A program made the translations under genes and the position numbers. This document shows positions 1-62,001 of a DNA stretch of 62,001 bases, piece by piece. The stretch covers positions 1 to 62,001 of the forward strand of contig JAILRW010000042.1 of NCBI GenBank assembly GCA_024698005.1, written 5' to 3'. The stretch comes from Sphaerochaetaceae bacterium. Lineage in GTDB: Bacteria; Spirochaetota; Spirochaetia; Sphaerochaetales; Sphaerochaetaceae. Each line of letters begins with the position of its first letter. The stretch's first letter is position 1. The notes beneath the pieces are model-generated. The model worked only from the letters and a program-made list of their open reading frames with translations, was not told where the DNA came from and searched no databases.

Positions 1-120
1 AGTATAGGTGAAGTATCATCATACACTATACAAAAGTATATCGAGAGCCAAGGTTGATGGCTACGAATTTACAAGGCTCCTCCCACCGCCCAAGGGCAGT
101 GGGTTTCCGCCTACAACAAC
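1..120 (+). mobile_element. Possible right end of an IS200/IS605-type element
   Basis: An imperfect hairpin lies at 82-103: arm CCCACCGCC, loop CAAG, arm GGCAGTGGG, with one mismatch. It is preceded by a smaller AGCC/GGCT stem near 47-65 and followed by TTTCCGCC. From memory, IS605/IS1341 elements often finish, just after tnpB, with a CCCACCGCC...GGTGGG hairpin of this kind, and this is also where guide RNA scaffolds of TnpB elements lie. Frame 1 is open from the window edge to a TGA at 55-57, so the tail of a preceding gene could be present, but it is too short to recognise. The Lon-like gene starts only 33 bases beyond the hairpin. It could equally be the terminator of an unseen upstream gene. 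Confidence 0.3.
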
Positions 121-136
121 AGAAAGGATTTTATTT

Positions 137-2020
137 ATGAATTCAGATCTGAATAGCAAAGACATAATCTTCAACTATGATATAGACAACATCCCTGATG
201 TAACATCTCTAGATGGAATAATCGGACAAGACAGAGCCTATCAGGCACTGAGAGTTGGACTCAGGACCGACAGGGAGGGTTACAATCTTTTTGTCAGCGG
301 TGACTTCGGAACAGGAAAGCTCACTGCCGTCAGAAATGAGTGTGAAAAGCTTAGGGATGATGAGACAAAGATAAAGGATGTTCTTTATCTTGCAGACCCT
401 GCAAGCCCAATCAGTCCATATACATTGCTACTTCCTGCAGGAAGGGGATCTATTTTCAAGAAGGATATGAGCCTCCTCTGTGAAGAGAACTATCACTCTC
501 ACATAAAAAACTTGATTGAGAAGTATCCTGAAGCAAAGGACTATCTGAATCATCTTCTGGCCTTTCCATTCTCAAAAACTCTTTCAGAGGTCAATCTTGT
601 CCTCGATAGAAGAGGAGAGACAAGAAGACCTTTCATAATTGAAAGTCACCCGTCATTTGAAAATCTTTTTGGCTACTACGATGGCCATTCTGGCCACATG
701 GGAATCCACATTGGCTCTTACCAGAGAGCAGCAGGTGGTTTTCTTGTCCTGACAGCAGAAGAACTTCTTGCCAAGGAAGGTCTCTGGGATGCATTGAAAC
801 GTCATCTCGATTCAACAGGCATGGCATTCACAGATGCCCATGTCCAGGGAGAAATCGGAAAGGAAGCTAGGATTAGACCAGAACCTATTCCTCTCTACAC
901 CAAGGTAATCCTTTTAGGTGGAGATGACACCTACGAGACCCTTACAGAAAAGGATGAGCAATTCTTGCGCCTCTTCAAGGTAGCTCCTCAGTTTGACTAT
1001 TTGATGAAATCAAGCGAAGAGAACATCAGAGGAACTGTTGGCTATCTATATTCGGCTGCGAAGAAGAACCATATAGAGCTAGAAAAGAGCGCGGTTCAGG
1101 AGCTGTTAAGGTATTCAAGCTGGTTTGCTGAGTCCAGAGAGGAGCTAACATGTCAGTTCTCCCTTCTTGGAGACTTGATGGTGGAAGCTAGCCTGAACAG
1201 CAAGGATGGTAAATTGAAGGGAGAGGACATTCTCAAAGCTATTGATACCAGGAACTACATCACAAGTATCACAGAAGAGAAGATAAACCAGGAGATAGCC
1301 TCTGGAGATCTGTTAATCAGTGTAACTGGTTCCAAAATCGGCATTGTAAATGGTCTTGCAGTTATGGACAGAGGACTTGCTTCGTTTGGAACACCTGCTG
1401 TTATCAGTGCAACTGTTGCTCCAGGCAGTGAAGGAATCATCAACATAGAGCACGAGGCAGGACTTTCAGGAGAAATCCACGACAAGGGGTTGTTGATACT
1501 TGAAGGATACCTAAGGAAGATGTATGCACGCTCCTTCCCTCTCTCTGTCTATGCTGGAATCTGCTTTGAGCAGAACTACAGTGAGGTCGATGGAGACTCT
1601 GCTTCCTCTTCAGAGCTCTACGCTCTGCTTTCTGCAATCGGAGAGCTCCCTGTAAGACAGGATATAGCTGTAACTGGTTCTGTAAATCAGATGGGCATAC
1701 TGCAGCCTGTTGGAGGAATCAATGAAAAGATTACTGGCTTCTGGAAGACCTGCCAGACCTGCGGTCTTACAGGGAAACAGGGGGTAATCATTCCTCGCTC
1801 AAATATAAAGTCCCTCATACTTCCAAGAGAAATCGAGGAGGCGATAAAAGAGGGAGTGTTCCACATCTGGGCCCTATCAAATGTAGAGGAAGGAATGGAA
1901 CTGTTAACAGGTATGAAATCTTCAGTGCGTGACAGGAAAGGAAACTTCGCAAATGGAAGTTTCAACCGTCAAATTGAAGATCGTCTGAGAAGACTGTACG
2001 AAGCAGGAAAAGGAAACTAA
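137..2020 (+). CDS. Lon-like ATP-dependent protease (LonB/COG1067 type, MEROPS S16)
   Basis: An AAA+ domain is fused to a C-terminal Lon protease domain. Counting from the ATG at 137 (627 residues), a Walker A-like GDFGTGK lies at about 55-61. The S16 Ser-Lys dyad is visible as DGDSASS (Ser about 488) and GGINEKITG (Lys about 531). The domain order and the YQRAAGGFLVL segment fit the membrane-free LonB-like group rather than classical LonA, because there is no LAN substrate domain. It probably degrades misfolded or regulatory proteins in the cytoplasm. The reading frame stays open upstream to a GTG at 8, but the ATG at 137 has AAAGGA eight bases ahead and the upstream codons fall in the hairpin at 82-103, so 137 is preferred. 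It converges on the methyltransferase gene, overlapping its end by four bases. Confidence 0.88.
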   Translation: MNSDLNSKDIIFNYDIDNIPDVTSLDGIIGQDRAYQALRVGLRTDREGYNLFVSGDFGTGKLTAVRNECEKLRDDETKIKDVLYLADPASPISPYTLLLPAGRGSIFKKDMSLLCEENYHSHIKNLIEKYPEAKDYLNHLLAFPFSKTLSEVNLVLDRRGETRRPFIIESHPSFENLFGYYDGHSGHMGIHIGSYQRAAGGFLVLTAEELLAKEGLWDALKRHLDSTGMAFTDAHVQGEIGKEARIRPEPIPLYTKVILLGGDDTYETLTEKDEQFLRLFKVAPQFDYLMKSSEENIRGTVGYLYSAAKKNHIELEKSAVQELLRYSSWFAESREELTCQFSLLGDLMVEASLNSKDGKLKGEDILKAIDTRNYITSITEEKINQEIASGDLLISVTGSKIGIVNGLAVMDRGLASFGTPAVISATVAPGSEGIINIEHEAGLSGEIHDKGLLILEGYLRKMYARSFPLSVYAGICFEQNYSEVDGDSASSSELYALLSAIGELPVRQDIAVTGSVNQMGILQPVGGINEKITGFWKTCQTCGLTGKQGVIIPRSNIKSLILPREIEEAIKEGVFHIWALSNVEEGMELLTGMKSSVRDRKGNFANGSFNRQIEDRLRRLYEAGKGN

Positions 2021-2760
2021 GAGAGACTCCAGCTATATAGAAGTATTCCTGTAGCAACTGAAACATTCAAAGATCCCTTGGCCCCTAGCTGAGGGATCGA
2101 CACTCTATCTGAACAGAGAGCCAAGGCATCGGGAGAAACTCCAGTCTCTTCACTTCCAATAACGCAAACACCTTTATTAGGGAAGACAAACTCTGGAAGT
2201 CTCTTTCCTCCTAGCTCAAGTGCAAATAAAGGACCTTCAACTTCATCTAGAGAAGAGATGATTGAATGTGGCACACTGTCCAATGCTCCGCGAGCAGTCC
2301 TAAGACATCTTGGAGAGTTTATATCACCACACCCTTCCCTCAAGTAAATATGCTCAACGCCTAAGCTTTCTGCAGAACGGAAGATTGCACCAATATTGAA
2401 AGGAGAGCGTACTCTATCAAGCAAAAGGCGATGAGGAAGCACCGTTCTCTTTGAGGAATCCAGCTTACCATCTGAACCTAACAAGTCCCAGTCTGCGACC
2501 TCCTCTCCAAGAATTGTCAGTACTCTGAAATAGATATCTTCAGCTGAAAGCAAATCTCCAGAAAGGAACTTCTCAAAACTCCTTTCAAAGAAGGCCTTGT
2601 CATCCAAACTGACAAGTTCAGATGAGAGGACAATTGAAAGCAGTGATTCTATATACTCACTCTCAAGGACCTCACCACTATATGCAAGGTGCATAAGTTC
2701 TCCGACCTTCCTAATCTTCAGGCGGGGCTTAAGGGTTTCAATCTTCTTTATCGTTATCAT
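2017..2760 (-). CDS. TrmH/SpoU-family RNA 2'-O-methyltransferase
   Basis: A SPOUT-class enzyme transferring methyl from S-adenosylmethionine to a ribose 2'-OH of rRNA or tRNA. All three SpoU motifs are present in the C-terminal half: RSPFNIGAIFRSAESLG (motif 1 with the conserved Asn and Arg), VIGSEETGVS (motif 2) and IPQLGAKGSLNVSVATGILLY-like motif 3 (IPQ...SLNVSVA). The N-terminal 90 residues are less conserved and may bind substrate RNA. The exact target nucleotide cannot be told from sequence. The ATG at 2760 is chosen; an in-frame GTG at 2775 is possible. Both lie inside the end of rsmI, so the two genes are translationally coupled in a two-gene RNA-modification operon. Confidence 0.85.
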   Translation of the reverse strand: MITIKKIETLKPRLKIRKVGELMHLAYSGEVLESEYIESLLSIVLSSELVSLDDKAFFERSFEKFLSGDLLSAEDIYFRVLTILGEEVADWDLLGSDGKLDSSKRTVLPHRLLLDRVRSPFNIGAIFRSAESLGVEHIYLREGCGDINSPRCLRTARGALDSVPHSIISSLDEVEGPLFALELGGKRLPEFVFPNKGVCVIGSEETGVSPDALALCSDRVSIPQLGAKGSLNVSVATGILLYSWSLS

Positions 2761-3445
2761 TTTCGTTCTCGTCACTCTGAGGAGTTACAGCAACTGCAAA
2801 CTCTCCCTTTATAGCATCCCTACTCTTCAGACTATCGATACAGGTAGTAACATCTCCAACGATTATCTCTTCGAACGCCTTTGTAAGCTCCCTACCGATT
2901 GAGATACGGCAGCTAGGACTCAGCTCCCTTATCTCCTCAAGTGTCTTGAGGATCCTGAAAGGAGACTCGTAGAAGACAAAGGTTTCACCTCTTGAAATCA
3001 GATTTGCTAGTCTCTTTGTCCTCCTGCCCTTCTTAGGACTCAGGAAGCCTTCAAATGTGAAAGTTCTTCCCACATTACCTGCAGCAGAAAGCAAAGTTAT
3101 CACAGCAGAACAGCCAGGTATTGGAACAACAGTAAAGCCCGCTTTTCTAACTGCTTCACTCAAACGTGCACCTGGATCAGAAATACCAGGAGTTCCTGCA
3201 TCAGAGCAGTATGCGATATCATGTCCCTGCTCAAGAAGAGAGATTATTCCCTTGCTACTTTCTGTCTCATTGTGTGCGTGGCAGGCTATAGTTCTCTTTT
3301 TCAAGTTGAAATGGGAAAGAAGCAATCCGGTGTGCCTTGTATCCTCACAGGCTACGATATCGACACTCTCAAGAACCTTGAGAGCTCTCAGTGTTATGTC
3401 TTCTAGATTTCCGATAGGTGTTGCCACCATGTAAAGAGTACTCAT
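2738..3445 (-). CDS. rsmI: 16S rRNA (cytidine1402-2'-O)-methyltransferase RsmI
   Basis: A tetrapyrrole-methylase-fold enzyme that 2'-O-methylates C1402 in the decoding centre of 16S rRNA. Signature motifs appear in order: ATPIGNLEDIT near the N-terminus, the DTRHTG segment, SDAGTPGISDPG (SAM loop), PGCSAVITLLSAAG, FEGFLSPKKGRR, FYESPFR and RELTKAFEE. The length is normal for the family. The C-terminus ends in an unusual acidic tail (SDENENDNDKED), whose coding region overlaps the start of the following methyltransferase gene, so the tail may be a by-product of that overlap. The ATG at 3445 matches the usual family start. An in-frame ATG at 3463 has TAGAGT seven bases upstream and could be a leaderless start instead. 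Divergent from the MATE gene across a dyad. Confidence 0.93.
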   Translation of the reverse strand: MSTLYMVATPIGNLEDITLRALKVLESVDIVACEDTRHTGLLLSHFNLKKRTIACHAHNETESSKGIISLLEQGHDIAYCSDAGTPGISDPGARLSEAVRKAGFTVVPIPGCSAVITLLSAAGNVGRTFTFEGFLSPKKGRRTKRLANLISRGETFVFYESPFRILKTLEEIRELSPSCRISIGRELTKAFEEIIVGDVTTCIDSLKSRDAIKGEFAVAVTPQSDENENDNDKED

Positions 3446-3480
3446 AAAAGAAGAATAACGCATCTTTAAAACTCTAGCTA

Positions 3481-3536
3481 TATGAACAATTAATTGCTCA
3501 AGTGTTCTTTACATTAATTGTTCATAGGCATTTAAT
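3481..3536. promoter_or_regulatory. Large inverted repeat over the MATE promoter
   Basis: A perfect 14-base inverted repeat, TATGAACAATTAAT at 3481-3494 and ATTAATTGTTCATA at 3513-3526, is separated by 18 bases. A candidate promoter for the MATE gene is TTTACA (3508-3513), 17 bases, TTTAAT (3531-3536), ending six bases before the ATG. The right arm therefore covers the -35/spacer. The left half also contains the shorter palindrome CAATTAATTG. This fits an operator for a dimeric repressor, possibly MarR-like, but no regulator gene is adjacent. There is no U-tract, so a terminator is unlikely. Confidence 0.55.
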
Positions 3537-3542
3537 AGTCGC

Positions 3543-4919
3543 ATGCTAAAAAGAACGGAAGAAGAGTTCAGAGAATATTCAACAAGTGGCAATCTTTTAA
3601 ATGTACTTCTTGAAGTAGGCCTCCCACTTGCACTGTTCTCTCTCTTTAATAGTGTTTTCAATATTCTAGATATGATGATGGCAAGCCATGTCAGCACAGT
3701 AGCAGTCTCTGCTGTAGCCTACATGGCACAGCTACAGATGATTGTTCACACAGTAGCCCAAGGTGTAATTGCTGGCTCTATGGTAAAGATCAACCGAAGC
3801 TTCGGTATGCAAAAGTATGAGGAAACCAAGCACTATACTAACCAGCTCATACTTCTTCTTACCCTTCTCTCTCTTATTGTTCTTCTCTCTATTCCTTTCA
3901 TGCCTGCAATCTTGAGACTTATAAGGACTCCTGAGGAGTTCATAGATGAAGGCTTCAAGTACTTTTCACTTCTCCTGGTCGCAACCTGTGTAAACTTCTA
4001 CAACCAACTCTTTGTAAGTATTGAAAAGACAAGAGGCAATACAAGAAAGATTATGGTTCTGAACATCCTATCAATGGTGCTCAAACTAGGTTTGACTGCT
4101 ATCTTCATCTATGGAATGGATGCAGACATCATCATGATTGCTGTAGCATCCTTGCTTTCATACCTCTTTATCTTCTGCTTTGCTATTTTCTGTATCACAG
4201 ATAAGAAAAGCCACTTCTCTATAGATCCTTCTCTCTTGAAGTTCGATAAGCATAAGATTGGAAGACTTATAAACATCTCATACCCTCTTGCAATCGAGAA
4301 GGCCTCATTCTCGATGGGAAAGGCCCTAGTAAACTCCATGATCATCTACTATGGATCTGCCATGGTCGGAGCCTTGGGGATTTCAAACAACCTCACAGGA
4401 ATCTCCAACAACTTCCAGGGTGGCTTTTCAGATAGTGAGAGTGCAATAATCAGTCAGAACATTGGAGCTGGAAGGTATGATAGAGCAATAAAGGCCTACT
4501 TCCTGACTACCATAATCGTCACCATCGCCAATCTGATCATATCGTTACTGCTACTTCTATTCTCATCCCCTCTCATACATATCTTTGCTACTGCAAGAGG
4601 CGGTGTTGATAGAGAGTTCGAGATGATGATAAAAAGCGTATTCCTCTACGATCTTATCGGTGGTGTACTGCTTGTCATAAACAGCTCTAATGTAGGCTTT
4701 CTTGTCGGTATTGGAAAAACAAAGCTCGCTCTTTTCAATGGCCTTTGCAGGATGTTCCTCTTCAGAATCCCTGTACTCATGCTGCTTGAAAGATTTACCA
4801 ACCTTGGCTCTGAAATACCAGGTGTCATGATGATGATCTCTCACATTCTTTCTGGTCTTTTATCCTCTCTTCTTGTTGCCTACGAAATAATACAGCTCAG
4901 GAAAAAACATCTAGCTTGA
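3543..4919 (+). CDS. MATE-family multidrug/cation antiporter
   Basis: A 458-residue integral membrane protein with about twelve hydrophobic segments in two similar halves, the size and layout of MATE exporters (MatE domain twice). The N-terminal GLPLALFSLFNSVFNILDMM and central ISYPLAIEKASFSMGKALVN stretches match the starts of the two MATE halves, and charged loops lie between helices. Such carriers expel cationic drugs or metabolites in exchange for Na+ or H+. The substrate cannot be predicted. The start codon lacks a Shine-Dalgarno site; a -10-like TTTAAT lies six bases ahead, so the mRNA is probably leaderless. The inverted repeat over its promoter suggests ligand-controlled expression. 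The GH43 gene follows after 31 bases. Confidence 0.88.
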   Translation: MLKRTEEEFREYSTSGNLLNVLLEVGLPLALFSLFNSVFNILDMMMASHVSTVAVSAVAYMAQLQMIVHTVAQGVIAGSMVKINRSFGMQKYEETKHYTNQLILLLTLLSLIVLLSIPFMPAILRLIRTPEEFIDEGFKYFSLLLVATCVNFYNQLFVSIEKTRGNTRKIMVLNILSMVLKLGLTAIFIYGMDADIIMIAVASLLSYLFIFCFAIFCITDKKSHFSIDPSLLKFDKHKIGRLINISYPLAIEKASFSMGKALVNSMIIYYGSAMVGALGISNNLTGISNNFQGGFSDSESAIISQNIGAGRYDRAIKAYFLTTIIVTIANLIISLLLLLFSSPLIHIFATARGGVDREFEMMIKSVFLYDLIGGVLLVINSSNVGFLVGIGKTKLALFNGLCRMFLFRIPVLMLLERFTNLGSEIPGVMMMISHILSGLLSSLLVAYEIIQLRKKHLA

Positions 4920-4950
4920 AAGCAATAAATTAAGACCATAAACTTGTTTT

Positions 4951-6423
4951 ATGTTTACTAATCCGATAATTCCAGGATTCTGTCCCGATCCCTCAATAGT
5001 CTTTGCTGAGGGAAGGTACTATCTGGTCACATCGACCTTTGAATTCTTTCCAGGGGTTACAATATGGGAGTCAGAAGATTTATCTAACTGGTCCTACTGT
5101 TCTGCAGTTCTTACAGATAAAGAGTTTCTAAATCTCGATACTTCTGGTAACTGCAGAGGCCTATGGGCCGCAACAATAAGGTATAACATTGGACGATTCT
5201 ATGTTGTGACGACAAATGTTCACACCCATGAGAATTTCATCTGCCACACTGATGATATTCACGGCAAATGGTCAAGACCAGATTTCATATACAAGACAGG
5301 AATCGATCCTTCATTGCTTTTCCTTGACGATGGACGCTGCTTCTACACTTCAAACGAAACAACGCTAGACAATGTGAACCATGGAATAATTGGAGCTTTT
5401 ATAGATCCTGATACAGGAAAACTTCTAGAAGAGATGACAACCCTGACAAGAGGTTGCGGAGGACACTCAACAGAAGGGCCTCACATATATTATGTAGACG
5501 GGTACTACTATCTAATCATCTCAGAAGGTGGAACTGGAATTAGCCACCATGTCTGTGCCCTCAGGAGTAAGGATATCCACGGTCCATATGAAGAAAACCC
5601 GAACAACCCTATCCTTTCACATGCAGATAGAAAAGGCCATGAAATAACCTGTACAGGACATGCTGACCTTTTCAGGTTGCCAAATGGCTCCTGGGCTGCA
5701 GTTTTTCTTGCAGTCAGGAGACCTAAGATAAAGAATGATCCACTGGGAAGAGAGACCTTCCTTGCCCCTGTCTATTGGAAAGCTGGATGGCCTGTTATAG
5801 GAAATGAGGGGTTTGTCGAGCTTCAAATGGAAATTCCTGGAGTTGAAAATCACTTCGTCCCTGACTATTCCGTTTCCTTTGCTGAGGATTACCATACCTA
5901 TCCATATCTTAAGGTGAGAGTGCCAAAAGAAGAGTGCTATATACAGGACACACAGAAAAAGACGCTTACGCTTATTGGAGAAAAGGCACTATCTGAAAAC
6001 CTTGGCCATCCAACCTTGCTTGCATTCAGGCAGAGGGATTTTAACGACACCTTCAAAGCAAAGCTCGACCTCTCCACTCTTGAAGGGAAAGCAGGCATCT
6101 CCGTTTTCCTAAACAGCAACTATCACTATAAACTGGAAGTTTTCAAAAATACTTTCTCACTTATTCGCCACGTCCACGACTTTGAAGCAGTTACTGATAA
6201 ACTTTCAATTTCTCACTCCTCTATCGTCACTCTTGAAGTCAGAGCGGACAAATCTTTCTATCACTTCTATGTGGACGGAAAGCTTTTGGCCAAGGCATCT
6301 ACTGCAGGTGTTTCTCCTTGCTTCAGTATGAATGGTCAATTCACTGGAGCCCTTTTTGCAATCTATGCAGAAGAAGGGAAAGCAACCTTTATCGAAAGAA
6401 TTGAACTGAGGAGCAAAGTATGA
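4951..6423 (+). CDS. GH43 beta-xylosidase / alpha-L-arabinofuranosidase
   Basis: A five-bladed beta-propeller glycoside hydrolase (residues about 1-300) followed by a beta-sandwich domain typical of two-domain GH43 xylosidases. The catalytic triad is readable: Asp13 in GFCPDPS (general base), Asp119 in TGIDPSL (pKa modulator) and Glu175 in HSTEGPH (general acid). There is no signal peptide, so it should act in the cytoplasm on imported xylo-oligosaccharides or arabinosides. The ATG has no Shine-Dalgarno site; TTGAAA (4916) and CATAAA (4937-4942) form a weak candidate promoter eight bases away. It overlaps the next gene by the sequence ATGA, showing translational coupling. The exact substrate, xylosyl or arabinosyl, cannot be separated by eye. 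Confidence 0.88.
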   Translation: MFTNPIIPGFCPDPSIVFAEGRYYLVTSTFEFFPGVTIWESEDLSNWSYCSAVLTDKEFLNLDTSGNCRGLWAATIRYNIGRFYVVTTNVHTHENFICHTDDIHGKWSRPDFIYKTGIDPSLLFLDDGRCFYTSNETTLDNVNHGIIGAFIDPDTGKLLEEMTTLTRGCGGHSTEGPHIYYVDGYYYLIISEGGTGISHHVCALRSKDIHGPYEENPNNPILSHADRKGHEITCTGHADLFRLPNGSWAAVFLAVRRPKIKNDPLGRETFLAPVYWKAGWPVIGNEGFVELQMEIPGVENHFVPDYSVSFAEDYHTYPYLKVRVPKEECYIQDTQKKTLTLIGEKALSENLGHPTLLAFRQRDFNDTFKAKLDLSTLEGKAGISVFLNSNYHYKLEVFKNTFSLIRHVHDFEAVTDKLSISHSSIVTLEVRADKSFYHFYVDGKLLAKASTAGVSPCFSMNGQFTGALFAIYAEEGKATFIERIELRSKV

Positions 6424-7226
6424 GAGCCCCAATCTTCATTGATATTGATGGCACACTATTAACAAGTGATAAGAGACTGACAGACAGGACAAAGGAAGCT
6501 CTGCATTATGCAAGATCCTTGGGACATGTAATTGTTCTCACATCCGGACGCTGTTATGACGGGCTAAAAAGCGTACTTTCTGCCCTTGATTTCATGCCTT
6601 GGACTGCTACTCTGAACGGGGCTTATATAATGGATGACAAGCACAGAGTTATATACGATGAATATATCCCTGTTCCTGTACTTGAGAAGCTACTTGATAT
6701 AGCGAAACAGACAGATAACAAGGCGCTCTACTTCTTTTCAGAGCATTGGGGAAGTGACAATGATGAGAAGGTATATGCAAATGAATACAAGGTCACTCAT
6801 CAAGCAGGCATAAATGATAGTTTGCAAAGCGTCATGAAGAAGTACAGGATAAACAAGTACCTATCGACAGGGACTCATGAAGCTTGTCTTGAATTTCTAA
6901 AAAGAGTTAAAGAGCAATATCCTTCTTACGAGGTAGAACTCTCATCACCGACCTATGTAGAAGTCAACACACCAGGTATAAGCAAGGGAAAGGCAGTTGA
7001 AGTAATCTCCAAGCTCCTTGAAACTAGAGAAGAAGATGCTATCTGCTTCGGGGATTACAACAACGATATGGCAATGTTCTTGAAGGCAGGAAACTCGGTT
7101 GCAATGGGAAATGCGGTTGACGAGATAAAAAAAGTGGCAAGGTTTGTAACTTCATCAAATGATGAGGAAGGCCTTGCCAAATGGATTGAAAAGAATCTGG
7201 CAACCATTTCTGGCTGCCAGGAGTAG
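6420..7226 (+). CDS. Cof-type HAD-superfamily phosphatase
   Basis: A 268-residue HAD hydrolase with a type IIB cap. Motif I is FIDIDGTLLT (Asp8 nucleophile, Asp10 acid), motif II is the TSGR at about 41-44, motif III is the Lys in GISKGKAVE, and motif IV is GDYNND. The family dephosphorylates sugar phosphates, FMN or pyridoxal phosphate. Its ATG overlaps the GH43 stop codon (ATGA), which suggests co-translation and perhaps a role in clearing phosphorylated pentoses or hexoses, though that is inference. Converges with glgA three bases downstream. Confidence 0.88.
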   Translation: MRAPIFIDIDGTLLTSDKRLTDRTKEALHYARSLGHVIVLTSGRCYDGLKSVLSALDFMPWTATLNGAYIMDDKHRVIYDEYIPVPVLEKLLDIAKQTDNKALYFFSEHWGSDNDEKVYANEYKVTHQAGINDSLQSVMKKYRINKYLSTGTHEACLEFLKRVKEQYPSYEVELSSPTYVEVNTPGISKGKAVEVISKLLETREEDAICFGDYNNDMAMFLKAGNSVAMGNAVDEIKKVARFVTSSNDEEGLAKWIEKNLATISGCQE

Positions 7227-7229
7227 TAA

Positions 7230-8687
7230 TTACAGTCTATCGTAGAGCTGCTTGTAGATCTGGCTGGAATTGTTCCATGACCAGTCTTCCTTCATGCCTC
7301 TCTGACAGAGCTTTGTCCAGGATTCTGGAGTCTCATTGTAGACATAGTATGCGTGGTTGATTCTGTCCATAAGCTCCCAGTCACTGTAGCCGTAGAAGGA
7401 GAAGCCTGTACCACTCTCTTCATACTGGTTGTATGGCTTTACAGTATCCTTGAGACCACCTGTCTCATGTACGATTGGTACAGTACCATATCTCAAGCTA
7501 ATAAGCTGAGTCAGGCCACAAGGTTCGAATGCAGAAGGAACCAGAAGTGCATCTACGCCACCGTAGATCTTGTGAGCCAGAGCATCTGAATAGCAGATGT
7601 TAGCACTTACCTTTTCTGGGTACTTGCCCTGATAGTAACGGAACATCTCCTCATAGTTCTTGGCACCTGTACCGAGAATTACCATGTTGATATTCATCTG
7701 GCAGAGACGATCCATGATTTTATCTACAAGATCGAGACCCTTCTGGTCAGTCAATCTTGAAACGAGACCCAAGGTCATTACATCTGGATTTTCTGCAAGA
7801 CCGAGCTCCTTCTGAAGTGCAATCTTGTTTGCCTTCTTGCCACCCTTTATGCCTCTTGCTGTGTAATTCTTGGCAAGATTCTTATCTGTCTGAGGATTCC
7901 ACTCGTCATAGTCGATACCGTTGATAATACCCCAGAGTCTGTCCTTTCTGAAACGAAGGATGTCATCAAGACCTTCACCGAAGTTAGATGTCTGGATTTC
8001 CTGAGCATAGGTATTACTTACTGTGGTTACATAATCAGAGTAGACGATACCACCTCTGAGCATGGAACAATTCCAATCATCCTTCATAACAGAAGTATCC
8101 TGGAAAGGACTTACAAGTCTACCTGGCTGGAAACACTCCTCAGGAAGGTTTGTGATATGTCTGATATGTCCTACATTCCAGGTGCCCTGGAAGCGCAGGT
8201 TGTGTATTGTCATTATCGTCCTTATTCCTCTGTAGAATGGATTACCCTGGAACTGAGTGTTCAAATAGACAGGAACAAGGGAAGCCTGCCAGTCATGGCA
8301 GTGGATGATATCAGGTCTAAATCCAATGAGAGGAAGTGCAGAAAGACAGGCCTTTGCAAAGAATGCAAATCTCTCAAGGTCCTTGAATAGATCATAGTAA
8401 GGAACCTTACCTTCGAAGTACTGCATATTATCGATGAAATAATAGGTGATTCCATCCTTTATAAGCCTGTTTATACCAACATACTTCCTGTCATCCAGCT
8501 GGAAGTAATAAATACATTCTGTATTGCACCTGTACTCGTCCTTGATAGCAAAATAGTTAGGTAACATTACTCTTATATCGTATTCTGCAGGGTCAAAAGC
8601 TTTTGGAAGGCTACCAACGACGTCTGCAAGTCCTCCAGTCTTAACGAATGGAACACATTCTGAAGCAACAAATAAAATTTTCTTCAC
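7230..8687 (-). CDS. glgA: Glycogen synthase (GT5, ADP-glucose type)
   Basis: Transfers glucose from a nucleotide sugar to the growing alpha-1,4-glucan. At 485 residues it has normal GlgA length. The N-terminal KTGGLADV motif (Lys16) binds the donor diphosphate. SRLTDQKGLDL (Arg311, Lys316) and EPCGLTQ (from Glu388) mark the C-terminal Rossmann half. HDWQ at 131-134 and the IHN segment are also conserved. The start is a GTG with AAGGAG seven bases upstream. It is a lone minus-strand gene with no other glg genes adjacent. With the GH13 enzyme at 53491 it points to a glycogen store in this organism. Confidence 0.95.
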   Translation of the reverse strand: MKKILFVASECVPFVKTGGLADVVGSLPKAFDPAEYDIRVMLPNYFAIKDEYRCNTECIYYFQLDDRKYVGINRLIKDGITYYFIDNMQYFEGKVPYYDLFKDLERFAFFAKACLSALPLIGFRPDIIHCHDWQASLVPVYLNTQFQGNPFYRGIRTIMTIHNLRFQGTWNVGHIRHITNLPEECFQPGRLVSPFQDTSVMKDDWNCSMLRGGIVYSDYVTTVSNTYAQEIQTSNFGEGLDDILRFRKDRLWGIINGIDYDEWNPQTDKNLAKNYTARGIKGGKKANKIALQKELGLAENPDVMTLGLVSRLTDQKGLDLVDKIMDRLCQMNINMVILGTGAKNYEEMFRYYQGKYPEKVSANICYSDALAHKIYGGVDALLVPSAFEPCGLTQLISLRYGTVPIVHETGGLKDTVKPYNQYEESGTGFSFYGYSDWELMDRINHAYYVYNETPESWTKLCQRGMKEDWSWNNSSQIYKQLYDRL

Positions 8688-8896
8688 TCTTTAACTCCTT
8701 GGAACTAAGTAAAAGGAATTATACCATTTGCAAATAAGACTTAGTGAAAAATATGTTTCAAATTTCATATAAAAAGCCAAAAACGGATATAAACAAGAAG
8801 TAACTATCCAATTAATTCCTTTCTATCTTTTTAAATACACTCTTTTGTCCCTTTTTTCTATTTTAGGTTCTTTTATTTGGAAATTTATCAAAATGC

Positions 8897-8924
8897 TTGA
8901 AATTTTCCATATTAGAAACATAAT
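8897..8924 (+). promoter_or_regulatory. Candidate promoter, leaderless start of the esterase gene
   Basis: TTGAAA at 8897-8902, a 16-base spacer and CATAAT at 8919-8924 end eight bases before the ATG at 8933, and no Shine-Dalgarno sequence is present. The rest of 8688-8896 is AT-rich with no recognisable gene or strong hairpin. Confidence 0.55.
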
Positions 8925-8932
8925 GTTTTAAT

Positions 8933-10027
8933 ATGGCAGAGAAATATACACTCTCTGGTAAGATGTGGAAAATGTTGCGCCTCGCAGAGAAGTACACCGG
9001 ACGCGATACTCATGTTGCTCTTACCGAAGAGGCTATAAATAGAACAAACAGAAAAGACCTCCCAAAAAACTGGAGGGTACATAATATATTCTATCCGGAG
9101 ACAAAAGGTATAAGCTGTACCAACTATGTCATTCCGGTAACAGAAGGAGCTGTTACTGGTCGTTATTACGACAGTAACAACGCACAGTCAAGAACCTCCC
9201 TGAAACCGCTTATCGTTGTTTTCCACGGTGGTGGCTGGGTCTTTGGAAATATAGATCTGTACGATCTTTATTGTAAGAATCTTGCAAAGGCTACTGACTC
9301 AGCAATCCTACTTGTCGACTATCGTCTTGCACCTAAGTACAAGTTCCCGGTCGCAGTAGAGGATTGCTATGATGCATATCTTTGGGCAGTTAATGGTGTC
9401 AAATACTGGAAGGTAGACCCTGACAGGATTTTCCTTCTTGGCGATAGCTGTGGTGGAAACCTGGCAGCTGGCGTTGCCCTCCTCTGCAGAGACAGAAAGG
9501 CACACAAGCCAAATGGCATGATCCTCTTTTCTCCTCTAGTAGATGCAAGGCTCAGAACTCCTTCAATCGAAGAGTATTCAGACAGCCCAACGTTAACATT
9601 GAAGCAGCTCAGATTCTTTGTAGATAGTTATATGAGAGAGCAGAAAGATATTCTTTCACCTCTCTTTTCTCCTCTTCTTTCTGCAGACCTTTCCCGTCTG
9701 CCAGATACTCTGGTAATTGCTGGTTCACTCGATCCTTTGAAAGATGATGGAAGACTCTTCGTAGAGGCGATGAAGGAAGCTGGTGGAAATGCCCACTATA
9801 TCGAGATAGAGGATGCAGTACATGGCTTCATATTGCACAAAAAGGCCGAAGGTTCAGCAGAGTCCGATTGCATGGTAAGGCAGGTAATTTCAGGACGACC
9901 GGTAAACAAGGTACAAGAAATGACAGAAGCTGAGCTAAGAAGAGAAAACAAAACGCAAATGCAACAAGCCTCTGCCAAGTTCCAAAAAGAACATGAAGAG
10001 AGAGCAAAACAGCAGATAAAGGAGTGA
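8933..10027 (+). CDS. Alpha/beta-hydrolase of the hormone-sensitive-lipase esterase family
   Basis: A carboxylesterase-type enzyme of 364 residues. The oxyanion motif HGGGW lies at 98-102, the nucleophile elbow GDSCGGN has Ser172, and the triad is completed by Asp267 (SLDPLKDDG) and His297 (AVHGF). The Asp-Tyr-Arg-Leu-Ala-Pro segment at about 129-134 is typical of HSL-family esterases. No signal peptide is seen, so it is cytoplasmic and probably hydrolyses short acyl or acetyl esters, possibly acetylated xylan fragments (inference from GH43 nearby). The last 50 residues are a charged, Gln/Glu/Lys-rich helix absent from most relatives. A terminator overlaps the stop codon. Confidence 0.85.
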   Translation: MAEKYTLSGKMWKMLRLAEKYTGRDTHVALTEEAINRTNRKDLPKNWRVHNIFYPETKGISCTNYVIPVTEGAVTGRYYDSNNAQSRTSLKPLIVVFHGGGWVFGNIDLYDLYCKNLAKATDSAILLVDYRLAPKYKFPVAVEDCYDAYLWAVNGVKYWKVDPDRIFLLGDSCGGNLAAGVALLCRDRKAHKPNGMILFSPLVDARLRTPSIEEYSDSPTLTLKQLRFFVDSYMREQKDILSPLFSPLLSADLSRLPDTLVIAGSLDPLKDDGRLFVEAMKEAGGNAHYIEIEDAVHGFILHKKAEGSAESDCMVRQVISGRPVNKVQEMTEAELRRENKTQMQQASAKFQKEHEERAKQQIKE

Positions 10028-10052
10028 AGGAGTTCTTCACTCCTCTTTTTTT
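10021..10052 (+). terminator. Rho-independent terminator of the esterase gene
   Basis: GGAGTGAAG (10021-10029), a five-base loop and CTTCACTCC (10035-10043) form a perfect nine-pair stem followed by TCTTTTTTT. The stem begins inside the last codons of the esterase gene. Confidence 0.9.
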
Positions 10053-10070
10053 GCCTTTTGCCAAGGCAAT

Positions 10071-10161
10071 AAAAAACCCCACAGACGGAAAAAAGGAGGT
10101 AAACCGTAGTGGGGAACAAAAGGAGGTAAATTTATTTAATCAGGAGTTTTATCTTCCTGAT
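10071..10161 (-). ncRNA. Candidate small RNA with two anti-Shine-Dalgarno motifs
   Basis: On the minus strand a promoter can be read: TTGCAA (plus 10191-10196), 17 bases, TATTGT (plus 10168-10173). A start near 10161 would begin exactly at a seven-pair hairpin (AUCAGGA...UCCUGAU). Next comes single-stranded AAUUUACCUCCUUUUG, then a terminator hairpin with outer stem CCCCAC/GUGGGG and inner stem CGG/CCG, whose loop again carries UUUACCUCCUUUU, followed by UUUUUU. The 13-base core appears twice as AAAAGGAGGTAAA on the plus strand, at 10091-10103 and 10118-10130. CCUCCUUU equals the usual 3' end of 16S rRNA, so this RNA could pair with Shine-Dalgarno sites. No open reading frame is evident. An alternative is that it is only a decorated terminator for a longer minus-strand transcript. 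Confidence 0.55.
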
Positions 10162-10167
10162 GGCTGT

Positions 10168-10196
10168 ACAATACTTTAATACAAAATTAATTGCAA
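10168..10196 (-). promoter_or_regulatory. Candidate promoter of the small RNA
   Basis: Minus-strand TTGCAA and TATTGT are separated by 17 bases. The first transcribed base would fall at about 10161, the first base of the 5' hairpin. The -10 box is imperfect (4 of 6). The remaining gene-free sequence at 10197-10380 is very T/A-rich on the plus strand, holds a small GGCT-ATAC-AGCC hairpin at 10290-10301, and shows nothing else I can name. Confidence 0.45.
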
Positions 10197-10373
10197 TACT
10201 TTTTTTAAAAATTTGTATACAGATTTTTATTTTTTATCCAAATGTTTTTTTCTTCGTTTTGTTTGTCTGAAAAAACTTCGAAAATATTTGGCTATACAGC
10301 CTTATTTTGCAAAACCTATGACATAAAGCATCTTTTTTTCTAAAGATAAATTTTTATATCTACGATAACAAGA

Positions 10374-10420
10374 ATAATAAAATAGCACTGCTTCCACTTT
10401 GTTTTTGGATCGCAGTGCTA
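10374..10420 (-). terminator. Terminator of the phosphofructokinase operon
   Basis: On the minus strand TAGCACTGC (plus 10412-10420), a 20-base loop and GCAGTGCTA (plus 10383-10391) form a perfect nine-pair stem followed by TTTTATTATTC. It lies about 30 bases beyond the pfk stop codon, so the small RNA further on is unlikely to be merely its 3' end. Confidence 0.75.
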
Positions 10421-10450
10421 CAATTTAAGAATAAAACGCAAAAACCGATT

Positions 10451-11776
10451 TTAGTTCTTCATCGAGAATGGCTGTCTTGTATTTTCCAGAACATCTCTCC
10501 AAAGAGAACCTTCAACATCTACATGGTTTCTTCTAGAAACAGCCTGCTTGATTGGTAGATATACGAACTTGTTGTTAACTCTACTTACAAGACACATGGT
10601 CTTTCCACTCATTGCTGCATGAACAGCATGGGCACCGAGACGGGCACAGTAGATGCTGTCGTAGCTATTGGCAGGAGCGGAGCGGATAATGTAGGAAGGA
10701 TCGATGTACTTCACAGAGGCTCTGATATTCTCCTTTGCAAAATACTCCTTGATCTTGTCCTTCAGGAAGATTCCGATATCATTCATCTTTGTGTTTCCAC
10801 TTGCATCGACCTCTCCTGTTGGAGGAACAAATTCCTGTCCAGCTCCTTCAGCAACAAGAATTACTGCATGGCCTCTATCCTGCAATCTCTTTTTCAGGTT
10901 GACGAGAAGACCATTCTCACCATCGAGATCAAATGGAGATTCTGGGATCAAACAGAAGTTTACATCGGACTGTGCAAGAGTTGTATGAGTGGCAATAAAG
11001 CCAGACTCTCTACCCATGACCTTTACAAGGCCAACACCATTGATTGCATTTCGTGCTTCAACATGAGCGCCACGGACGATACCTGCAGCGACCTGAGTTG
11101 CTGTATCGAAACCGAATGATGAGTCGATGAAGGAAAGGTCATTATCAATTGTCTTAGGAACACCGACAACTGCAATCTTCAGACCTCTCTTCTTGATCTC
11201 AAGGCCAATTGCATTTGCGCCCTTGAGTGTTCCATCGCCTCCGATACAGATGAGAATATTTATATTATTTCTTTCAAGTGTATCTACAATTTCTTCAGTC
11301 TTGTTTCCGCCACCTCTTGAAGAGCCAAGGATTGTACCACCCTTCTCCTGAATGTCATCGACAACAGAAGGAGTAAGCTGGATGAATGGATAGTTAGCAT
11401 CCTTCAGAAGACCGTTGTAGCCATACTGGACACCAGAGATTCTTCTAACCCCATATCGGTACCAAAAACACCTTACGACTGCTCTTATTACATTATTCAA
11501 ACCTGGGCAGATACCACCACAGGTTGCGATGGCGACATGCACATGTTGTGGATTGAAATAGATCTTCTCCCTTGGACCTGCAAGTTCCATGGTTTCACTT
11601 CTTTCTGGAACTCTATTTCCCTTCTCATCTACTTTAGTCTGAACAGAGAAAAGAACTCTGTCGTCGTCAGAAACATAGTTTGCACAGCCATCACCTGCGA
11701 CACGGCTCATATCTATTGGAGATACAAGCTTTGCTTCCCCCAAAGAGACAACATTAAAATCTAAAGTCTCACTCAT
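10451..11776 (-). CDS. pfkA: 6-phosphofructokinase (group III/plant-Entamoeba-like PFK)
   Basis: Phosphorylates fructose 6-phosphate in glycolysis. The protein is 441 residues, longer than E. coli PfkA because of an 80-residue N-terminal extension. Conserved elements include GGICPGLN, GGDGT at 179-183, PKTIDND at 207-213 (Asp211 and Asp213 equivalent to the catalytic pair) and MGRESGF. The donor-site residues are Gly182 (E. coli Gly104 equivalent) and Lys208 (Gly124 equivalent). PPi-dependent enzymes normally have Asp plus Lys, whereas Gly plus Lys is known from ATP-using Entamoeba-type enzymes, so ATP is the better guess, though such proteins are often labelled PPi-dependent. The ATG at 11776 has TGGAGGA upstream and overlaps the end of the ModE-like gene. 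Confidence 0.92.
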   Translation of the reverse strand: MSETLDFNVVSLGEAKLVSPIDMSRVAGDGCANYVSDDDRVLFSVQTKVDEKGNRVPERSETMELAGPREKIYFNPQHVHVAIATCGGICPGLNNVIRAVVRCFWYRYGVRRISGVQYGYNGLLKDANYPFIQLTPSVVDDIQEKGGTILGSSRGGGNKTEEIVDTLERNNINILICIGGDGTLKGANAIGLEIKKRGLKIAVVGVPKTIDNDLSFIDSSFGFDTATQVAAGIVRGAHVEARNAINGVGLVKVMGRESGFIATHTTLAQSDVNFCLIPESPFDLDGENGLLVNLKKRLQDRGHAVILVAEGAGQEFVPPTGEVDASGNTKMNDIGIFLKDKIKEYFAKENIRASVKYIDPSYIIRSAPANSYDSIYCARLGAHAVHAAMSGKTMCLVSRVNNKFVYLPIKQAVSRRNHVDVEGSLWRDVLENTRQPFSMKN

Positions 11777-12134
11777 CGTCTTCCTCCAAAAGTATATCAA
11801 GATTCCTTACAAATTCTCTGTAAGGCTCTTCCGTTCTCTTTTTGGCCTCATCCTGAAATGAGTTGTACAGCTTTATAAAGCTCTGACCAAAAGGACTTAA
11901 GCTGGCACCACCGCGATCCTGTCCACCCTTCTTGCGTTCAATTACATTCTTGCCAAGATGCTTCTCTAGACGATTTATCATCAAGAGTGCCTTGGAATAG
12001 GAGATGTCCATGTTCATGGCCGCCTGTCTCAGAGAGCCACAGCGTGCGAGCTCCTCCAGGAGCCACATCACACCAATTCCCATGAACTTCTCCCCTTCAC
12101 CGTCAACAAGATAGAGCTTTACTTTTAGGTCCAT
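11769..12134 (-). CDS. ModE-N-like winged-helix transcriptional regulator
   Basis: A 121-residue protein with the LysR-type winged-helix fold used by the N-terminal domain of ModE. Diagnostic segments are GVMWLLEELARCGSLRQAA, the recognition helix DISYSKALLMINRLEKHLG and the wing ERKKGGQDRGGASLSPFGQ. It lacks the C-terminal molybdate-binding MOP domains, so it cannot sense molybdate in the classical way. Overlaps of ten bases with the aminotransferase gene upstream and eight bases with pfk downstream place it inside a tightly coupled operon. Stand-alone proteins of this type often occur near molybdenum hydroxylase genes, and a xanthine-dehydrogenase-like cluster begins 3.5 kb away, which may or may not be meaningful. 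Confidence 0.85.
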   Translation of the reverse strand: MDLKVKLYLVDGEGEKFMGIGVMWLLEELARCGSLRQAAMNMDISYSKALLMINRLEKHLGKNVIERKKGGQDRGGASLSPFGQSFIKLYNSFQDEAKKRTEEPYREFVRNLDILLEEDDE

Positions 12135-13429
12135 ATTTCTCCTGCAGCAGTATAGACAAGGGACAATAGCTCTTTGATGTTCTCCTGCTCAACGGAGCAG
12201 TAAGCGAGACGCAATGTCCTGTCCATTATATTGATTGCACCAACGCTGTACTTTTCAAGAAGGTATGTTCTAAGTTCCTCTGCACTTCTACCCATGGTAT
12301 CGAAGGCCATGAAGTAGCCAGAGTTGAATGGATAAGGCTTCAAAAGCTTGGAGTCGCGATAGTTTTCAAGCTCTTTCTTGACAATCTTGTATCTTGCCTC
12401 CATCTCCTTGAAGGTCTTCTCCTTATCCTCATTGTAGTGCTTGCCCTCCTTGAGAGCCTTGAGAATGAGAGTCTGACCTGGGCGGTCACAGTTGCTGACA
12501 GAGCATCTGATAGCACCGAGAGACTTACTGTTGAGTGCATCAAGATGCTTGTCATTGAAGCTCTTTGATGCATAAGTGATGAAGCCAACTCTGAAGCCCC
12601 AAACCATCTCCTCCTTGGTTGCTGCATCGCCCTTGATTGCAAAGATGTTCTCATGAGCATCTGCCAGGAAGGCAAAGAGAGATTCCTTCTCAGTCTCTTC
12701 CTCAAAGAAAAGTCCATAATAGGCATCGTCGGAAAGGACAAGAACCTTCTTGCCTGTTTCTGCAACTTCCACGATTGCATTCTTGATCTTGAGCATCTCG
12801 TCCTTCGAAGGAGTATAACCAGTTGGGTTATTAGGGAAGTTGAGGATAATTCTTGCTGTCTCTCCCTTGCAATCCAAAAGTGCTTGCTTCATACCTTCAA
12901 CATTGAAGTGGTTGTTTTCATCATAGAAGTTGAAGAACTTGAGAGAGCCATTCTTCGCATGAACGAAGATAAGTTCATAGTTGTCCCAGAACAGATCAGG
13001 GCAGACAATCTCATCTCCCTCATCAAAGAAGAGGTTTGCAACAGTACTGATTGTATGAGTCAAGCCACCAGTTACAATAGGAAGGCTGATAAGCTTTCCC
13101 TTGAGGGTTGGATTCTTCTTGATCATCTCTTCTTTCCAGGCACTTCTAAGTTCCTTGTCTCCACCACCTGGTGCATATGAGAAAATATCGCTTGGCTGTA
13201 AGAGATCTTCCTTGAAGTAGCTGTAGATATCGGTAAGATACATTGGCTGTCCCTTGCTCTTTGCAAGGCCAACAGTCGCATTGTGTCTTTTAGCTTTTGC
13301 ACCAGCCTCAGCTGACTGTGCAACTATACCCTTTGGAAAGAAGATCCTTCTTCCAAAGGATGAGAGGAAGGAGCCCGCTACGGAGCTGTCGAGTGTTTCG
13401 TTAAGTTCAATTGCAAGTCTGTCTAGCAT
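12125..13429 (-). CDS. PLP-dependent class I/II aminotransferase
   Basis: A fold-type I aminotransferase of 434 residues. PLP-binding residues are recognisable: Asn201 region in NFPNNPTGY, Asp234 and Tyr237 in SDDAYYG, the Schiff-base Lys272 in AATKEEMVWGFRVG and Arg280 in the same motif. The spacing from Lys to GxRxG equals that of aspartate/aromatic aminotransferases. The amino acid substrate is not predictable. The ATG has AAAGGAAC upstream, 53 bases after ligA and behind a dyad that may be its operator. It heads a coupled set aminotransferase-modE-like-pfk. Confidence 0.88.
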   Translation of the reverse strand: MLDRLAIELNETLDSSVAGSFLSSFGRRIFFPKGIVAQSAEAGAKAKRHNATVGLAKSKGQPMYLTDIYSYFKEDLLQPSDIFSYAPGGGDKELRSAWKEEMIKKNPTLKGKLISLPIVTGGLTHTISTVANLFFDEGDEIVCPDLFWDNYELIFVHAKNGSLKFFNFYDENNHFNVEGMKQALLDCKGETARIILNFPNNPTGYTPSKDEMLKIKNAIVEVAETGKKVLVLSDDAYYGLFFEEETEKESLFAFLADAHENIFAIKGDAATKEEMVWGFRVGFITYASKSFNDKHLDALNSKSLGAIRCSVSNCDRPGQTLILKALKEGKHYNEDKEKTFKEMEARYKIVKKELENYRDSKLLKPYPFNSGYFMAFDTMGRSAEELRTYLLEKYSVGAINIMDRTLRLAYCSVEQENIKELLSLVYTAAGEIWT

Positions 13430-13461
13430 TCTAAGTTCCTTTATTGAGTTCCTATATTATT

Positions 13462-13488
13462 ATTTTGATGTCACCATGTCATCAAAAT
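13462..13488. promoter_or_regulatory. Dyad between ligA and the aminotransferase gene
   Basis: ATTTTGATG at 13462-13470 and CATCAAAAT at 13480-13488 are exact inverted copies nine bases apart, and the inner CA/TG pair extends the symmetry. It overlaps the ligA stop codon. No U-run follows on the minus strand, so an operator or mRNA stabilising stem is more likely than a terminator. Confidence 0.35.
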
Positions 13489-15569
13489 AGCTCGCCTTGG
13501 ATGTCGTTTTTATCGCTTTTGGTTTCACTTTTTTTTCCAATCAGCTCAAGGAATTCCTCCTCAGTTACTATTATAACACCAAGTTTCTCTGCTTGTGTTT
13601 TTTTGCTGCCTCCACCCTTTCCTACTAGGAGATGGGTTGTCTTGCCTGTCACAGAAGAAACACTTCGACCTCCACGCTTTTCAACCTCTTTCATCGCAAG
13701 GCCTCTTGGATTGAAGTTCTCAAAAGAGCCTGTAACACACCAGACCTGACCAGAGAATATCTGCTCCTCGTTATTCTCTTCCTTCACCTCTACAAACTGT
13801 AGGCCAGCAGCTCTGAGCTTCTCAATTCTTTCAATCATCACAGGGTCGTTGAGAGCATTCATTATCAGAAGAGCGGACTGCTCTCCCACCTGAGAAATTC
13901 TGGTAAAGGCTTCTATGTCATTGTTCCTGGAAGCTTCAAGGAGCTTGTCGATACTGTCAAAACCTCCCTTTACCAGAATCTCTGCACCCTTGGAGCCAAC
14001 CTCTGGGATGCCAAGGCTTGCGAGCACAGTATGGAATGGTCTACTGAGACTCTCCTTCACTGCACTCTTGAACTGTTCAATTGTCTTATCCCCAACCCCT
14101 TTGACACCAACTAGACGATCGTAGTCACAGGTATAGAGATCAGGAATATCTTCGACCAGCTTGTTCTCAACAAGAAGCTGGACCGCTTTTGGACCTATGC
14201 TCTCCATATCCATCTGGTCTCGTCCTGTGAAGAATGAGATCCTTCCTAGAATCTGATCAGGACAGCTTCTGTTGACGCAGAAAAGATGAGCTCCCCTTGA
14301 TACCAGAACAGAGCCACAGGAAGGACAGAGAGGAGGAATTACATAAACTCCATTACCCTTCTCATTCTTCTCGATTACCTCTTCTACTGCAGGAATTACA
14401 TCACCCCTCTTTACAACAGAAACAGTGTCCCCAATTGAAAGCTCCAAGGTGTTTATATACTCCTGATTGTGCAAGGTTGCTCTTTTTACGGTAGAGCCCC
14501 CAAGCTTTACGGCCTCAAGCTCTGCAACAGGTGTTATACGCCCTGTTCGGCCAACCTGGACTGTGACATCCAGAACCTTTGTCTGGGCCTGAGGGGACTC
14601 GAACTTGTAGGCAATTGCCCACCTTGGATGGTGCTCTGTATAGCCAAAGGCTTCGCGGACGCTCATCTCACAGACCTTTGTTACCATACCATCTATTTCA
14701 TAAGGAAGACTCTGCCTTCTCTCTGTTACCATCTCAAGGTAAGAGCCCAGTTCGTCAAAAGCATGGCCCTCTCCTTCAAGGCCTGCCTCTTCGAGCCTCC
14801 TTCTTGACTCTTCTGCAGAGGAAGAGAAGAGAGCAAAGTGTGGGTTTATCCTAAAGCCAAGCTTCTTGAGCCTTGAGAGAATTTCAATGTGGTCGCTTGG
14901 CGCATCTCCCTCATCCCAGAAACCCTCGTATATGAATATATCGAGAGGCACTTCTGCAGCTTCACTTGACTTCTGCCTTCTCACTGTACCAGCGGCAAGA
15001 TTTCTTGGATTTGCAATCTGGGGATACTTATCTTTAAGACGCTCAAAGTCAGCCTTTGGAAGATAGACCTCTCCTCTTACTGCCAAGTTGATTGGCTCAG
15101 GAAGACGAAGAGGGACTGAGTGGATAGTCTTGATATTTGCAGTTACATCATTACCGACGTGGCCATTGCCTCTGGTTACAGCTCTGGCAAGCACACCATC
15201 CTCGTAATAGAGGACCATAGAAATTCCGTCTATCTTCTCTTCTTCTGCAAAGGATAGCCTTCCTGAAGCCTTTACTTCACTCTTGTTCATCCAATCGAGG
15301 ACGGCTTGTGCAGAGTATGCCTTATCAAGAGAAAGGACGGGAATCGTATGTTCCACTTCGGGGAAGTCACTTGTGAGATCGCTTCCAACTCTCTGGGTTG
15401 GAGAATCGCTCCTCATAAGTTCTGGATGTTCCTGTTCGAGCTTTACAAGCTCATCAAAAAGAGCATCGTATTCAAGGTCACTCTTCAAAGAGTTTCCATC
15501 AACATAATAGGCTCTCTGTAGCTCTATCAACTCATCAGAGAGAGTGTCAATTCTTTCTTTAACGTCCAT
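13482..15569 (-). CDS. ligA: NAD+-dependent DNA ligase
   Basis: Seals nicks during replication and repair using NAD+. The 695-residue length is standard. The adenylated lysine is Lys112 in EEKIDG; an OB fold follows; a four-cysteine zinc finger is formed by CPSC and CVNRSC; helix-hairpin-helix repeats follow (GVKGVGDKT, LGIPEVGSKGA); and a BRCT domain ends the protein (about 595-685). The start has TATAAT only six bases upstream (plus 15576-15581) and no Shine-Dalgarno site, so translation is probably leaderless. It heads the minus-strand operon that continues to pfk and is divergent from the xanthine-dehydrogenase-like cluster. Confidence 0.97.
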   Translation of the reverse strand: MDVKERIDTLSDELIELQRAYYVDGNSLKSDLEYDALFDELVKLEQEHPELMRSDSPTQRVGSDLTSDFPEVEHTIPVLSLDKAYSAQAVLDWMNKSEVKASGRLSFAEEEKIDGISMVLYYEDGVLARAVTRGNGHVGNDVTANIKTIHSVPLRLPEPINLAVRGEVYLPKADFERLKDKYPQIANPRNLAAGTVRRQKSSEAAEVPLDIFIYEGFWDEGDAPSDHIEILSRLKKLGFRINPHFALFSSSAEESRRRLEEAGLEGEGHAFDELGSYLEMVTERRQSLPYEIDGMVTKVCEMSVREAFGYTEHHPRWAIAYKFESPQAQTKVLDVTVQVGRTGRITPVAELEAVKLGGSTVKRATLHNQEYINTLELSIGDTVSVVKRGDVIPAVEEVIEKNEKGNGVYVIPPLCPSCGSVLVSRGAHLFCVNRSCPDQILGRISFFTGRDQMDMESIGPKAVQLLVENKLVEDIPDLYTCDYDRLVGVKGVGDKTIEQFKSAVKESLSRPFHTVLASLGIPEVGSKGAEILVKGGFDSIDKLLEASRNNDIEAFTRISQVGEQSALLIMNALNDPVMIERIEKLRAAGLQFVEVKEENNEEQIFSGQVWCVTGSFENFNPRGLAMKEVEKRGGRSVSSVTGKTTHLLVGKGGGSKKTQAEKLGVIIVTEEEFLELIGKKSETKSDKNDIQGELF

Positions 15570-15575
15570 ACCTAA

Positions 15576-15581
15576 ATTATA
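15576..15581 (-). promoter_or_regulatory. -10 box directly ahead of ligA
   Basis: Minus-strand TATAAT ends six bases before the ligA ATG. The -35 position (TTCCTC, 17 bases away) is weak. Transcription should begin at or next to the start codon. Confidence 0.5.
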
Positions 15582-15650
15582 AACGTTCTGGCCTGTTTGA
15601 GGAACCTATTCGCCTTGCTTAGCCAAAAGTGTTGTGATACTCTTTTTTTC

Positions 15651-17612
15651 ATGGCAGACAATACAAACAATAGTTTCGGCGGTGCAAACCATCTGTGCTA
15701 TGGCACACTACTGCTGGCAAAAGCAGCAGCAGAGGATATCACATCTCTGACTCTGCCGGAAAATAGTCATTGTACACCTATCACCTGGGAAGATATCCCT
15801 GGGGTTAATTCCATTCAAATTTTCTCTGGCTCCATGCCAATCCTTGCCAATAACACTATTAGCTACAAGGGACAGCCTATCCTTGCCATGATAGGTCCTG
15901 ATTACGAATCATCAATCCTAGCTATAAAGGCAACCAAGCTGGAAACAAAGAAGAGAGAAACAGCAGGAGAAGAAAAGGGCTCAACTGACTGTCCAGAGCC
16001 AGAGGAGTTGGTGCTCTCCTGGTCAAGTCAAAAGAACAATGAAGAAGAGAACCTCGAAGAACTAAAAAAGATCGAATCCACCTTCTTTTCAAAATCGACC
16101 TTGATCGATACCGATACCAACATAACCTGTATAGCCTGGGAAAAGGATGGAAGACTTCACGTTGATATTCCTTGCAAATGGCCAGATCTAGTCAAGGAAA
16201 CAGTTGCTAAGGTTTCGGGATATCAGAAAAAGAATGTCTTTGTGCATACTATAGAGTGCCACTCACACTACGATGAATATGCAGTTTTCCCTGCTCAACT
16301 TGCAGCAATTACAGCAGTTGCAGCCATCAAAATGAGCACTACTGTTGAACTCAGAAGCCCTTTGGTCAACAGAAGCCCTGAAGTAACCATCAAGAGGACA
16401 ACCTGGTGTGACTCAAATGCTCTTCCTATTAGAGAAGAGGTACAGATGACTGCAGAGCTTGGTGCATTCCTTTTTGCACCAGAAGAGTACCAGAGACAGG
16501 CAATCACAGGCCTTATCCCAAACTATCAGCTGAACAGCTTTGTCGCCAAGGTCAACGTAAAGAAGTCTCAATTGATGCCTTCCCTAGTCTGTGGTTCTAT
16601 GGGCTATTCTGTCGCTATTGCCTCCTCAGAGACTCAGGTAGACCTCATTGCTGAAAAGTTCGAGCTTTCTCCTCTTGCCTGGAGAAACCGCAATCTTTCT
16701 GGCAAACGAAGATTCACAGATTATCTTCCAGCAATAGAACTATCTCCATTGAAGGAAATCTACAAAGAAATAGTCGAAAAGTGTAACTATAGAAGGAAGT
16801 GGCCATCATACCACATCCAGGATGGAAACATGTCTTTTCTGGACTTCTCAAGAGGTATAGGCATGGCAGTAGGTGTAGGTATCTCCGGTATCTCTACCAC
16901 TCTTGCAAAGGCCACAAACTATCAGGCAAGGCTCAACTACACAACGAAGAACAACATTACCTTGAGCTTCTCTCTTCCTGCAAAGAGTCATAGTGGCAAG
17001 CTTCTAAAAGAACTCATTTCCAACGAAATGCGATTGAATGAGGATTCAGATGTCATCCTCTTTGAAAGTGATACCAGCTCCCTCACCAGTGGTCCTGCAA
17101 TCCTTGGCAGAGTCACCGGTATGCTGCCAAAGCAGACTTTGAATTCTTGCAGAAAGCTCCTGAGACAGGCAAAAACTCAAGAACCTCCACTTACTCTTAC
17201 ATTCGACGTGGATGACAAGGTAAACCCTTGTGAGTTTGAAAATAAAGGTTCTATGGCCGTTATAGTAGAAGTTTATACAGATGATATAACTTTCGAACCG
17301 GTTGTAAGAAGTGTCTGGGCCAACATTGTATTGGGACAAATCATCGACGAGAACAATCTAAAATCCCGTTTGAAGTTTGTAATTATCGATGCCTTATATA
17401 ATTCAGGCGCAGTACTTTCAAAGGACAAGGAACACCCATTCACTGTAAACCTAAACCTTGAGAGTAAAAACATCGATGGTATTTGCAATATGAACCAGAC
17501 CATCCAGGGACTCGTCCAAGCAGCCTTTCTCAATGCAATGAGGCAGTGCTCTGGAGTAAAAAAGCTAGCCGTTCCAGTATATCCTAGAGATCTGGCTGAA
17601 AATCAGGAGTAA
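15651..17612 (+). CDS. Degenerate xanthine-dehydrogenase-family large subunit
   Basis: A 653-residue protein related to the molybdopterin subunit of xanthine dehydrogenase/aldehyde oxidase. Family marks are the small N-terminal domain with KGQPILAMIGPD (about 73-84), the WEKDGRLHV strand and the QTIQGLVQAAF helix. The cofactor motifs are not recognisable: the GGGFGGK position reads IECHSHYDEY (about 201-210), the RGFG position reads CGSMG (about 314-318), and the protein ends about 15 residues after the QGL helix, so the segment bearing the catalytic GVGE glutamate is missing. It therefore probably does not bind molybdopterin. I recall a similar orphan protein annotated quinoline oxidoreductase in Treponema pallidum. 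The frame is open to a TTG at 15597, but the ATG at 15651 is preferred. First gene of a three-gene operon. Confidence 0.8.
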   Translation: MADNTNNSFGGANHLCYGTLLLAKAAAEDITSLTLPENSHCTPITWEDIPGVNSIQIFSGSMPILANNTISYKGQPILAMIGPDYESSILAIKATKLETKKRETAGEEKGSTDCPEPEELVLSWSSQKNNEEENLEELKKIESTFFSKSTLIDTDTNITCIAWEKDGRLHVDIPCKWPDLVKETVAKVSGYQKKNVFVHTIECHSHYDEYAVFPAQLAAITAVAAIKMSTTVELRSPLVNRSPEVTIKRTTWCDSNALPIREEVQMTAELGAFLFAPEEYQRQAITGLIPNYQLNSFVAKVNVKKSQLMPSLVCGSMGYSVAIASSETQVDLIAEKFELSPLAWRNRNLSGKRRFTDYLPAIELSPLKEIYKEIVEKCNYRRKWPSYHIQDGNMSFLDFSRGIGMAVGVGISGISTTLAKATNYQARLNYTTKNNITLSFSLPAKSHSGKLLKELISNEMRLNEDSDVILFESDTSSLTSGPAILGRVTGMLPKQTLNSCRKLLRQAKTQEPPLTLTFDVDDKVNPCEFENKGSMAVIVEVYTDDITFEPVVRSVWANIVLGQIIDENNLKSRLKFVIIDALYNSGAVLSKDKEHPFTVNLNLESKNIDGICNMNQTIQGLVQAAFLNAMRQCSGVKKLAVPVYPRDLAENQE

Positions 17613-17615
17613 TGA

Positions 17616-18146
17616 ATGAAGGTAGAACTTGTAGTAGATGGAAAGACCCTTTCCTTGAACGTCAGCTCAGATAAACCACTATCAGAACTCTTGAGAGAAG
17701 ATGTTGAGATCAAATCACTAGAATCCTGCTGTCATGGAGACATGTGTGGAAAATGTATTGTACTATTAAACGGCAAGGCTGTCCTTTCCTGCCTGATTCC
17801 AGCCTTCAATGTAAAGAATGCTACTGTAGTCACCTATGACAGTTTTTCAAAAACAAAGGACTTCAAGGATATAGAAAATGCTTACATCTCTCTCGGTGTA
17901 GAGCCATGCGTAAACTGTTATGCATCCAGAACTCTTCTGATCGAGAACATCCTAAGAAGGTATGAAGAAGCTGATTTGGGTGATAACGCACTTCTCGATG
18001 AAAACATGCTGAACGAAATAATGAGAGAGAATGAACTTATAAAGTGTTTCTGCATGGATATGAATAGCTTTATAGAAATCGTCAAGGAAAGTCTGAACAA
18101 TAGGAGGAAGAGAAATGTCAATGTATACGGAACTAAGATCTCCTAA
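17616..18146 (+). CDS. XDH-family [2Fe-2S] small subunit
   Basis: A 176-residue iron-sulfur protein of the CoxS/XdhC type. The plant-ferredoxin-like cluster ligands are Cys39, Cys44, Cys47 and Cys59 (HGDMCGKC pattern), and the second cluster is carried by Cys98, Cys101, Cys144 and Cys146. All eight expected cysteines are present, although the usual CGFCTPG and CRCTGY contexts have diverged to CVNCYAS and CFCMD. So electron transfer may survive even though the partner large subunit seems to lack its molybdenum site. The ATG has CAGGAG upstream, three bases after the large subunit, and the gene overlaps the FAD subunit by 32 bases. Confidence 0.82.
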   Translation: MKVELVVDGKTLSLNVSSDKPLSELLREDVEIKSLESCCHGDMCGKCIVLLNGKAVLSCLIPAFNVKNATVVTYDSFSKTKDFKDIENAYISLGVEPCVNCYASRTLLIENILRRYEEADLGDNALLDENMLNEIMRENELIKCFCMDMNSFIEIVKESLNNRRKRNVNVYGTKIS

Positions 18147-19023
18147 TGTCCACGAACCTAAAACCATCGGAGAGTACGCAGAAACTGTTATCAATTACAA
18201 TGGCAGTATCAATTCACTCTGGGCAGGTGGCACCTATATCATGTCCCGTCCAAACTTCTACCCATCCCCTGCGACGAATGTAGAGATTATCAATCTGAAG
18301 GATATTGAAGAGCTTTACCGTATCCAGAGAAATGACCGCTTCTCTGAAATTGGAGCAATGGTTTCGTTGAATGACATAGCGCTTTTGGGAAGCAATATCT
18401 TCCCGAAGACCTTGCTTCAGGCAATCGAAAGCACTGCATGCAGATTGATAAGAGAGAGAATATCTGTTGGAGGTACTCTCTGCACTCAAGGTTTCAACTC
18501 TTCTGTTTCTTCTGTACTCATACTGCTTGATACAGCAGTTGAAATCATAATCCCCAAGAAGAGAAACTTCACAAGAAGATGGGTACATGGCTCAAGACTA
18601 TATGATAAGAATGGCAAGTTCGTTCTCAATACTGTCTTTTCTAACGCCATGGTCTCAAAGATTAGAATCGTTATCCAGAACTTTGATTTTGAGTACTTCA
18701 AAACCGCAGGAGAACCTATAAAGAATCCATCCGAAGCTGTCTCTCTTGCCGTGGTTTCAAAACTTGACCAGAATGGTGTCTCTTCGCCAAGACTCATAAT
18801 AACATTCCCATCCATTGGCTTTGTCTACAGCAAGGATATCGATAATCTGCTTGCCAATCTGCCACTACCTGCAAATGAAAACAGAACAAGAGATCTTTAC
18901 AGGAACATTCTTGGCTACATCAAGGAAAATCTGGGGCCAATTTCTAAGATCCAACAGGTACGTCTCAGGGGTATGCTGAAGGATATGGTCCTCTCTCTGA
19001 ATCAGCATATTCTGTCCTTGTAA
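18115..19023 (+). CDS. XDH-family FAD-binding subunit (CoxM/XdhB type)
   Basis: A 302-residue protein of the molybdopterin-dehydrogenase FAD-binding family. The two flavin-contact loops are visible in diverged form: WAGGTYIM (about 36-43, for the usual AGGTDL) and SVGGTLCTQ (about 121-129, for the usual TIGGNIA). The C-terminal part matches the CO-dehydrogenase flavoprotein C-domain only loosely. It starts inside the Fe-S subunit gene with AGGAGG seven bases upstream. With its two neighbours it would form an L-M-S type complex, but the physiological substrate is unknown and may not be a hydroxylation at all. Confidence 0.78.
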   Translation: MSMYTELRSPNVHEPKTIGEYAETVINYNGSINSLWAGGTYIMSRPNFYPSPATNVEIINLKDIEELYRIQRNDRFSEIGAMVSLNDIALLGSNIFPKTLLQAIESTACRLIRERISVGGTLCTQGFNSSVSSVLILLDTAVEIIIPKKRNFTRRWVHGSRLYDKNGKFVLNTVFSNAMVSKIRIVIQNFDFEYFKTAGEPIKNPSEAVSLAVVSKLDQNGVSSPRLIITFPSIGFVYSKDIDNLLANLPLPANENRTRDLYRNILGYIKENLGPISKIQQVRLRGMLKDMVLSLNQHILSL

Positions 19024-19027
19024 TTTA

Positions 19028-19056
19028 TTAACGAAAAGCCTTCGTTATGTTATAAT
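19028..19056 (+). promoter_or_regulatory. dnaE promoter overlapping a small hairpin
   Basis: TTAACG (19028-19033), 17 bases and a perfect TATAAT (19051-19056) lie nine bases before the dnaE ATG. The spacer contains the hairpin TAACGAA/TTCGTTA (19029-19035 and 19041-19047), which might end the upstream operon or modulate this promoter. There is no Shine-Dalgarno site. Confidence 0.6.
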
Positions 19057-19065
19057 TTATAACCT

Positions 19066-22000
19066 ATGGCAGTTAAAGACGTTCACTATCCACCCTATGG
19101 ACCCGATGAGGTCCTCGACAACTTTGTACACCTACACAACCACACCGACTATTCACTGCTCGATGGGGCTGCAACAATAGGTAAATACATGGCAAAGCTC
19201 AGAGAGTACAAGATGCAGGCCATGGCCATTACCGACCATGGAAACATGTATGGTGCCCTGAGATTCTACAACGCTTGTAAGGCTGCAAACATCAAGCCAA
19301 TCATTGGCTGTGAGTTCTATGTAAATCCAAAAAATAGAAAAGATACCAGTCCTCCTAGTGAAGGAAATAGATACTATCACCTCATTCTTCTTGCTATGAA
19401 TGACCGTGGTTATCACCATCTGATGGAGCTCAACTCCATTGCATTCACAGAAGGCTTCTACTACAAACCTAGGATCGATGACGAGGTACTCGTAAGCCAT
19501 AGCGATGACCTTATCTGCCTTTCTGCCTGTCTTGGTGGAGAAATTCTCCAGCTTTTGCTCGATAACGAGCACAAGCACACTGAAGAGCAGTGCTATGAGA
19601 TGGCAAAAGAGAGAGCTGCCTGGTTCAAGAGCATCTTTGGCGACAGATACTATATCGAGCTTCAAGATCATGAGCTTCCAGAGCAGAAAAGGACCAATCC
19701 TCTTCTTGTAAGGATTGCAAGAGAGCTGGACATTCCTCTCGTCTGCACTAACGACTGTCACTATGTAAACCGCGATGATGCCAACGCCCACGACGTTCTT
19801 CTCTGTATCGGTACCAACCGAAAGAAGAACGAAGAGGACAGGATGAGATTCCCTAACGACAACTTCTATCTCAAGAGTGGAGATGAGATGAGGAAAATCT
19901 TTAGCTGGTGTCCAGAGGCTTATGAAAACACAAAGAAGATAGCAGATAGAATCAACATTGACATCAAGTTCCCAGGCCCTCTTCTTCCAGAATTTGAGGT
20001 TCCAGAAGGATTTAACAACACAGCAGAATATCTAGTCTGGCTCAGCTACGATGGATGCAAGAAAAGGTATGGAAAGCTCACCCCTGAGCTGAAAGCACGT
20101 CTTGATTACGAGCTTGGAATCATTTTGAAGATGGATTTCCAGGGCTACTTCCTGATCGTAAGAGACTATATCCACTGGGCAAAGATGCACGATATTCCTG
20201 TAGGCCCAGGCAGAGGTTCTGGTGCAGGTTCCCTCGTCGCCTACTCCATCACGATTACAGATGTCGATCCTATGAAGTACTCACTGCTCTTTGAAAGATT
20301 CCTGAACCCAGAAAGAGTTAGCATGCCGGATTTCGATATCGACTTCTGCTTCGAAAGAAGAGGTGAAGTAATCCAGTATGTAACCGACCACTATGGAAAG
20401 GATAGAGTTGGTCAGATCTGTACATTTGGAACACTCAAGGCGAAGGCGGTTGTTAAGGATGTCGCACGTGCCCTTGACATCCCATACGGTGAAGCAAACT
20501 CTATCTGTAAGCTCATCAGCGATGATGCAAAGAACCTCAAAGAGGCCTTCGAGCTCGAACCAAAGCTCAAGGAGCTTGAGGACAGGGGTGGCATATATGC
20601 AGAACTATTCGATGTCTCAAGAAGACTTGAAGGAGGAAACCGACACACATCACTGCACGCAGCAGGTGTTGTTATTGGTAAAACCCCTTTGATAGACTAT
20701 GTGCCTCTGAACTTCGATCCAAAGACAAGGTCCGTTGCTTCTCAGTACACAATGGACCTTATCGAAGACTGTGGACTTGTCAAGATGGACTTTTTGGGTC
20801 TCAAGACCCTCACTCTTATCAAGCACGCTGTCGATCTGATACACAAGGTAAATCCTTCATTCGACATCACAAAAATCGATGAAGAGGATAGGAAGACCTT
20901 CGACATGCTTTGCAGAGGCGACTCTGCCTGTGTCTTCCAGTTTGAATCTGGAGGTATGCAGAAGGTACTTCGCGATGCTCAACCAAATACAATAGAAGAC
21001 CTCGTTGCTTTGAATGCACTCTATCGTCCAGGTCCAATGCAGTATATCGAAAAGTTCGTAAACTGTAAGAATGGCATCTGGGATATAGAATATGATGACC
21101 CTGACCTTGAGCCAATCCTGAAGACAACCTACGGAATCTGCGTATATCAGGAACAGGTAATGCAGGTTGCTCAGGTAATTGCCGGCTACACCCTTGGTGA
21201 AGCTGATATTCTCAGAAGAATCATGGGTAAGAAGAAGGTCGATCAGCTTGCCGAGCAGAAGGTAAAGTTCATCGCAGGAGCAAAGAAGCTTGGAAGGACA
21301 GAAGAACTTGCAACCAAAGTATTCGCATTCCTTGAACCGTTTGCTCAGTACGGCTTCAACAAATCACACGCTGTTGCCTACTCTGTAGTTGCCTATCAGA
21401 CAGCATTCTTGAAGGCAAACTACCCTGCTGAATTCCTTGCAGCAAACCTCACAAACGAGATGAACAGCCCTGACAAGTTCAAGGAGTACCTTGCACTTGC
21501 AGATACAATGAATATCAAGTTGATGCCACCTGATATCAATGCCTCTGAAAAGCACTTCAATGTTGTCAATGGAAACATTGTCTATGGTCTTGCTGGTATC
21601 AGAAATGTTGGTGAACAGGTAACTCAGCTCATAGTTGAGGAGAGGGAGAAGAACGGACCATACAAGTCAATGATGGACTTCATCAGCCGCCAGAGCGAGG
21701 GTCTTGTAAATGGACGTCTGCTTGAATCCCTTATAAAGGCAGGAACCTTCGATTCTCTAAAAGAGGACAGAGCTACCCTAATGGCAAACCTTGAGGGTAT
21801 GATCGCCTTCGACAAGAGCAACAAGGAATCTACAGCATATGGACAGATTGGTCTCTTCGATGATGATGTGACAATGCACAGCTACGAGATGAGACAGGCA
21901 GAGCCTTGGTCAAAAAGAGAGATGCTTGAAATGGAGAAGGAGTTCTTGGGCTTCTATGTCTCTGGGCATCCTCTCGATGAGTACAAGGAACATGTAGACC

Positions 22001-22557
22001 GCTGTGTCTGGGTCGATATCTCAAAGCCAAAGGAACTTCCTCTGAACAGAAGCGTTTCCTTGATCTGTCAGGTAAATACATTCAAGGTCCTCAAGACCAA
22101 GAAGGGACAGAATATGGGAATCTTCTCTCTGTCCAACTATCAGGGAAATATCGATGCAGTTGCCTTTCCGAAGAGTTTTGACGATATTGAAGGAAAGGTT
22201 GTAGTTGATGGTATTTATGGTTTTACTGGTAGATTTGACAGCAGAAAGGATTCAGATACCTATCAATTCATAATTGAAAGTGTTTCTGCTCCTGCAGATC
22301 TCAAGAGCGAGGCCATAACCTCTGTCTGTCTTGAGTTCGATGAGGAGCTTGTCTTGAACGAACACCTCGAACAGCTCGAAGACGAGCTCAAGAGGTACAT
22401 AATTGAGCACACCGGTGGTCTAAAGGTCTTCGCATATATTGGCTCCAATAGAAAAGAGAAGATCGCCTTTGGAAGAGATTACTCACTTGAATACAGCAAG
22501 AATCTCAAGAAGGAGCTTGAAAGTTACGACCTCATCAAGAGCGTCTGGTATGCATAA
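19066..22557 (+). CDS. dnaE: DNA polymerase III alpha subunit
   Basis: The replicative polymerase, 1163 residues, of the DnaE1 kind. The N-terminal PHP domain begins VHLHNHTDYSLLDG and continues with AITDHGNMYG. The palm contains the PDFDIDF metal-binding aspartates and the GPGRGSGAGS loop. A helix-hairpin-helix and an OB domain follow near the C-terminus (about 990-1080). Histidines and aspartates of the PHP site look largely intact, so proofreading-type activity is possible, but this is inference. Likely leaderless, with TATAAT nine bases ahead. Followed ten bases later by yggT. Confidence 0.97.
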   Translation: MAVKDVHYPPYGPDEVLDNFVHLHNHTDYSLLDGAATIGKYMAKLREYKMQAMAITDHGNMYGALRFYNACKAANIKPIIGCEFYVNPKNRKDTSPPSEGNRYYHLILLAMNDRGYHHLMELNSIAFTEGFYYKPRIDDEVLVSHSDDLICLSACLGGEILQLLLDNEHKHTEEQCYEMAKERAAWFKSIFGDRYYIELQDHELPEQKRTNPLLVRIARELDIPLVCTNDCHYVNRDDANAHDVLLCIGTNRKKNEEDRMRFPNDNFYLKSGDEMRKIFSWCPEAYENTKKIADRINIDIKFPGPLLPEFEVPEGFNNTAEYLVWLSYDGCKKRYGKLTPELKARLDYELGIILKMDFQGYFLIVRDYIHWAKMHDIPVGPGRGSGAGSLVAYSITITDVDPMKYSLLFERFLNPERVSMPDFDIDFCFERRGEVIQYVTDHYGKDRVGQICTFGTLKAKAVVKDVARALDIPYGEANSICKLISDDAKNLKEAFELEPKLKELEDRGGIYAELFDVSRRLEGGNRHTSLHAAGVVIGKTPLIDYVPLNFDPKTRSVASQYTMDLIEDCGLVKMDFLGLKTLTLIKHAVDLIHKVNPSFDITKIDEEDRKTFDMLCRGDSACVFQFESGGMQKVLRDAQPNTIEDLVALNALYRPGPMQYIEKFVNCKNGIWDIEYDDPDLEPILKTTYGICVYQEQVMQVAQVIAGYTLGEADILRRIMGKKKVDQLAEQKVKFIAGAKKLGRTEELATKVFAFLEPFAQYGFNKSHAVAYSVVAYQTAFLKANYPAEFLAANLTNEMNSPDKFKEYLALADTMNIKLMPPDINASEKHFNVVNGNIVYGLAGIRNVGEQVTQLIVEEREKNGPYKSMMDFISRQSEGLVNGRLLESLIKAGTFDSLKEDRATLMANLEGMIAFDKSNKESTAYGQIGLFDDDVTMHSYEMRQAEPWSKREMLEMEKEFLGFYVSGHPLDEYKEHVDRCVWVDISKPKELPLNRSVSLICQVNTFKVLKTKKGQNMGIFSLSNYQGNIDAVAFPKSFDDIEGKVVVDGIYGFTGRFDSRKDSDTYQFIIESVSAPADLKSEAITSVCLEFDEELVLNEHLEQLEDELKRYIIEHTGGLKVFAYIGSNRKEKIAFGRDYSLEYSKNLKKELESYDLIKSVWYA

Positions 22558-22566
22558 GGAGAAAGA

Positions 22567-23157
22567 ATGACAACGAACATATACGAAATTGCAAGCTTTC
22601 TTGCAAAGGCACTAGAGCTTTATTCATTCCTGATCTGGATTAGGATTCTTCTCACATGGATAAATCCATTTCCCAAGGAAGGAAGCCTCACCTCATACTT
22701 TGCAATGATCGTAGATCCATACCTCAACATCTTCCGATCAAGAAGGTTGATGATAGGCATGCTGGACTTTTCTGCAATCATCGGAATTGGTGTAATACAG
22801 CTTCTGCAGTCTGCACTTAAAATCTTTGCTTACTATCACACCTTCCGTTTCGCCTGGTTCTTACAGCTTTGCATCCAGATGGTCTGGCAGTACTGCATTC
22901 AGATCTTCATCATACTTCTGATAGTTTTCCTTGTCCTGAGAACTCTCGGTTCCCTGTTCCACAGTCCAAGTCTCATGAGGGCTGGACTATTTGCAGAACC
23001 TCTCTTGAAGAAGCTTCAGATGGCCTTATTCCCTAACAGGATCGTCAAAGATCTACTGCTTTGCGTCATTGCACTTGCTCTTGCTATACTCTGCTACTTC
23101 GCAGCAATGGAAGTCATGACAATCTTGATGGGACTGACAAGATATATAGGATTTTAA
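22567..23157 (+). CDS. yggT: YggT/YlmG-family membrane protein
   Basis: A 196-residue membrane protein made of two YggT repeats, each with a pair of hydrophobic segments. The family pattern YSFLIWIRILLTWINP followed by VDPYLNIFR and DFSAIIG is clear in the first repeat. Members are linked to cell-division site placement and osmotic tolerance; the biochemical role is not settled. The ATG is preceded by AAGGAG, ten bases after dnaE, and recG begins three bases downstream, so it sits in a replication/repair operon. Confidence 0.85.
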   Translation: MTTNIYEIASFLAKALELYSFLIWIRILLTWINPFPKEGSLTSYFAMIVDPYLNIFRSRRLMIGMLDFSAIIGIGVIQLLQSALKIFAYYHTFRFAWFLQLCIQMVWQYCIQIFIILLIVFLVLRTLGSLFHSPSLMRAGLFAEPLLKKLQMALFPNRIVKDLLLCVIALALAILCYFAAMEVMTILMGLTRYIGF

Positions 23158-23160
23158 ATT

Positions 23161-25212
23161 TTGCTGATTGCTGAACTTGAAAATTCCATTTCCTCTCTCA
23201 GGGGCGTCGGACCGGCTGCCCAGAAAGATTATGCGAAAATGGGAATCAGCACATTCAAGGACCTTCTTCAGTTGAGCCCAAGGAGCTATGACGACAGAAG
23301 TGTTGAAACCACACTGAGAGATGTCACAGAAGACAATGTTCAGATTAATTCTGAAATTGTCATCCTTTCCCACACCTACTTTGGTGGAATCAAGAAAGGC
23401 CAGAGGACATTAAAGGTAATTTGCAGAGAAAAGAGTGGCTATAATCTATCTCTTCTCTGCTTTGGCAGGGCCTTCCTTGAGAGAACTCTATCGGTTGGTT
23501 CAGCCTGGTATATAAATGCCACTGTTACCAGAAACAGAGGAGAGTGGCAAACGAGTGCATTCTCTGTATACCGAACTATGGAAGAGGCTGGCCTTGGTAC
23601 AATTCTTCCAATCTACCCTCTTTCGGGGAATCTCAACCAGAGGATAATCAGAAGGGATATCAGGAACATCCTTTCAAATCGTTATCTAATCTTCGATGAT
23701 GAGATGCCCTCCTATCTATATGAGAAGTATTCACTGCTCCACACGAATGAAGCAATAAGACTTCTGCACTTCCCAAAGAGTATGAATGATGTGGAAAGAG
23801 CTAGGCGCTCTCTAGCTCTTTCTGAACTTCTTCTGATGGAGATAAGCATAAAGAGAGAGAGCACTCCAAGAATTCAAAAAAGAGCAAGGATTGCACTTAC
23901 TCCACTTGAAGAAAAGTTTCTTAGAAACCTTCCATTTTCACTAACAGAAGATCAGGTTTCCTGTCTCGAGGATATCAGATCTGACCTCGATTCAAAGGGC
24001 CAAATGAATCGTCTGCTACAGGGAGATGTAGGCTGTGGCAAGACTTTGATTGCCTGGCTGAGTGCCCTGCATGTTATAAGCAAGAAGGGGCAAGTAGCAT
24101 TCATGGCCCCGACCGAACTTCTAGCAAGGCAGCATGCGGAAAAGGCTGCAGAACTTTTCGAACCACTAGGAGTCAATGTCGCTTTCATAACTGGAGATGT
24201 TAAAGGCAAAGGGAGAAAATTGCTTCTAGAAGCCCTGAAAAAAGGTGATGTAGATATTGCAATCGGAACCCATGCACTCTTTTCCAAAGACATTGAATTC
24301 AAGAATCTCAGATATGTGATAATCGACGAGCAGCACCGCTTTGGTGTTGAACAGAGGCAAGCTCTGTCCAGTAAGGGCATAAATCCTCATCTTTTGATGA
24401 TGAGCGCAACACCTATTCCTCGTACACTAGCCCTCACCTTCTTCGGTGATTTGACAATTTCGACAATTCACACGATGCCAGGTGGTAGAAAACCTATAAT
24501 CACACACCTTGTTACAGAACACGGTAGAGAAAAGATGTATCAGGCAGTTGGAGTAGAATTCCTCCGCGGACATCAGGCCTACTTCGTATACCCAAAGATA
24601 GACGACGAGGGGGAAAGTGATTTAAGGGATGTCACCACAATGTTCGAATTCCTGAAAGGGAAATATCCCGGTGTCCCTTCTGCCCTTATCCACTCAAAGG
24701 TCCCTGAAGAGGAGAAGATGAGTATACTTGAACGCTTCAGGAAGAAAGAGCTTATGTACCTCGTCTCAACGTCTGTTGTTGAAGTCGGTATAGATATCCC
24801 CGAAGCAACCTGTATGATAATTGAGCACTCTGAACGCTTTGGACTTGCTGCCCTACACCAGCTCAGAGGTAGGGTTGGAAGAAGCAATCTCCAGAGCTGG
24901 TGCTTTTTGGTCTTCTCTTCAGCTCTCACAGAGGATGCGAAAGCTAGACTTTCAGTAATGCGAGATACGACTGATGGCTTTGTAATTGCAGAAAAGGACC
25001 TTGAAATCAGAGGACCTGGTGAAATTGCAGGAGAAAAACAGTCTGGATTCTTGCGTTTACGCTATGCCTCGCTTGCCAATGATATTGAACTTATCGAGAT
25101 TGCAGGAGCAGAAGCTGAAGCAATAATCTCTAGAGACAGGGGTCTTATTTCTTCAGAAAACTATATGCTGAGGACTCTTTTACAGAAAGAGGACAAAACT
25201 AGCATCATTTGA
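23161..25212 (+). CDS. recG: ATP-dependent DNA helicase RecG
   Basis: A branch-migration helicase that remodels stalled forks and Holliday junctions. The 683 residues include a wedge/OB domain (about 60-150), helicase motif I GDVGCGKT, motif II DEQH, motif III MSATPIPR and the QLRGRVGR arginine-finger motif, then the TRG region. The start is a TTG at 23161 with AGGA about eight bases ahead; the next in-frame ATG lies inside the conserved N-terminal LRGVGPAA region, so a later start would remove it. Part of the dnaE-yggT-recG-rsmD run. Confidence 0.96.
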   Translation: MLIAELENSISSLRGVGPAAQKDYAKMGISTFKDLLQLSPRSYDDRSVETTLRDVTEDNVQINSEIVILSHTYFGGIKKGQRTLKVICREKSGYNLSLLCFGRAFLERTLSVGSAWYINATVTRNRGEWQTSAFSVYRTMEEAGLGTILPIYPLSGNLNQRIIRRDIRNILSNRYLIFDDEMPSYLYEKYSLLHTNEAIRLLHFPKSMNDVERARRSLALSELLLMEISIKRESTPRIQKRARIALTPLEEKFLRNLPFSLTEDQVSCLEDIRSDLDSKGQMNRLLQGDVGCGKTLIAWLSALHVISKKGQVAFMAPTELLARQHAEKAAELFEPLGVNVAFITGDVKGKGRKLLLEALKKGDVDIAIGTHALFSKDIEFKNLRYVIIDEQHRFGVEQRQALSSKGINPHLLMMSATPIPRTLALTFFGDLTISTIHTMPGGRKPIITHLVTEHGREKMYQAVGVEFLRGHQAYFVYPKIDDEGESDLRDVTTMFEFLKGKYPGVPSALIHSKVPEEEKMSILERFRKKELMYLVSTSVVEVGIDIPEATCMIIEHSERFGLAALHQLRGRVGRSNLQSWCFLVFSSALTEDAKARLSVMRDTTDGFVIAEKDLEIRGPGEIAGEKQSGFLRLRYASLANDIELIEIAGAEAEAIISRDRGLISSENYMLRTLLQKEDKTSII

Positions 25213-25225
25213 TAGTATAGCTTGT

Positions 25226-25762
25226 ATGAGAATAACCGGCGGACAGTATTGCAGAAGAAATATCGTGTGCCCACCGGGTGTTATACGCCCGGCAATGGAC
25301 AGGATGAGAGAATCTCTCTTTTCTATTCTTGGAGACCTTACAGGGTGCTCCTTTCTTGATCTATTTTCCGGCTCTGGTTGCGTTGCAATAGAAGCAGCAA
25401 GTAGAGGTGCGTCTCCTATCCATCTTGTTGAAATGGATAGAGGAAAGAAGGCAACTATCGAGAAGAACCTTTCCTTCGTAAATGAAGATAAGCACCTTTT
25501 TATGATGGATGTGAATAGATATATCTCCTCCTGCCTTCTAAGCTACGATATCGTCTACGCAGATCCTCCTTTCCCAATGGATGGAAAGGTCGAGCTTTCT
25601 GAAAAGATTGCAAATCGCCACATTGTCAAACCAGGAGGACTCTATATAATCCACTACCCTGCAGAGGAGCACGGCTCCTGGCCAGAAAAGATTGAAGGCT
25701 TCACCTTCAAGGATGAAAGGAAGTATGGCCGATCTCTGTTAAGGTTCTATAAGGCAGACTGA
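25226..25762 (+). CDS. rsmD: 16S rRNA (guanine966-N2)-methyltransferase RsmD
   Basis: A class I SAM methyltransferase of 178 residues. It opens with the family signature MRITGGQYCRR, then RPAMDRMRESLFSIL, the SAM loop LDLFSGSGCVAIEAASRG and the catalytic YADPPF motif. It methylates G966 of 16S rRNA in 30S assembly. Thirteen bases after recG and two before the thioesterase gene. Confidence 0.94.
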   Translation: MRITGGQYCRRNIVCPPGVIRPAMDRMRESLFSILGDLTGCSFLDLFSGSGCVAIEAASRGASPIHLVEMDRGKKATIEKNLSFVNEDKHLFMMDVNRYISSCLLSYDIVYADPPFPMDGKVELSEKIANRHIVKPGGLYIIHYPAEEHGSWPEKIEGFTFKDERKYGRSLLRFYKAD

Positions 25763-25764
25763 AT

Positions 25765-26601
25765 ATGTTAAAGGATGAAATAAGAATTGATGGTGAGAAT
25801 ATTGGTCACATAGATACCTACATAACCTCCTATGATACCGACTCACACTTCAACACAAAACTTTACAAGTACCAGGCCTCTGTACAGGAGGCGGCAGGTG
25901 CTCACGCATCTGCCAAGGGCATTGGTATTCCCCACCTTCAGAAGGAAGGTAAGACTTGGGTAATTGCCCGTTCGAGAATGGAAATCTACCACTATGGTGT
26001 TTGGGGCGACAAGCTTAATATCGTCACCTTCGTACAGAAGGCACAGGGACTGAATTGTCCTCGTGTTGTTGAGGCGTATGACCAGAATGGAAGGAAGCTT
26101 TTTTCTACAATGACCCGCTGGGCTATTATTGATATGAAAAATGGCAGACCGATGAGACCAACTGATATTGTCAATATCCTGGCTCCACCACCAGAAACCT
26201 ACTTCAAGGATATAAAGCTTCCAAATCTCATAGAAGTTCAGGATAAGTGCATACACACTCTTTCAACCTATGAGCCTCAGATAAGATATCTCGACACCGA
26301 TCCAAATAGACATGTCAACAATCTGACATATACTAACTGGATCGTTGAAGCGCTCCCTGACTCCTTCAATGACAAATACAAGCCTTCTCTTGTCGATGTA
26401 AGATGGATAAGACAGACCTACAAGGGAGAGAAAGTCATAGTTAGAACAAAAGCGGAATCAGAGAACGAGCTCGAGAAGGAAAATCCTAAACTATTCTTTG
26501 AAATATTCCGTCTTGAAGAAGATGGCACAGAGACCCAGGTATTTGAGGCCTGGACAGAATACAAGAAGCGAACTCTTCTCTCTGATAGATTAGATAGCTG
26601 A
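25765..26601 (+). CDS. Acyl-ACP thioesterase (FatA/FatB-like, TE14 family)
   Basis: Releases free fatty acids from acyl carrier protein. The 278 residues form two hot-dog domains. The catalytic signature DTDPNRHVNN (Asp179, Asn181, His183) lines up with the plant FatB DxNxHVNN motif. The N-terminal half contains the usual EAAGAHASAKG and a Trp/Arg-rich KTWVIARSRMEI strand. Bacterial members of this family can set acyl chain length for lipids. It follows rsmD by two bases, so it shares that operon although the functions are unrelated. Converges with slyX. Confidence 0.88.
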   Translation: MLKDEIRIDGENIGHIDTYITSYDTDSHFNTKLYKYQASVQEAAGAHASAKGIGIPHLQKEGKTWVIARSRMEIYHYGVWGDKLNIVTFVQKAQGLNCPRVVEAYDQNGRKLFSTMTRWAIIDMKNGRPMRPTDIVNILAPPPETYFKDIKLPNLIEVQDKCIHTLSTYEPQIRYLDTDPNRHVNNLTYTNWIVEALPDSFNDKYKPSLVDVRWIRQTYKGEKVIVRTKAESENELEKENPKLFFEIFRLEEDGTETQVFEAWTEYKKRTLLSDRLDS

Positions 26602-26603
26602 TA

Positions 26604-26837
26604 TCAATAGTGAGGAGGACGTCTGTTAGGCCTAGCCTCACCAGACTCCTCTATCAGCTCTTCTACCTTTTTTTTCAACTTCTGTAGCTGAATGAGCAGG
26701 CTATCAATACTTTTTTGATGTTCAATTACAACCTCATTAAGCTCAGCTACCTGTGCTTCTAGGTAAGCACACTTTATTTCAATCTTCTCAACTTCATCAT
26801 TCATATGCTGAATAATATTATCTAAATAACTTGCCAT
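26604..26837 (-). CDS. slyX: SlyX-family coiled-coil protein
   Basis: A 77-residue protein predicted as one long coiled coil (heptads across about 10-65), with the family hallmarks EVVIEHQKSIDSL and the C-terminal PPHY. Function is unknown; despite the name it has no established role in lysis. The ATG at 26837 lies within the -35 region of the divergent WYL regulator gene; upstream codons would add a Cys-rich non-conserved stretch and are left out. An internal ATG at 26804 is a second possibility. Confidence 0.75.
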   Translation of the reverse strand: MASYLDNIIQHMNDEVEKIEIKCAYLEAQVAELNEVVIEHQKSIDSLLIQLQKLKKKVEELIEESGEARPNRRPPHY

Positions 26838-26877
26838 GCAACAAAGACATGATATAATTCGGTTGCAGATTGTTGCA
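26831..26877 (+). promoter_or_regulatory. WYL-regulator promoter framed by a dyad
   Basis: TTGCCA (26831-26836), 16 bases and TATAAT (26853-26858) form a good promoter for the regulator gene. TGCAACAA (26837-26844) and TTGTTGCA (26870-26877) are perfect inverted copies on either side of the -10 box, with centres 33 bases apart, about three helical turns. This suits autoregulation by a dimer or tetramer. Confidence 0.55.
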
Positions 26878-26890
26878 AAAGGAGACTTAT

Positions 26891-27853
26891 ATGAAAGGCG
26901 AGAGAGTTGCACAGCTGGAACTTCTACTTAGAAGTCACCCTGAAGGTCTCAGAAGAGCAGAAATAGCAAGACGCCTAGGAGTTCATCGCTCCACAATAAG
27001 TCGCTATGTCGAGGATCTAAGTGAGCACATCGACATCTATGAAGAAAACAACTTAATCAAAATAAAGCAGAAGGACACAGATGAATCAGTTGCCCTATCT
27101 GTCTATGAATCCATTGCATTCAATATGTCTGCAGAGATGCTGGCACAGAGTACAGAATTCCAGAATCCTCATCTTGCGTCGGGACTAAGAAAGATTGCAA
27201 TGAACATGCGTTCCTATGCACCATCGGTCAGCGAGAACATTCTTCTTCTTGCCGAGAAAATCGAACAGGAAGCCAGAAGCAGCAAGGAAGAAGGCAGTAA
27301 TTATAATAAGATATTCGAAGTACTGGTCGACGCCTGGATCTCAGGAAGAATAGTAAGAGTCAATTCATCTGAAGAAGGAAAGGAAGAAATTGAGATTTCC
27401 CCTTACTTCATAGGATTCAGAGAGGGAGAGGCAGGAAGGCGCCCTATTACAGTTACTGGACGTCTTCGCCATACCAAGGAAATCATTACGATCGATATAA
27501 CGAAGATCAACAGTGCCATTATCCTTGATGAGACCTATACCATCCCTGATAACCTCAAACCTTTCAATATGGCAAAAAATGAGAAGAGCTACGATGCGAT
27601 CGACATGGTTCCTCTGAAACTAAAGCTTAAGGAAAAATCTGCGTTCAACTCTTTTAACGAGGTAGTGCATGGAACTCCTGAATTTATCAAGCAGGAAGAT
27701 GGAACTTTGATAGTCTCCTTTGAGGCTGAGAATTCTATCGATCTCATGATGCATCTTTTCCAGTGTGGAAGAGCTGCAGAGATAATCTCTCCTGCAAGCT
27801 ACAAGAATAAATACCTCTCATACCTAAAGGATGTTCTGGAAATTTACAAATAA
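26891..27853 (+). CDS. HTH-WYL domain transcriptional regulator
   Basis: A 320-residue regulator with an N-terminal DeoR/HTH_11 winged helix (about 1-55; GLRRAEIARRLGVHRSTISR is the helix-turn-helix) and a WYL-like ligand-binding domain (about 140-225) followed by a WCX extension. WYL proteins sense nucleotides or nucleic acids and often control stress or DNA-damage genes; the ligand here is unknown. The ATG at 26891 has AAAGGAGA upstream and is preferred to an earlier in-frame start. A dyad around its own promoter suggests autoregulation. It stands upstream of PFOR but has its own transcript. Confidence 0.82.
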   Translation: MKGERVAQLELLLRSHPEGLRRAEIARRLGVHRSTISRYVEDLSEHIDIYEENNLIKIKQKDTDESVALSVYESIAFNMSAEMLAQSTEFQNPHLASGLRKIAMNMRSYAPSVSENILLLAEKIEQEARSSKEEGSNYNKIFEVLVDAWISGRIVRVNSSEEGKEEIEISPYFIGFREGEAGRRPITVTGRLRHTKEIITIDITKINSAIILDETYTIPDNLKPFNMAKNEKSYDAIDMVPLKLKLKEKSAFNSFNEVVHGTPEFIKQEDGTLIVSFEAENSIDLMMHLFQCGRAAEIISPASYKNKYLSYLKDVLEIYK

Positions 27854-27868
27854 GGAAAACTATAGATT

Positions 27869-27884
27869 GTTAGCTATAGCTAAC
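27869..27884. promoter_or_regulatory. Perfect 16-base palindrome upstream of PFOR
   Basis: GTTAGCTATAGCTAAC is a perfect palindrome without a loop, between the WYL gene and the PFOR promoter, about 95 bases before the -35 box. It resembles a bacterial operator more than a terminator. The flanks TTG...TA recall Rex sites, but the half-site spacing is two bases too wide. Confidence 0.35.
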
Positions 27885-27979
27885 TATTTAAGTTGCAATA
27901 ACTTCTTTGTTTTTTTCATGAATTTTATACTTTTACCTAAAAAAAACTTTTCTTTTACCTCTCCATATTGTTTTTAAAT

Positions 27980-28008
27980 TTGCAAACACTTGAAAATGAG
28001 GTTATGCT
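27980..28008 (+). promoter_or_regulatory. PFOR promoter
   Basis: TTGCAA (27980-27985), exactly 17 bases and TATGCT (28003-28008) give a transcript with a leader of about 82 bases, unlike the leaderless genes in this window. Confidence 0.5.
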
Positions 28009-28097
28009 ACATGTAGTCGTGAAATCCAATTTATGCTGGGCTAGGATTGTTGTCTCGCTTTGGCATAAAAAATCAACAACAATTAAGGAGGCTTTTC

Positions 28098-31000
28098 ATG
28101 GCAAGAAAAATGAAATCCATGGATGGCAACAATGCTGCGGCTCACGTCAGTTATGCATTCTCTGAAGTAGCTGCAATCTATCCAATCACACCATCCAGCC
28201 CTATGGCCGACCTCGTTGACCAGTGGAGCGCAAACGGACTCAAGAACATTTTCGGCAATCAGGTCAAGGTAGTCGAAATGCAGTCCGAAGCAGGTGCAGC
28301 AGGTGCTGTACACGGTTCCCTCGGTGCAGGTGCTCTTACTACCACCTATACCGCTTCTCAGGGTCTTCTCCTCATGATTCCTAACATGTACAAGATTGCT
28401 GGTGAGCAGCTCCCTTGTGTATTCCATGTTAGTGCTAGAACCGTTTCTACTCAGGCTCTCAACATCTTCGGTGATCACTCCGACGTCATGGCTTGCCGCC
28501 AGACCGGTTTCGCAATGCTTTGTGAAGGTAACGTTCAGGAAGTTATGGACCTCGCTCCTGTTGCTCATCTCGCAGCTTTGACTGGTAAGGTTCCATTCCT
28601 CAACTTCTTCGACGGTTTCAGAACTTCCCATGAAATCCAGAAAATTGCAGTTTGGGATTTTGAAGACCTTAAGGACATGTGTGACATGGATGCAGTTAAG
28701 GCATTCAGAGAACACGCTCTCAACCCAGAGCACCCACACATGAGAGGTAGCCATGAAAATGGTGATATCTTCTTCCAGCACAGAGAATCCTGTAACAAGT
28801 TCTACGATGCTCTTCCAGAAGTCGTAGAGAAGTACATGGACAAGATCAATGCAAAGATTGGTACCGATTACAAGCTCTTCAACTACTATGGCGCTCCAGA
28901 TGCTGACAGAATCATCATCGCTATGGGTTCCATCTGTGACGTTGCTGACGAGGTTATTGACTACCTCAACGCACACGGTGAGAAGGTTGGTATCATCAAG
29001 GTCAGACTCTACAGACCATTTGCTGCTGACAGACTCCTCAAGGCTATCCCAGCTTCTGTTAAGAAGATTGCTGTTCTCGACAGAACCAAGGAGCCAGGTG
29101 CTCTTGGTGAACCACTCTACCTCGACGTTGTATCCGCTCTCGCAGAAGCAGGCAGAAGCAACCTCGTTGTTACTGGCGGTCGCTACGGTCTCGGTTCTAA
29201 GGACACCCCACCATCATCCGTATTCGCTATCTTCACCGACCTCGCAAAGGATCAGCCAAAGAAGAAGTTCACAATTGGTATCGTCGATGACGTTACTAAC
29301 CTCTCTCTCGAAGAGAACAAGGACTGTCCTAACACAGCTGCTCCTGGCACAATCGAATGTAAGTTCTGGGGTCTCGGTGGTGACGGTACCGTTGGTGCAA
29401 ACAAGAACTCCATCAAGATTATCGGTGACTACACCGACAAGTATGTACAGGCTTACTTCCAGTATGACTCCAAGAAGACTGGCGGTGTAACAATCTCTCA
29501 CCTCAGATTCGGTGATCATCCAATCAAGTCCCCATACTATGTAAACAAGGCTGACTTCGTAGCTTGTCACAACCCATCCTATGTCCAGAAGGGCTTCAAG
29601 ATGGTTCAGGACGTTAAGCCAAACGGTGTTTACATGATCAACTGTCAGTGGACTCCAGAAGAGCTCAACGAGCACATCGATGCAGCTTCAAAGAGATACA
29701 TTGCTAAGAATAACATCCAGCTCTACACAATCGATGCTATTGACCTCGCTCAGAAGATTGGCATGGGCAAGAGAACTAACACAATTCTCCAGTCCGCATT
29801 CTTCACCCTTGCTAAGGTTATGCCACAGGAAGAGGCTATCGAGCACATGAAGGAAAAGGCTAAGATCTCCTACTCCAAGAAGGGTATGGATATCGTAGAG
29901 ATGAACTACAAGGCAATCGACCTTGGTGCTACAGCATTCAAGAAGATCGACGTTCCAGCTGACTGGGCAGAAGCTACCAACAAGAAGGCAGCAGCAGCTC
30001 ACGAAGGCAAGGCAGAACTCGTCAAGATGGTTTCCAACATCCTCGATCCAGTCGACAAGATGGACGGCGACAGCCTCCCAGTATCCGCATTCATGGATCA
30101 CGTTGACGGTCAGTTCGAACTTGGTGCAGCAGCTTACGAGAAGAGAGGCGTTGCAGTTGCAGTTCCTACTTGGGAATCTTCCAAGTGTATCCAGTGTAAC
30201 CAGTGTGCTTATGTTTGTCCTCACGCAACAATCAGACCATTCGCTCTCACAGACGAAGAATCTAAGGCAGCTCCAGAGGTCACAAAGATTGTTCCTGTAA
30301 AGGCAGGCAAGGGCAAGGGCGTATATCAGTTCACACTCGCTATTTCCCCACTCGATTGTATGGGTTGTGGCGTTTGTGCAGGCGTATGTCCAGTTGGTGC
30401 TCTTACAATGGTTCCAATGGAAGGCGAGAAGCCACAGCAGGCAGCTTTCGATTACTGTGTTGCTAAGGTTTCTGATAAGACTGAGCTCCAGGACGCAACA
30501 GTCAAGGGCAGCCAGTTCATCCAGCCACTCCTCGAGTTCTCCGGCTCTTGTGCAGGTTGTGCTGAAACTTCCTATGCTAGACTTGTTACCCAGCTCTTCG
30601 GTGACAGAATGTACATCTCCAACGCAACAGGTTGTTCTTCAATTTGGGGCGGTCCAGCAGCTACATCTCCTTATACAACTAATAAGGAAGGACATGGTCC
30701 AGCTTGGTGTAACTCCCTCTTCGAGGATAACGCTGAACACGGTTTGGGTATGTTCATTGGTCAGGAGAAGATCAGACAGGATCTCGGCGCTGAAATCGAG
30801 AAGATCGCTTCTTCCGATAAGGCATCTGATAGCCTCAAGGCAGCAGCTCAGGCTTGGATCGATACCAAGAATGACGGCAGCAAGAACACTGCAGCTTCCA
30901 AGGCTCTCGTAGCTGAACTCGAGAAGACAGATTGTGACTGCGCTAAGGCAATCCTCGACAAGAAGGAATACCTCAACAAGAAGTCCGTATGGATCTTCGG

Positions 31001-31628
31001 TGGTGATGGTTGGGCATATGATATCGGTTACGGTGGTCTCGACCACGTACTTGCTTCCAAGATGGATGTCAACGTATTCGTATTCGATACCGAAGTTTAC
31101 TCCAACACCGGTGGACAGGCTTCCAAGGCATCTAACCTCGGTCAGGTTGCACAGTTCGCAGCTGCAGGTAAGGATGTAAAGAAGAAGTCTCTCTCCGAGA
31201 TCGCAATGCAGTATGGCTATGTATATGTTGCTCAGATTGCTATGGGTGCTAATCCAAACCAGACAATCAAGGCAATTACAGAAGCTGAAGCTTACAATGG
31301 CCCATCTCTCATCATCGGTTACGCACCATGTGAGATGCACTCCATCAAGGGCGGTATGACTAACTGCCAGAAGGAAATGAAGAAGGCTGTTGATTGCGGT
31401 TACTGGAACCTCTTCAGATATAACCCAAGTGCTCCTAAGAAGTTCACTCTCGATTCCAAGGCTCCAGCTGGCGGATATCAGGAGTTCCTCATGAACGAAG
31501 CTAGATATAGCAGACTCACAAGAGAATTCCCACAGAGAGCAGACGTTCTCTTCAAGCTCAACGAGGAAGAAGCTAAGCTTAGATACAACCACCTTGTTAA
31601 GCTCGTAGATATGTATGCTGATGCATAA
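28098..31628 (+). CDS. nifJ: Pyruvate:ferredoxin (flavodoxin) oxidoreductase
   Basis: Oxidises pyruvate to acetyl-CoA and CO2 while reducing ferredoxin, the central step of anaerobic sugar fermentation. The single 1176-residue chain has the full domain order: pyruvate-binding domain I (YPITPSSPMAD near the N-terminus), domain II, EKR domain, a two-cluster ferredoxin domain (CIQCNQCAYVCPHA and CMGCGVCAGVCPVGA), and the TPP domain with an additional cluster cysteine set (SGSCAGCAETSYA) and GDGWAYDIGYGG. The start has AAGGAGG six bases before the ATG. Codon use is very restricted (CTC, TCC, ATC, AAG, GGT), the mark of a highly expressed gene. It has its own promoter and terminator. Confidence 0.98.
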   Translation: MARKMKSMDGNNAAAHVSYAFSEVAAIYPITPSSPMADLVDQWSANGLKNIFGNQVKVVEMQSEAGAAGAVHGSLGAGALTTTYTASQGLLLMIPNMYKIAGEQLPCVFHVSARTVSTQALNIFGDHSDVMACRQTGFAMLCEGNVQEVMDLAPVAHLAALTGKVPFLNFFDGFRTSHEIQKIAVWDFEDLKDMCDMDAVKAFREHALNPEHPHMRGSHENGDIFFQHRESCNKFYDALPEVVEKYMDKINAKIGTDYKLFNYYGAPDADRIIIAMGSICDVADEVIDYLNAHGEKVGIIKVRLYRPFAADRLLKAIPASVKKIAVLDRTKEPGALGEPLYLDVVSALAEAGRSNLVVTGGRYGLGSKDTPPSSVFAIFTDLAKDQPKKKFTIGIVDDVTNLSLEENKDCPNTAAPGTIECKFWGLGGDGTVGANKNSIKIIGDYTDKYVQAYFQYDSKKTGGVTISHLRFGDHPIKSPYYVNKADFVACHNPSYVQKGFKMVQDVKPNGVYMINCQWTPEELNEHIDAASKRYIAKNNIQLYTIDAIDLAQKIGMGKRTNTILQSAFFTLAKVMPQEEAIEHMKEKAKISYSKKGMDIVEMNYKAIDLGATAFKKIDVPADWAEATNKKAAAAHEGKAELVKMVSNILDPVDKMDGDSLPVSAFMDHVDGQFELGAAAYEKRGVAVAVPTWESSKCIQCNQCAYVCPHATIRPFALTDEESKAAPEVTKIVPVKAGKGKGVYQFTLAISPLDCMGCGVCAGVCPVGALTMVPMEGEKPQQAAFDYCVAKVSDKTELQDATVKGSQFIQPLLEFSGSCAGCAETSYARLVTQLFGDRMYISNATGCSSIWGGPAATSPYTTNKEGHGPAWCNSLFEDNAEHGLGMFIGQEKIRQDLGAEIEKIASSDKASDSLKAAAQAWIDTKNDGSKNTAASKALVAELEKTDCDCAKAILDKKEYLNKKSVWIFGGDGWAYDIGYGGLDHVLASKMDVNVFVFDTEVYSNTGGQASKASNLGQVAQFAAAGKDVKKKSLSEIAMQYGYVYVAQIAMGANPNQTIKAITEAEAYNGPSLIIGYAPCEMHSIKGGMTNCQKEMKKAVDCGYWNLFRYNPSAPKKFTLDSKAPAGGYQEFLMNEARYSRLTREFPQRADVLFKLNEEEAKLRYNHLVKLVDMYADA

Positions 31629-31659
31629 GACTAATTAGAAGTCTCGAAATTGTTGTTTT

Positions 31660-31690
31660 CCCCCAGGCGACGAGTCTGGGGGAATTCTTT
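31660..31690 (+). terminator. PFOR terminator
   Basis: CCCCCAG (31660-31666), a nine-base loop and CTGGGGG (31676-31682) form a perfect stem followed by AATTCTTTTA. Confidence 0.8.
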
Positions 31691-31829
31691 TACCCAACTA
31701 CTCTCTTATTAACTGAATTATTCCTATGGTAAAGAAAGGGAGAATCTCAGCAAAAGAAGCCTATATTAATAAAGACGGAATGCAGTAACATTTGATTTTG
31801 GTCCTTTTGGAATAAAAGGAATCTTAAGA

Positions 31830-31860
31830 GCAAAAAAAAGGACCGGGAAAACCCGGCCCT
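31830..31860 (-). terminator. Terminator of the SDR dehydrogenase gene
   Basis: On the minus strand AGGGCCGGG, loop TTTT and CCCGGTCCT (plus 31839-31860) form a nine-pair stem with one G-U pair, followed by a run of T. Between this and the PFOR terminator, 31691-31829, I see no gene I can support. Confidence 0.8.
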
Positions 31861-31880
31861 GAACAATCTTATTGCTTGAC

Positions 31881-32681
31881 TTACTGTGGCTGCTTGCCAA
31901 TATAAGCAAGGATACCACCGTCGACATAGAGAACGTGTCCGTTGACGAAGTTAGAAGCTTCTGAAGCAAGGAATACTGCTGGACCCTGAAGGTCTTCTGG
32001 AGTACCCCATCTAGCTGCTGGAGTCTTGGAAACGATGAACTGGTCGAATGGGTGTCTAGAACCATCAGGCTGTCTCTCTCTGAGAGGAGCGGTCTGAGGA
32101 GTAGCAATATAGCCAGGTCCAATACCATTACACTGAATGTTGTGCTCGCCATACTCAGAACAGATGTTTCTGGTAAGCATCTTGAGACCACCCTTAGCTG
32201 CTGCATAAGCAGAAACGGTTTCTCTTCCGAGCTCAGACATCATAGAACAAATGTTGATGATCTTGCCGTGGCCCTGCTTGATCATTGCTGGGATGACAGC
32301 CTTAGCAACGATGAATGGAGCATTGAGGTCAACGTCGATAACCTGTCTGAACTGAGCAGCAGTCATTTCAATCATAGGGATTCTCTTGATGATACCTGCG
32401 TTGTTAACGAGGATGTCAATTTTGCCGAACTTCTCAAGGATCTTAGCTGTGACTTCCTGTACCTGCTCTTCGTTGGTAACGTCACAAACATAACCAGTAG
32501 CATCGATGCCATCTTCCTTATAGGAAGCAATACCCTTGTCAACGAGCTCCTGCTTGATGTCGTTGAAAACAATCTTTGCACCTGCTGTAGCATAAGCCTT
32601 AGCAATTGCCATACCGATTCCATAGGATGCGCCTGTAATCCAAGCTACTTTTCCCTCAAGGGAAAAATCCTTCATATTCAT
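31881..32681 (-). CDS. SDR dehydrogenase, gluconate 5-dehydrogenase/KduD-like
   Basis: A classical short-chain dehydrogenase of 266 residues. The nucleotide motif TGASYGIG, the NNAG motif, and the catalytic Ser (NICSMMS) and YAAAK tetrad residues are all present, along with the PGYIATPQTAPLRE segment found in gluconate 5-dehydrogenases and 2-deoxy-gluconate 3-dehydrogenases. It probably interconverts a keto-sugar acid and a sugar acid with NAD(P)H. The start has GGAGGG upstream. It is a single-gene transcript with its own terminator, and no uronate-pathway genes are adjacent, so the exact substrate stays open. Confidence 0.85.
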   Translation of the reverse strand: MNMKDFSLEGKVAWITGASYGIGMAIAKAYATAGAKIVFNDIKQELVDKGIASYKEDGIDATGYVCDVTNEEQVQEVTAKILEKFGKIDILVNNAGIIKRIPMIEMTAAQFRQVIDVDLNAPFIVAKAVIPAMIKQGHGKIINICSMMSELGRETVSAYAAAKGGLKMLTRNICSEYGEHNIQCNGIGPGYIATPQTAPLRERQPDGSRHPFDQFIVSKTPAARWGTPEDLQGPAVFLASEASNFVNGHVLYVDGGILAYIGKQPQ

Positions 32682-32810
32682 AATAGATACCCTCCATTAG
32701 ATGTCTTTGGTTTTCTTTCATTTTAAAGCAATTTTTTGGAATGAAAAACCTTATTTTTGAAATATTGTTTCATTTTTGTACAAATTATCCAATGCTGCAC
32801 TGATAGAAAA

Positions 32811-32835
32811 CAAAAGGCCTCCGATTAAAGAGGCC
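32811..32835 (-). terminator. gdhA terminator
   Basis: Minus-strand GGCCTC, an eight-base loop and GAGGCC (plus 32816-32835) are followed by TTTTGTTTTC. Confidence 0.75.
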
Positions 32836-32863
32836 AAAAGAGGAGAAAATCAATTACTCAACA

Positions 32864-34201
32864 TCAGTATCCGAGCAGGCACATTGCGTCAGCAACCTTC
32901 TTGAATCCTGCGATGTTAGCACCTTTTACATAGTTGATGTAGCCGTCAGCTTCTGTTCCTTCCTTTACACAAGATGCGTGGATGGAAGCCATTATATGCT
33001 TGAGCTTCTCATCAACCTCTTCTGCTCTCCAGGAAAGATGCTGGGCATTCTGGCTCATCTCAAGACCAGAAACTGCTACACCACCTGCATTTGCTGCCTT
33101 ACCAGGAGCAAATGGAATCTTGTTCTCGATATAGTATGCAGCTGCTTCTGCAGTACATCCCATATTAGAAGTTTCAATAACATACTTAACGCCATTCTTG
33201 ACCAAAGTCTTAGCATCTTCGAGACCCATCTCATTCTGGATTGCACATGGGAATGCCATATCAACAGGAACTTCCCAAGGCTTCTTTCCAGGAACGAAGG
33301 TAGCACCAAACTTCTGAGCATATGGTTTTACTACATCATTATTACTAGCTCTAAGCTGAAGCATGAAGGCCCACTTTTCTGGAGTGTTGATACCCTCTTC
33401 ATCGAGGATGTAGCCATCTGGACCGGAGATTGTGACAACCTTTGCTCCGAGCTGTGATGCCTTGACAGCTGCACCCCAACAGACATTACCGAAACCAGAG
33501 AGAGCTATTCTCTTGCCTTCGAAAGTGTCTCCATGGGCCTCAAGCATATTCTTTGCAAAATACATTGTTCCATAACCAGTAGCTTCAGGACGAACTAGGG
33601 AACCACCAAAGGTAAGACCCTTTCCTGTAAGAACACCAGTATTTTCATCTCTAATTCTCTTGTATTGGCCATACAGGAAACCAATCTCACGAGCACCTAC
33701 ACCAATATCACCTGCAGGGACATCTGTATCTGGACCAATATACTTCTGGAGCTCAGTCATGAATGAGCGGCAGAAACGAAGGATTTCAGCATCACTCTTT
33801 CCCTTTGGAGAGAAGTCTGAACCACCCTTTCCGCCTCCCATTGGAAGAGTTGTAAGGCTATTCTTGAAGGTCTGCTCGAAACCGAGGAATTTGAGAGTTC
33901 CGAGAGTTACGGACTGGTGGAAACGAAGACCGCCCTTATATGGACCAATTGCGTTGTTAAATTGGACCCTGTAGCCACGGTTGACCTGGATCTCTCCATG
34001 ATCATCTTCCCATTCTACCTTGAATGTAATTACACGATCTGGCTCTGTGATTCTGTCAAGAATCTTGTTCTTGAGATAGACAGGGTTGCTGTTGACAACA
34101 TCTATGACACTTTCGACAACTTCTCTGGTAGCCTGAATGAATTCTGGTTGAGCAGGGTTCTTCTTTTCGAGTTCGGCCATGAAACTATTAATTTCGTACA
34201 T
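32864..34201 (-). CDS. gdhA: NADP-specific glutamate dehydrogenase
   Basis: Forms glutamate from 2-oxoglutarate and ammonia, the main ammonium assimilation step here. The 445-residue hexameric type is recognised by PMGGGKGGSDF, the catalytic-Asp segment PAGDIGVGAREIG, GLTFGGSLVRPEATGYG and the Rossmann SGFGNVCWGAA. The short chain and the GGSDFSPKGKSD loop are those of bacterial NADP-dependent enzymes. The ATG has AAGGAG upstream. A consensus -35 TTGACA (minus, plus 34238-34243) lies in the AT-rich region ahead of it, which carries several repeats that could be operators. Confidence 0.96.
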   Translation of the reverse strand: MYEINSFMAELEKKNPAQPEFIQATREVVESVIDVVNSNPVYLKNKILDRITEPDRVITFKVEWEDDHGEIQVNRGYRVQFNNAIGPYKGGLRFHQSVTLGTLKFLGFEQTFKNSLTTLPMGGGKGGSDFSPKGKSDAEILRFCRSFMTELQKYIGPDTDVPAGDIGVGAREIGFLYGQYKRIRDENTGVLTGKGLTFGGSLVRPEATGYGTMYFAKNMLEAHGDTFEGKRIALSGFGNVCWGAAVKASQLGAKVVTISGPDGYILDEEGINTPEKWAFMLQLRASNNDVVKPYAQKFGATFVPGKKPWEVPVDMAFPCAIQNEMGLEDAKTLVKNGVKYVIETSNMGCTAEAAAYYIENKIPFAPGKAANAGGVAVSGLEMSQNAQHLSWRAEEVDEKLKHIMASIHASCVKEGTEADGYINYVKGANIAGFKKVADAMCLLGY

Positions 34202-34517
34202 ATCGTATCTCCTTATACAAATGGTATTTACCGAAAAATCTATTTGTCAACAAAAATTTTATATAATCATAAGTTTTTCATGTTTTTATTACGTTTTTCT
34301 CAAATTTTTCATCAATTACTTTGTTTTACACAATTTTTGATACCTTATTTTTCATAAAAACACAAATTTATGAAAAATTAGTTCACAATATTGAGTTTTT
34401 CCTATTTTTTATTAGCAATTTTTTATAATTTCACCAAAAATATACCTAGCGCTTTTATGTATTTGAAAATTTCTTAATGAATTACAAATTTATATACGAG
34501 ATGTTAGAATAAGGATT
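34202..34517. promoter_or_regulatory. AT-rich divergent control region with repeated TTTTTCAT
   Basis: This 316-base gap separates gdhA (minus) from the receiver/PPDK fusion gene (plus). It holds TTGACA (minus, plus 34238-34243) with TACCAT 18 bases on for gdhA, and TTACAA (34482-34487), 17 bases, TAGAAT (34505-34510) seven bases before the plus-strand ATG. Between them TTTTTCAT occurs at 34274, 34305 and 34348, and inverted at 34370. The last two form a perfect 12-base dyad, ATTTTTCATAAA (34347-34358) and TTTATGAAAAAT (34367-34378). No gene or RNA is recognisable. Confidence 0.5.
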
Positions 34518-37466
34518 ATGTACAATCTCGACCAAACTTGGTTGCCTTTTGCCAATCTCATGAGGCGTCATATTTTCAATGTTCTACTTATTTGCTCAGA
34601 CTATGACAGGTTCATGCTTGAGCAGGATGGCCGTGTAGAGGAAGAACTCTACAGGGAATATATGCAGTTAGGTCTTTCAACCCCTCCGAAGATCCAGCAC
34701 ACATCAGAGCCAGAAGAAGCTATCGACATGATCAGCCGTCTTTCCTTCGATCTCGTCATTACAATGCTGGACTTCCAGGCCGGAAAAGTCGAGAAGTTGG
34801 CCCAGAGAATCAAGGGAATAAGACCAGATATTCCAGTAATTGTTCTTGCTCCATCTCCAGATCACAGAAAGGTAAAAGACAGGATAACGGCAAACCCAAA
34901 CATCGACCAGATTTTCTACTGGCAAGGTAATAGCCATCTCTTCTTGGCAATGATCAAGCTAGCAGAAGATGCCATGAACGTAGAACATGACACTAACGAA
35001 GCTGATGTTCAGGTCATCATCTTGATCGAAAACTCTGTCAGATTCATCTCCTCTTACCTACCTGCTATGTATACATGTCTTATCCAGCAGACCAGTTCAA
35101 GTATTCTTGAAGCCTTGAACGGCTGGGGCAGGACTCTCAGAATGAGAGGAAGACCTAAGATTTTGCTTGCTCGCGATGGCGAGACTGCAATGAATCTGTA
35201 TTTAAAATACAAGAAGGTAATTCTAGGTATCATTTCAGATGTCAACTTCTCATTCGAAGGAAAAAACGAGGGAGCCGGGCTTCTTCTAGCTGAAAGGATA
35301 AGAACGTACTCTGAAGATGTTCCTATTCTCATTCAGTCTACAGATAGAAAGTATGAAGAGGATGCAAGAAGACTTGGTGCTGACTTCATATGGAAGAACT
35401 CCCCTTCGCTTCTTTCTGATCTTGAAGACCACTTCATCACCCATTACAACTTCGGTCCATTCAACTTCAAGGACCCAAAGACGGGAGATACAATTGCAAC
35501 GGCAAAGACAATGAAAGAGCTTCAGAACACAATAAAGGTCATGCCTCTTGAAAGTGTCGTTTACCATGCAAAGAAGAATGATTTCTCCAGATGGCTTAGA
35601 AGTCAGTCTCTCTATACTCTCGCTTCTCTGATAAAAAGTATACGTCTTGAAGACAGTACTCCTGAAGAGTTCAGAGATAACCTGTACAAGACTATAAAAG
35701 ACTACAGAATACAGAGAACTCGAGGTGTAATTGCACAGTTCTCTACCACCAACTATGATGACACATCCTTCTTCTCTAGAATCGGAACAGGCAGCCTCGG
35801 AGGAAAGGGCCGTGGACTTGCTTTCATTGCTGCAGAGATGAATGCCTCTGGTATTCAGCTTAAATATCCTAAGATCTATCTTTCTATTCCTAGGACTGTT
35901 GTTGTCTCCACTTCTCTCTTCGACGAATTCATTAATAAACACGAGTTCGATATCGGAGAACTTTCTGCAATGAATGATATGGAGGTCCTCTCCCTTTTCC
36001 TCTCCTCTGACCTTCCAGAAGAGCTGGTGCAGAGTCTTAAAGAGTTCTTGAAGGTCGTAACACAACCCCTTTCAATTAGATCCTCCTCCCTACTGGAAGA
36101 TAGCCACTCCGAACCATTTGCCGGTGTCTATCAGACAAGCATGATCAGCAACCAGGGAAGTGATGAGCATCGTCTCAAAGAGCTCATGGATGCAATCAGA
36201 ACCGTTTGGGCCAGCGTTTACTTTGAGAGAGCAAAAGAGTATCTCAAAGTTACCGGTCATATGGTCGAAGATGAAAAGATGGCTGTAATTTTGCAGCAGG
36301 TAACAGGCTCAAGGCATGGAAACTACTGGTTTCCTAACGTCTCTGGCGTAGCAAGAAGTCTCAACTACTATCCTGTTGAAGGAACTAGTCAGGATGACGG
36401 AATTGGTATGCTCTCTTTTGGTCTTGGTAAAGCCGTTGTAGACGATGGGTCTGCATTAAAGTTCTGCCCTGCTTGGCCAAAGAAGCCAGTTTCAAACCTT
36501 ATGGGATCAGGAGGCTCTTCTCAAGAGAGCTTTTATGCACTAGATCTTACAAGGGAATTCAACCCTTATGATGACATCGACAATCTAGTACTTTTGCCTC
36601 TTTCTGAAGCAGAAAAGTATCCAAAATCTCTCAGGAATATAGTTACAACTATGAATATAATGACAGGAGAGATTTCTGAATCCAGCTTTGCAGATGGTGT
36701 GAAGACCATAACCTTTAATGGCATGTTGAAGTATGACATGTTCCCTCTCGCTCCAATAATTGATGAAGTTCTTAAGATTGGAGTAAAGAGCATGGGTACT
36801 CCAGTTGAAATTGAAATTGCTGTAAACACGGAGAGAATCAAGGACAACAAACCAGACTTCTCAATCTTACAGATAAGACCTATCGCTTCCACTTATAACG
36901 AAAGCGATGTCGATATCAAAGAAGAAGATATCGAAACCAGCCTTATCTACTCTCAAACGGTTATGGGAAACGGAATCATAAACGATATCCAGGATATAAT
37001 CTTCATCAAGCCAGAGTGCTTCAAGGCCTCTGAAATGATCGACATGGCAGAAGAGCTTTCTCTGTTGAATGCCAATATGGGAGACAGAGAATATGCACTT
37101 ATAGCAGCTGGTCGTCTTGGATCTACAGACCGTTGGCTAGGAATTCCTTGCTCGTGGTCTGATATCTCCAGAGCTAGAATAATTGTCGAGACAGGACTGC
37201 CAGAGCTGCAAGTTGAGCCTAGTCAGGGCACTCACTTCTTCCAGAACGTCACTAGCCTTGGATGTGTCTATCTTACGGTCAACCCAGTATACAACAATGG
37301 AAAGGTAGACTACGATAAATTGAAAGCTCTTCCATTGGTTGAAGAGACAAAACACTTTCTTCATGTTAGAAACGAAAGCGCTCTGGATATAAGAGTAAAT
37401 GGACTCGACAAGAAAGCAATAATAGGAATAAAAAAGGAGAAAACAACATGGGATGCAATTCTTTGA
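34518..37466 (+). CDS. Tandem receiver-like domains fused to a PPDK/PEP-synthase N-terminal domain
   Basis: A 982-residue protein of unknown function. Residues about 18-150 look like a receiver domain with the phospho-Asp position replaced (FDLVITML, Met83). Residues about 165-305 form a second receiver-like domain with an insertion, keeping Asp241 (IISDVNF), Ser/Thr274-275 (IQSTD) and Lys293. From about 420 comes the ATP-grasp PEP/pyruvate-binding domain of PPDK: RIGTGSLGGKGRG, then QPLSIRSSSLLEDS and FAGVYQT. The phosphohistidine swivel and the PEP TIM barrel of true PPDK are absent, so it is probably an ATP-dependent signalling or phosphotransfer protein. Leaderless start likely (TAGAAT seven bases ahead). 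Its end overlaps the alcohol dehydrogenase gene by 19 bases. Confidence 0.8.
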   Translation: MYNLDQTWLPFANLMRRHIFNVLLICSDYDRFMLEQDGRVEEELYREYMQLGLSTPPKIQHTSEPEEAIDMISRLSFDLVITMLDFQAGKVEKLAQRIKGIRPDIPVIVLAPSPDHRKVKDRITANPNIDQIFYWQGNSHLFLAMIKLAEDAMNVEHDTNEADVQVIILIENSVRFISSYLPAMYTCLIQQTSSSILEALNGWGRTLRMRGRPKILLARDGETAMNLYLKYKKVILGIISDVNFSFEGKNEGAGLLLAERIRTYSEDVPILIQSTDRKYEEDARRLGADFIWKNSPSLLSDLEDHFITHYNFGPFNFKDPKTGDTIATAKTMKELQNTIKVMPLESVVYHAKKNDFSRWLRSQSLYTLASLIKSIRLEDSTPEEFRDNLYKTIKDYRIQRTRGVIAQFSTTNYDDTSFFSRIGTGSLGGKGRGLAFIAAEMNASGIQLKYPKIYLSIPRTVVVSTSLFDEFINKHEFDIGELSAMNDMEVLSLFLSSDLPEELVQSLKEFLKVVTQPLSIRSSSLLEDSHSEPFAGVYQTSMISNQGSDEHRLKELMDAIRTVWASVYFERAKEYLKVTGHMVEDEKMAVILQQVTGSRHGNYWFPNVSGVARSLNYYPVEGTSQDDGIGMLSFGLGKAVVDDGSALKFCPAWPKKPVSNLMGSGGSSQESFYALDLTREFNPYDDIDNLVLLPLSEAEKYPKSLRNIVTTMNIMTGEISESSFADGVKTITFNGMLKYDMFPLAPIIDEVLKIGVKSMGTPVEIEIAVNTERIKDNKPDFSILQIRPIASTYNESDVDIKEEDIETSLIYSQTVMGNGIINDIQDIIFIKPECFKASEMIDMAEELSLLNANMGDREYALIAAGRLGSTDRWLGIPCSWSDISRARIIVETGLPELQVEPSQGTHFFQNVTSLGCVYLTVNPVYNNGKVDYDKLKALPLVEETKHFLHVRNESALDIRVNGLDKKAIIGIKKEKTTWDAIL

Positions 37467-38635
37467 CAAGCTACTATGCGCCAACAAAAGTAACCTTTGG
37501 ACCTGGAGCAGAGAACGAAATAGGAAAAGCTCTTAAGAAAGAAGGGGCAACAAGAGTTTTAGTTCACTATGGTTCTGAAAGAATAGTTAAAAGTGGGTTT
37601 TTAGGTAAAATACTTTCTTTGATCGATGCAGAAGGAATCTACCATGTAGAACTTGGAGGAGTTGTCCCAAACCCTCGTCTTTCTCTTGCCAAGAAGGGTA
37701 TCGAACTATACAAAAAGGAAAATCTTGACTTTATTCTGGCAATTGGCGGTGGCTCAGTAATCGACAGCGCCAAGTGTATCGCTTATGGTACTTGCTATGA
37801 TGGAGATGTCTGGGACATCTACACAAAGAAGCATGCACCAGTAAAAGCAAATCCAATTGGCTGTATCCTTACTATGGCTGCAGCGGGAAGTGAAATGAGT
37901 GACTCAAGTGTAATTACGAATGAGGATGGAAACCTCAAGAGAGGCTCAAACAGTGATTACGTAAGACTGAGATTTGCTCTTGAGAACCCAGAACTCACAA
38001 TGACACTTCCTCCATATCAGACATCTGCTGCTGTTGTTGATATCATGATGCACACAATGGAGAGATATTTTGTAAAGGACACAATGCCTCTGACTCAAGA
38101 GTTCGCATTCTCTCTCTGCAGAGAAGTTCTAAAAGCAGGAAAAGCAGCTATAAAAACCCCTGATGACTACGATGCAAGAGCAACTATCATGTGGGCATCT
38201 TCTGTTTCCCATAATGGTTTTACCGCCCTTGGAAATAGCACTCGTGGCGACTGGGCAAGCCACCAGATCGAGCATGAGCTATCTGGCATGTACGATGTAG
38301 CACATGGTGCAGGCCTTGCAGTCATCTGGCCAGCATGGGCCAAGTTCGTTCTTCCTGAAATGAAGGATAAGATTGCACTCTTTGGCTATAATGTTCTTGG
38401 CATAAACCCTACAGACGACAAGAAAGCAGATGCTCTCAAGTGTATTGAAAAGATGGAAGAGTTCTATAAGGAAATAGGCATGCCAGTAAGAATTTCCGAC
38501 ATGGGAATCAACGCAACAGATGAAGAACTTGATACCATGGCTGAAAAGTGTTCATTCTTTGAAACAAGAACTGTAGGAGATGTCGTAAAGTTAGGAAAAC
38601 AGGAGATTCTAGAAATCTATCGACTTGCTCGTTAA
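37448..38635 (+). CDS. Iron-containing alcohol dehydrogenase (butanol-dehydrogenase-like)
   Basis: A group III alcohol dehydrogenase of 395 residues that reduces aldehydes with NAD(P)H during fermentation. The dinucleotide loop GGGSVIDSAK is followed by the iron-binding set in DIMMHTMERY, HQIEHELSG and DVAHGAGLA. The N-terminal YYAPTKVTFGPGAE and LGGVVPNPR segments are typical of the YqdH/BdhA branch. The ATG has AAAAGGAG upstream and lies within the end of the previous gene, so the two are co-translated. A terminator follows. Confidence 0.92.
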   Translation: MGCNSLTSYYAPTKVTFGPGAENEIGKALKKEGATRVLVHYGSERIVKSGFLGKILSLIDAEGIYHVELGGVVPNPRLSLAKKGIELYKKENLDFILAIGGGSVIDSAKCIAYGTCYDGDVWDIYTKKHAPVKANPIGCILTMAAAGSEMSDSSVITNEDGNLKRGSNSDYVRLRFALENPELTMTLPPYQTSAAVVDIMMHTMERYFVKDTMPLTQEFAFSLCREVLKAGKAAIKTPDDYDARATIMWASSVSHNGFTALGNSTRGDWASHQIEHELSGMYDVAHGAGLAVIWPAWAKFVLPEMKDKIALFGYNVLGINPTDDKKADALKCIEKMEEFYKEIGMPVRISDMGINATDEELDTMAEKCSFFETRTVGDVVKLGKQEILEIYRLAR

Positions 38636-38642
38636 AACGTAT

Positions 38643-38681
38643 TTGGGATTGCTCAACAAAAGGCAATCCCAATTCTTTTAT
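38643..38681. terminator. Bidirectional terminator between alcohol dehydrogenase and Rpn genes
   Basis: TTGGGATTGC (38643-38652) and GCAATCCCAA (38663-38672) form a perfect ten-pair stem with a ten-base loop, followed by TTCTTTTAT on the plus strand. The convergent Rpn gene ends at 38678, so the stem may serve both strands. Confidence 0.75.
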
Positions 38682-39496
38682 AGCTTCACTATTTCCTCTT
38701 TGCTCAATCCTGTGATCTGAGAAATATCATCAAGAGGGAAAGAGGCAGCCTTCATCTTCTTGGCTATATCGATTGTCTTTTGAGCTTTACCTTGCTCAAT
38801 GCCCTGCTCGATGCCCTGCTCGATGCCTTGCTCGAGACCTTGCTTACGTTCTAATTTCAGTGATTCGTCATAGGTCATTGCAATCATTTCTACTTCCTCC
38901 TCTATATTTTTTAGTGCACGTGTTCGTTCTGCAATCTCATTATACTTCATATCTTTAACATCTGAACATCTCAAATCATGCATGACGCTGGCGAGAAAAG
39001 AGTTGCCAGTAGCCGCGCCATTTACATAATAAATGTGACGCCCATCATCCACGAATCTTTTGAGCTCCTCTGAATAAGTACCAAACCGAACAATATCACT
39101 ACCACACTTCCATATGTCCTTTAATGTGATGAAGATTACGTACGTATCCCTCATCTCACTATAATCCTCACCTGCCAAGAGTGATTGCAAATCAAGCGTA
39201 CTAGCATTGAAGCGAGCTCGTTTTATCCCAGCTCCTTTGGACTTCTTCTGCATCTCTATATTGAAGAGCCTTCCTTCTTCATCCTCAGCTAGAACATCAT
39301 AAACAACAGAATGGAAGCAGATTCCCTCCTCCTTTACCTGTGTATCGACCTTAATTACCTTAGAAATCTTCTTTCCCAAGCAAGCTTTTAAAAGAAGCGT
39401 TATTCCAGGTATATTATCCTTGAATATTCGATTGAACAGAGGATCATCAAAGGGTGTCATTCTTTGTATGATCTCACGCATTTCATTACGATCCAT
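38678..39496 (-). CDS. Rpn-family PD-(D/E)XK nuclease (recombination-promoting, transposase-like)
   Basis: A 272-residue member of the Rpn/YhgA-like group. The N-terminus begins MTPFDDPLFNRIFKD after a short lead, and the nuclease core shows Asp67 (VVYDVLAED) and Glu81-x-Gln83 (NIEMQ). Members are DNA endonucleases that stimulate recA-independent recombination and are widespread as multicopy genes in spirochaetes and gut bacteria. Residues about 224-241 are a short tandem repeat of Gly-Ile/Leu-Glu-Gln, seen in many family members. A final helical segment resembles an HTH tail (ISQITGLSKEEIVKL). It is alone between two terminated units, consistent with independent acquisition. Confidence 0.85.
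   Translation of the reverse strand: MDRNEMREIIQRMTPFDDPLFNRIFKDNIPGITLLLKACLGKKISKVIKVDTQVKEEGICFHSVVYDVLAEDEEGRLFNIEMQKKSKGAGIKRARFNASTLDLQSLLAGEDYSEMRDTYVIFITLKDIWKCGSDIVRFGTYSEELKRFVDDGRHIYYVNGAATGNSFLASVMHDLRCSDVKDMKYNEIAERTRALKNIEEEVEMIAMTYDESLKLERKQGLEQGIEQGIEQGIEQGKAQKTIDIAKKMKAASFPLDDISQITGLSKEEIVKL
38791..38838 (-). repeat. Twelve-base tandem repeats within the Rpn gene
   Basis: Four 12-base units (CTTGCTCAATGC, CCTGCTCGATGC twice, CTTGCTCGAGAC on the plus strand) encode repeated Gly-Ile/Leu-Glu-Gln. A fifth partial unit follows. In-frame units suggest that repeat number can vary without breaking the gene. Confidence 0.85.
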
Positions 39497-39607
39497 AAAT
39501 CCTCCAGAAAAAACCCGTCTAAGTCATCTAGAGGCAAAATTTGATTTATGTTCTAATTTTTTCGTTTTCTCTAGTTTCTTTTTAGTCTCTATGCTATGTT
39601 TCCTCTC

Positions 39608-39678
39608 GGATCATAAATCCAACGGAGTTCGTACACATTCCTGGAAATCCTCCGTTAAAAAAACAAAACTATTAAAGG
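39608..39678 (+). promoter_or_regulatory. Structured leader of the queuosine-precursor transporter, possibly preQ1-like
   Basis: The leader contains GGAT/ATCC (39608-39620), then a seven-pair stem AACGGAG (39621-39627) with CTCCGTT (39650-39656), a 22-base loop starting TTCGTACAC with an inner TTC-CTG-GAA stem, followed directly by TTAAAAAAACAAAAC and the Shine-Dalgarno AAAGG. preQ1-I riboswitches have a single stem, a UUC...CAC-like loop and an A-rich tail that folds back near the ribosome site, and they regulate this transporter family. The loop is larger than in known type I aptamers and the second helix is not obvious, so this is a suggestion only. Confidence 0.35.
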
Positions 39679-39684
39679 AAAACT

Positions 39685-40383
39685 ATGAAAACTTATAGAA
39701 AACCACTGATTTCGTCCAACGATTACTTGCTATTTCTAGCAATCACACTTGCAGTAATTTCAACAACAATGAACATCTTCTGCATGAAGTCCCTATCCTT
39801 TGGTTCCCCTATTATCCTCTGTGATGCAGGTCTTCTTATCAGTTGGGGCGTATTTCTTATTTCCAATGTAATCACAGAGGTCTGGAATGAGAAAATGGCA
39901 ATTAAACTTGTCACATTCTCTGCCATTGTGTCCTTATTCACCATGATTCTTGCAAGGATCATTGTCGACATCCCAACCCTGCCATCTTATTACGATCAGG
40001 CAGATGCTTTTGCCAAGATATTCTCAAATGGACCAAGAACTATAATCTCCTCCATCATTGCATTCTTGGTTGGCAACTTTGTAAATGTTCATATCATCCA
40101 GAAGATAAAGGATCGCCTTGCTGAAAACGACAACCACTTCTTCTTTTTCATGAGAGCAGCCTTCTCTACTCTCATCGGCCAGCTAGTAGATAATGCTCTC
40201 TTTATGTTCCTTGCCTTTGCACCAATTGGCATTTCTGTCTATGAAATGAACGTATTCGATATAATTACTGCAGTGCTCTCTGGTACTGTCATCGAGCTTG
40301 TTGTAGAAGTTTGTTTCGTTCCTTTCATCACAATCCCATTGACAGCCCTGATAAAGAGAACAATTGAGAGGGAAAAAGAGTGA
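39685..40383 (+). CDS. yhhQ: Queuosine precursor transporter (YhhQ/VUT family)
   Basis: A 232-residue membrane protein with about six hydrophobic segments. Family signatures are the NIFCMKSL and LLISWGVFLISNVITEVWNE region and the GQLVDNALFMFLAF segment in the fifth helix. It imports preQ0/preQ1 or queuine for tRNA modification. The ATG has AAAGGA seven bases ahead. The stop codon overlaps the GTG of the following SDR gene (GTGA). A structured leader precedes it. Confidence 0.88.
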   Translation: MKTYRKPLISSNDYLLFLAITLAVISTTMNIFCMKSLSFGSPIILCDAGLLISWGVFLISNVITEVWNEKMAIKLVTFSAIVSLFTMILARIIVDIPTLPSYYDQADAFAKIFSNGPRTIISSIIAFLVGNFVNVHIIQKIKDRLAENDNHFFFFMRAAFSTLIGQLVDNALFMFLAFAPIGISVYEMNVFDIITAVLSGTVIELVVEVCFVPFITIPLTALIKRTIEREKE

Positions 40384-41039
40384 GGATTCTTATTACAGGT
40401 TCATCGAGTGGAATAGGAAGAGAGACTGCCCTTCTCTTCTTGAAGAATGGGCATACTGTTGTTGGAATAGACAAGAAAGGAAGCTCTATAGAGCATGCTC
40501 TCTATACCCATGAAACTATTGATATAACCTCTTGTGATCTTCCTGAGCTTCCCTCTTTTGATATCGTAGTTGCTTGCGCTGGCGTACAGGACAGCAAGGA
40601 CGACATAGATGTCAACCTAAAAGGAACAATCAACGTAGTTGAAGGGTACGCAATCCACCCAAACATCAAAGCAATTTTGATCGTTGCTTCCGCCTCTGCT
40701 CACTCTGGAGCAGAATTTGCCTACTATTCAGCAAGCAAAGGAGGACTCCTTTCCTACACGAGAAATGTAGCCTTGAGAGTGGCCAAGTTCGGTGCTGTCT
40801 GTAACTCAATCTCCCCAGGAGGAGTAAAAACAGAGCTAAACAGACCTGTCATGGAAGATAAGGAACTCTGGAATGAGATCATGAAAGTTACTCCTCTAAA
40901 GAAGTGGGCTGAAGCTGAAGAGATTGCTCAATGGATCTATTTTCTCACAGTAGTTAACCGTTCCTGTACAGGAGAAGACATACTGATAGATAACGGAGAG
41001 ATGCACCTCAATGCAACCTTCGTATGGCCAAATAAGTAA
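40380..41039 (+). CDS. Short-chain dehydrogenase/reductase, small form
   Basis: A 219-residue SDR with TGSSSGIGRETA at the N-terminus, a short ACAGVQ motif in place of NNAG, and the YSASKGG catalytic motif followed by SPGGVKTEL. It starts with GTG, overlapping the transporter stop, with GAGGGA upstream. Compared with classical SDRs the region between beta2 and beta4 is shortened. The substrate is unknown; coupling to yhhQ is suggestive but no SDR step is needed for queuosine uptake. Confidence 0.82.
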   Translation: MRILITGSSSGIGRETALLFLKNGHTVVGIDKKGSSIEHALYTHETIDITSCDLPELPSFDIVVACAGVQDSKDDIDVNLKGTINVVEGYAIHPNIKAILIVASASAHSGAEFAYYSASKGGLLSYTRNVALRVAKFGAVCNSISPGGVKTELNRPVMEDKELWNEIMKVTPLKKWAEAEEIAQWIYFLTVVNRSCTGEDILIDNGEMHLNATFVWPNK

Positions 41040-41726
41040 TTAAATATTCTTTACGAAATAATTCCAGACGCTGTCTGAAGGAGGAGCTGCTACAATCTCT
41101 AGTGGCTCCTTTTTTACTGGATGAGTGAACCTGATTCTTCTTGCATGAAGATGGATTCCTCCGTCCGGATTGCTTCTTGCAGCACCATACTTCAAATCCC
41201 CTTTGATGTGGCAGCCAATTGCAGCAAGCTGTGCCCTTATCTGATGGTGGCGCCCTGTATGGAGGTCAATCTCAAGAAGATAATATCTATCACTCTTTCC
41301 AAGGACGGTATAGCTTAGCTTTGCAAGCTTGCTACCCTTTACCTCCTTTGGATAAGCTCTCGAGGTATTGTTTCGTGAATCGCGAACAATATAGTGAATC
41401 AAAGTTCCTTCGTTTTCTCTTGGACAAGAATCGACAACAGCCCAGTAGGTCTTCTTTACATCGCTACCTCTAAAGGCGTCGTTAAGACGAACAAGCGCTT
41501 TTTCTGTCTTGGCATAGACAACAATTCCTGATGTAGGTCTATCCAAACGATGAGGGATACCAAGATAAACGTTGCCTGGCTTATTGTAAGTTGTCTTGAG
41601 ATAATTCTTTACTCTATCAGCAAGAGTTTCATCCCCTGTTTCGTCTCCCTGAACAAGCTCCCCAGGAAGCTTGTTTACAACAATAAGATGGTTATCTTCA
41701 TAGAGTATCTGATCTTTTAAACTCAC
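41040..41726 (-). CDS. RluA-family pseudouridine synthase
   Basis: Isomerises uridine to pseudouridine in rRNA or tRNA. The catalytic aspartate is in HRLDRPTSG, and LHTGRHHQIRAQL is the second family motif. There is no S4 domain. The GTG at 41726 has TTTTGGAG at proper distance and is chosen; a TTG at 41747 is also in frame. Third gene of the parE-parC unit, 17 bases after the parC stop. Confidence 0.88.
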   Translation of the reverse strand: MSLKDQILYEDNHLIVVNKLPGELVQGDETGDETLADRVKNYLKTTYNKPGNVYLGIPHRLDRPTSGIVVYAKTEKALVRLNDAFRGSDVKKTYWAVVDSCPRENEGTLIHYIVRDSRNNTSRAYPKEVKGSKLAKLSYTVLGKSDRYYLLEIDLHTGRHHQIRAQLAAIGCHIKGDLKYGAARSNPDGGIHLHARRIRFTHPVKKEPLEIVAAPPSDSVWNYFVKNI

Positions 41727-41743
41727 ATCATTCTCCAAAACAA

Positions 41744-43714
41744 TCAATCAAATAGTCCCGGCTCTGCTTCCGCAGAGGTGCAGGAATCCTTTATCTGCTT
41801 AAGAGTCAGGCTGACAAGCTGCTTTGTGATGAGCTTATATCCAGAAGTCTGACTCGACTTTCTAACTGCAAAATCTGCAAAACGGAAGGTCTCTTCAAGC
41901 ACTCTGTAGCCACAACCTGGCTTGTACTTTGCTGTGATTATAGCATTCTCAAACATTGAGAGCTTGATAAGCTTGAATTTTCCTTCAGGCAAGATAGAGT
42001 AAAGCTTTCCTGTCTGGAAGGAGCTTATATTGAACCTCTTTATGAAATAGAACTTGGAGACATTCTCTCTGTATATGACAGTGAAAGGAATATTTGAAAG
42101 CTCTTCCTTGTCGGCAATTGCCCAGTAGAAAAGCCCTTCTGAACCTATGAATTCCTTATCAGAAACATTGATAACTCTATATGAGCCATCCTTCTTCATA
42201 TAGAAGAACTTATCATATGGACTAACCTTTAGAAGGACTTCACCAGTTCTCATATTGGTTCCAATGTAACCACTCTCCTGATCATATTTCAGCTCAAGAT
42301 TTCTTACAGCAACACTCTTGATATCGAGAGCCTGATAGCTGCTAATCTCTGTCTTTCTTGTCCTATCATGAGTCTTTATGGCCATCTCCTTGACTTCCTC
42401 AAGGTACTTGAGGCCGAACTCTGTGATGTGAGCAATGTTGTAATCACACTGAGCGATTCCTTCATTAAGTTCTGCAATCTCACCAAGGTTCTTGTTGATA
42501 TCAAAAAGGGAGATTCTCCTGATAGGTATCTTCAAAAGACGATCGATATCTTCATCGTTGATAGGCCTTATCAACCTGTCTTCAAATGGTTTGAAACCTG
42601 TAAGAACCGCCTTCTTTACCGCCTCTTCAGTGGTTTTGTTCTCGATCTTCTTATAGATTCTCTCCTCGACAAAGATTCTCTCGAGTGTTCTTGCATGAAG
42701 CTTCTCTCTAAGATGATCCTTCTCGATCTCCTGCTCTCTCTCAAGGACCTTCAGAAGATGTTCGGAGTGGAAGCGAACCATATCGGTAATACCGACGATT
42801 TTTGGAAGTTCTCCATCGATTACAATCGGATTTACACTTATCTTGGTCTCACACTTGGTGTAAGCATAGAGGGCATCCACGATGTCATTTGCATATGTAT
42901 TTCTCTGAAGAGATATTTCAATGTTTACCTGCTCTGCTGTGTAATCATCTACCCTTGAGATGTGGAGCTTTCCAAGGTCGTTAGCATCCTTGATCGAGTC
43001 GATCATCTGCTCTGTTGTTACACCGAATGGAAGTTCTGTGATAACGACCTTCTTAGGATCTGATGTATCGAGTCTAGCTCTGACTGTTACATAGCCCTTA
43101 CCATCATCATAATTTGAGACATCCATGATGCCACCACTTGGGAAGTCTGGATAGAGCTCAATATCTTCTCCACGGAGCACTGCTGCCTCTGCATCGAGGA
43201 CCTCAATGATATTGTGAGGCAGGATATCAGTTCTCATACCAACGGCTATACCGCTGGTTCCCTGGATAACGACAACAGGAATCTTTGCCTGGAAGACTAC
43301 AGGCTCCTTGTTTCTGCCATCGTATGAATCAACATATTCTGTTATCTCGGGGGAGTAGAGAACCTTCTTTGCGATAGGCAAAAGACGACACTCGATGTAT
43401 CTTCCTGCTGCTGCAGGGTCTCCAGTGAGCGCGTTACCAAAGTTTCCCTGACCTTCGATGAAGAGATCACAATTTGCCAAATTTACAAGAGCATCGTTGA
43501 TAGAAGAATCACCATGAGGGTGATACTTCATTACTGCACCAACAACACCTGCTACCTTGTGGAATCGACCATCATCCATTTCGATGAGAGTGTGGATAAT
43601 TCTTCTCTGTACTGGCTTGAATCCATCAGTGATATCAGGAATTGCTCTGTCCCTGATTACATATGAGGCATATTCAATAAAGTTCTTGTCAAAAAGCTTG
43701 CTTGCGTATGCCAT
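41744..43714 (-). CDS. parC: DNA topoisomerase IV subunit A
   Basis: The DNA cleavage subunit of a type IIA topoisomerase that unlinks replicated chromosomes. The catalytic tyrosine is Tyr106 (AAAGRYIECRL). The QRRIIHTL and KYHPHGDSSINDALV motifs of the 5Y-CAP domain are clear, and a coiled-coil gate follows. At 656 residues the C-terminal beta-pinwheel region is only about 160-180 residues, much shorter than in GyrA, and no GyrA-box is seen, so it is assigned to topoisomerase IV. It overlaps parE by one base. Confidence 0.9.
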   Translation of the reverse strand: MAYASKLFDKNFIEYASYVIRDRAIPDITDGFKPVQRRIIHTLIEMDDGRFHKVAGVVGAVMKYHPHGDSSINDALVNLANCDLFIEGQGNFGNALTGDPAAAGRYIECRLLPIAKKVLYSPEITEYVDSYDGRNKEPVVFQAKIPVVVIQGTSGIAVGMRTDILPHNIIEVLDAEAAVLRGEDIELYPDFPSGGIMDVSNYDDGKGYVTVRARLDTSDPKKVVITELPFGVTTEQMIDSIKDANDLGKLHISRVDDYTAEQVNIEISLQRNTYANDIVDALYAYTKCETKISVNPIVIDGELPKIVGITDMVRFHSEHLLKVLEREQEIEKDHLREKLHARTLERIFVEERIYKKIENKTTEEAVKKAVLTGFKPFEDRLIRPINDEDIDRLLKIPIRRISLFDINKNLGEIAELNEGIAQCDYNIAHITEFGLKYLEEVKEMAIKTHDRTRKTEISSYQALDIKSVAVRNLELKYDQESGYIGTNMRTGEVLLKVSPYDKFFYMKKDGSYRVINVSDKEFIGSEGLFYWAIADKEELSNIPFTVIYRENVSKFYFIKRFNISSFQTGKLYSILPEGKFKLIKLSMFENAIITAKYKPGCGYRVLEETFRFADFAVRKSSQTSGYKLITKQLVSLTLKQIKDSCTSAEAEPGLFD

Positions 43715-45540
43715 CAGACAATATCCTCCATTACCAGATTCTGCATTATGTACTCTCTTCTTTCAGGAGTGTTGTTTCCCATGTAGAATTCCATCTTCTT
43801 TCTGACTTCTGACATGCTGGCTATTGTTACAGGAGAAAGGCGAATATCATCACCGATGAACTGACCAAACTCACTTGGACTGATTTCACCAAGACCTTTG
43901 AATCTGGTTACCTCTGCACCTCTTATCTGCTTTATTGCAGCATCCCTCTCCTTTTCACTGTAACAGTAGGTAATTACCTGCTTGTTACGTACTCGGAAAA
44001 GAGGAGTTTCCAGAATGAAGAGACGGCCGGATGTAATAAGCTCTTCAAAGAATGTCAAAAAGTAAGTCATGAGAAGATTTCTTATATGATAGCCATCTAC
44101 ATCGGCATCAGTTGCGATGATGACCTTGCTGTAGCGAAGGTTATCAAAGTCGCCATTCTCAAGGCCTGTTGCAACCATGATGTTATAGAGCTCCTGGTTT
44201 TCATAGATTGCCTTTCTGCTCTTTCCATACACGTTGAAAGGTTTACCTCTCAAAGAGAAGACTGCCTGTGTCTGTGGATTTCTGGCCTTGTTGATTGTAC
44301 CTGATGCAGAATCGCCCTCAGTGAGGAAGATCATTGAGTTTCTAGCTTCCTCTTCGTGTGCCTTAGGATAGCTGTTCAGATGATAGCGGCAATCCTTAAG
44401 CTTGGGGATATTGATAGATACCCTCTTTGCCATCTCACGAGCACCATTTCTTACAGCACTCTCCTCTTTATGGATCTTCTCATTGGTTGCAATCTTATTC
44501 TGAAGCTGGCTGGCTATATCAGTATTCTTCATCAAGAAGTCGATAACACCTTCCTTGACTTCACTGACAACCCAGGATCTTATTTCATTGTTTCCAAGCT
44601 TGTTTTTGGTCTGTGATTCAAAGATAGGATTCTCTACCTTTACAGAAATGGCAGAACAAATACCATCTCTTATTTCAGGAGAGTTCCAAGATTTCTTGAA
44701 ATATTCATTTATCCCCTTGAGAACACCTTCCTTGAAGGCTGCAAGGTGAGTTCCACCATCACTGGTATGCTGTCCATTAACGTATGAGAAGTAGCTTTCG
44801 CCATAGCTGTTGGTATGTGTAAAAGCAAATTCCACTCTATTGCTCTTGTAGTAGATGATTGGATATAAGCCATCGGTATCTACCTTCTTCTGGAGGAGAT
44901 CCATGAGGCCTTGCTTACTCTTAATTATCTTTCTGTTGTAGTCAAATGTAATGCCAGTATTCAGGTAAGCGTAATTCCAGAGACGCTCTTCAATAAATTC
45001 TTCATTGAAAGAATAATCACCAAAAAGAGTTGGATCGTGGTCTGGAATGAATTCTGTGTAGGTTCCATTTGGCTCGTTGGTTGTGCCTGTCTTTGTCTTG
45101 CCCTTCTGAACACCCTTTTCGAAGGTTGCAGAAGCAAACTTTCCATTCTGATAACTTGTTACTGTGAAGTACTCAGAAAGAGCGTTTACAGCCTTGGTAC
45201 CGACGCCATTGAGACCTACAGAAAACTGGAACGCTTCGCTGTCATATTTTGCACCTGTATTCATTACAGAAACACAGTCTACGAGCTTACCTAGAGGGAT
45301 GCCTCTACCATAGTCTCTTACTGTCACCTTTCCATCCAAACAGGTAACAATTACACGAGAACCGGCACCCATGATAAATTCGTCAATACTATTATCGATT
45401 ATTTCTTTTAAAAGGATATAGATACCATCGTCTACATGAGAGCCGTCACCTAAACGGCCGATATACATACCGGGGCGAAGACGAACATGCTCAAGAGGAG
45501 CGAGGGTCTTTACGCTTTTTTCATTATAATTGACAGCCAT
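43714..45540 (-). CDS. parE: DNA topoisomerase IV subunit B
   Basis: The ATPase subunit (608 residues) with a GHKL domain (EIIDNSIDE, DYGRGIPLG, GLNGVGTKAVNALS) and a TOPRIM domain (LTEGDSASGT, then DADVDGYHIRNLL). The VRLRPGMYIGRLGDGSHVDDGIY start matches the ParE group found in Bacteroidetes and spirochaetes rather than GyrB. A strong promoter, TTGAAA-17-TATAAT, ends eight bases before the ATG, with no Shine-Dalgarno site, so it is probably leaderless. Divergent from leuS. Confidence 0.92.
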   Translation of the reverse strand: MAVNYNEKSVKTLAPLEHVRLRPGMYIGRLGDGSHVDDGIYILLKEIIDNSIDEFIMGAGSRVIVTCLDGKVTVRDYGRGIPLGKLVDCVSVMNTGAKYDSEAFQFSVGLNGVGTKAVNALSEYFTVTSYQNGKFASATFEKGVQKGKTKTGTTNEPNGTYTEFIPDHDPTLFGDYSFNEEFIEERLWNYAYLNTGITFDYNRKIIKSKQGLMDLLQKKVDTDGLYPIIYYKSNRVEFAFTHTNSYGESYFSYVNGQHTSDGGTHLAAFKEGVLKGINEYFKKSWNSPEIRDGICSAISVKVENPIFESQTKNKLGNNEIRSWVVSEVKEGVIDFLMKNTDIASQLQNKIATNEKIHKEESAVRNGAREMAKRVSINIPKLKDCRYHLNSYPKAHEEEARNSMIFLTEGDSASGTINKARNPQTQAVFSLRGKPFNVYGKSRKAIYENQELYNIMVATGLENGDFDNLRYSKVIIATDADVDGYHIRNLLMTYFLTFFEELITSGRLFILETPLFRVRNKQVITYCYSEKERDAAIKQIRGAEVTRFKGLGEISPSEFGQFIGDDIRLSPVTIASMSEVRKKMEFYMGNNTPERREYIMQNLVMEDIV

Positions 45541-45548
45541 ATCTAATG

Positions 45549-45577
45549 ATTATAAATAAAACAAACGGTTATTTCAA
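45549..45577 (-). promoter_or_regulatory. parE promoter, leaderless
   Basis: Minus-strand TTGAAA (plus 45572-45577), a 17-base spacer and TATAAT (plus 45549-45554). Only eight bases separate the -10 box from the ATG. Confidence 0.75.
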
Positions 45578-45615
45578 ACTTGTAAATTAAATAAAGCTAA
45601 CAAATGGATTGATAA

Positions 45616-45644
45616 TTGAAAAGAATCTTCTATCTATTTATGAT
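45616..45644 (+). promoter_or_regulatory. leuS promoter, leaderless
   Basis: TTGAAA (45616-45621), 17 bases and TATGAT (45639-45644) end eight bases before the leuS ATG. No Shine-Dalgarno site is present. Confidence 0.75.
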
Positions 45645-45652
45645 TACTGACT

Positions 45653-48166
45653 ATGAGCAAGTATCCTTTTACTGAATTAGAAAAGAAATGGCAGAAATAT
45701 TGGGATGATAACAAGACCTTCAAGACATTTGAAGATCCATCTTTCCCAAAGGAAAAGAGAGCTTATGTTCTCGATATGTTCCCTTATCCATCCGGCGCTG
45801 GTCTCCATGTAGGACACCCAGAGGGATATACAGCAACAGATATCTATTCCAGATACCTCAGAATGAATGGCTACAATGTTCTTCATCCAATGGGCTATGA
45901 CTCTTTTGGTCTTCCTGCAGAGAACTACGCTATCAAGACTGGTACCCACCCACGAGTAACAACCAGAAAGAACATCGAAAACTTCACTCGTCAGATCAAG
46001 AGTCTCGGCATGAGCTATGACTGGGATAGAGAAGTAAGTACCTGTGAAGAGGACTACTACAAGTGGACCCAGATGATCTTCCTCCAGCTCTTCAAGAAGG
46101 GCCTTGCATATGAAGCTCACACCCCTATCAACTGGTGTCCTTCCTGTAAGACAGGCCTGGCAAACGAAGAGGTCAAGGAAGGCAAGTGCGAACGCTGTGG
46201 TACCCCTGTAGAGAGAAAGAATATTCGCCAGTGGATGCTCAAGATTACAGCATATGCTGAAAGACTTCTTGCAGATCTTGATACACTTGATTGGTCAGAT
46301 TCTGTCAAGCTCATGCAGAAGAACTGGATCGGAAGATCTGAAGGTGCTTCTGTCCTCTTCAAGCTTGAGAATTTTGAAGACTACCTCGAAGTATATACCA
46401 CCAGATGTGATACACTCTTCGGCGCAACCTATATGGTAATTGCTCCAGAGCATCCATTTGTTGAAAAGATTACAACTCCAGAGCAGAAGGAAGCAGTTGA
46501 AGCTTATGTTAAGGCAGCAGCTCACAAGAGCGATCTTGATAGAACTGACCTTGCAAAAGACAAGACCGGTGTATTCTCTGGCTCCTATGCTATCAACCCA
46601 GTAAATGGAAAGAAGATTCCTATCTGGATTGCTGACTACGTACTTATCAGCTACGGAACTGGCGCTATCATGGCAGTTCCTGCTCACGATACCAGAGACT
46701 GGGAGTTCGCAAAGAAGTTCGATCTTCCAATCATCGAAGTTCTCAAGAGCGAAGTTGATGTACAGAAGCAAGCTTGGACTGAGGATGGTATCCACGTCAA
46801 TTCAAGCTTCCTCGACGGTCTCAACAAGGAAGATGCAATTAACAAGATGCTCTCCTGGCTCGAGGAGAAGAAGTGTGGACACAAGGAAGTCAACTACAAG
46901 CTCCGCGACTGGGTATTCTCACGCCAGAGATACTGGGGTGAACCAATTCCTTTGGTACACTGTCCAGATTGTGGTATTGTACCAATTCCAGAAGAAGAAC
47001 TTCCTCTTCGCCTTCCAGAGGTTTCCAAGTATGAGCCATCTGGCACAGGAGAGTCCCCACTTGTAAACGTTACTGATTGGGTAAACTGTAAGTGTCCAAA
47101 GTGTGGAAAGCCTGCAAAGAGAGAGACTAACACAATGCCTCAGTGGGCAGGTTCCTGCTGGTACTACCTCAGATATATCGACCCAAATAACGACAAGGCA
47201 TTTGTTGATCCAGAAAAGGAAAAGTACTGGATGCCTGTCGACCTCTATGTAGGTGGCACAGAACATGCAGTACTCCATCTTCTCTATGCAAGATTCTGGC
47301 ATAAAGTTCTTTACGATGTAGGTCTCGTATCTACTCCAGAGCCATTCCAGAGACTTGTTAACCAGGGTATGATAACCTCCTTCGCTTATAAGAATTCCGC
47401 TAGTATCCTCATCCCAATCGATGATGTCGAGGAAAGAGATGGATCTTACTACCAGATTTCAACAGGAGATAAGGTCGAGCAGGTAATCGCAAAGATGTCC
47501 AAGAGCCTCAAGAATGTCATCAACCCAGATGACATCATCCGTGACTATGGTGCAGACACAATGAGAATGTACGAGATGTTCATGGGTCCTCTTGAACTTT
47601 CAAAGCCTTGGTCTACAAACGGAACTGTTGGTGTCTACCGTTTCCTCGATAGAATCTGGAGAATTTCAACAGAGAAGAAGGTTGAAGATATCGAGATCCC
47701 ACTTGAACTTGACAAGCTCCTGCACAGAACTATCAAGAAGGTCAGTGAGGATACCGCTAATCTTGGTTTCAACACTGCTATCTCCCAGATGATGGTCCTT
47801 GTAAACGAACTCAACAAGCTTGAAGTAGTTCCAAAGAAGGTTCTTGAGACATTGGCACTTCTCCTTTCTCCATACACTCCACACCTTGCAGAGGAACTCT
47901 GGGAGATGCTGGGCCACAAGCCAAGTATTTCCAAGGAAAAGTGGCCTACATACGACATGGCTCTCTGCGTCGATGATACTATCGAAATGGTAATTCAGGT
48001 AAATGGAAAGCTCAGAGCAAGAATGGAAATGCCAAAGACTGCAAGCAAGGATGAGATGATCGAATCTGCAAAGAAGAATGAAAAGATTCTTCCATGGATC
48101 GAAGGAAAGACAATCGTCAAGGAAATTGCTGTTCCTGGAAAGCTTGTAAATATCGTTGTAAAGTAA
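45653..48166 (+). CDS. leuS: Leucyl-tRNA synthetase
   Basis: Charges tRNA-Leu. The 837-residue class I synthetase has the HIGH-type motif in [20 protein letters not shown], the CP1 editing domain (including the [19 protein letters not shown] segment), zinc-ligand cysteines (CPSC, CERC), the KMSKSLKN motif and an anticodon/C-terminal domain. Codon use resembles that of PFOR, pointing to high expression. It appears leaderless despite that. Confidence 0.98.
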
Positions 48167-48186
48167 GACTTTCCAATGAAGACAAG

Positions 48187-48224
48187 AATGGCTTGGTTCC
48201 CAAAAGGTTCCAAGCCATTATTTT
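48187..48224. terminator. leuS terminator, probably bidirectional
   Basis: AATGGCTTGG (48187-48196) and CCAAGCCATT (48210-48219) form a perfect ten-pair stem followed by ATTTTAC. The convergent serine dehydratase gene ends at 48223. Confidence 0.7.
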
Positions 48225-49431
48225 ACTTCAACAAAGCAAGGCCGCCCATGCTAGTTTCTCTATAGAGAGAAGGAAGGGCCTGCCCCGTTTCCATCATTAC
48301 TTCAACTGCAGCATCAAAGGAGACGCGATGCCTTCCATCTGAGAAGAGAGCAAATATTGAATGGTCTAAAGCTCTCATTGCGGCCATAGCGTTTCTTTCG
48401 ATACAAGGAATCTGAACAAGGCCACGCATTGGATCGCAAGTGAGACCAAGATGATGCTCAAGGCCCATCTCTGCCGCATACTCTATCTGATATATAGAAC
48501 CACCAAGAAGCTGTGTTGCAGCAGCTCCTGCCATAGCACAGGCTACACCTACCTCTCCCTGGCAGCCTACCTCTGCACCAGAAATAGAACCATTTTCCTT
48601 TACAATATTTCCAACAATTCCTGCCGTAAGCAACGCTCTATATATTCTTTTATCAGCCAAGTTGTCCTGCTGCTGAAGGCAGTAAAGGACTGCAGGAAGA
48701 ACACCACAGGAACCACAGGTTGGTGCAGTAACAATCTTTCCACCCCCTGCATTCTCTTCGCTTACTGCCAGAGCATAGGCAACTGGAAGCTTTGTCTCTC
48801 CCAGAGGTCCTTTGAAATCCTGACTCTTGGCATATACCTGAGAAGCTTTTCTTTGAAGTTTCAAACCTCCAGGAAGGACTCCTTCGTTATCTAGCCCATT
48901 GAGGATGGAAGTCTTCATTACCTGCCAGACTTCCTGAATATAGTCCATTATTTCTTCGCCCTCGACCTGAAGGACAGCCTCCCAAAGTTGCATACCTTCT
49001 TCACTACAGTAGTTGAGAAGCTTTGCCATGCTACCAAAGTGTTCCTTTGGGTAAATATCGATAGGAGTAAGGTCATTCTGGCTCTCTGTTACAATCTTAC
49101 CACCACCAACAGAGTAATAGGTCTTCTCTGCCAGTTCTTTTGCATCTTTTGTAACCGCTTTAATTGTGAGAGCATTTGGATGAAAGGGTTTAAATGTATC
49201 AGGATACCACCTGATATCAATTTTTTTCCCCGCTTTTTCACATACCTCTCTAATGGCCTTGTCGGTAAGGTGTCCCTTTCCTGTTGCCGCAAGAGAGCCG
49301 TAAAGCTCTGCAAGATATCCATCACCCTCAGGGTGATGTTCAATAAATCTTTCCATGGCATATCGAGGACCCATGGTGTGTGAAGAGGATGGACCATAGC
49401 CTATCCTATATAGCTCTCTCAAACTTTCCAT
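48223..49431 (-). CDS. L-serine ammonia-lyase, [4Fe-4S], single chain
   Basis: Deaminates serine to pyruvate. The N-terminal beta-type domain contains GYGPSSSHTMGP; the alpha-type domain has APTCGSCGVLP, GAEVGCQGEVGVACA and LTCDPMRG, supplying the cysteines of the catalytic cluster. The start ATG at 49431 gives MESLRELYRIG, the normal family beginning; an ATG at 49440 with TAGAAT five bases ahead is also possible. It feeds pyruvate to PFOR. Last gene of a minus-strand group after the lipoprotein gene. Confidence 0.93.
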   Translation of the reverse strand: MESLRELYRIGYGPSSSHTMGPRYAMERFIEHHPEGDGYLAELYGSLAATGKGHLTDKAIREVCEKAGKKIDIRWYPDTFKPFHPNALTIKAVTKDAKELAEKTYYSVGGGKIVTESQNDLTPIDIYPKEHFGSMAKLLNYCSEEGMQLWEAVLQVEGEEIMDYIQEVWQVMKTSILNGLDNEGVLPGGLKLQRKASQVYAKSQDFKGPLGETKLPVAYALAVSEENAGGGKIVTAPTCGSCGVLPAVLYCLQQQDNLADKRIYRALLTAGIVGNIVKENGSISGAEVGCQGEVGVACAMAGAAATQLLGGSIYQIEYAAEMGLEHHLGLTCDPMRGLVQIPCIERNAMAAMRALDHSIFALFSDGRHRVSFDAAVEVMMETGQALPSLYRETSMGGLALLK

Positions 49432-49474
49432 CAAAGCCATTCTACATTCTAAAATCGCTCTCATCAATTCTTTT

Positions 49475-50179
49475 TCACAATATCGTTCCAAGAGTATCAA
49501 AAACCTTGAAAGTACCATCAGGGTTAATCGCTACAGTTCTCATAAATCGTTTTTCTATATTGAGATATCTATGTATACCTGGATATAGATGGATATTTAT
49601 CTCATCTCCTGGATTAAGATAGAAAGGAGGGTCAAAATCTGTCTCAGGGAGATATTTTCCCTCTGGAAGTCCACTAATAGTGATCTTATAAGCCTTCACT
49701 TTGTATGAAGAGGGAGAGAAGGTTCCATTCCTGAGATCTAGAAGCAATGCATCTTCATTAAACGGATACTTTATGGAATTTTTTATCGTGTTATAAGAAA
49801 ACGCAGCTGCCTGAGAAGGAACAAGCTTAGAAACTTCGATAAGAATATCTGCTATATACCCCTCCTCTTGAGTTAGATAGACCTTGCTATTTGAAGAAGG
49901 ATCAAAGCCACCTCCAAAAGGATGGTATTGATTTTCAGGTCGGCATACAAAATAGCAGGTTGCGCCCCTCAGGACAGAGACTGTAGTCTCTCTTACTCCC
50001 CTATTGAGAGTTTTTCGTTTCACACTCTCTCCATCAAAATATTCAAGGGAATACCACATCAGAACATCACTTTCACTCTCCCAGAAATGCTCGGATGGAA
50101 AGCTGATTGTAACCTCGCGATAATTTATTTGCTCACAAGATGTCAGTAACAAAGAAAGAAGCAGTACGAAAACCATCAT
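49475..50179 (-). CDS. Putative lipoprotein of unknown function
   Basis: A 234-residue protein with a very short hydrophobic signal (about 14 residues) ending in LLLTSC, a good lipobox with Cys15 as the lipidated residue. The n-region lacks a basic residue, which is unusual, so the true start might be missed; a TAA stop in frame blocks any far upstream start. The mature part is rich in beta-strand patterns and aromatic residues, with no motif I know. It lies 40 bases after the DAHP synthase fusion gene and 44 before the serine dehydratase gene. Confidence 0.65.
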   Translation of the reverse strand: MMVFVLLLSLLLTSCEQINYREVTISFPSEHFWESESDVLMWYSLEYFDGESVKRKTLNRGVRETTVSVLRGATCYFVCRPENQYHPFGGGFDPSSNSKVYLTQEEGYIADILIEVSKLVPSQAAAFSYNTIKNSIKYPFNEDALLLDLRNGTFSPSSYKVKAYKITISGLPEGKYLPETDFDPPFYLNPGDEINIHLYPGIHRYLNIEKRFMRTVAINPDGTFKVFDTLGTIL

Positions 50180-50218
50180 ACTGCTTCTTACCTTTATTTA
50201 AGAATAATGTATTAAAAA

Positions 50219-52141
50219 TCAGTGATTTCTCTTGTAGACACCAAGGACTCTCAAATTAGCTGTTTCCTTTCCAAGGATTCGGAAGGTCTCATGAGCATAA
50301 TCTTCATCCTCGAACCAGATTTCAGCAAAGAAGGAGTACTCCCAAGGTCTTCCCTGAATAGGTCTGGATTCCAACTTGGACATATTGTGTCCTCTATCTG
50401 CGATAATCTTAAGGGCATTGAAGAGTGCACCTGGTTCATCCTTCAAGGTAAAGAGCAATGACGCTGTATCGCTTTTCTTACCCCTCTTGAAGAACTTCTC
50501 ATTCTCCTCTCGGGTTATGATGTAGAACCTAGTGTAGTTCCTAGGATTGGTCTCGATACCTTCCTTGAGGATTTCCATATCATTGAAAGCTGCAGCAGGA
50601 GAACCTGCAATTGCAGCAGAATCCAACTCCTTTTCCTTCTTGATATAGGAAACACTTCCAGCAGTATCGAAGAAAGGAATTGGGGTGGCATAAGATAGAT
50701 GCTTCTCCAAGAACTCCTTGCACTGAGCAAGGCCCTGTGGATGGGAATAAACCCTCTTGATATCCTCAATCTTGGTACCAGGGTTGACTATGAGATTATG
50801 AATTACCCTTACCTGTTCCTCACCTACGACTGTGATTCCTGGGTGGGATTCAAGGAGATCAAGGTTATCATAGATTGTTCCTCCGAGAGTGTTCTCAACT
50901 GGAAGAACTGCATAGTCAACGTTTCCGGTCTTTACTGCGTCAAAGCAAGATTTGAATGTTGGTAGAGGCAGGACCTTAACGTCGTCGCCAAAAGCTCTTC
51001 TAGTTGCAAGTTCACTGAATGCACCTCTTTCTCCCTGGAAGGCAACAATTCTTTCTTTTCCGGAAAGGGAAGAGGAACTTGCACTATCATCCTTGATTCC
51101 TTCAGGGATGATTCTAGGCCTTGCTTCGAGGGACTTGCCAATGACAGGACAGAGGGCCTGAATGTCTCTGACAAGCTTTTCGAACTGCTGAGGATATAGA
51201 GATTGAGGGCCATCAGAAAGAGCTTTATCTGGATGGTTGTGTACCTCAACAGTAATACCATGGGCACCAGAAGCAACAATTGCTAGTGCCATTGGAGAAA
51301 CTAGATCTCTAACACCTGTTGCATGAGAAGGGTCCCCAATGACAGGGAGGTGTGTAAGTTTTTTCAAAACAGGAATTGCAGAGCAGTCGAGAGTGTTTCT
51401 AGTTGCCTTTTCGTAGGTTCTTATACCTCTCTCGCAAAGGACTACCTGGTCAGTACCGTTTGCCATAAGGTATTCTGCAGCCATAAGCCACTCTTCGATG
51501 GTGGCAGAAATACCACGCTTTAACAGAACAGGCATTCCGGTCTTTCCAACTTCCTTGAGAAGCTCGAAGTTCTGCATGTTTCTTGCCCCGATCTGGAACA
51601 TATCGATGTAGTTGCTCATCATGGCAACATCGCGAGGAGAAACAACTTCAGTACAGACAGGCATGGAATACTTGTCTCCTGCCTCTCTGAGATATCTCAA
51701 ACCTTCCTCACCAAGCCCCTGGAAGGAATATGGACTGGTACGAGGCTTAAAAGCACCACCACGAAGAATTACAGCACCAGCTTCTCTGACGCTTGCCGCA
51801 ATTTCCATGATCTGGCTTCTGGACTCGATTGCACAAGGACCAGCCATTATAACAACACGATTTCCACCTATCTTTACCTTGTTCTTGCCAACAGTAACTA
51901 CAGTGTCTTCCTTCTTAAGCTCTCTTGAGGCAAGTTTATATGGCTTTGAAATTGGAATAACAGAAGCGACACCTGGAAGGACCTCAACTTCTCTGAGATC
52001 CATATGGGCCATACCAACTGCACCAAGTACAGTATCCTGCTGGCCCTTAATCTCCTTGATTATAAAACCTCTCTCTTCAAGAACACTCTTTATCTTGTCC
52101 TTTTCCTGAGCGGTTGCATTATTTTTAAGAATGACAATCAT
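50219..52141 (-). CDS. DAHP synthase fused to prephenate dehydratase with ACT domain
   Basis: One 640-residue chain with two aromatic-pathway enzymes. Residues 1-68 are a ferredoxin-like regulatory domain and about 70-340 the type I-beta DAHP synthase (AGPCAIESR, RGGAFKPRTSPYSF, GDPSHATG). A Ser-rich linker (about 350-362) leads to prephenate dehydratase (AFQGERGAFSELA, PVENTLGG, YSHPQGLAQC, NYTRFYI) and a C-terminal ACT domain with GAL and ESRP phenylalanine-binding motifs. No chorismate mutase is included. The fusion joins the first step of the shikimate pathway to a terminal phenylalanine step, so phenylalanine binding to ACT could control both. The ATG at 52141 follows TTGAAT-17-TAGAAT by seven bases, hence leaderless. 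Confidence 0.93.
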   Translation of the reverse strand: MIVILKNNATAQEKDKIKSVLEERGFIIKEIKGQQDTVLGAVGMAHMDLREVEVLPGVASVIPISKPYKLASRELKKEDTVVTVGKNKVKIGGNRVVIMAGPCAIESRSQIMEIAASVREAGAVILRGGAFKPRTSPYSFQGLGEEGLRYLREAGDKYSMPVCTEVVSPRDVAMMSNYIDMFQIGARNMQNFELLKEVGKTGMPVLLKRGISATIEEWLMAAEYLMANGTDQVVLCERGIRTYEKATRNTLDCSAIPVLKKLTHLPVIGDPSHATGVRDLVSPMALAIVASGAHGITVEVHNHPDKALSDGPQSLYPQQFEKLVRDIQALCPVIGKSLEARPRIIPEGIKDDSASSSSLSGKERIVAFQGERGAFSELATRRAFGDDVKVLPLPTFKSCFDAVKTGNVDYAVLPVENTLGGTIYDNLDLLESHPGITVVGEEQVRVIHNLIVNPGTKIEDIKRVYSHPQGLAQCKEFLEKHLSYATPIPFFDTAGSVSYIKKEKELDSAAIAGSPAAAFNDMEILKEGIETNPRNYTRFYIITREENEKFFKRGKKSDTASLLFTLKDEPGALFNALKIIADRGHNMSKLESRPIQGRPWEYSFFAEIWFEDEDYAHETFRILGKETANLRVLGVYKRNH

Positions 52142-52148
52142 GGCTATG

Positions 52149-52177
52149 ATTCTATTCGTCAAAACGTTATCATTCAA
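52149..52177 (-). promoter_or_regulatory. Promoter of the DAHP synthase fusion gene, leaderless
   Basis: Minus-strand TTGAAT (plus 52172-52177), 17 bases and TAGAAT (plus 52149-52154), seven bases before the ATG. It overlaps the start region of the divergent nth gene, which has TATCAT a short distance before its own ATG at 52182. Confidence 0.65.
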
Positions 52178-52181
52178 TAAT

Positions 52182-52883
52182 ATGAATGATGGAATAGAGA
52201 CAAGAAACAAACATTTTTTTACAGAAGAATATTTCGATGAAATCTTCCATTCTTTCAAAGAAACCATATGGAAGGAGAGAAAGGCTCTTCCCTCAGTTTC
52301 TCTCATTGCTCTTGAATACAAGAACGACCCATTTGCAATTCTTGTCTCTACCCTGATCTCTCTCAGAACAAAGGACGAGGTTACGATAAAGGCAAGTGAA
52401 AGGCTTCTTGAAGTGGCACCAGATGTCTATAGCATGAGCAATATGGAGAAAGAGAAGATAGAATCTCTTATCTATCCCTGTGCATTCTTCAAAAGGAAAG
52501 CTGTACAACTCAGAGATATTTCCAATGAGTTAATTGTTCGTTTTGATGGGAAAGTCCCCTCATCTCAGGCAGAGCTTTTGAGCCTTAAAGGAGTTGGTAT
52601 AAAGACTGCAAATCTTGTACTTAACCTGGGATTTGAAATAGATGCTATCTGTGTTGATTGTCACGTACATCAGATCTCGAATCGCCTTGGGTGGATCAGA
52701 ACAAAGACAGCAGAAGAGAGCGTAGTAGAGCTAGAAAAGCTAATGCCAAGAAAATACTGGATCCCTCTCAATGAGTTGCTCGTTGCCTATGGGCAAAGTA
52801 TCTGTACTCCAATATCACCTTTCTGTTCAAAGTGCCCAAAGAATGAGGAATGTCCTAAAATCGGTGTTGAAAAGAGTCGTTGA
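52182..52883 (+). CDS. nth: Endonuclease III
   Basis: A bifunctional DNA glycosylase/AP lyase for oxidised pyrimidines. The helix-hairpin-helix LKGVGIKTANLVL carries the catalytic lysine, VDCHVHQISNRLGW the catalytic aspartate, and the [4Fe-4S] loop has the expected C-x6-C-x2-C-x5-C spacing near the C-terminus. The ATG at 52182 is chosen because the open frame before it lies inside the divergent promoter. The N-terminal 30 residues are longer than in E. coli Nth. pth follows after 18 bases. Confidence 0.93.
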   Translation: MNDGIETRNKHFFTEEYFDEIFHSFKETIWKERKALPSVSLIALEYKNDPFAILVSTLISLRTKDEVTIKASERLLEVAPDVYSMSNMEKEKIESLIYPCAFFKRKAVQLRDISNELIVRFDGKVPSSQAELLSLKGVGIKTANLVLNLGFEIDAICVDCHVHQISNRLGWIRTKTAEESVVELEKLMPRKYWIPLNELLVAYGQSICTPISPFCSKCPKNEECPKIGVEKSR

Positions 52884-52901
52884 AGCTATTAATCTCCAAT
52901 T

Positions 52902-53429
52902 ATGTCACGCTTATTGGTATTTTTAGGAAACCCGGGAAAAGAGTATGAGAAGACCAGACACAATGCTGGTTTTATTATGGCAGATGCACTATACCCATCT
53001 CTTTCATACCAAGTAAAATTTCATAGCGCATATGCAAAGGTCGGTTCTGATATCATCCTCAAACCAATGACCTTTATGAATCTTTCAGGTACTGCAGTAA
53101 GCGAGGCAGCAACTTTCTTCAAAATCAAAGCAGAAAATATTCTGATAATACATGATGACCTGGAGCTTCCTCTTGGAGTAATAAGATTACAAGTCGGTGG
53201 AGGACTACAGGGGCACAATGGACTTAGGTCGATCAAAGAGCGTATCGGTTCAGATAGCTTTTTACGCCTGAGAATAGGAATCGGAAGACCTGTGCATGGA
53301 GATGTTAGGAATTATGTCACTTCAAATTTTTCCAAGGATGAAAGGTTCCTCCTTGATCAGGTGATTTCTAAAGCCTCAAATTTACTGGATTCCAATATCC
53401 GACCACCACAAGAAGTAAAGCTCAAATAA
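52902..53429 (+). CDS. pth: Peptidyl-tRNA hydrolase
   Basis: Recycles peptidyl-tRNA released by ribosomes. The 175 residues show FLGNPGKEYEKTRHNAGF with catalytic His20, KPMTFMNLSG with Asn60, IIHDDLELPLG with Asp85, and GHNGLRS. All active-site residues are present. No Shine-Dalgarno site; TATTAA ends nine bases before the ATG. Confidence 0.95.
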   Translation: MSRLLVFLGNPGKEYEKTRHNAGFIMADALYPSLSYQVKFHSAYAKVGSDIILKPMTFMNLSGTAVSEAATFFKIKAENILIIHDDLELPLGVIRLQVGGGLQGHNGLRSIKERIGSDSFLRLRIGIGRPVHGDVRNYVTSNFSKDERFLLDQVISKASNLLDSNIRPPQEVKLK

Positions 53430-53490
53430 TTGAACATTACATACAATTTTTCTGCTATTCTTAGAATGAGTCTTTATCGGAGGATTTTAC

Positions 53491-56400
53491 ATGAAAGCAA
53501 GAGATTTCAGAATGGCCAGGACAACTCGTCAGGAGCTGGGCTTAAAACAGCCTCTTTTTGTCACCTCAGCAAAGCTGAGAACACTCTATGACGATGCAAA
53601 CAGGACTACATTCGCCTTTAATGAAAACCAGAAGAAGAAAAACAATTCACTATTTCTCTCTCCTGCAAGAGTTTACGCATCAGGTATTCTCCACGAGTTA
53701 TATCAATTCATACTGGATACTTACATCACCAGAAGCAACCCTGGTCTTATAAAGGAGTCTCTTTCCAAGATTGAAATGGACAATGGTCTTGACAGTGTTG
53801 TTGTATTCTACACTGAAAACTTCCCTTCCCCTCTTCTTGAGAGCGAAAAGCCAAGCAAAGAAGAGATTAAAGAGGAGGCAACAAGAGGCTTCTTCGTTAG
53901 AGAAATAATGGTCTCAAACCCAGCACTCCTCCAGGCATCTGAACCTCTTATCAGACCAACTGATATTGTCTATCCAAAGAGAATGGAAGAGGTAAGAAAT
54001 ATCATTGGTAGCGCAAGACTTGGAATCGAAGAGCTTTCAGGTGGCAGTGATGAGGACCTTTTCTCATTCATGAACCGACCTGCCAGAATGTATCCAGACA
54101 GCCTTGAAGAACAGATCAAGTTCATAGCAAAGAATTGGGCACATATTATTGGTGATGATTTCTTGAAACTTCTTGAATCTACATTGGACTTCATTGCGAC
54201 AGAAGAGAAAGACAGAGGAGGCAACGGTGGTGGCGGTGGTGCTCCTACCAATGTCATGGACTACTCTGGTCTTGCCAATGAATACGAAGCTTTCAGTACC
54301 GATACTGACTGGATGCCAAAGGTTGTCATGATGGCAAAGTGTACTCTAGTCTGGCTCGATCAGCTATCAAAGTGGTACAAGAGAGAGATCAGGACCCTGG
54401 ACCAGATTCCAGATCATGAACTCGATATGCTCGCAGAAAGAGGCTTCACAGCCCTTTGGCTCATCGGTCTCTGGCAAAGATCTGATGCTTCTAGAGATAT
54501 CAAGGTTATGTGTGGCAATCCTGATGCCGAAGCATCTGCATACTCACTGAAAGACTATGAAATCAGCGAAGCAATCGGTGGCTGGAAGGCTCTTGAGAAC
54601 TTAAGAGAAAGATGTGCAAAGAGAGGAATCAGATTGGCTTCTGATATGGTTCCAAACCACACCGGTCTGGACAGCAACTGGATGTATGATCACCCAGAAT
54701 ACTTCATAAGCCAGGATTATCCTCCATTCCCAAACTATACATATAATGGACCAGACTTCTCAAAGAATCCTGATATCGAAATCAAGATTGAAGATCACTA
54801 CTACTCAAAAACCGATGCAGCTGTCACCTTCTTGAGACGAAACAAGAAAACAGGTGAAGTCAAATACGTCTTCCATGGAAATGACGGAACCAGTATGCCT
54901 TGGAATGATACTGCTCAGATCGACTACCTCAATCCTGTAGCCAGAGAAGCAGTCATCGAAAAGATTCTCGATGTTGCCAGAGCCTTCCCTATCATCCGAT
55001 TCGATGCCGCAATGACATTGGCAAAGCGCCATATCCAGAGACTCTGGTATCCACAACCTGGAACCGGTGGAGATATCCCTGGAAGATTCGTTCATGCAAT
55101 TAGCCAGCAGGAATTTGATGAAAGAATTCCTCAGGAGTTCTGGAGAGAGGTCGTTGATCGCGTTGCCAAGGAAGTTCCAGATACCTTGTTGCTCGCAGAG
55201 GCATTCTGGATGCTTGAAGGTTACTTTGTAAGAACTCTCGGTATGCACCGTGTTTACAACAGTGCCTTCATGAACATGCTCAAGAGGCAGGAAAACGAGA
55301 AGTACCGTCTCTCCATCAAGAATACTATTCTCTTCGACCCAGAAATATTGAAGAGATATGTAAACTTCATGAACAACCCTGATGAGGATACTGCAATTGC
55401 CCAGTTCGGTGATGGAAACCGTTACTTCAGCATCTGTACAATCCTTTCTACCCTTCCAGGTCTTCCAATGTTCGGACATGGACAGCTCGAAGGCTTCACA
55501 GAAAAGTATGGCATGGAGTACAAGAGAGCCTACTACAACGAATATCCTAATGATCATCTAATTGGAGAGCACTATAGAAGGATCTTCCCTCTGCTCAGAA
55601 AGAGATATCTTTTCTCTGGTGTTGACCTGTTCAACCTTTACGATGCTTATCATGATGGCCATGTAGAGGAGTCCATCTACGCTTATGCTAATGGCTGTGG
55701 CGCTGAAAGGACCTTGGTAATCGTAAACAACCAGTATGAAAGAGTTTCTGCCAATATCAAGACTTCCTGCCCTAAGCTCATAAAAGCAGAGGGTGGAAAC
55801 TATACAGCAGCAACGACTCTTGCTGAAAACCTAGGACTTCATCAGGGAAGTGATAGATTTGTAATCTATGATGACTTCCTTTCTGGTCTCACTTACCTCA
55901 TTCCTTCTTCTAAGATCATCAACGATGGTTTTAGCTTTACAATCGATGGCTATGAGGCAAAGGTTCTCTGGAATATAAGAGAAGTTGTAGATACAGATGG
56001 TGCTTACAAGAAGCTTTCTGACTTCCTGAACGGTAGAGGAGTAAAGAACATTGCAATTGCTGTAGCTCTTCTCCGACTTGAACCAGTCTACAAGGCTCTT
56101 GATTACTTCAGATCTCCAGCATTCTTCGACTCTTTGAGAAAGATTCTCTCTGCAAAGGCAGATGTTCCAGAACAGAGAAGATTCCTACTTTCAGTTGCTG
56201 AAGTCTACACAAAACTCAATGGTATTAGTGATGATTTTGATGAGGCAACCCTTTCTGCACTTCCTCAGAAGCCAATTGAAGTAAATCCAAAGGCATTGGT
56301 AAATCTAACCAAGAGAATGGCAAAGATGATGAGTGGCAAGAAGGAGCAGTTGATTCTCTCAATAATGAAAGAGTTTGAACTCATCGTTGCAGCATCCATG

Positions 56401-56841
56401 CTTATCAAGCCATTCATAAAGGAAGAGTCAAAAGATCCAAGAGAAGCACTCGTTGCTGTGGATAAGCTACTTCTTACTCACTTCTTCGAAGGGTGGAGAA
56501 AAGAAAAGGGGCTTAACGATAATGATCTTCACAGGACTCTCCACTTTGCAGCACTATTCAGCACAGTTGGATACATGATGGAAGAGGTGAAGGACAAAGA
56601 ACCTATCGAAATCATGGCTCACTTGCTCGAAAGCAAGGAAATCAGAGAAGAGGTCAAGTGCAATGAGTACAGAGGTATCATCTGGTATGGTCAGGAGCTT
56701 ATGCAGGAGCTGATAATCATATCAGCACTCTCATTCGACACCTTCTGTCCAGACAAGACCTTCAAGAGTGAAGAGTACATCGGAGATCTTCTCAAACGAG
56801 AGGCTCTAGCACTCTACAAGCTTGATGACTTCTTAGCTTAA
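53491..56841 (+). CDS. Large GH13 alpha-amylase-family protein
   Basis: A 1116-residue enzyme with a TIM barrel of the alpha-amylase family in the middle (about 300-760). Region I is DMVPNH (385-390), region II RFDAAM with nucleophile Asp505, region III LLAEAF with acid/base Glu570, and region IV NNPDED with Asp631, so it should be active on alpha-glucosidic bonds. About 270 residues before the barrel (helical, ending in a Gly-rich GGNGGGGG linker) and 300 after it match no domain I know. No signal peptide is present. GH13 phosphorylases and glycogen-modifying enzymes are possible; the subfamily is not assigned. The ATG has CGGAGGA upstream. Confidence 0.82.
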   Translation: MKARDFRMARTTRQELGLKQPLFVTSAKLRTLYDDANRTTFAFNENQKKKNNSLFLSPARVYASGILHELYQFILDTYITRSNPGLIKESLSKIEMDNGLDSVVVFYTENFPSPLLESEKPSKEEIKEEATRGFFVREIMVSNPALLQASEPLIRPTDIVYPKRMEEVRNIIGSARLGIEELSGGSDEDLFSFMNRPARMYPDSLEEQIKFIAKNWAHIIGDDFLKLLESTLDFIATEEKDRGGNGGGGGAPTNVMDYSGLANEYEAFSTDTDWMPKVVMMAKCTLVWLDQLSKWYKREIRTLDQIPDHELDMLAERGFTALWLIGLWQRSDASRDIKVMCGNPDAEASAYSLKDYEISEAIGGWKALENLRERCAKRGIRLASDMVPNHTGLDSNWMYDHPEYFISQDYPPFPNYTYNGPDFSKNPDIEIKIEDHYYSKTDAAVTFLRRNKKTGEVKYVFHGNDGTSMPWNDTAQIDYLNPVAREAVIEKILDVARAFPIIRFDAAMTLAKRHIQRLWYPQPGTGGDIPGRFVHAISQQEFDERIPQEFWREVVDRVAKEVPDTLLLAEAFWMLEGYFVRTLGMHRVYNSAFMNMLKRQENEKYRLSIKNTILFDPEILKRYVNFMNNPDEDTAIAQFGDGNRYFSICTILSTLPGLPMFGHGQLEGFTEKYGMEYKRAYYNEYPNDHLIGEHYRRIFPLLRKRYLFSGVDLFNLYDAYHDGHVEESIYAYANGCGAERTLVIVNNQYERVSANIKTSCPKLIKAEGGNYTAATTLAENLGLHQGSDRFVIYDDFLSGLTYLIPSSKIINDGFSFTIDGYEAKVLWNIREVVDTDGAYKKLSDFLNGRGVKNIAIAVALLRLEPVYKALDYFRSPAFFDSLRKILSAKADVPEQRRFLLSVAEVYTKLNGISDDFDEATLSALPQKPIEVNPKALVNLTKRMAKMMSGKKEQLILSIMKEFELIVAASMLIKPFIKEESKDPREALVAVDKLLLTHFFEGWRKEKGLNDNDLHRTLHFAALFSTVGYMMEEVKDKEPIEIMAHLLESKEIREEVKCNEYRGIIWYGQELMQELIIISALSFDTFCPDKTFKSEEYIGDLLKREALALYKLDDFLA

Positions 56842-56850
56842 AAAGAGTTA

Positions 56851-56881
56851 AAACCCCTTCGAATTGACCTCGGAGGGGTTT
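56851..56881 (+). terminator. Hairpin after the GH13 gene
   Basis: AAACCCCTTCG (56851-56861) pairs with CGGAGGGGTTT (56871-56881) with one wobble. The U-tract is only TTT, so termination may be inefficient. The loop holds the -35 box of the next gene. Confidence 0.55.
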
Positions 56882-56892
56882 GATAGTACGAT
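56864..56892 (+). promoter_or_regulatory. Promoter of the DAACS symporter gene inside the hairpin
   Basis: TTGACC (56864-56869), 17 bases and TACGAT (56887-56892), six bases before the ATG at 56899. The -35 box is in the loop and the spacer spans the right arm of the preceding hairpin. Confidence 0.55.
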
Positions 56893-56898
56893 GCCATT

Positions 56899-58140
56899 AT
56901 GAAAAGCTGGATCACATACATTGCAGCCATTTCTTTGGGTGTATTGACTGCTATTTTTTTTAAAGATAACACAGTAGCAGCATCAATCCTTATGGGTGTT
57001 TCCAGCTATTCAATGAAGTTTGGCGCATTCCTATTTCTTCCTTTAATTTTATTTTCTCTACCACCTGCAGTGGCATCACTCAGGAAAAGCAAAAGTTTAA
57101 ATAGAGTCGTCTTTTCATCAATACTTTTCTCTATTGTTACTGCTCTTATTCTTCCTCTCGTATCTGCATTTGCTATCAGATATACAGGACTACAATTTCC
57201 TGCAAGCTCAACAGCAGGAGCAGAAGGCTATTTCACCGCAATACTCCCAGCGACCTTTAATGAAGCAGGAGATTCATTATTTTCTGGAAACATCTTCTAT
57301 TCACTTTCAAAGATTTCTGATTTCTTGCTTCCTGCAATTCTTTTTTCCTTGATTTTCGGCTTTGCACTAAAACCAAATGACGATAGCATCAAACCCGCGT
57401 ACAACGTAATGAACTCCTTTTCTACTGTAATGTACCGAATTGCAGGAGTTTATACCTTCTTATCCTTTCTCTTGATCTATCCTGTCTCAGCTCTCTTCTT
57501 TTTACAGTTGATTAACGAAAAGACTCTGCTACTCTACCCTGCCTTACCAATCTTCTATGTTGCAGTTACTGCTATCATTACCCTGATCATTCTGCCAATA
57601 CTTGTCTCTATCCTATCTCTTTTTCGCATCAATCCTTGGCTTGCAATAATAAAGAGCATCGCTCCTCTCTGTTCTGCGTTCTTCACTGGAAGCTATGTTT
57701 TTTCAGCACCAATGGTCGAGTCTATACTCACTAGAAAACTAAAAACAGATAGAAAGATTGCCTCAACGGCAGTTCCAATTTTCAGCATTATAGGTAGGGC
57801 TGGTTCTGCAACTATTGCTGCGATGACAACTATGAGTGTCATTGCCTTTGCAACAGGGGCGATGCCTACAGTTTATGAAACGATTCTTTTCTCTTTGCTT
57901 TGCTCAGCTGCAAGTTTTGCATCATCAATAGCGGGAGGAGGCTTCGAAGCTATATTAATAATCGGTATATTATTCCAGATTGCCGATATCAACCTATTTG
58001 GTGCAGAGATGACTGTTGTTGGTGTTATGCCTATGATATCTGCACTTTCTGCTCTGATAGATGTAGAAATTGGCCTGCTTGGCGCTTTATTATGTGATAA
58101 AAGAAAAAAGGTATATACTATACCTAAGGAAAATATTTGA
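56899..58140 (+). CDS. Dicarboxylate/amino acid:cation symporter (DAACS family)
   Basis: A 413-residue membrane carrier of the GltP/DctA type with about eight helices and two re-entrant loops. The HP1-like SAFFTGSYVFSAP stretch and the GRAGSATIAAMTTMSV segment correspond to the transport core, although the NMDGT motif of typical members is changed, so substrate specificity may differ from glutamate or C4-dicarboxylates. The start appears leaderless. The stop overlaps the next ATG (ATGA). Confidence 0.78.
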   Translation: MKSWITYIAAISLGVLTAIFFKDNTVAASILMGVSSYSMKFGAFLFLPLILFSLPPAVASLRKSKSLNRVVFSSILFSIVTALILPLVSAFAIRYTGLQFPASSTAGAEGYFTAILPATFNEAGDSLFSGNIFYSLSKISDFLLPAILFSLIFGFALKPNDDSIKPAYNVMNSFSTVMYRIAGVYTFLSFLLIYPVSALFFLQLINEKTLLLYPALPIFYVAVTAIITLIILPILVSILSLFRINPWLAIIKSIAPLCSAFFTGSYVFSAPMVESILTRKLKTDRKIASTAVPIFSIIGRAGSATIAAMTTMSVIAFATGAMPTVYETILFSLLCSAASFASSIAGGGFEAILIIGILFQIADINLFGAEMTVVGVMPMISALSALIDVEIGLLGALLCDKRKKVYTIPKENI

Positions 58141-58892
58141 TGAACAAAGGACTCTTTACCAATCTAATTTCTATCCTCCAGGTTCTATCCTCCCTTCTTA
58201 TGTCCTGGCTCTTGGGCTATACTCTTATGTCCAGTATAGATAACGATCTTTCAAACCATCTAGAGATATTGACCGGATTCTTTCCTCTGTTCCTTTTATT
58301 GATCCTTACTGTTTTCCCAATCTTCATCTTGCGTCTTAAACATAGAGTTGCGGCAGCAGAAGGCCCTCTCCTTCCTCTCTATCTCTTCTTTATTACAATG
58401 AGTTCCGCTTCCTTTTTACCAAGAATTGAAGACTATATTGGAATAACAATTTTCTCTTTCGTTTTTGTTCAGAGACTTTCTTTCTTTTTCCTGCTATCAA
58501 CAGAGATTGTCCTGTTCTTTGCTTCGCTAGTTAATTATGACAACGGAAAAAATCTCAAGCATAGCAACATGTACACAACTCTTGGTCTCTTGACTACTTT
58601 CGTCTTGTCCGCAACGATACCGCTAAATAGCAATTATAATGTTGCAAATAGCCACAGCACAGGACTATTGTTCATTGCAATTGCTATCATGCTTCTTGCC
58701 CTCCTCACCTATTTTGCAAACTTCTTGAAGGATAAGGAGAGCTATGCTTTAAAACGATTTATAACCTTTGTATTCTTAAGTATCGGTCATATTGTAATCT
58801 TGACCGGCATATTCCCATTCTCTATTTTTGGGTTAATCCTCTATACTGTCGGCATTTTGATGCTCTGCTTTGTCAGCCCTAATGGATATTAA
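58140..58892 (+). CDS. Membrane protein of unknown function
   Basis: A 250-residue protein with about eight hydrophobic segments and few charged residues between them. I recognise no family. It is translationally coupled to the symporter gene through an ATGA overlap, so an accessory role in transport is possible. Its stop codon shares the palindrome TTAA with the stop of the convergent LysR gene. Confidence 0.65.
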   Translation: MNKGLFTNLISILQVLSSLLMSWLLGYTLMSSIDNDLSNHLEILTGFFPLFLLLILTVFPIFILRLKHRVAAAEGPLLPLYLFFITMSSASFLPRIEDYIGITIFSFVFVQRLSFFFLLSTEIVLFFASLVNYDNGKNLKHSNMYTTLGLLTTFVLSATIPLNSNYNVANSHSTGLLFIAIAIMLLALLTYFANFLKDKESYALKRFITFVFLSIGHIVILTGIFPFSIFGLILYTVGILMLCFVSPNGY

Positions 58893-59815
58893 TTCCTAAT
58901 AGGCTTAAACGCATTATGCATTTCTTCGAGGAAGTTCTGTTTATATCTTGAAGAAAGGCTATCCTCATTATGATATATGTACAGAACATCGCTTGGGATG
59001 TACTTCTGCATAGATATCAGACGAACTGTAGGATTCAAGGTTGAGGAATAGTTTCTAAGGAACATATCCGAATAAAGAGTTAGGGCCATCTCCTTTTGAG
59101 ATAGAGCAAACGCTGTCTGTGCATTATCAGTTTCGAGAATAATATTTGGAGTAAGTTTTCTAGAGCGGACAATATTGTCAAAAAGATCCCTACTTCTGTT
59201 TCCCGGAGTGAGCAGGATAAAAGGACAATCGATTACATCCTCGATCTTGAAATCAAGGAGCATCTCCTTTGTTTTCTTTTTCCCATAGCGAACTTCCAGA
59301 ATATGCTCTGGCACTACCAAAAAGAAGTTCTCTTTAAAGAGTGGCTCCTTGACAACTCCTTCAAAGGAAACATCATCAGCTGTGATCCAGAAATCTATCT
59401 CTCCCTTTAAAAGCCTGTCTTTCAGAACAAGTGCTCTCTCTTCATATATATTAATATGTACAAGCGGATGCTTTTCTGCGTATTCAGGTAGTACGTGGGG
59501 AAGAATGAACTGTCCTCTTGTGAATGACAGTCCGATTCTCAATTCGCCTCTTTCTTCTTTTCTGATTGCATTGAGCTTGTCATTCAAAGTTGCATTTACT
59601 TCATCAAAACCTAAAACAGCATCATAAAGACATCTTCCTGCGTCAGTCAGAGAAAGTCGAGGAGTTCTATTGAAAAGAGTAACACCCAACTCCTCTTCTA
59701 GATTCTTGATATGAGAGCTAAGTGCCTGCTGAGAAATATACAGTTTATTTGCAGCATGAGTGATGTTGAGTTCAGAGGCAACAGTCTTGAAATAGCGCAA
59801 AACAAGGAAGTTCAT
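58889..59815 (-). CDS. LysR-family transcriptional regulator
   Basis: A 308-residue LTTR: winged helix at 1-60 (YFKTVASELNITHAANKL, ISQQALSSHIKNLEEELG, LFNRT) and a periplasmic-binding-like effector domain from about 85. The ATG at 59815 is the normal LTTR start (MNFLVLRYFK); six extra upstream codons are open. It is divergent from the TAXI-TRAP genes, with a dyad in the 120-base gap, and so probably regulates that transporter in response to its substrate. Confidence 0.9.
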   Translation of the reverse strand: MNFLVLRYFKTVASELNITHAANKLYISQQALSSHIKNLEEELGVTLFNRTPRLSLTDAGRCLYDAVLGFDEVNATLNDKLNAIRKEERGELRIGLSFTRGQFILPHVLPEYAEKHPLVHINIYEERALVLKDRLLKGEIDFWITADDVSFEGVVKEPLFKENFFLVVPEHILEVRYGKKKTKEMLLDFKIEDVIDCPFILLTPGNRSRDLFDNIVRSRKLTPNIILETDNAQTAFALSQKEMALTLYSDMFLRNYSSTLNPTVRLISMQKYIPSDVLYIYHNEDSLSSRYKQNFLEEMHNAFKPIRN

Positions 59816-59827
59816 AGTGAAATTCAA

Positions 59828-59847
59828 CCACAACTAAAAGATTGTGG
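59828..59847. promoter_or_regulatory. Candidate LysR-type operator
   Basis: CCACAA (59828-59833) and TTGTGG (59842-59847), eight bases apart, lie 13 bases before the LysR start. LTTRs usually bind such interrupted dyads between divergent genes. Confidence 0.4.
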
Positions 59848-59935
59848 CAAGTACTCAAAACTATTTGGAAAATTCTGTTTTTATATTTTTTTTCATTTTG
59901 CTAGCATGGTTCATGTAATCAAGGAGGATTTCCTT

Positions 59936-60946
59936 ATGAAGAAAGTTTTAATGATTTTAATGGTTTTCGCTCTCGCAGTATCTTTTGTTGCAGCAAACGG
60001 TTCCAAGGAGGCTGCAGCAGACACCTCCAGAAGCGTAGCTAATGTAGATACCAATACTGTAGCTGTTGGTGCTGTCGTAATTGTACGTGATGATGTTCCT
60101 ACTGATGAAGTTTATGCAATCGTAAAGTCCATCTTCGACAACAAGGCTGATATCGCTGGCCAGCATGCTAAGGGTAACGAACTTGACCTCGCATTTGCTT
60201 CCTCAGTAACTGCTGTTCCTTATCACCCAGGTGCTGCAAAGTACTTCGCTGAGAAGGGCATCAATGTTGCTTCTGTAAAGTCTGGTGCTGGTAACGGTAA
60301 GGCTTCCTCCCTGAACTTCGGTACAGGTGGTGATACAGGTACTTATTACGGTTTCGGTTCTGTTCTCGCAGGTTATGTTACAAAGAACACACCTTACTCA
60401 GTAACAGCTGTTACTTCTGGTGGTTCCAAGGCTAACATCGAAGACCTCACAGCTAATGACGTACAGCTTGGCTTCGTACAGTCCGACGTAATGAGCTATG
60501 CATACAATGGTGAGAGACTCTTCACTTCTCCAATCAAGGGCTTCAGCGTTGTCGCAGCTCTCTACATGGAGCAGGTACAGATCGTAACTACCAAGAGTGA
60601 CATCGTAAGTGGTGCAGACCTCAAGGGCAGATCAGTATCCATCGGTGCTATCGGTTCTGGTGTATACTTCAACGCAATCGACGTTCTCGACGCTTATGGC
60701 CTCACAGAGAAGGATGTAAAGGCTGTATACCAGAGCTTCGGCGATTCTGCTGATAGCCTCAAGGATGGCAAGATCGACGCTGCATTCATCGTAGCTGGTG
60801 CTCCTACCACTGCTATCACAGACCTTGCTACTGCTAAGACTGTTTACCTCGTAAACATCGATGACGCTCACGCAGATAAGCTCATTCAGGCATCCCCATT
60901 CTACAGCAAGTACACAATTCCTGCTGGAACATACGGAAGCAAGTAA
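59936..60946 (+). CDS. Circularly permuted TAXI-family TRAP solute-binding protein
   Basis: A 336-residue exported binding protein. The signal peptide (MKKVLMILMV... ending VAA/NGSKE) is Sphaerochaeta/Treponema-like. After it comes NTVAVGAVVIVRDDVPTDEV with the VPYHPGAAKYFAEKGI segment (about 38-110), which in ordinary TAXI proteins forms the C-terminus. A linker (about 114-124) leads to the usual N-terminal start NFGTGGDTGTYYGFGS (about 127), then TSGGSKANIEDL, QLGFVQSDVMSYAYNG, DLKGRSVSIGAIGSG, and the chain stops right after PFYSKYTIPAGTYGSK, where a normal protein would continue. So the order of the two lobes' segments is permuted. AAGGAGGA precedes the ATG. Codon use is that of a highly expressed gene. 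It overlaps the permease gene by one base. Confidence 0.88.
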   Translation: MKKVLMILMVFALAVSFVAANGSKEAAADTSRSVANVDTNTVAVGAVVIVRDDVPTDEVYAIVKSIFDNKADIAGQHAKGNELDLAFASSVTAVPYHPGAAKYFAEKGINVASVKSGAGNGKASSLNFGTGGDTGTYYGFGSVLAGYVTKNTPYSVTAVTSGGSKANIEDLTANDVQLGFVQSDVMSYAYNGERLFTSPIKGFSVVAALYMEQVQIVTTKSDIVSGADLKGRSVSIGAIGSGVYFNAIDVLDAYGLTEKDVKAVYQSFGDSADSLKDGKIDAAFIVAGAPTTAITDLATAKTVYLVNIDDAHADKLIQASPFYSKYTIPAGTYGSK

Positions 60947-62001
60947 TGGCTGATAATATCAAGAAAAACTCTGCCGATAATTCGGCAGAGAAAATCCTGA
61001 GAAAATTCGATAAGGAGTCCGCTACCAGAATTTGGAGCGGACTTCCTAAAATTGTGGTAAATGCAATAACTGCTTTCTTTTCCTGTTACTGTATCTGGTC
61101 CACCCTATTCTCTACAGCAGATATCCCAGTTCGCCTCACAGCATTCCTGGGCTTCTCTGTAATTATGGGTTTCTTGACCTATCCAGCATCTAAGAAGCAC
61201 GTAAAAGAGAACTACATTCCTTGGTATGACATCATCATCATGATTGTTGGTTCTTTCTGTTTCTTCTATTATTGCTTTAACTACAATCATCTGGTAATGA
61301 CAATTACATCTGCAAGTAAGATCAATCCATTTAGTGAATCTGCAATCCCTAATGCGATTTTCTACCTTGTAATTGGCATTATTGCAATCCTTGTAATGGC
61401 AGAACTCTGCAGAAGATGTGTAGGCCTTCCAATTCTTTGTGTTGTTGGCTTGTTGCTTATTTACACATTCATGAGCGGACAGAACCTTCCTCGTGTTATC
61501 TACACAATGTACTACGGAACAAGCGGTCTCATGTCCACTCCTCTTCAGGTATGTGCCAAGTTCATTGCGATTTTCATTATATTCGGTGCCTTCCTTGAGA
61601 GAACAGGCGTTGCAAACTTCTTTATTGCACTTGCAAACTCTCTCGTTGGTTGGGCTTCCGGTGGTCCTGCAAAGGTAGCAGTTATCTCATCTGCTCTGTG
61701 CGGTATGGTTTCCGGCTCAAGTGTCGGTAACACTGTAACCACAGGTTCCGTCACCATTCCGATGATGAAGGAAACTGGGTACAAGGGTGAGTTCGCAGGA
61801 GCAGTAGAAGCTGCCGCTTCAACAGGTGGACAGATCATGCCTCCTATCATGGGTGCAGCAGCTTTCCTTATGGCTGACTTTATCGGTGTTCCATATTCAG
61901 ATGTTATTTCAAGAGCTATTCTGCCAGCAGTATTGTATTTCTTTGGTATATTTATCTGCGTACATCTGGAAGCGAAGAGACTTAATTTAAAGGGCATTCC
62001 T
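60946..62001 (+). CDS. TRAP transporter fused permease (DctQM, 4TM/12TM), partial
   Basis: The gene starts in TAATG, overlapping the binding-protein stop, and is open to the window end (352 codons seen). A hydrophilic N-terminus is followed by hydrophobic helices of the small-subunit-like domain and then the large subunit, with the typical VSGSSVGNTVTTGSVTIPMM segment and AAASTGGQIMPPIMGAAAF motif. Such fused permeases pair with TAXI proteins and import organic acids or amino acids, driven by an ion gradient. The C-terminal half lies outside the window. Confidence 0.9.
   Translation, partial: MADNIKKNSADNSAEKILRKFDKESATRIWSGLPKIVVNAITAFFSCYCIWSTLFSTADIPVRLTAFLGFSVIMGFLTYPASKKHVKENYIPWYDIIIMIVGSFCFFYYCFNYNHLVMTITSASKINPFSESAIPNAIFYLVIGIIAILVMAELCRRCVGLPILCVVGLLLIYTFMSGQNLPRVIYTMYYGTSGLMSTPLQVCAKFIAIFIIFGAFLERTGVANFFIALANSLVGWASGGPAKVAVISSALCGMVSGSSVGNTVTTGSVTIPMMKETGYKGEFAGAVEAAASTGGQIMPPIMGAAAFLMADFIGVPYSDVISRAILPAVLYFFGIFICVHLEAKRLNLKGIP

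Follow-up and report, generated by a model that had tools for sequence, protein, structure and literature searches.

The stretch of DNA that we analysed (62,001 nucleotides of a Sphaerochaetaceae contig, hereafter the window) carries a gene set resembling xanthine dehydrogenase (XDH). Its open reading frames on the forward strand agree with the initial annotation in comprising all three subunits in the order large, [2Fe-2S], FAD (Table 1). The genes are full length, as first described, and the M-A-[ED] start of the large subunit is common to homologues aligned at the same position. Their description as overlapping is right for one junction and wrong for the other: the Fe-S and FAD genes overlap by 32 bp, and 3 bp separate the large-subunit and Fe-S genes. 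No downstream gene supplies a further C-terminal domain, as the next gene is dnaE.

Table 1. Features of the XDH-like gene set and its flanking genes in the window (Moco, Mo cofactor).
Feature	Position	Strand	Description
Large subunit of 653 aa, beginning with the ATG at 15651	15651..17612	+	XDH-large-subunit fold without Moco motifs
IECHSHYDEY, residues 201-210 of the large subunit	16251..16280	+	Occupies the site of the GGxFGGK glycine-rich loop
CGSMG, residues 314-318 of the large subunit	16590..16604	+	Occupies the RGFG(APQ) site
[2Fe-2S] subunit, 176 aa	17616..18146	+	All eight canonical cysteines present
FAD-domain subunit, 302 aa	18115..19023	+	AGGT and (T/S)xGG flavin loops; CODH/XDH medium-subunit fold
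ligA (DNA ligase), divergent neighbour	13482..15569	-	Named from sequence
dnaE, directly downstream of the FAD gene	19066..22557	+	Named from sequence

Pfam and NCBIfam placed all three proteins in the XDH family with weak scores, far under all equivalog cut-offs (Pfam: MoCoBD_1, 33.6 bits, large subunit; Fer2, 24.9, Fe-S subunit; FAD_binding_5, 54.6, FAD subunit). The same search gave no MoCoBD_2 match in the window large subunit, and a phmmer search of PDB sequences found no XDH match; fold comparison did find XDH. The AlphaFold model of the large subunit (pLDDT 89.4, pTM 0.89) has the hammerhead and MoCoBD domains of Mo hydroxylases and aligned with bovine XDH (3etr_C; Z 34.4 over 625 residues, Foldseek E 1e-36), spanning its residues about 588–1310 at ~13% identity.

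Aligned with canonical paralogues of the same order, the large subunit has IECHSHYDEY opposite (T)GGGFGGK and CGSMG opposite RGFG, exactly as the initial annotation had read them. Asp208 of the first motif is conserved in at least 90% of the order-level family of such Moco-motif-lacking proteins (hereafter orphans), whose consensus at the RGFG site is FG(D/S)LGY. Neither GGxFG nor RGFG was retained in the alignment by any of 49 orphans of the order or 108 of the class, and the order orphans examined held no intact cofactor motif at a shifted position. Both GGxFGGK and RGFG were present in 11 of 11 canonical paralogues aligned, and every motif is retained in the canonical XDH paralogues that share a genome with an orphan. 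The large subunit had also been thought to stop before the GVGE glutamate, which is mistaken: because the model pairs with bovine XDH, up to its residue 1310, through to its own last residue, the GxGE loop has gone by internal deletion and not by truncation, and in the window protein and Sphaerochaetales the C-terminal helix behind it is retained. Orphans of five families (f42, f36, f27, f20 and f32) still show a GIGE loop, and some outgroup families hold traces of the old loops (LDGKLWY and AGFGLSQG) that are lost in Sphaerochaetales. Large subunits in the order sample shared 19–35% identity with the window protein; an alignment of 35 of them was too diverse to yield patterns, and a search of genome contigs with the single window protein gave no match, its sampled peptides not being conserved. 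The orphan complex is thus a Mo hydroxylase by descent and fold, but not by its defining Mo site.

Matches to the large subunit occurred in 137 of 139 Sphaerochaetales genomes, for which about 134 is the safer figure since three of the matches (G034, G071 and G072) are so weak that they could come from canonical paralogues. With a profile, 350 of the 394 Spirochaetia genomes gave a match, some from canonical paralogues only. The class genomes listed without a match belong mostly to one family (f19, 0.9–1.8 Mb), presumably the Borreliaceae. Our inspection took in about 120 loci in roughly 30 families (49 orphans of the order, 108 of the class in all, and about a dozen more), and the order was large-FeS-FAD at every orphan locus where the contig allowed. 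A search with the Fe-S alignment returned at least 80 loci, all spirochaetal among the matches listed; named relatives among the matches listed were Sphaerochaeta, Candidatus Ornithospirochaeta and Sphaerochaetaceae bins. Sampled members of two families of the same phylum outside Spirochaetia (f48 and f53) were canonical XDHs. The earlier idea of a spirochaete-specific family therefore stands as far as sampled, with a class-wide range that excludes the Borreliaceae-like genomes.

In FastTree phylogenies, in which long branches are present, orphans fell on one side of a branch from canonical XDH alone with support 100, and from canonical XDH, selenium-type XDH (SeXDH) and XdhD together with support 99. 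As these far groups all fall outside the orphan branch, a single origin is favoured, most likely at or before the base of the class and followed by vertical inheritance. All three genes are under purifying selection, with median dN/dS of 0.052 (large), 0.039 (Fe-S) and 0.033 (FAD) and ranges within close pairs of 0.037–0.082, 0.007–0.060 and 0.011–0.094, respectively. No inactivating stops were found in the listed matches of the order. The initial view that the set is not decaying at random is borne out by these values (dN/dS 0.03–0.05).

All eight cysteines of the Fe-S subunit are in place, as noted at the outset, with one extra cysteine besides, and all eight are retained in about 99 orphan rows. 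They have been lost in separate lineages (G076, G164, G142, G139 and genomes of family f24) and partly elsewhere, with full or partial loss at intact operons (L039, L253, L226, L232, L251/L260, L334 and L336). In one complete 2.2 Mb genome (G076) at least seven of the eight are gone, and within f24 the loss affects cluster I (G211, G402, G390 and G622). The FAD subunit of the window keeps its loops as WAGGTYIM (AGGT loop) and SVGGTLCT (TIGG loop), and it is modelled (pLDDT 88.7) with the fold of the CODH/XDH medium subunit, the pLDDT being low (about 59) in the AGGT-loop region. The AGGT loop retains its GG in 94 of 109 rows and the TIGG loop in 106, with G076 and Treponema pallidum included; in Sphaerochaetales the second loop is altered over its GGNIxNxSPxxD segment. 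In these alignments, no cofactor feature of the family is more constant than the FAD loops. Because they persist where Fe-S ligands have repeatedly been lost, FAD, whose binding is predicted, is likely to be the essential cofactor. The proposal that the set had become an electron-transfer complex survives only in part: given the independent losses of [2Fe-2S] ligands, its general role is unlikely to be the transfer of electrons from a Mo-like catalytic centre.

The initial annotation had pointed to a similar orphan in T. pallidum, and the operon is indeed present there (G211, at about 87 kb). This genome is one contig of 1,139,633 bases, the length of the resequenced Nichols genome (1,139,633 bp; PMC3769245). 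Its large subunit lacks the Moco motifs; in its Fe-S subunit the four cysteines of cluster I are gone and those of cluster II are kept. It is thus the same family and the same operon as in the window, but without cluster I, with amino-sugar genes before it and without dnaE after it. A literature search found no functional paper on these T. pallidum genes, which are presumably those annotated as 'quinoline 2-oxidoreductase' in the TP0080 region; such misleading oxidoreductase annotation may have hidden the family.

Conservation in genomes without Moco synthesis had been put forward as support for a new function, and is seen in relatives of the window genome. In G076 the operon is present and MoaA, MoaC, MoeA_N and a MoCoBD_2 protein are all absent, and T. 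pallidum G211 is not among the MoaC-positive genomes of the 394 in the class. Among the 139 order genomes, MoaA was found in 11, MoaC in exactly those 11 and MoeA_N in 2, and among the 394 class genomes MoaC was found in 119; in the family of T. pallidum (f24), MoaC was found in 5 of 64 genomes with a large-subunit profile match (hand count from tables). For the window genome itself, a search for moa/moe genes gave the opposite answer: it encodes modC-moaA-moaC on another contig (G000:C121; L079:241-2679; named from sequence and MoaA/MoaC profiles) as well as an XdhD-type Mo hydroxylase. The argument for a Moco-free complex therefore rests on the lost motifs, G076 and T. pallidum. The window genome had no MoeA_N match despite this cluster. 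The window also encodes, at 11769-12134 on the reverse strand, a 121-aa LysR/ModE-type winged-helix protein that is conserved close to ligA at 29 loci in the order; ModE-like proteins elsewhere are molybdate sensors.

MoCoBD_2 Mo hydroxylases occur in 138 of 139 Sphaerochaetales genomes, as XdhD in a purine-type ygfK-ssnA-xdhD cluster (for example, L072, L074 and L078, from genomes G009, G038 and G063, and G000:C134). XDH with intact motifs often accompanies XdhD in this order. XdhD-like proteins (L072:9872-12778 and similar; TIGR03313 over cut-off) have none of the eight canonical Fe-S cysteines in their N-terminal domain. MoCoBD_2 enzymes in genomes lacking MoaA/MoaC either salvage Moco, receive it from other genes or dispense with it. 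Since many such Sphaerochaetales carry intact-looking Mo hydroxylases, absence of MoaA/MoaC alone is no proof that Moco is absent.

The genomic context of the set differs across the class. In Sphaerochaetaceae it lies between a divergent ligA and dnaE, yggT and recG. Across this family ligA is conserved as a neighbour, but we do not regard it as a functional component of the complex; dnaE lies directly 3′ of the set in most families of the class. We considered a functional tie to dnaE, ligA, recG or rsmD and took these as conserved synteny only. In most families outside Sphaerochaetales, co-directional genes for a NusG-like protein, a CapD/PglF-like 4,6-dehydratase (PF02719) and a DegT aminotransferase (PF01041) directly precede the large, FeS and FAD genes, often followed by dnaE. 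Of the 66 loci analysed, 47 have the aminotransferase and 40 the dehydratase, and both genes precede the operon in the reduced T. pallidum genome too. The NusG-like gene (RfaH/LoaP-type, named from sequence) heads the block in many Spirochaetia families (for example, L221, L222 and L225). The block is probably ancestral. In the Sphaerochaetales genomes tested the dehydratase had no orthologue-level match, so the link to amino sugars may be merely positional.

On this evidence, we consider it likely that the orphan is a Moco-free, FAD-dependent, neofunctionalised descendant of an XDH-type heterotrimer. The Moco loops are lost in all members examined, and the fold, operon order and purifying selection are kept; the complex persists where Moco synthesis is absent, and its FAD loops stay where [2Fe-2S] ligands have repeatedly been lost. 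Because the complex is strongly maintained without the Mo-cofactor site, it probably does a job that needs no molybdenum, most likely as an oxidoreductase or ligand-binding complex, predicted to depend on FAD and usually [2Fe-2S], on the XDH scaffold. The FAD subunit would hold the indispensable cofactor of a flavoprotein, and in most lineages two [2Fe-2S] clusters would continue to connect the flavin electronically with the large subunit. There a remodelled pocket (the conserved Asp of APxDE/HYDEY, FGDLGY and DSGP..LS) may take up, in place of Moco, a substrate or a regulatory ligand; after loss of the clusters, flavin chemistry or scaffolding alone might suffice. The GIGE loop of f42, f36, f27, f20 and f32 counts against this explanation, being odd if the old active site was abandoned early. 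A fuller picture, possible but doubtful, is that of a class-wide enzyme family whose XDH scaffold was emptied of Moco and gained a new catalytic centre, which has FAD as its sole indispensable cofactor and which serves the amino-sugar pathway of the envelope or another core pathway in spirochaetes, T. pallidum among them.

A sharper version of this explanation, overlapping with it, makes the complex an enzyme dedicated to the synthesis of NDP-amino sugars or envelope glycans, such as a FAD/[2Fe-2S] oxidoreductase acting on the 4-keto/4-amino sugar of the upstream pair; this we regard as possible but doubtful. An ancestral role in NDP-4-amino-sugar synthesis for an envelope glycan, similarly speculative, is suggested by the position of the complex directly after the co-directional NusG-like, dehydratase and DegT genes outside Sphaerochaetales. 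There is a biochemical precedent, as [2Fe-2S]/FAD chains act after 4,6-dehydratases in 3,6-dideoxyhexose synthesis (E1/E3). However, Sphaerochaetales keep the complex without dehydratase orthologues, and the presence of dnaE in the same block means that synteny need not imply function. We also considered the DegT-like neighbour as an E1-type 3-dehydrase partnering the Fe-S/FAD subunits and rejected it: the catalytic lysine (SFYATKTITTGEGG) is retained where the motif was found, so the protein looks like an ordinary aminotransferase.

It is rather improbable that the trimer is a pure scaffold or pseudoenzyme in which redox chemistry is dispensable, kept for structure, assembly or regulation through binding of proteins or small ligands. 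Intact operons whose Fe-S cysteines are fully or partly gone in several separate lineages would fit such a role, but most orphans keep the eight cysteines, nearly all keep the FAD loops and the Fe-S gene is strongly constrained, which argues that redox cofactors matter in most lineages.

That the complex is still a Mo hydroxylase, holding Moco through diverged loops and drawing the cofactor or a precursor from its surroundings, seems very unlikely. The full XDH fold, the GIGE of some families and the modC-moaA-moaC cluster of the window genome are compatible with it, and salvage is conceivable in view of the canonical Mo hydroxylases in related genomes lacking MoaA/MoaC. Against this, both Moco-contacting loops are lost in all orphans and kept in XDH paralogues of the same cell, the GxGE loop is deleted in Sphaerochaetales, and the operon is present in T. 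pallidum and G076, both without a MoaC match. A decaying, functionless relic operon, for which the high divergence of the large subunit might speak, is practically untenable given dN/dS of 0.01–0.09 in all three genes, the listed order matches free of inactivating stops, retention in a 1.14 Mb genome and class-wide occurrence.

Near-universal in Spirochaetia and kept in the highly reduced T. pallidum, the complex probably serves a core spirochaete function. A natural series of losses runs through the family, from the Moco loops in all members to GxGE and on to cluster I or both clusters, and lends itself to studying how a redox complex is repurposed. To our knowledge, this is the sole broadly conserved branch of the Mo-hydroxylase superfamily to have dropped Mo and kept all three subunits. 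With the XDH/Mo hydroxylase (xanthine oxidase) family the orphan shares its gene set of three subunits, the FAD and [2Fe-2S] folds and the full large-subunit fold. It differs in lacking the Moco-binding loops, in the lost or deleted GxGE, in an identity of about 13%, in being conserved where Moco synthesis is absent and in the loss of Fe-S ligands in some lineages. Also close are the XDH and XdhD (ygfK-ssnA-xdhD) paralogues of the same spirochaetes, which have homologous domains and both branch outside the orphans; in contrast to the orphan, GGAFGGK, RGFGAPQ and GMGE are all intact in the XDH paralogue.

Follow-up and report, generated by a model that had tools for sequence, protein, structure and literature searches.

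The gene at positions 59936 to 60946 of the window (the whole stretch of 62,001 nucleotides analysed here) raises the question of whether a TAXI solute-binding protein of a TRAP transporter can occur in nature with its sequence blocks in circularly permuted order and, if so, whether such a protein still works and by what route it arose. The features of the locus are as follows, in window positions.

58889..59833, reverse strand: divergent LysR-type regulator gene (gene context)
59921..59927, forward strand: ribosome-binding site AAGGAGG, 5' of the ATG (sequence)
59936..60946, forward strand: circularly permuted TAXI solute-binding protein gene, 336 amino acids, stop included (open reading frame, profile and alignment matches)
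59936..59995, forward strand: signal peptide, residues 1-20, cleavage after ...SFVAA as judged by eye
59996..60049, forward strand: N-terminal tether, residues 21-38 (structure model)
60050..60088, forward strand: hinge strand 2, residues 39-51, equivalent to VcGluP 255-267 and now the first folded element (alignment and model)
60089..60262, forward strand: remainder of block B, residues 52-109, the C-terminal part of domain 1 (profile, alignment and model)
60263..60310, forward strand: junction linker, residues 110-125, NVASVKSGAGNGKASS, where the old C-terminus meets the old mature N-terminus
60311..60541, forward strand: block A, residues 126-202, which form the N-terminal part of domain 1 and include pocket residues Y137, Y138, S164 and Q182
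60542..60589, forward strand: hinge strand 1, residues 203-218, with E212; the sole remaining covalent crossing (alignment and model)
60590..60943, forward strand: domain 2, residues 219-336, with the new C-terminus IPAGTYGSK
60944..60948, forward strand: TAATG stop/start overlap (one base) with the permease gene (sequence)
60946..62001, forward strand: fused TRAP permease (TIGR02123 profile match), truncated by the contig end

The TAATG overlap suggests that translation of the binding protein gene may be coupled to that of the permease. The divergent LysR-type protein, whose gene also adjoins the permuted gene in the four other spirochaete contexts read, is the probable regulator of the system. 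Further upstream lie a sodium:dicarboxylate symporter (SDF) gene (56899-58140) and, from an overlapping TTG start just after it, a gene for a 251-residue protein without a Pfam match (58137-58892); both also adjoin the permuted system in genome G006.

Block order and the junction

The product matched PF16868 in two stretches (hmmscan, E 9.6e-71), with residues 128-334 corresponding to profile positions 1-215 of 289, and likewise TIGR02122 (TRAP_TAXI) in two stretches (E 4.1e-76), both scores, 239 and 256 bits, exceeding the curated cut-offs of 27 and 84, respectively. A whole-genome search placed PF16868 positions 211-289 at 60017-60259, upstream of positions 1-216 at 60317-60940, within a single open frame. 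The sequences of seven TAXI structures, searched with phmmer, aligned in two stretches of reversed order in every alignment printed; in 9oz4, for example, chain residues 6-221 correspond to query 126-334 and chain residues 226-298 to query 38-109. Residues 126-334 thus represent the first three quarters of the family (block A) and residues 38-109 the last quarter (block B). When canonical relatives were concatenated to themselves, their local alignment scores against the protein rose from 640-729 to 865-956, a gain of about 225-240, and no such gain was obtained for permuted relatives in the same test, which excludes chance. Given the two swapped stretches and the gain on self-concatenated targets, the circular permutation is real, and the product of 59936-60946 is confirmed, at the level of sequence, as a circularly permuted TAXI solute-binding protein. 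The protein lacks the colinear order of the TAXI profile, and we accordingly class it as a permuted derivative of the TAXI family, not as an ordinary member.

The swapped order, with the last block directly after the signal peptide, had been proposed from the DNA letters alone, and was borne out by the profiles, the structure sequences and the concatenation test. Either of two outcomes would have refuted it, namely a colinear profile alignment or a normal C-terminal block overlooked nearby, and neither was encountered. Within 1.5 kb of the permuted genes at 59 loci, no second copy of block A or B was found other than two weak, chance-level matches, by which a hidden second C-terminal block and flanking remnants of deleted A or B were ruled out.

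Permuted proteins end in ...YTIPAGTY, to which the spirochaete copies add GSK; the chain in the window stops at IPAGTYGSK, in agreement with the new termini inferred earlier at the IPAGTY site. Canonical proteins run on past this site, for instance with GTDEDCQTVAV. At the other seam, the permuted proteins share a conserved motif, EKG-x-V-A-x-V-K-(E/D/S)-G-A-G-x-G followed by L-x-F-G-T-G-G. The earlier idea that a linker joins the old termini was upheld, but its description as a Gly/Ser/Lys linker was not, the junction being this conserved motif. Since the canonical Bacillota sister L155 ends in ...EKGIEVASVK, the junction can be read as the old C-terminus in full, followed by about six additional residues and then by the old mature N-terminus, a composition that an in-frame tandem fusion would leave behind. 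It is no more than speculation that the six or so extra residues may descend from a lipobox region.

Among the Bacillota proteins, a lipobox was recognised by regular expression in 45 of the 48 permuted and in 35 of the 38 canonical ones, and lipidation was consequently rejected as a distinction between the two forms; in four of ten spirochaete copies, a lipobox takes the place of an ordinary signal-peptide cleavage site. The tether from the lipidated Cys to the fold has a median length of 21 residues in permuted against about eight in canonical Bacillota copies (p about 1e-6 versus close sisters, in a post hoc comparison uncorrected for relatedness), which would fit a shift of the anchor away from domain 1 towards the side of the hinge. 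In the window protein, tether residues 27-33, the first ones modelled, are predicted by AlphaFold to be disordered. One further permuted gene (L135, 5453-6538) has its frame broken in block A, with an unrelated C-terminus after ITDLE, probably through a frameshift or an assembly end; its near relative L128 is intact.

Fold, pocket and relation to known binding proteins

In VcGluP, residues 116-131 and 255-267 form the hinge strands, domain 1 comprises residues 29-115 and 268-328, and domain 2 comprises residues 132-254 (PMC11574862). With index 1 of the aligned chain taken as residue 29, the cut falls between VcGluP 249 and 255, the last aligned residue G334 corresponding to 249 and T39 to 255. 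The sequence-only reading, which had placed the cut in a surface loop, needs refinement, as this is no ordinary loop: the alignment, the VcGluP hinges and the model all locate it at the boundary of domain 2 with the second inter-domain hinge strand.

In the AlphaFold model of the permuted protein (pLDDT 92.6, pTM 0.89), two strands span residues 39-51 and 203-218, an exact match to VcGluP hinge strands 255-267 and 116-131. The model of the canonical sister L155 (pLDDT 92.4) contains the same elements in uncut order, except for one short helix at the cut, and the element order of the permuted model is a cyclic shift of it. Foldseek, which aligns in sequence order, matched the permuted model to 8u79 over 225 columns (TM 0.63, rmsd 2.1) and a canonical control over 296 columns (TM 0.91, rmsd 2.1); the best matches were TAXI structures, with block A of the predicted model at rmsd 2.1-2.3 to 8u79, 1us4, 9ibo and 8s4j. 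The earlier suggestion that the fold could be kept while the termini move is in line with this predicted, intact two-domain TAXI fold with both hinge strands in place, and retention of the fold despite the permutation rests on prediction only. By inference, each domain would become one continuous stretch and a single covalent crossing would replace two, while hinge strand 2, now N-terminal and with one end free, would still pack on hinge strand 1. The tether, carrying a lipid anchor in most Bacillota copies, would leave from the edge of the hinge and domain 2 rather than from domain 1.

All the ligand contacts listed for VcGluP map to block A. The window protein keeps Y45, Y46, S75, Q93, E125, G156 and G203 (VcGluP numbering), while S40, V44, H123, D157, Y200 and M201 are changed, equally so in the canonical sisters; at every contact position, the main residue is identical between permuted and canonical sisters. 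Because the contact residues match in this way, the permutation has probably left the solute unchanged. Retention of the residues that bind the amino and carboxyl groups points to an alpha-amino acid or a similar compound, an inference made from sequence alone. In nearly all pairs, the dN/dS ratios of blocks A and B lay well below 1 (individual estimates are approximate, with saturation of some of the dS values), and by this measure both blocks are under purifying selection. A fused TRAP permease lies downstream of 54 of the 59 permuted ORFs, most of the others being cut by contig ends. The permuted protein most likely still works, presumably catching its solute and handing it over to the adjoining fused permease, though binding, transport and single-hinge behaviour are all inferred.

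With canonical TAXI proteins (VcGluP, 8S4J/9IBO; TtGluBP, 1US4/8U79), the window protein shares its sequence family, predicted two-domain fold, key pocket residues and adjoining fused permease; it departs from them in having its blocks circularly permuted and its old termini joined, and also at the six changed pocket positions given above, where canonical sisters differ to the same extent. BP0403-type elongated TAXI proteins and TAXI-GltS fusions (PMC12344293) are also of unusual architecture, but through added domains or fusions, and the main text of that paper does not mention permutation. No published permuted TAXI or TRAP binding protein was found in the openly licensed literature, which agrees with the earlier statement that none was known and is not proof of novelty.

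A permuted binding protein of another family has been described, namely TpMglB-2 (Tp0684) of Treponema pallidum, a “Cluster Bc” circularly permuted ABC-type glucose-binding protein (PMC4990184). Its type occurs in spirochaetes and Gram-positive, largely gut, bacteria and is usually tethered, and tethering was proposed by its authors as a cause of the permutation (PMC4990184). Both are natural circular permutations of a solute-binding protein in spirochaetes and Gram-positive bacteria, but TpMglB-2 is of the unrelated ABC type (Type I/Cluster B), its permuted segments are 13% identical and a fourth hinge crossing was added, whereas the permuted TAXI proteins are about 53-71% identical to their canonical sisters and have, by inference, lost one of two crossings. 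Membership of Cluster Bc, defined by the Type I/Cluster B ABC fold and sequence, is not met by the window protein; its sequence matches were TAXI chains, one weak nitrate-binding match and lactate dehydrogenase noise, and its top Foldseek matches were TAXI proteins followed by sulfonate- and taurine-type binding proteins. The permuted TAXI protein is an independent case in a family other than that of TpMglB-2; it has close canonical relatives that bracket the change well, its number of hinge crossings would have fallen instead of risen, and it adds a second, unrelated permuted family to spirochaetes and Gram-positive gut bacteria.

Distribution and descent of the permuted form

The permuted order is present in 10 genomes of the window's own family (four genera, 83-100% identical), with a fragment in an eleventh, and in about 48 Bacillota species, mostly Oscillospiraceae (56-79% identical), including the named, non-MAG genome of Oscillibacter sp. 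1-3. A scan of genome contigs returned 363 relatives, of which 80 were kept and 57 were permuted, nine of these from spirochaete MAGs (mostly rumen) and 48 from Bacillota. Among 400 genomes from the family of Oscillibacter sp. 1-3, a continuous permuted match was obtained in 20 and canonical-form matches only in about 130 more. A plasmid search gave no sign of the permuted order among the ten best matches listed, which cover the query in two pieces, and a wider spirochaete scan gave no permuted copy in its sample beyond the window's own. A phylum-wide PF16868 search of Bacillota yielded, among the matches listed, strong canonical ones only and is uninformative on the frequency of the permuted form.

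Annotation pipelines label the permuted proteins as plain TAXI (TIGR02122 matched all 53 permuted members scanned), and the permutation is thereby hidden in public genomes. Permuted and canonical forms, which share 53-71% identity and their pocket residues and have related permeases, constitute natural pairs that could be used to probe the need for both hinge strands in Venus-flytrap closure, the bearing of tether position on permease docking and the fixation of permutations. A divergent permuted TAXI protein, 53% identical, with a VKEGAGTG linker and an IPAGTY end, was also seen in genome G543 (L207/L218), with no permease found downstream in the stretch examined; the same genome has a canonical relative.

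An outgroup-rooted tree of the binding proteins shows the main permuted clade as a derived group nested in successive canonical Bacillota clades; in a binding protein tree, one side of a branch (support 81) is made up of this group. The canonical L147 was nested in the main permuted clade in the binding protein trees, probably as a long-branch effect, its permease grouping with canonical ones. The spirochaete copies nest inside the Oscillospiraceae permuted clade, beside rumen Oscillospiraceae, and horizontal transfer from Bacillota to rumen spirochaetes is therefore the simplest reading, albeit an inferred one. The permeases of the main group are separated from those of canonical systems at 100% SH-aLRT if one row, an assembly chimera, is set aside. 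The possibility raised at the outset, that permuted proteins form one clade with their own permeases, accordingly holds for this main group and fails for a second, small lineage of three genomes (L130, L132 and L133), which lies outside it in both trees and has its own binding protein and permease ancestry.

It is conceivable, and can be put forward only tentatively, that the main Oscillospiraceae clade and the ancestor of L130, L132 and L133 each underwent the permutation independently, at one and the same hinge site. Trees of A and B together group the three with canonical L020, L022 and L023 (and L226 and L077) at 100, and their permeases group with canonical L226, L020 and L022. A single clade for all permuted rows was rejected (delta lnL 83, p-AU 1.5e-5), although the groups tested were named after the tree had been seen. 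In the L130 lineage, most of the discriminating columns are sister-like in A as well as in B (28 of 36 and 10 of 16, respectively), and no recombination breakpoints were visible inside its A or B. Against a double origin, the linker VASVKEGAGTG is found in L130 and in many members of the main clade, and a near-identical linker is unlikely to arise twice unless the same lipobox-like remnant was kept in both copies.

The shared linker would be accounted for if the junction had a single origin and reached the L130 lineage through recombination, after which local canonical sequence took the place of the flanking blocks; blocks A and B can be replaced from canonical donors, but such donors cannot remove the linker. 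T39, too, occurs in the two permuted lineages alike and is rare among canonical relatives (10%). This route remains possible though rather doubtful, as blocks that are sister-like nearly end to end require either two near-complete replacements or a transfer limited to the linker.

If the TAXI family was indeed permuted twice at the boundary of domain 2 and hinge strand 2, a proposition that we regard as plausible and short of probable, the second hinge strand would be a site at which the chain has broken repeatedly and on which selection can act. A single covalent hinge may then be enough for TRAP binding proteins to work, and the cutting of the hinge, or the moving of the membrane tether to it, may benefit tethered transporters of gut bacteria, for which TpMglB-2 would be the parallel case in an unrelated family.

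Route to the permuted gene

The proposed history, inferred throughout, begins with a canonical gene in Oscillospirales that would have been tandemly duplicated and fused; the leading block A and the trailing block B would then have been lost, and the permuted gene moved horizontally into rumen spirochaetes. An origin by duplication and fusion is not shown, as no A-B-A-B or B-A-B intermediate was found in the examined loci, where the B-A order occurs in 59 different ORFs and the A-B order in 89.

The same absence of a duplicated intermediate counts in favour of separately encoded halves having been joined by fission and fusion, a model established for other proteins (PMC3320104). We consider this unlikely for the TAXI gene, in that neither a free-standing B nor a clean A half was present in the examined loci, the junction is of the kind that an in-frame tandem fusion gives, and one relative carries two canonical TAXI genes in tandem. 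This pair (L141, 2869-4950), two genes about 40 bases apart in a rumen Synergistaceae MAG, would be the kind of arrangement from which a permutation by duplication could start.

An ancestral permuted state, with the canonical sisters as reversions, would explain the common linker by one event, but the canonical clades branch successively below the main clade in the rooted tree and several exact reversions would be needed, which makes it very improbable. That the gene itself is an artefact of assembly or binning can be dismissed as virtually impossible, for although the window is a MAG contig and a mis-joined TRAP permease occurs elsewhere in the same MAG, the order and the junction recur in about 58 other, independent genomes, Oscillibacter sp. 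1-3 among them. The reading we retain, with high though not complete confidence, is that of a natural circular permutant of a TAXI solute-binding protein of a TRAP transporter, most likely working, with the fold, hinge and origin by tandem duplication proposed above.

Two minor observations concern the permeases. The last 106 or so nucleotides of the permease in the window (61896-62001) have no match to G006. On contig C28 of genome G000 (L005, 4554-7533), there is an apparent mis-join at a conserved permease motif, STGGQIMPPIMGAAAF: the beginning of the permease resembles its counterpart in a distant TAXI system (99% to L184 over 870 nt) and the end its counterpart in the permuted system, and the apparently chimeric gene is followed by peptidase and phosphoglycerate mutase genes, which flank the permuted system in G006.
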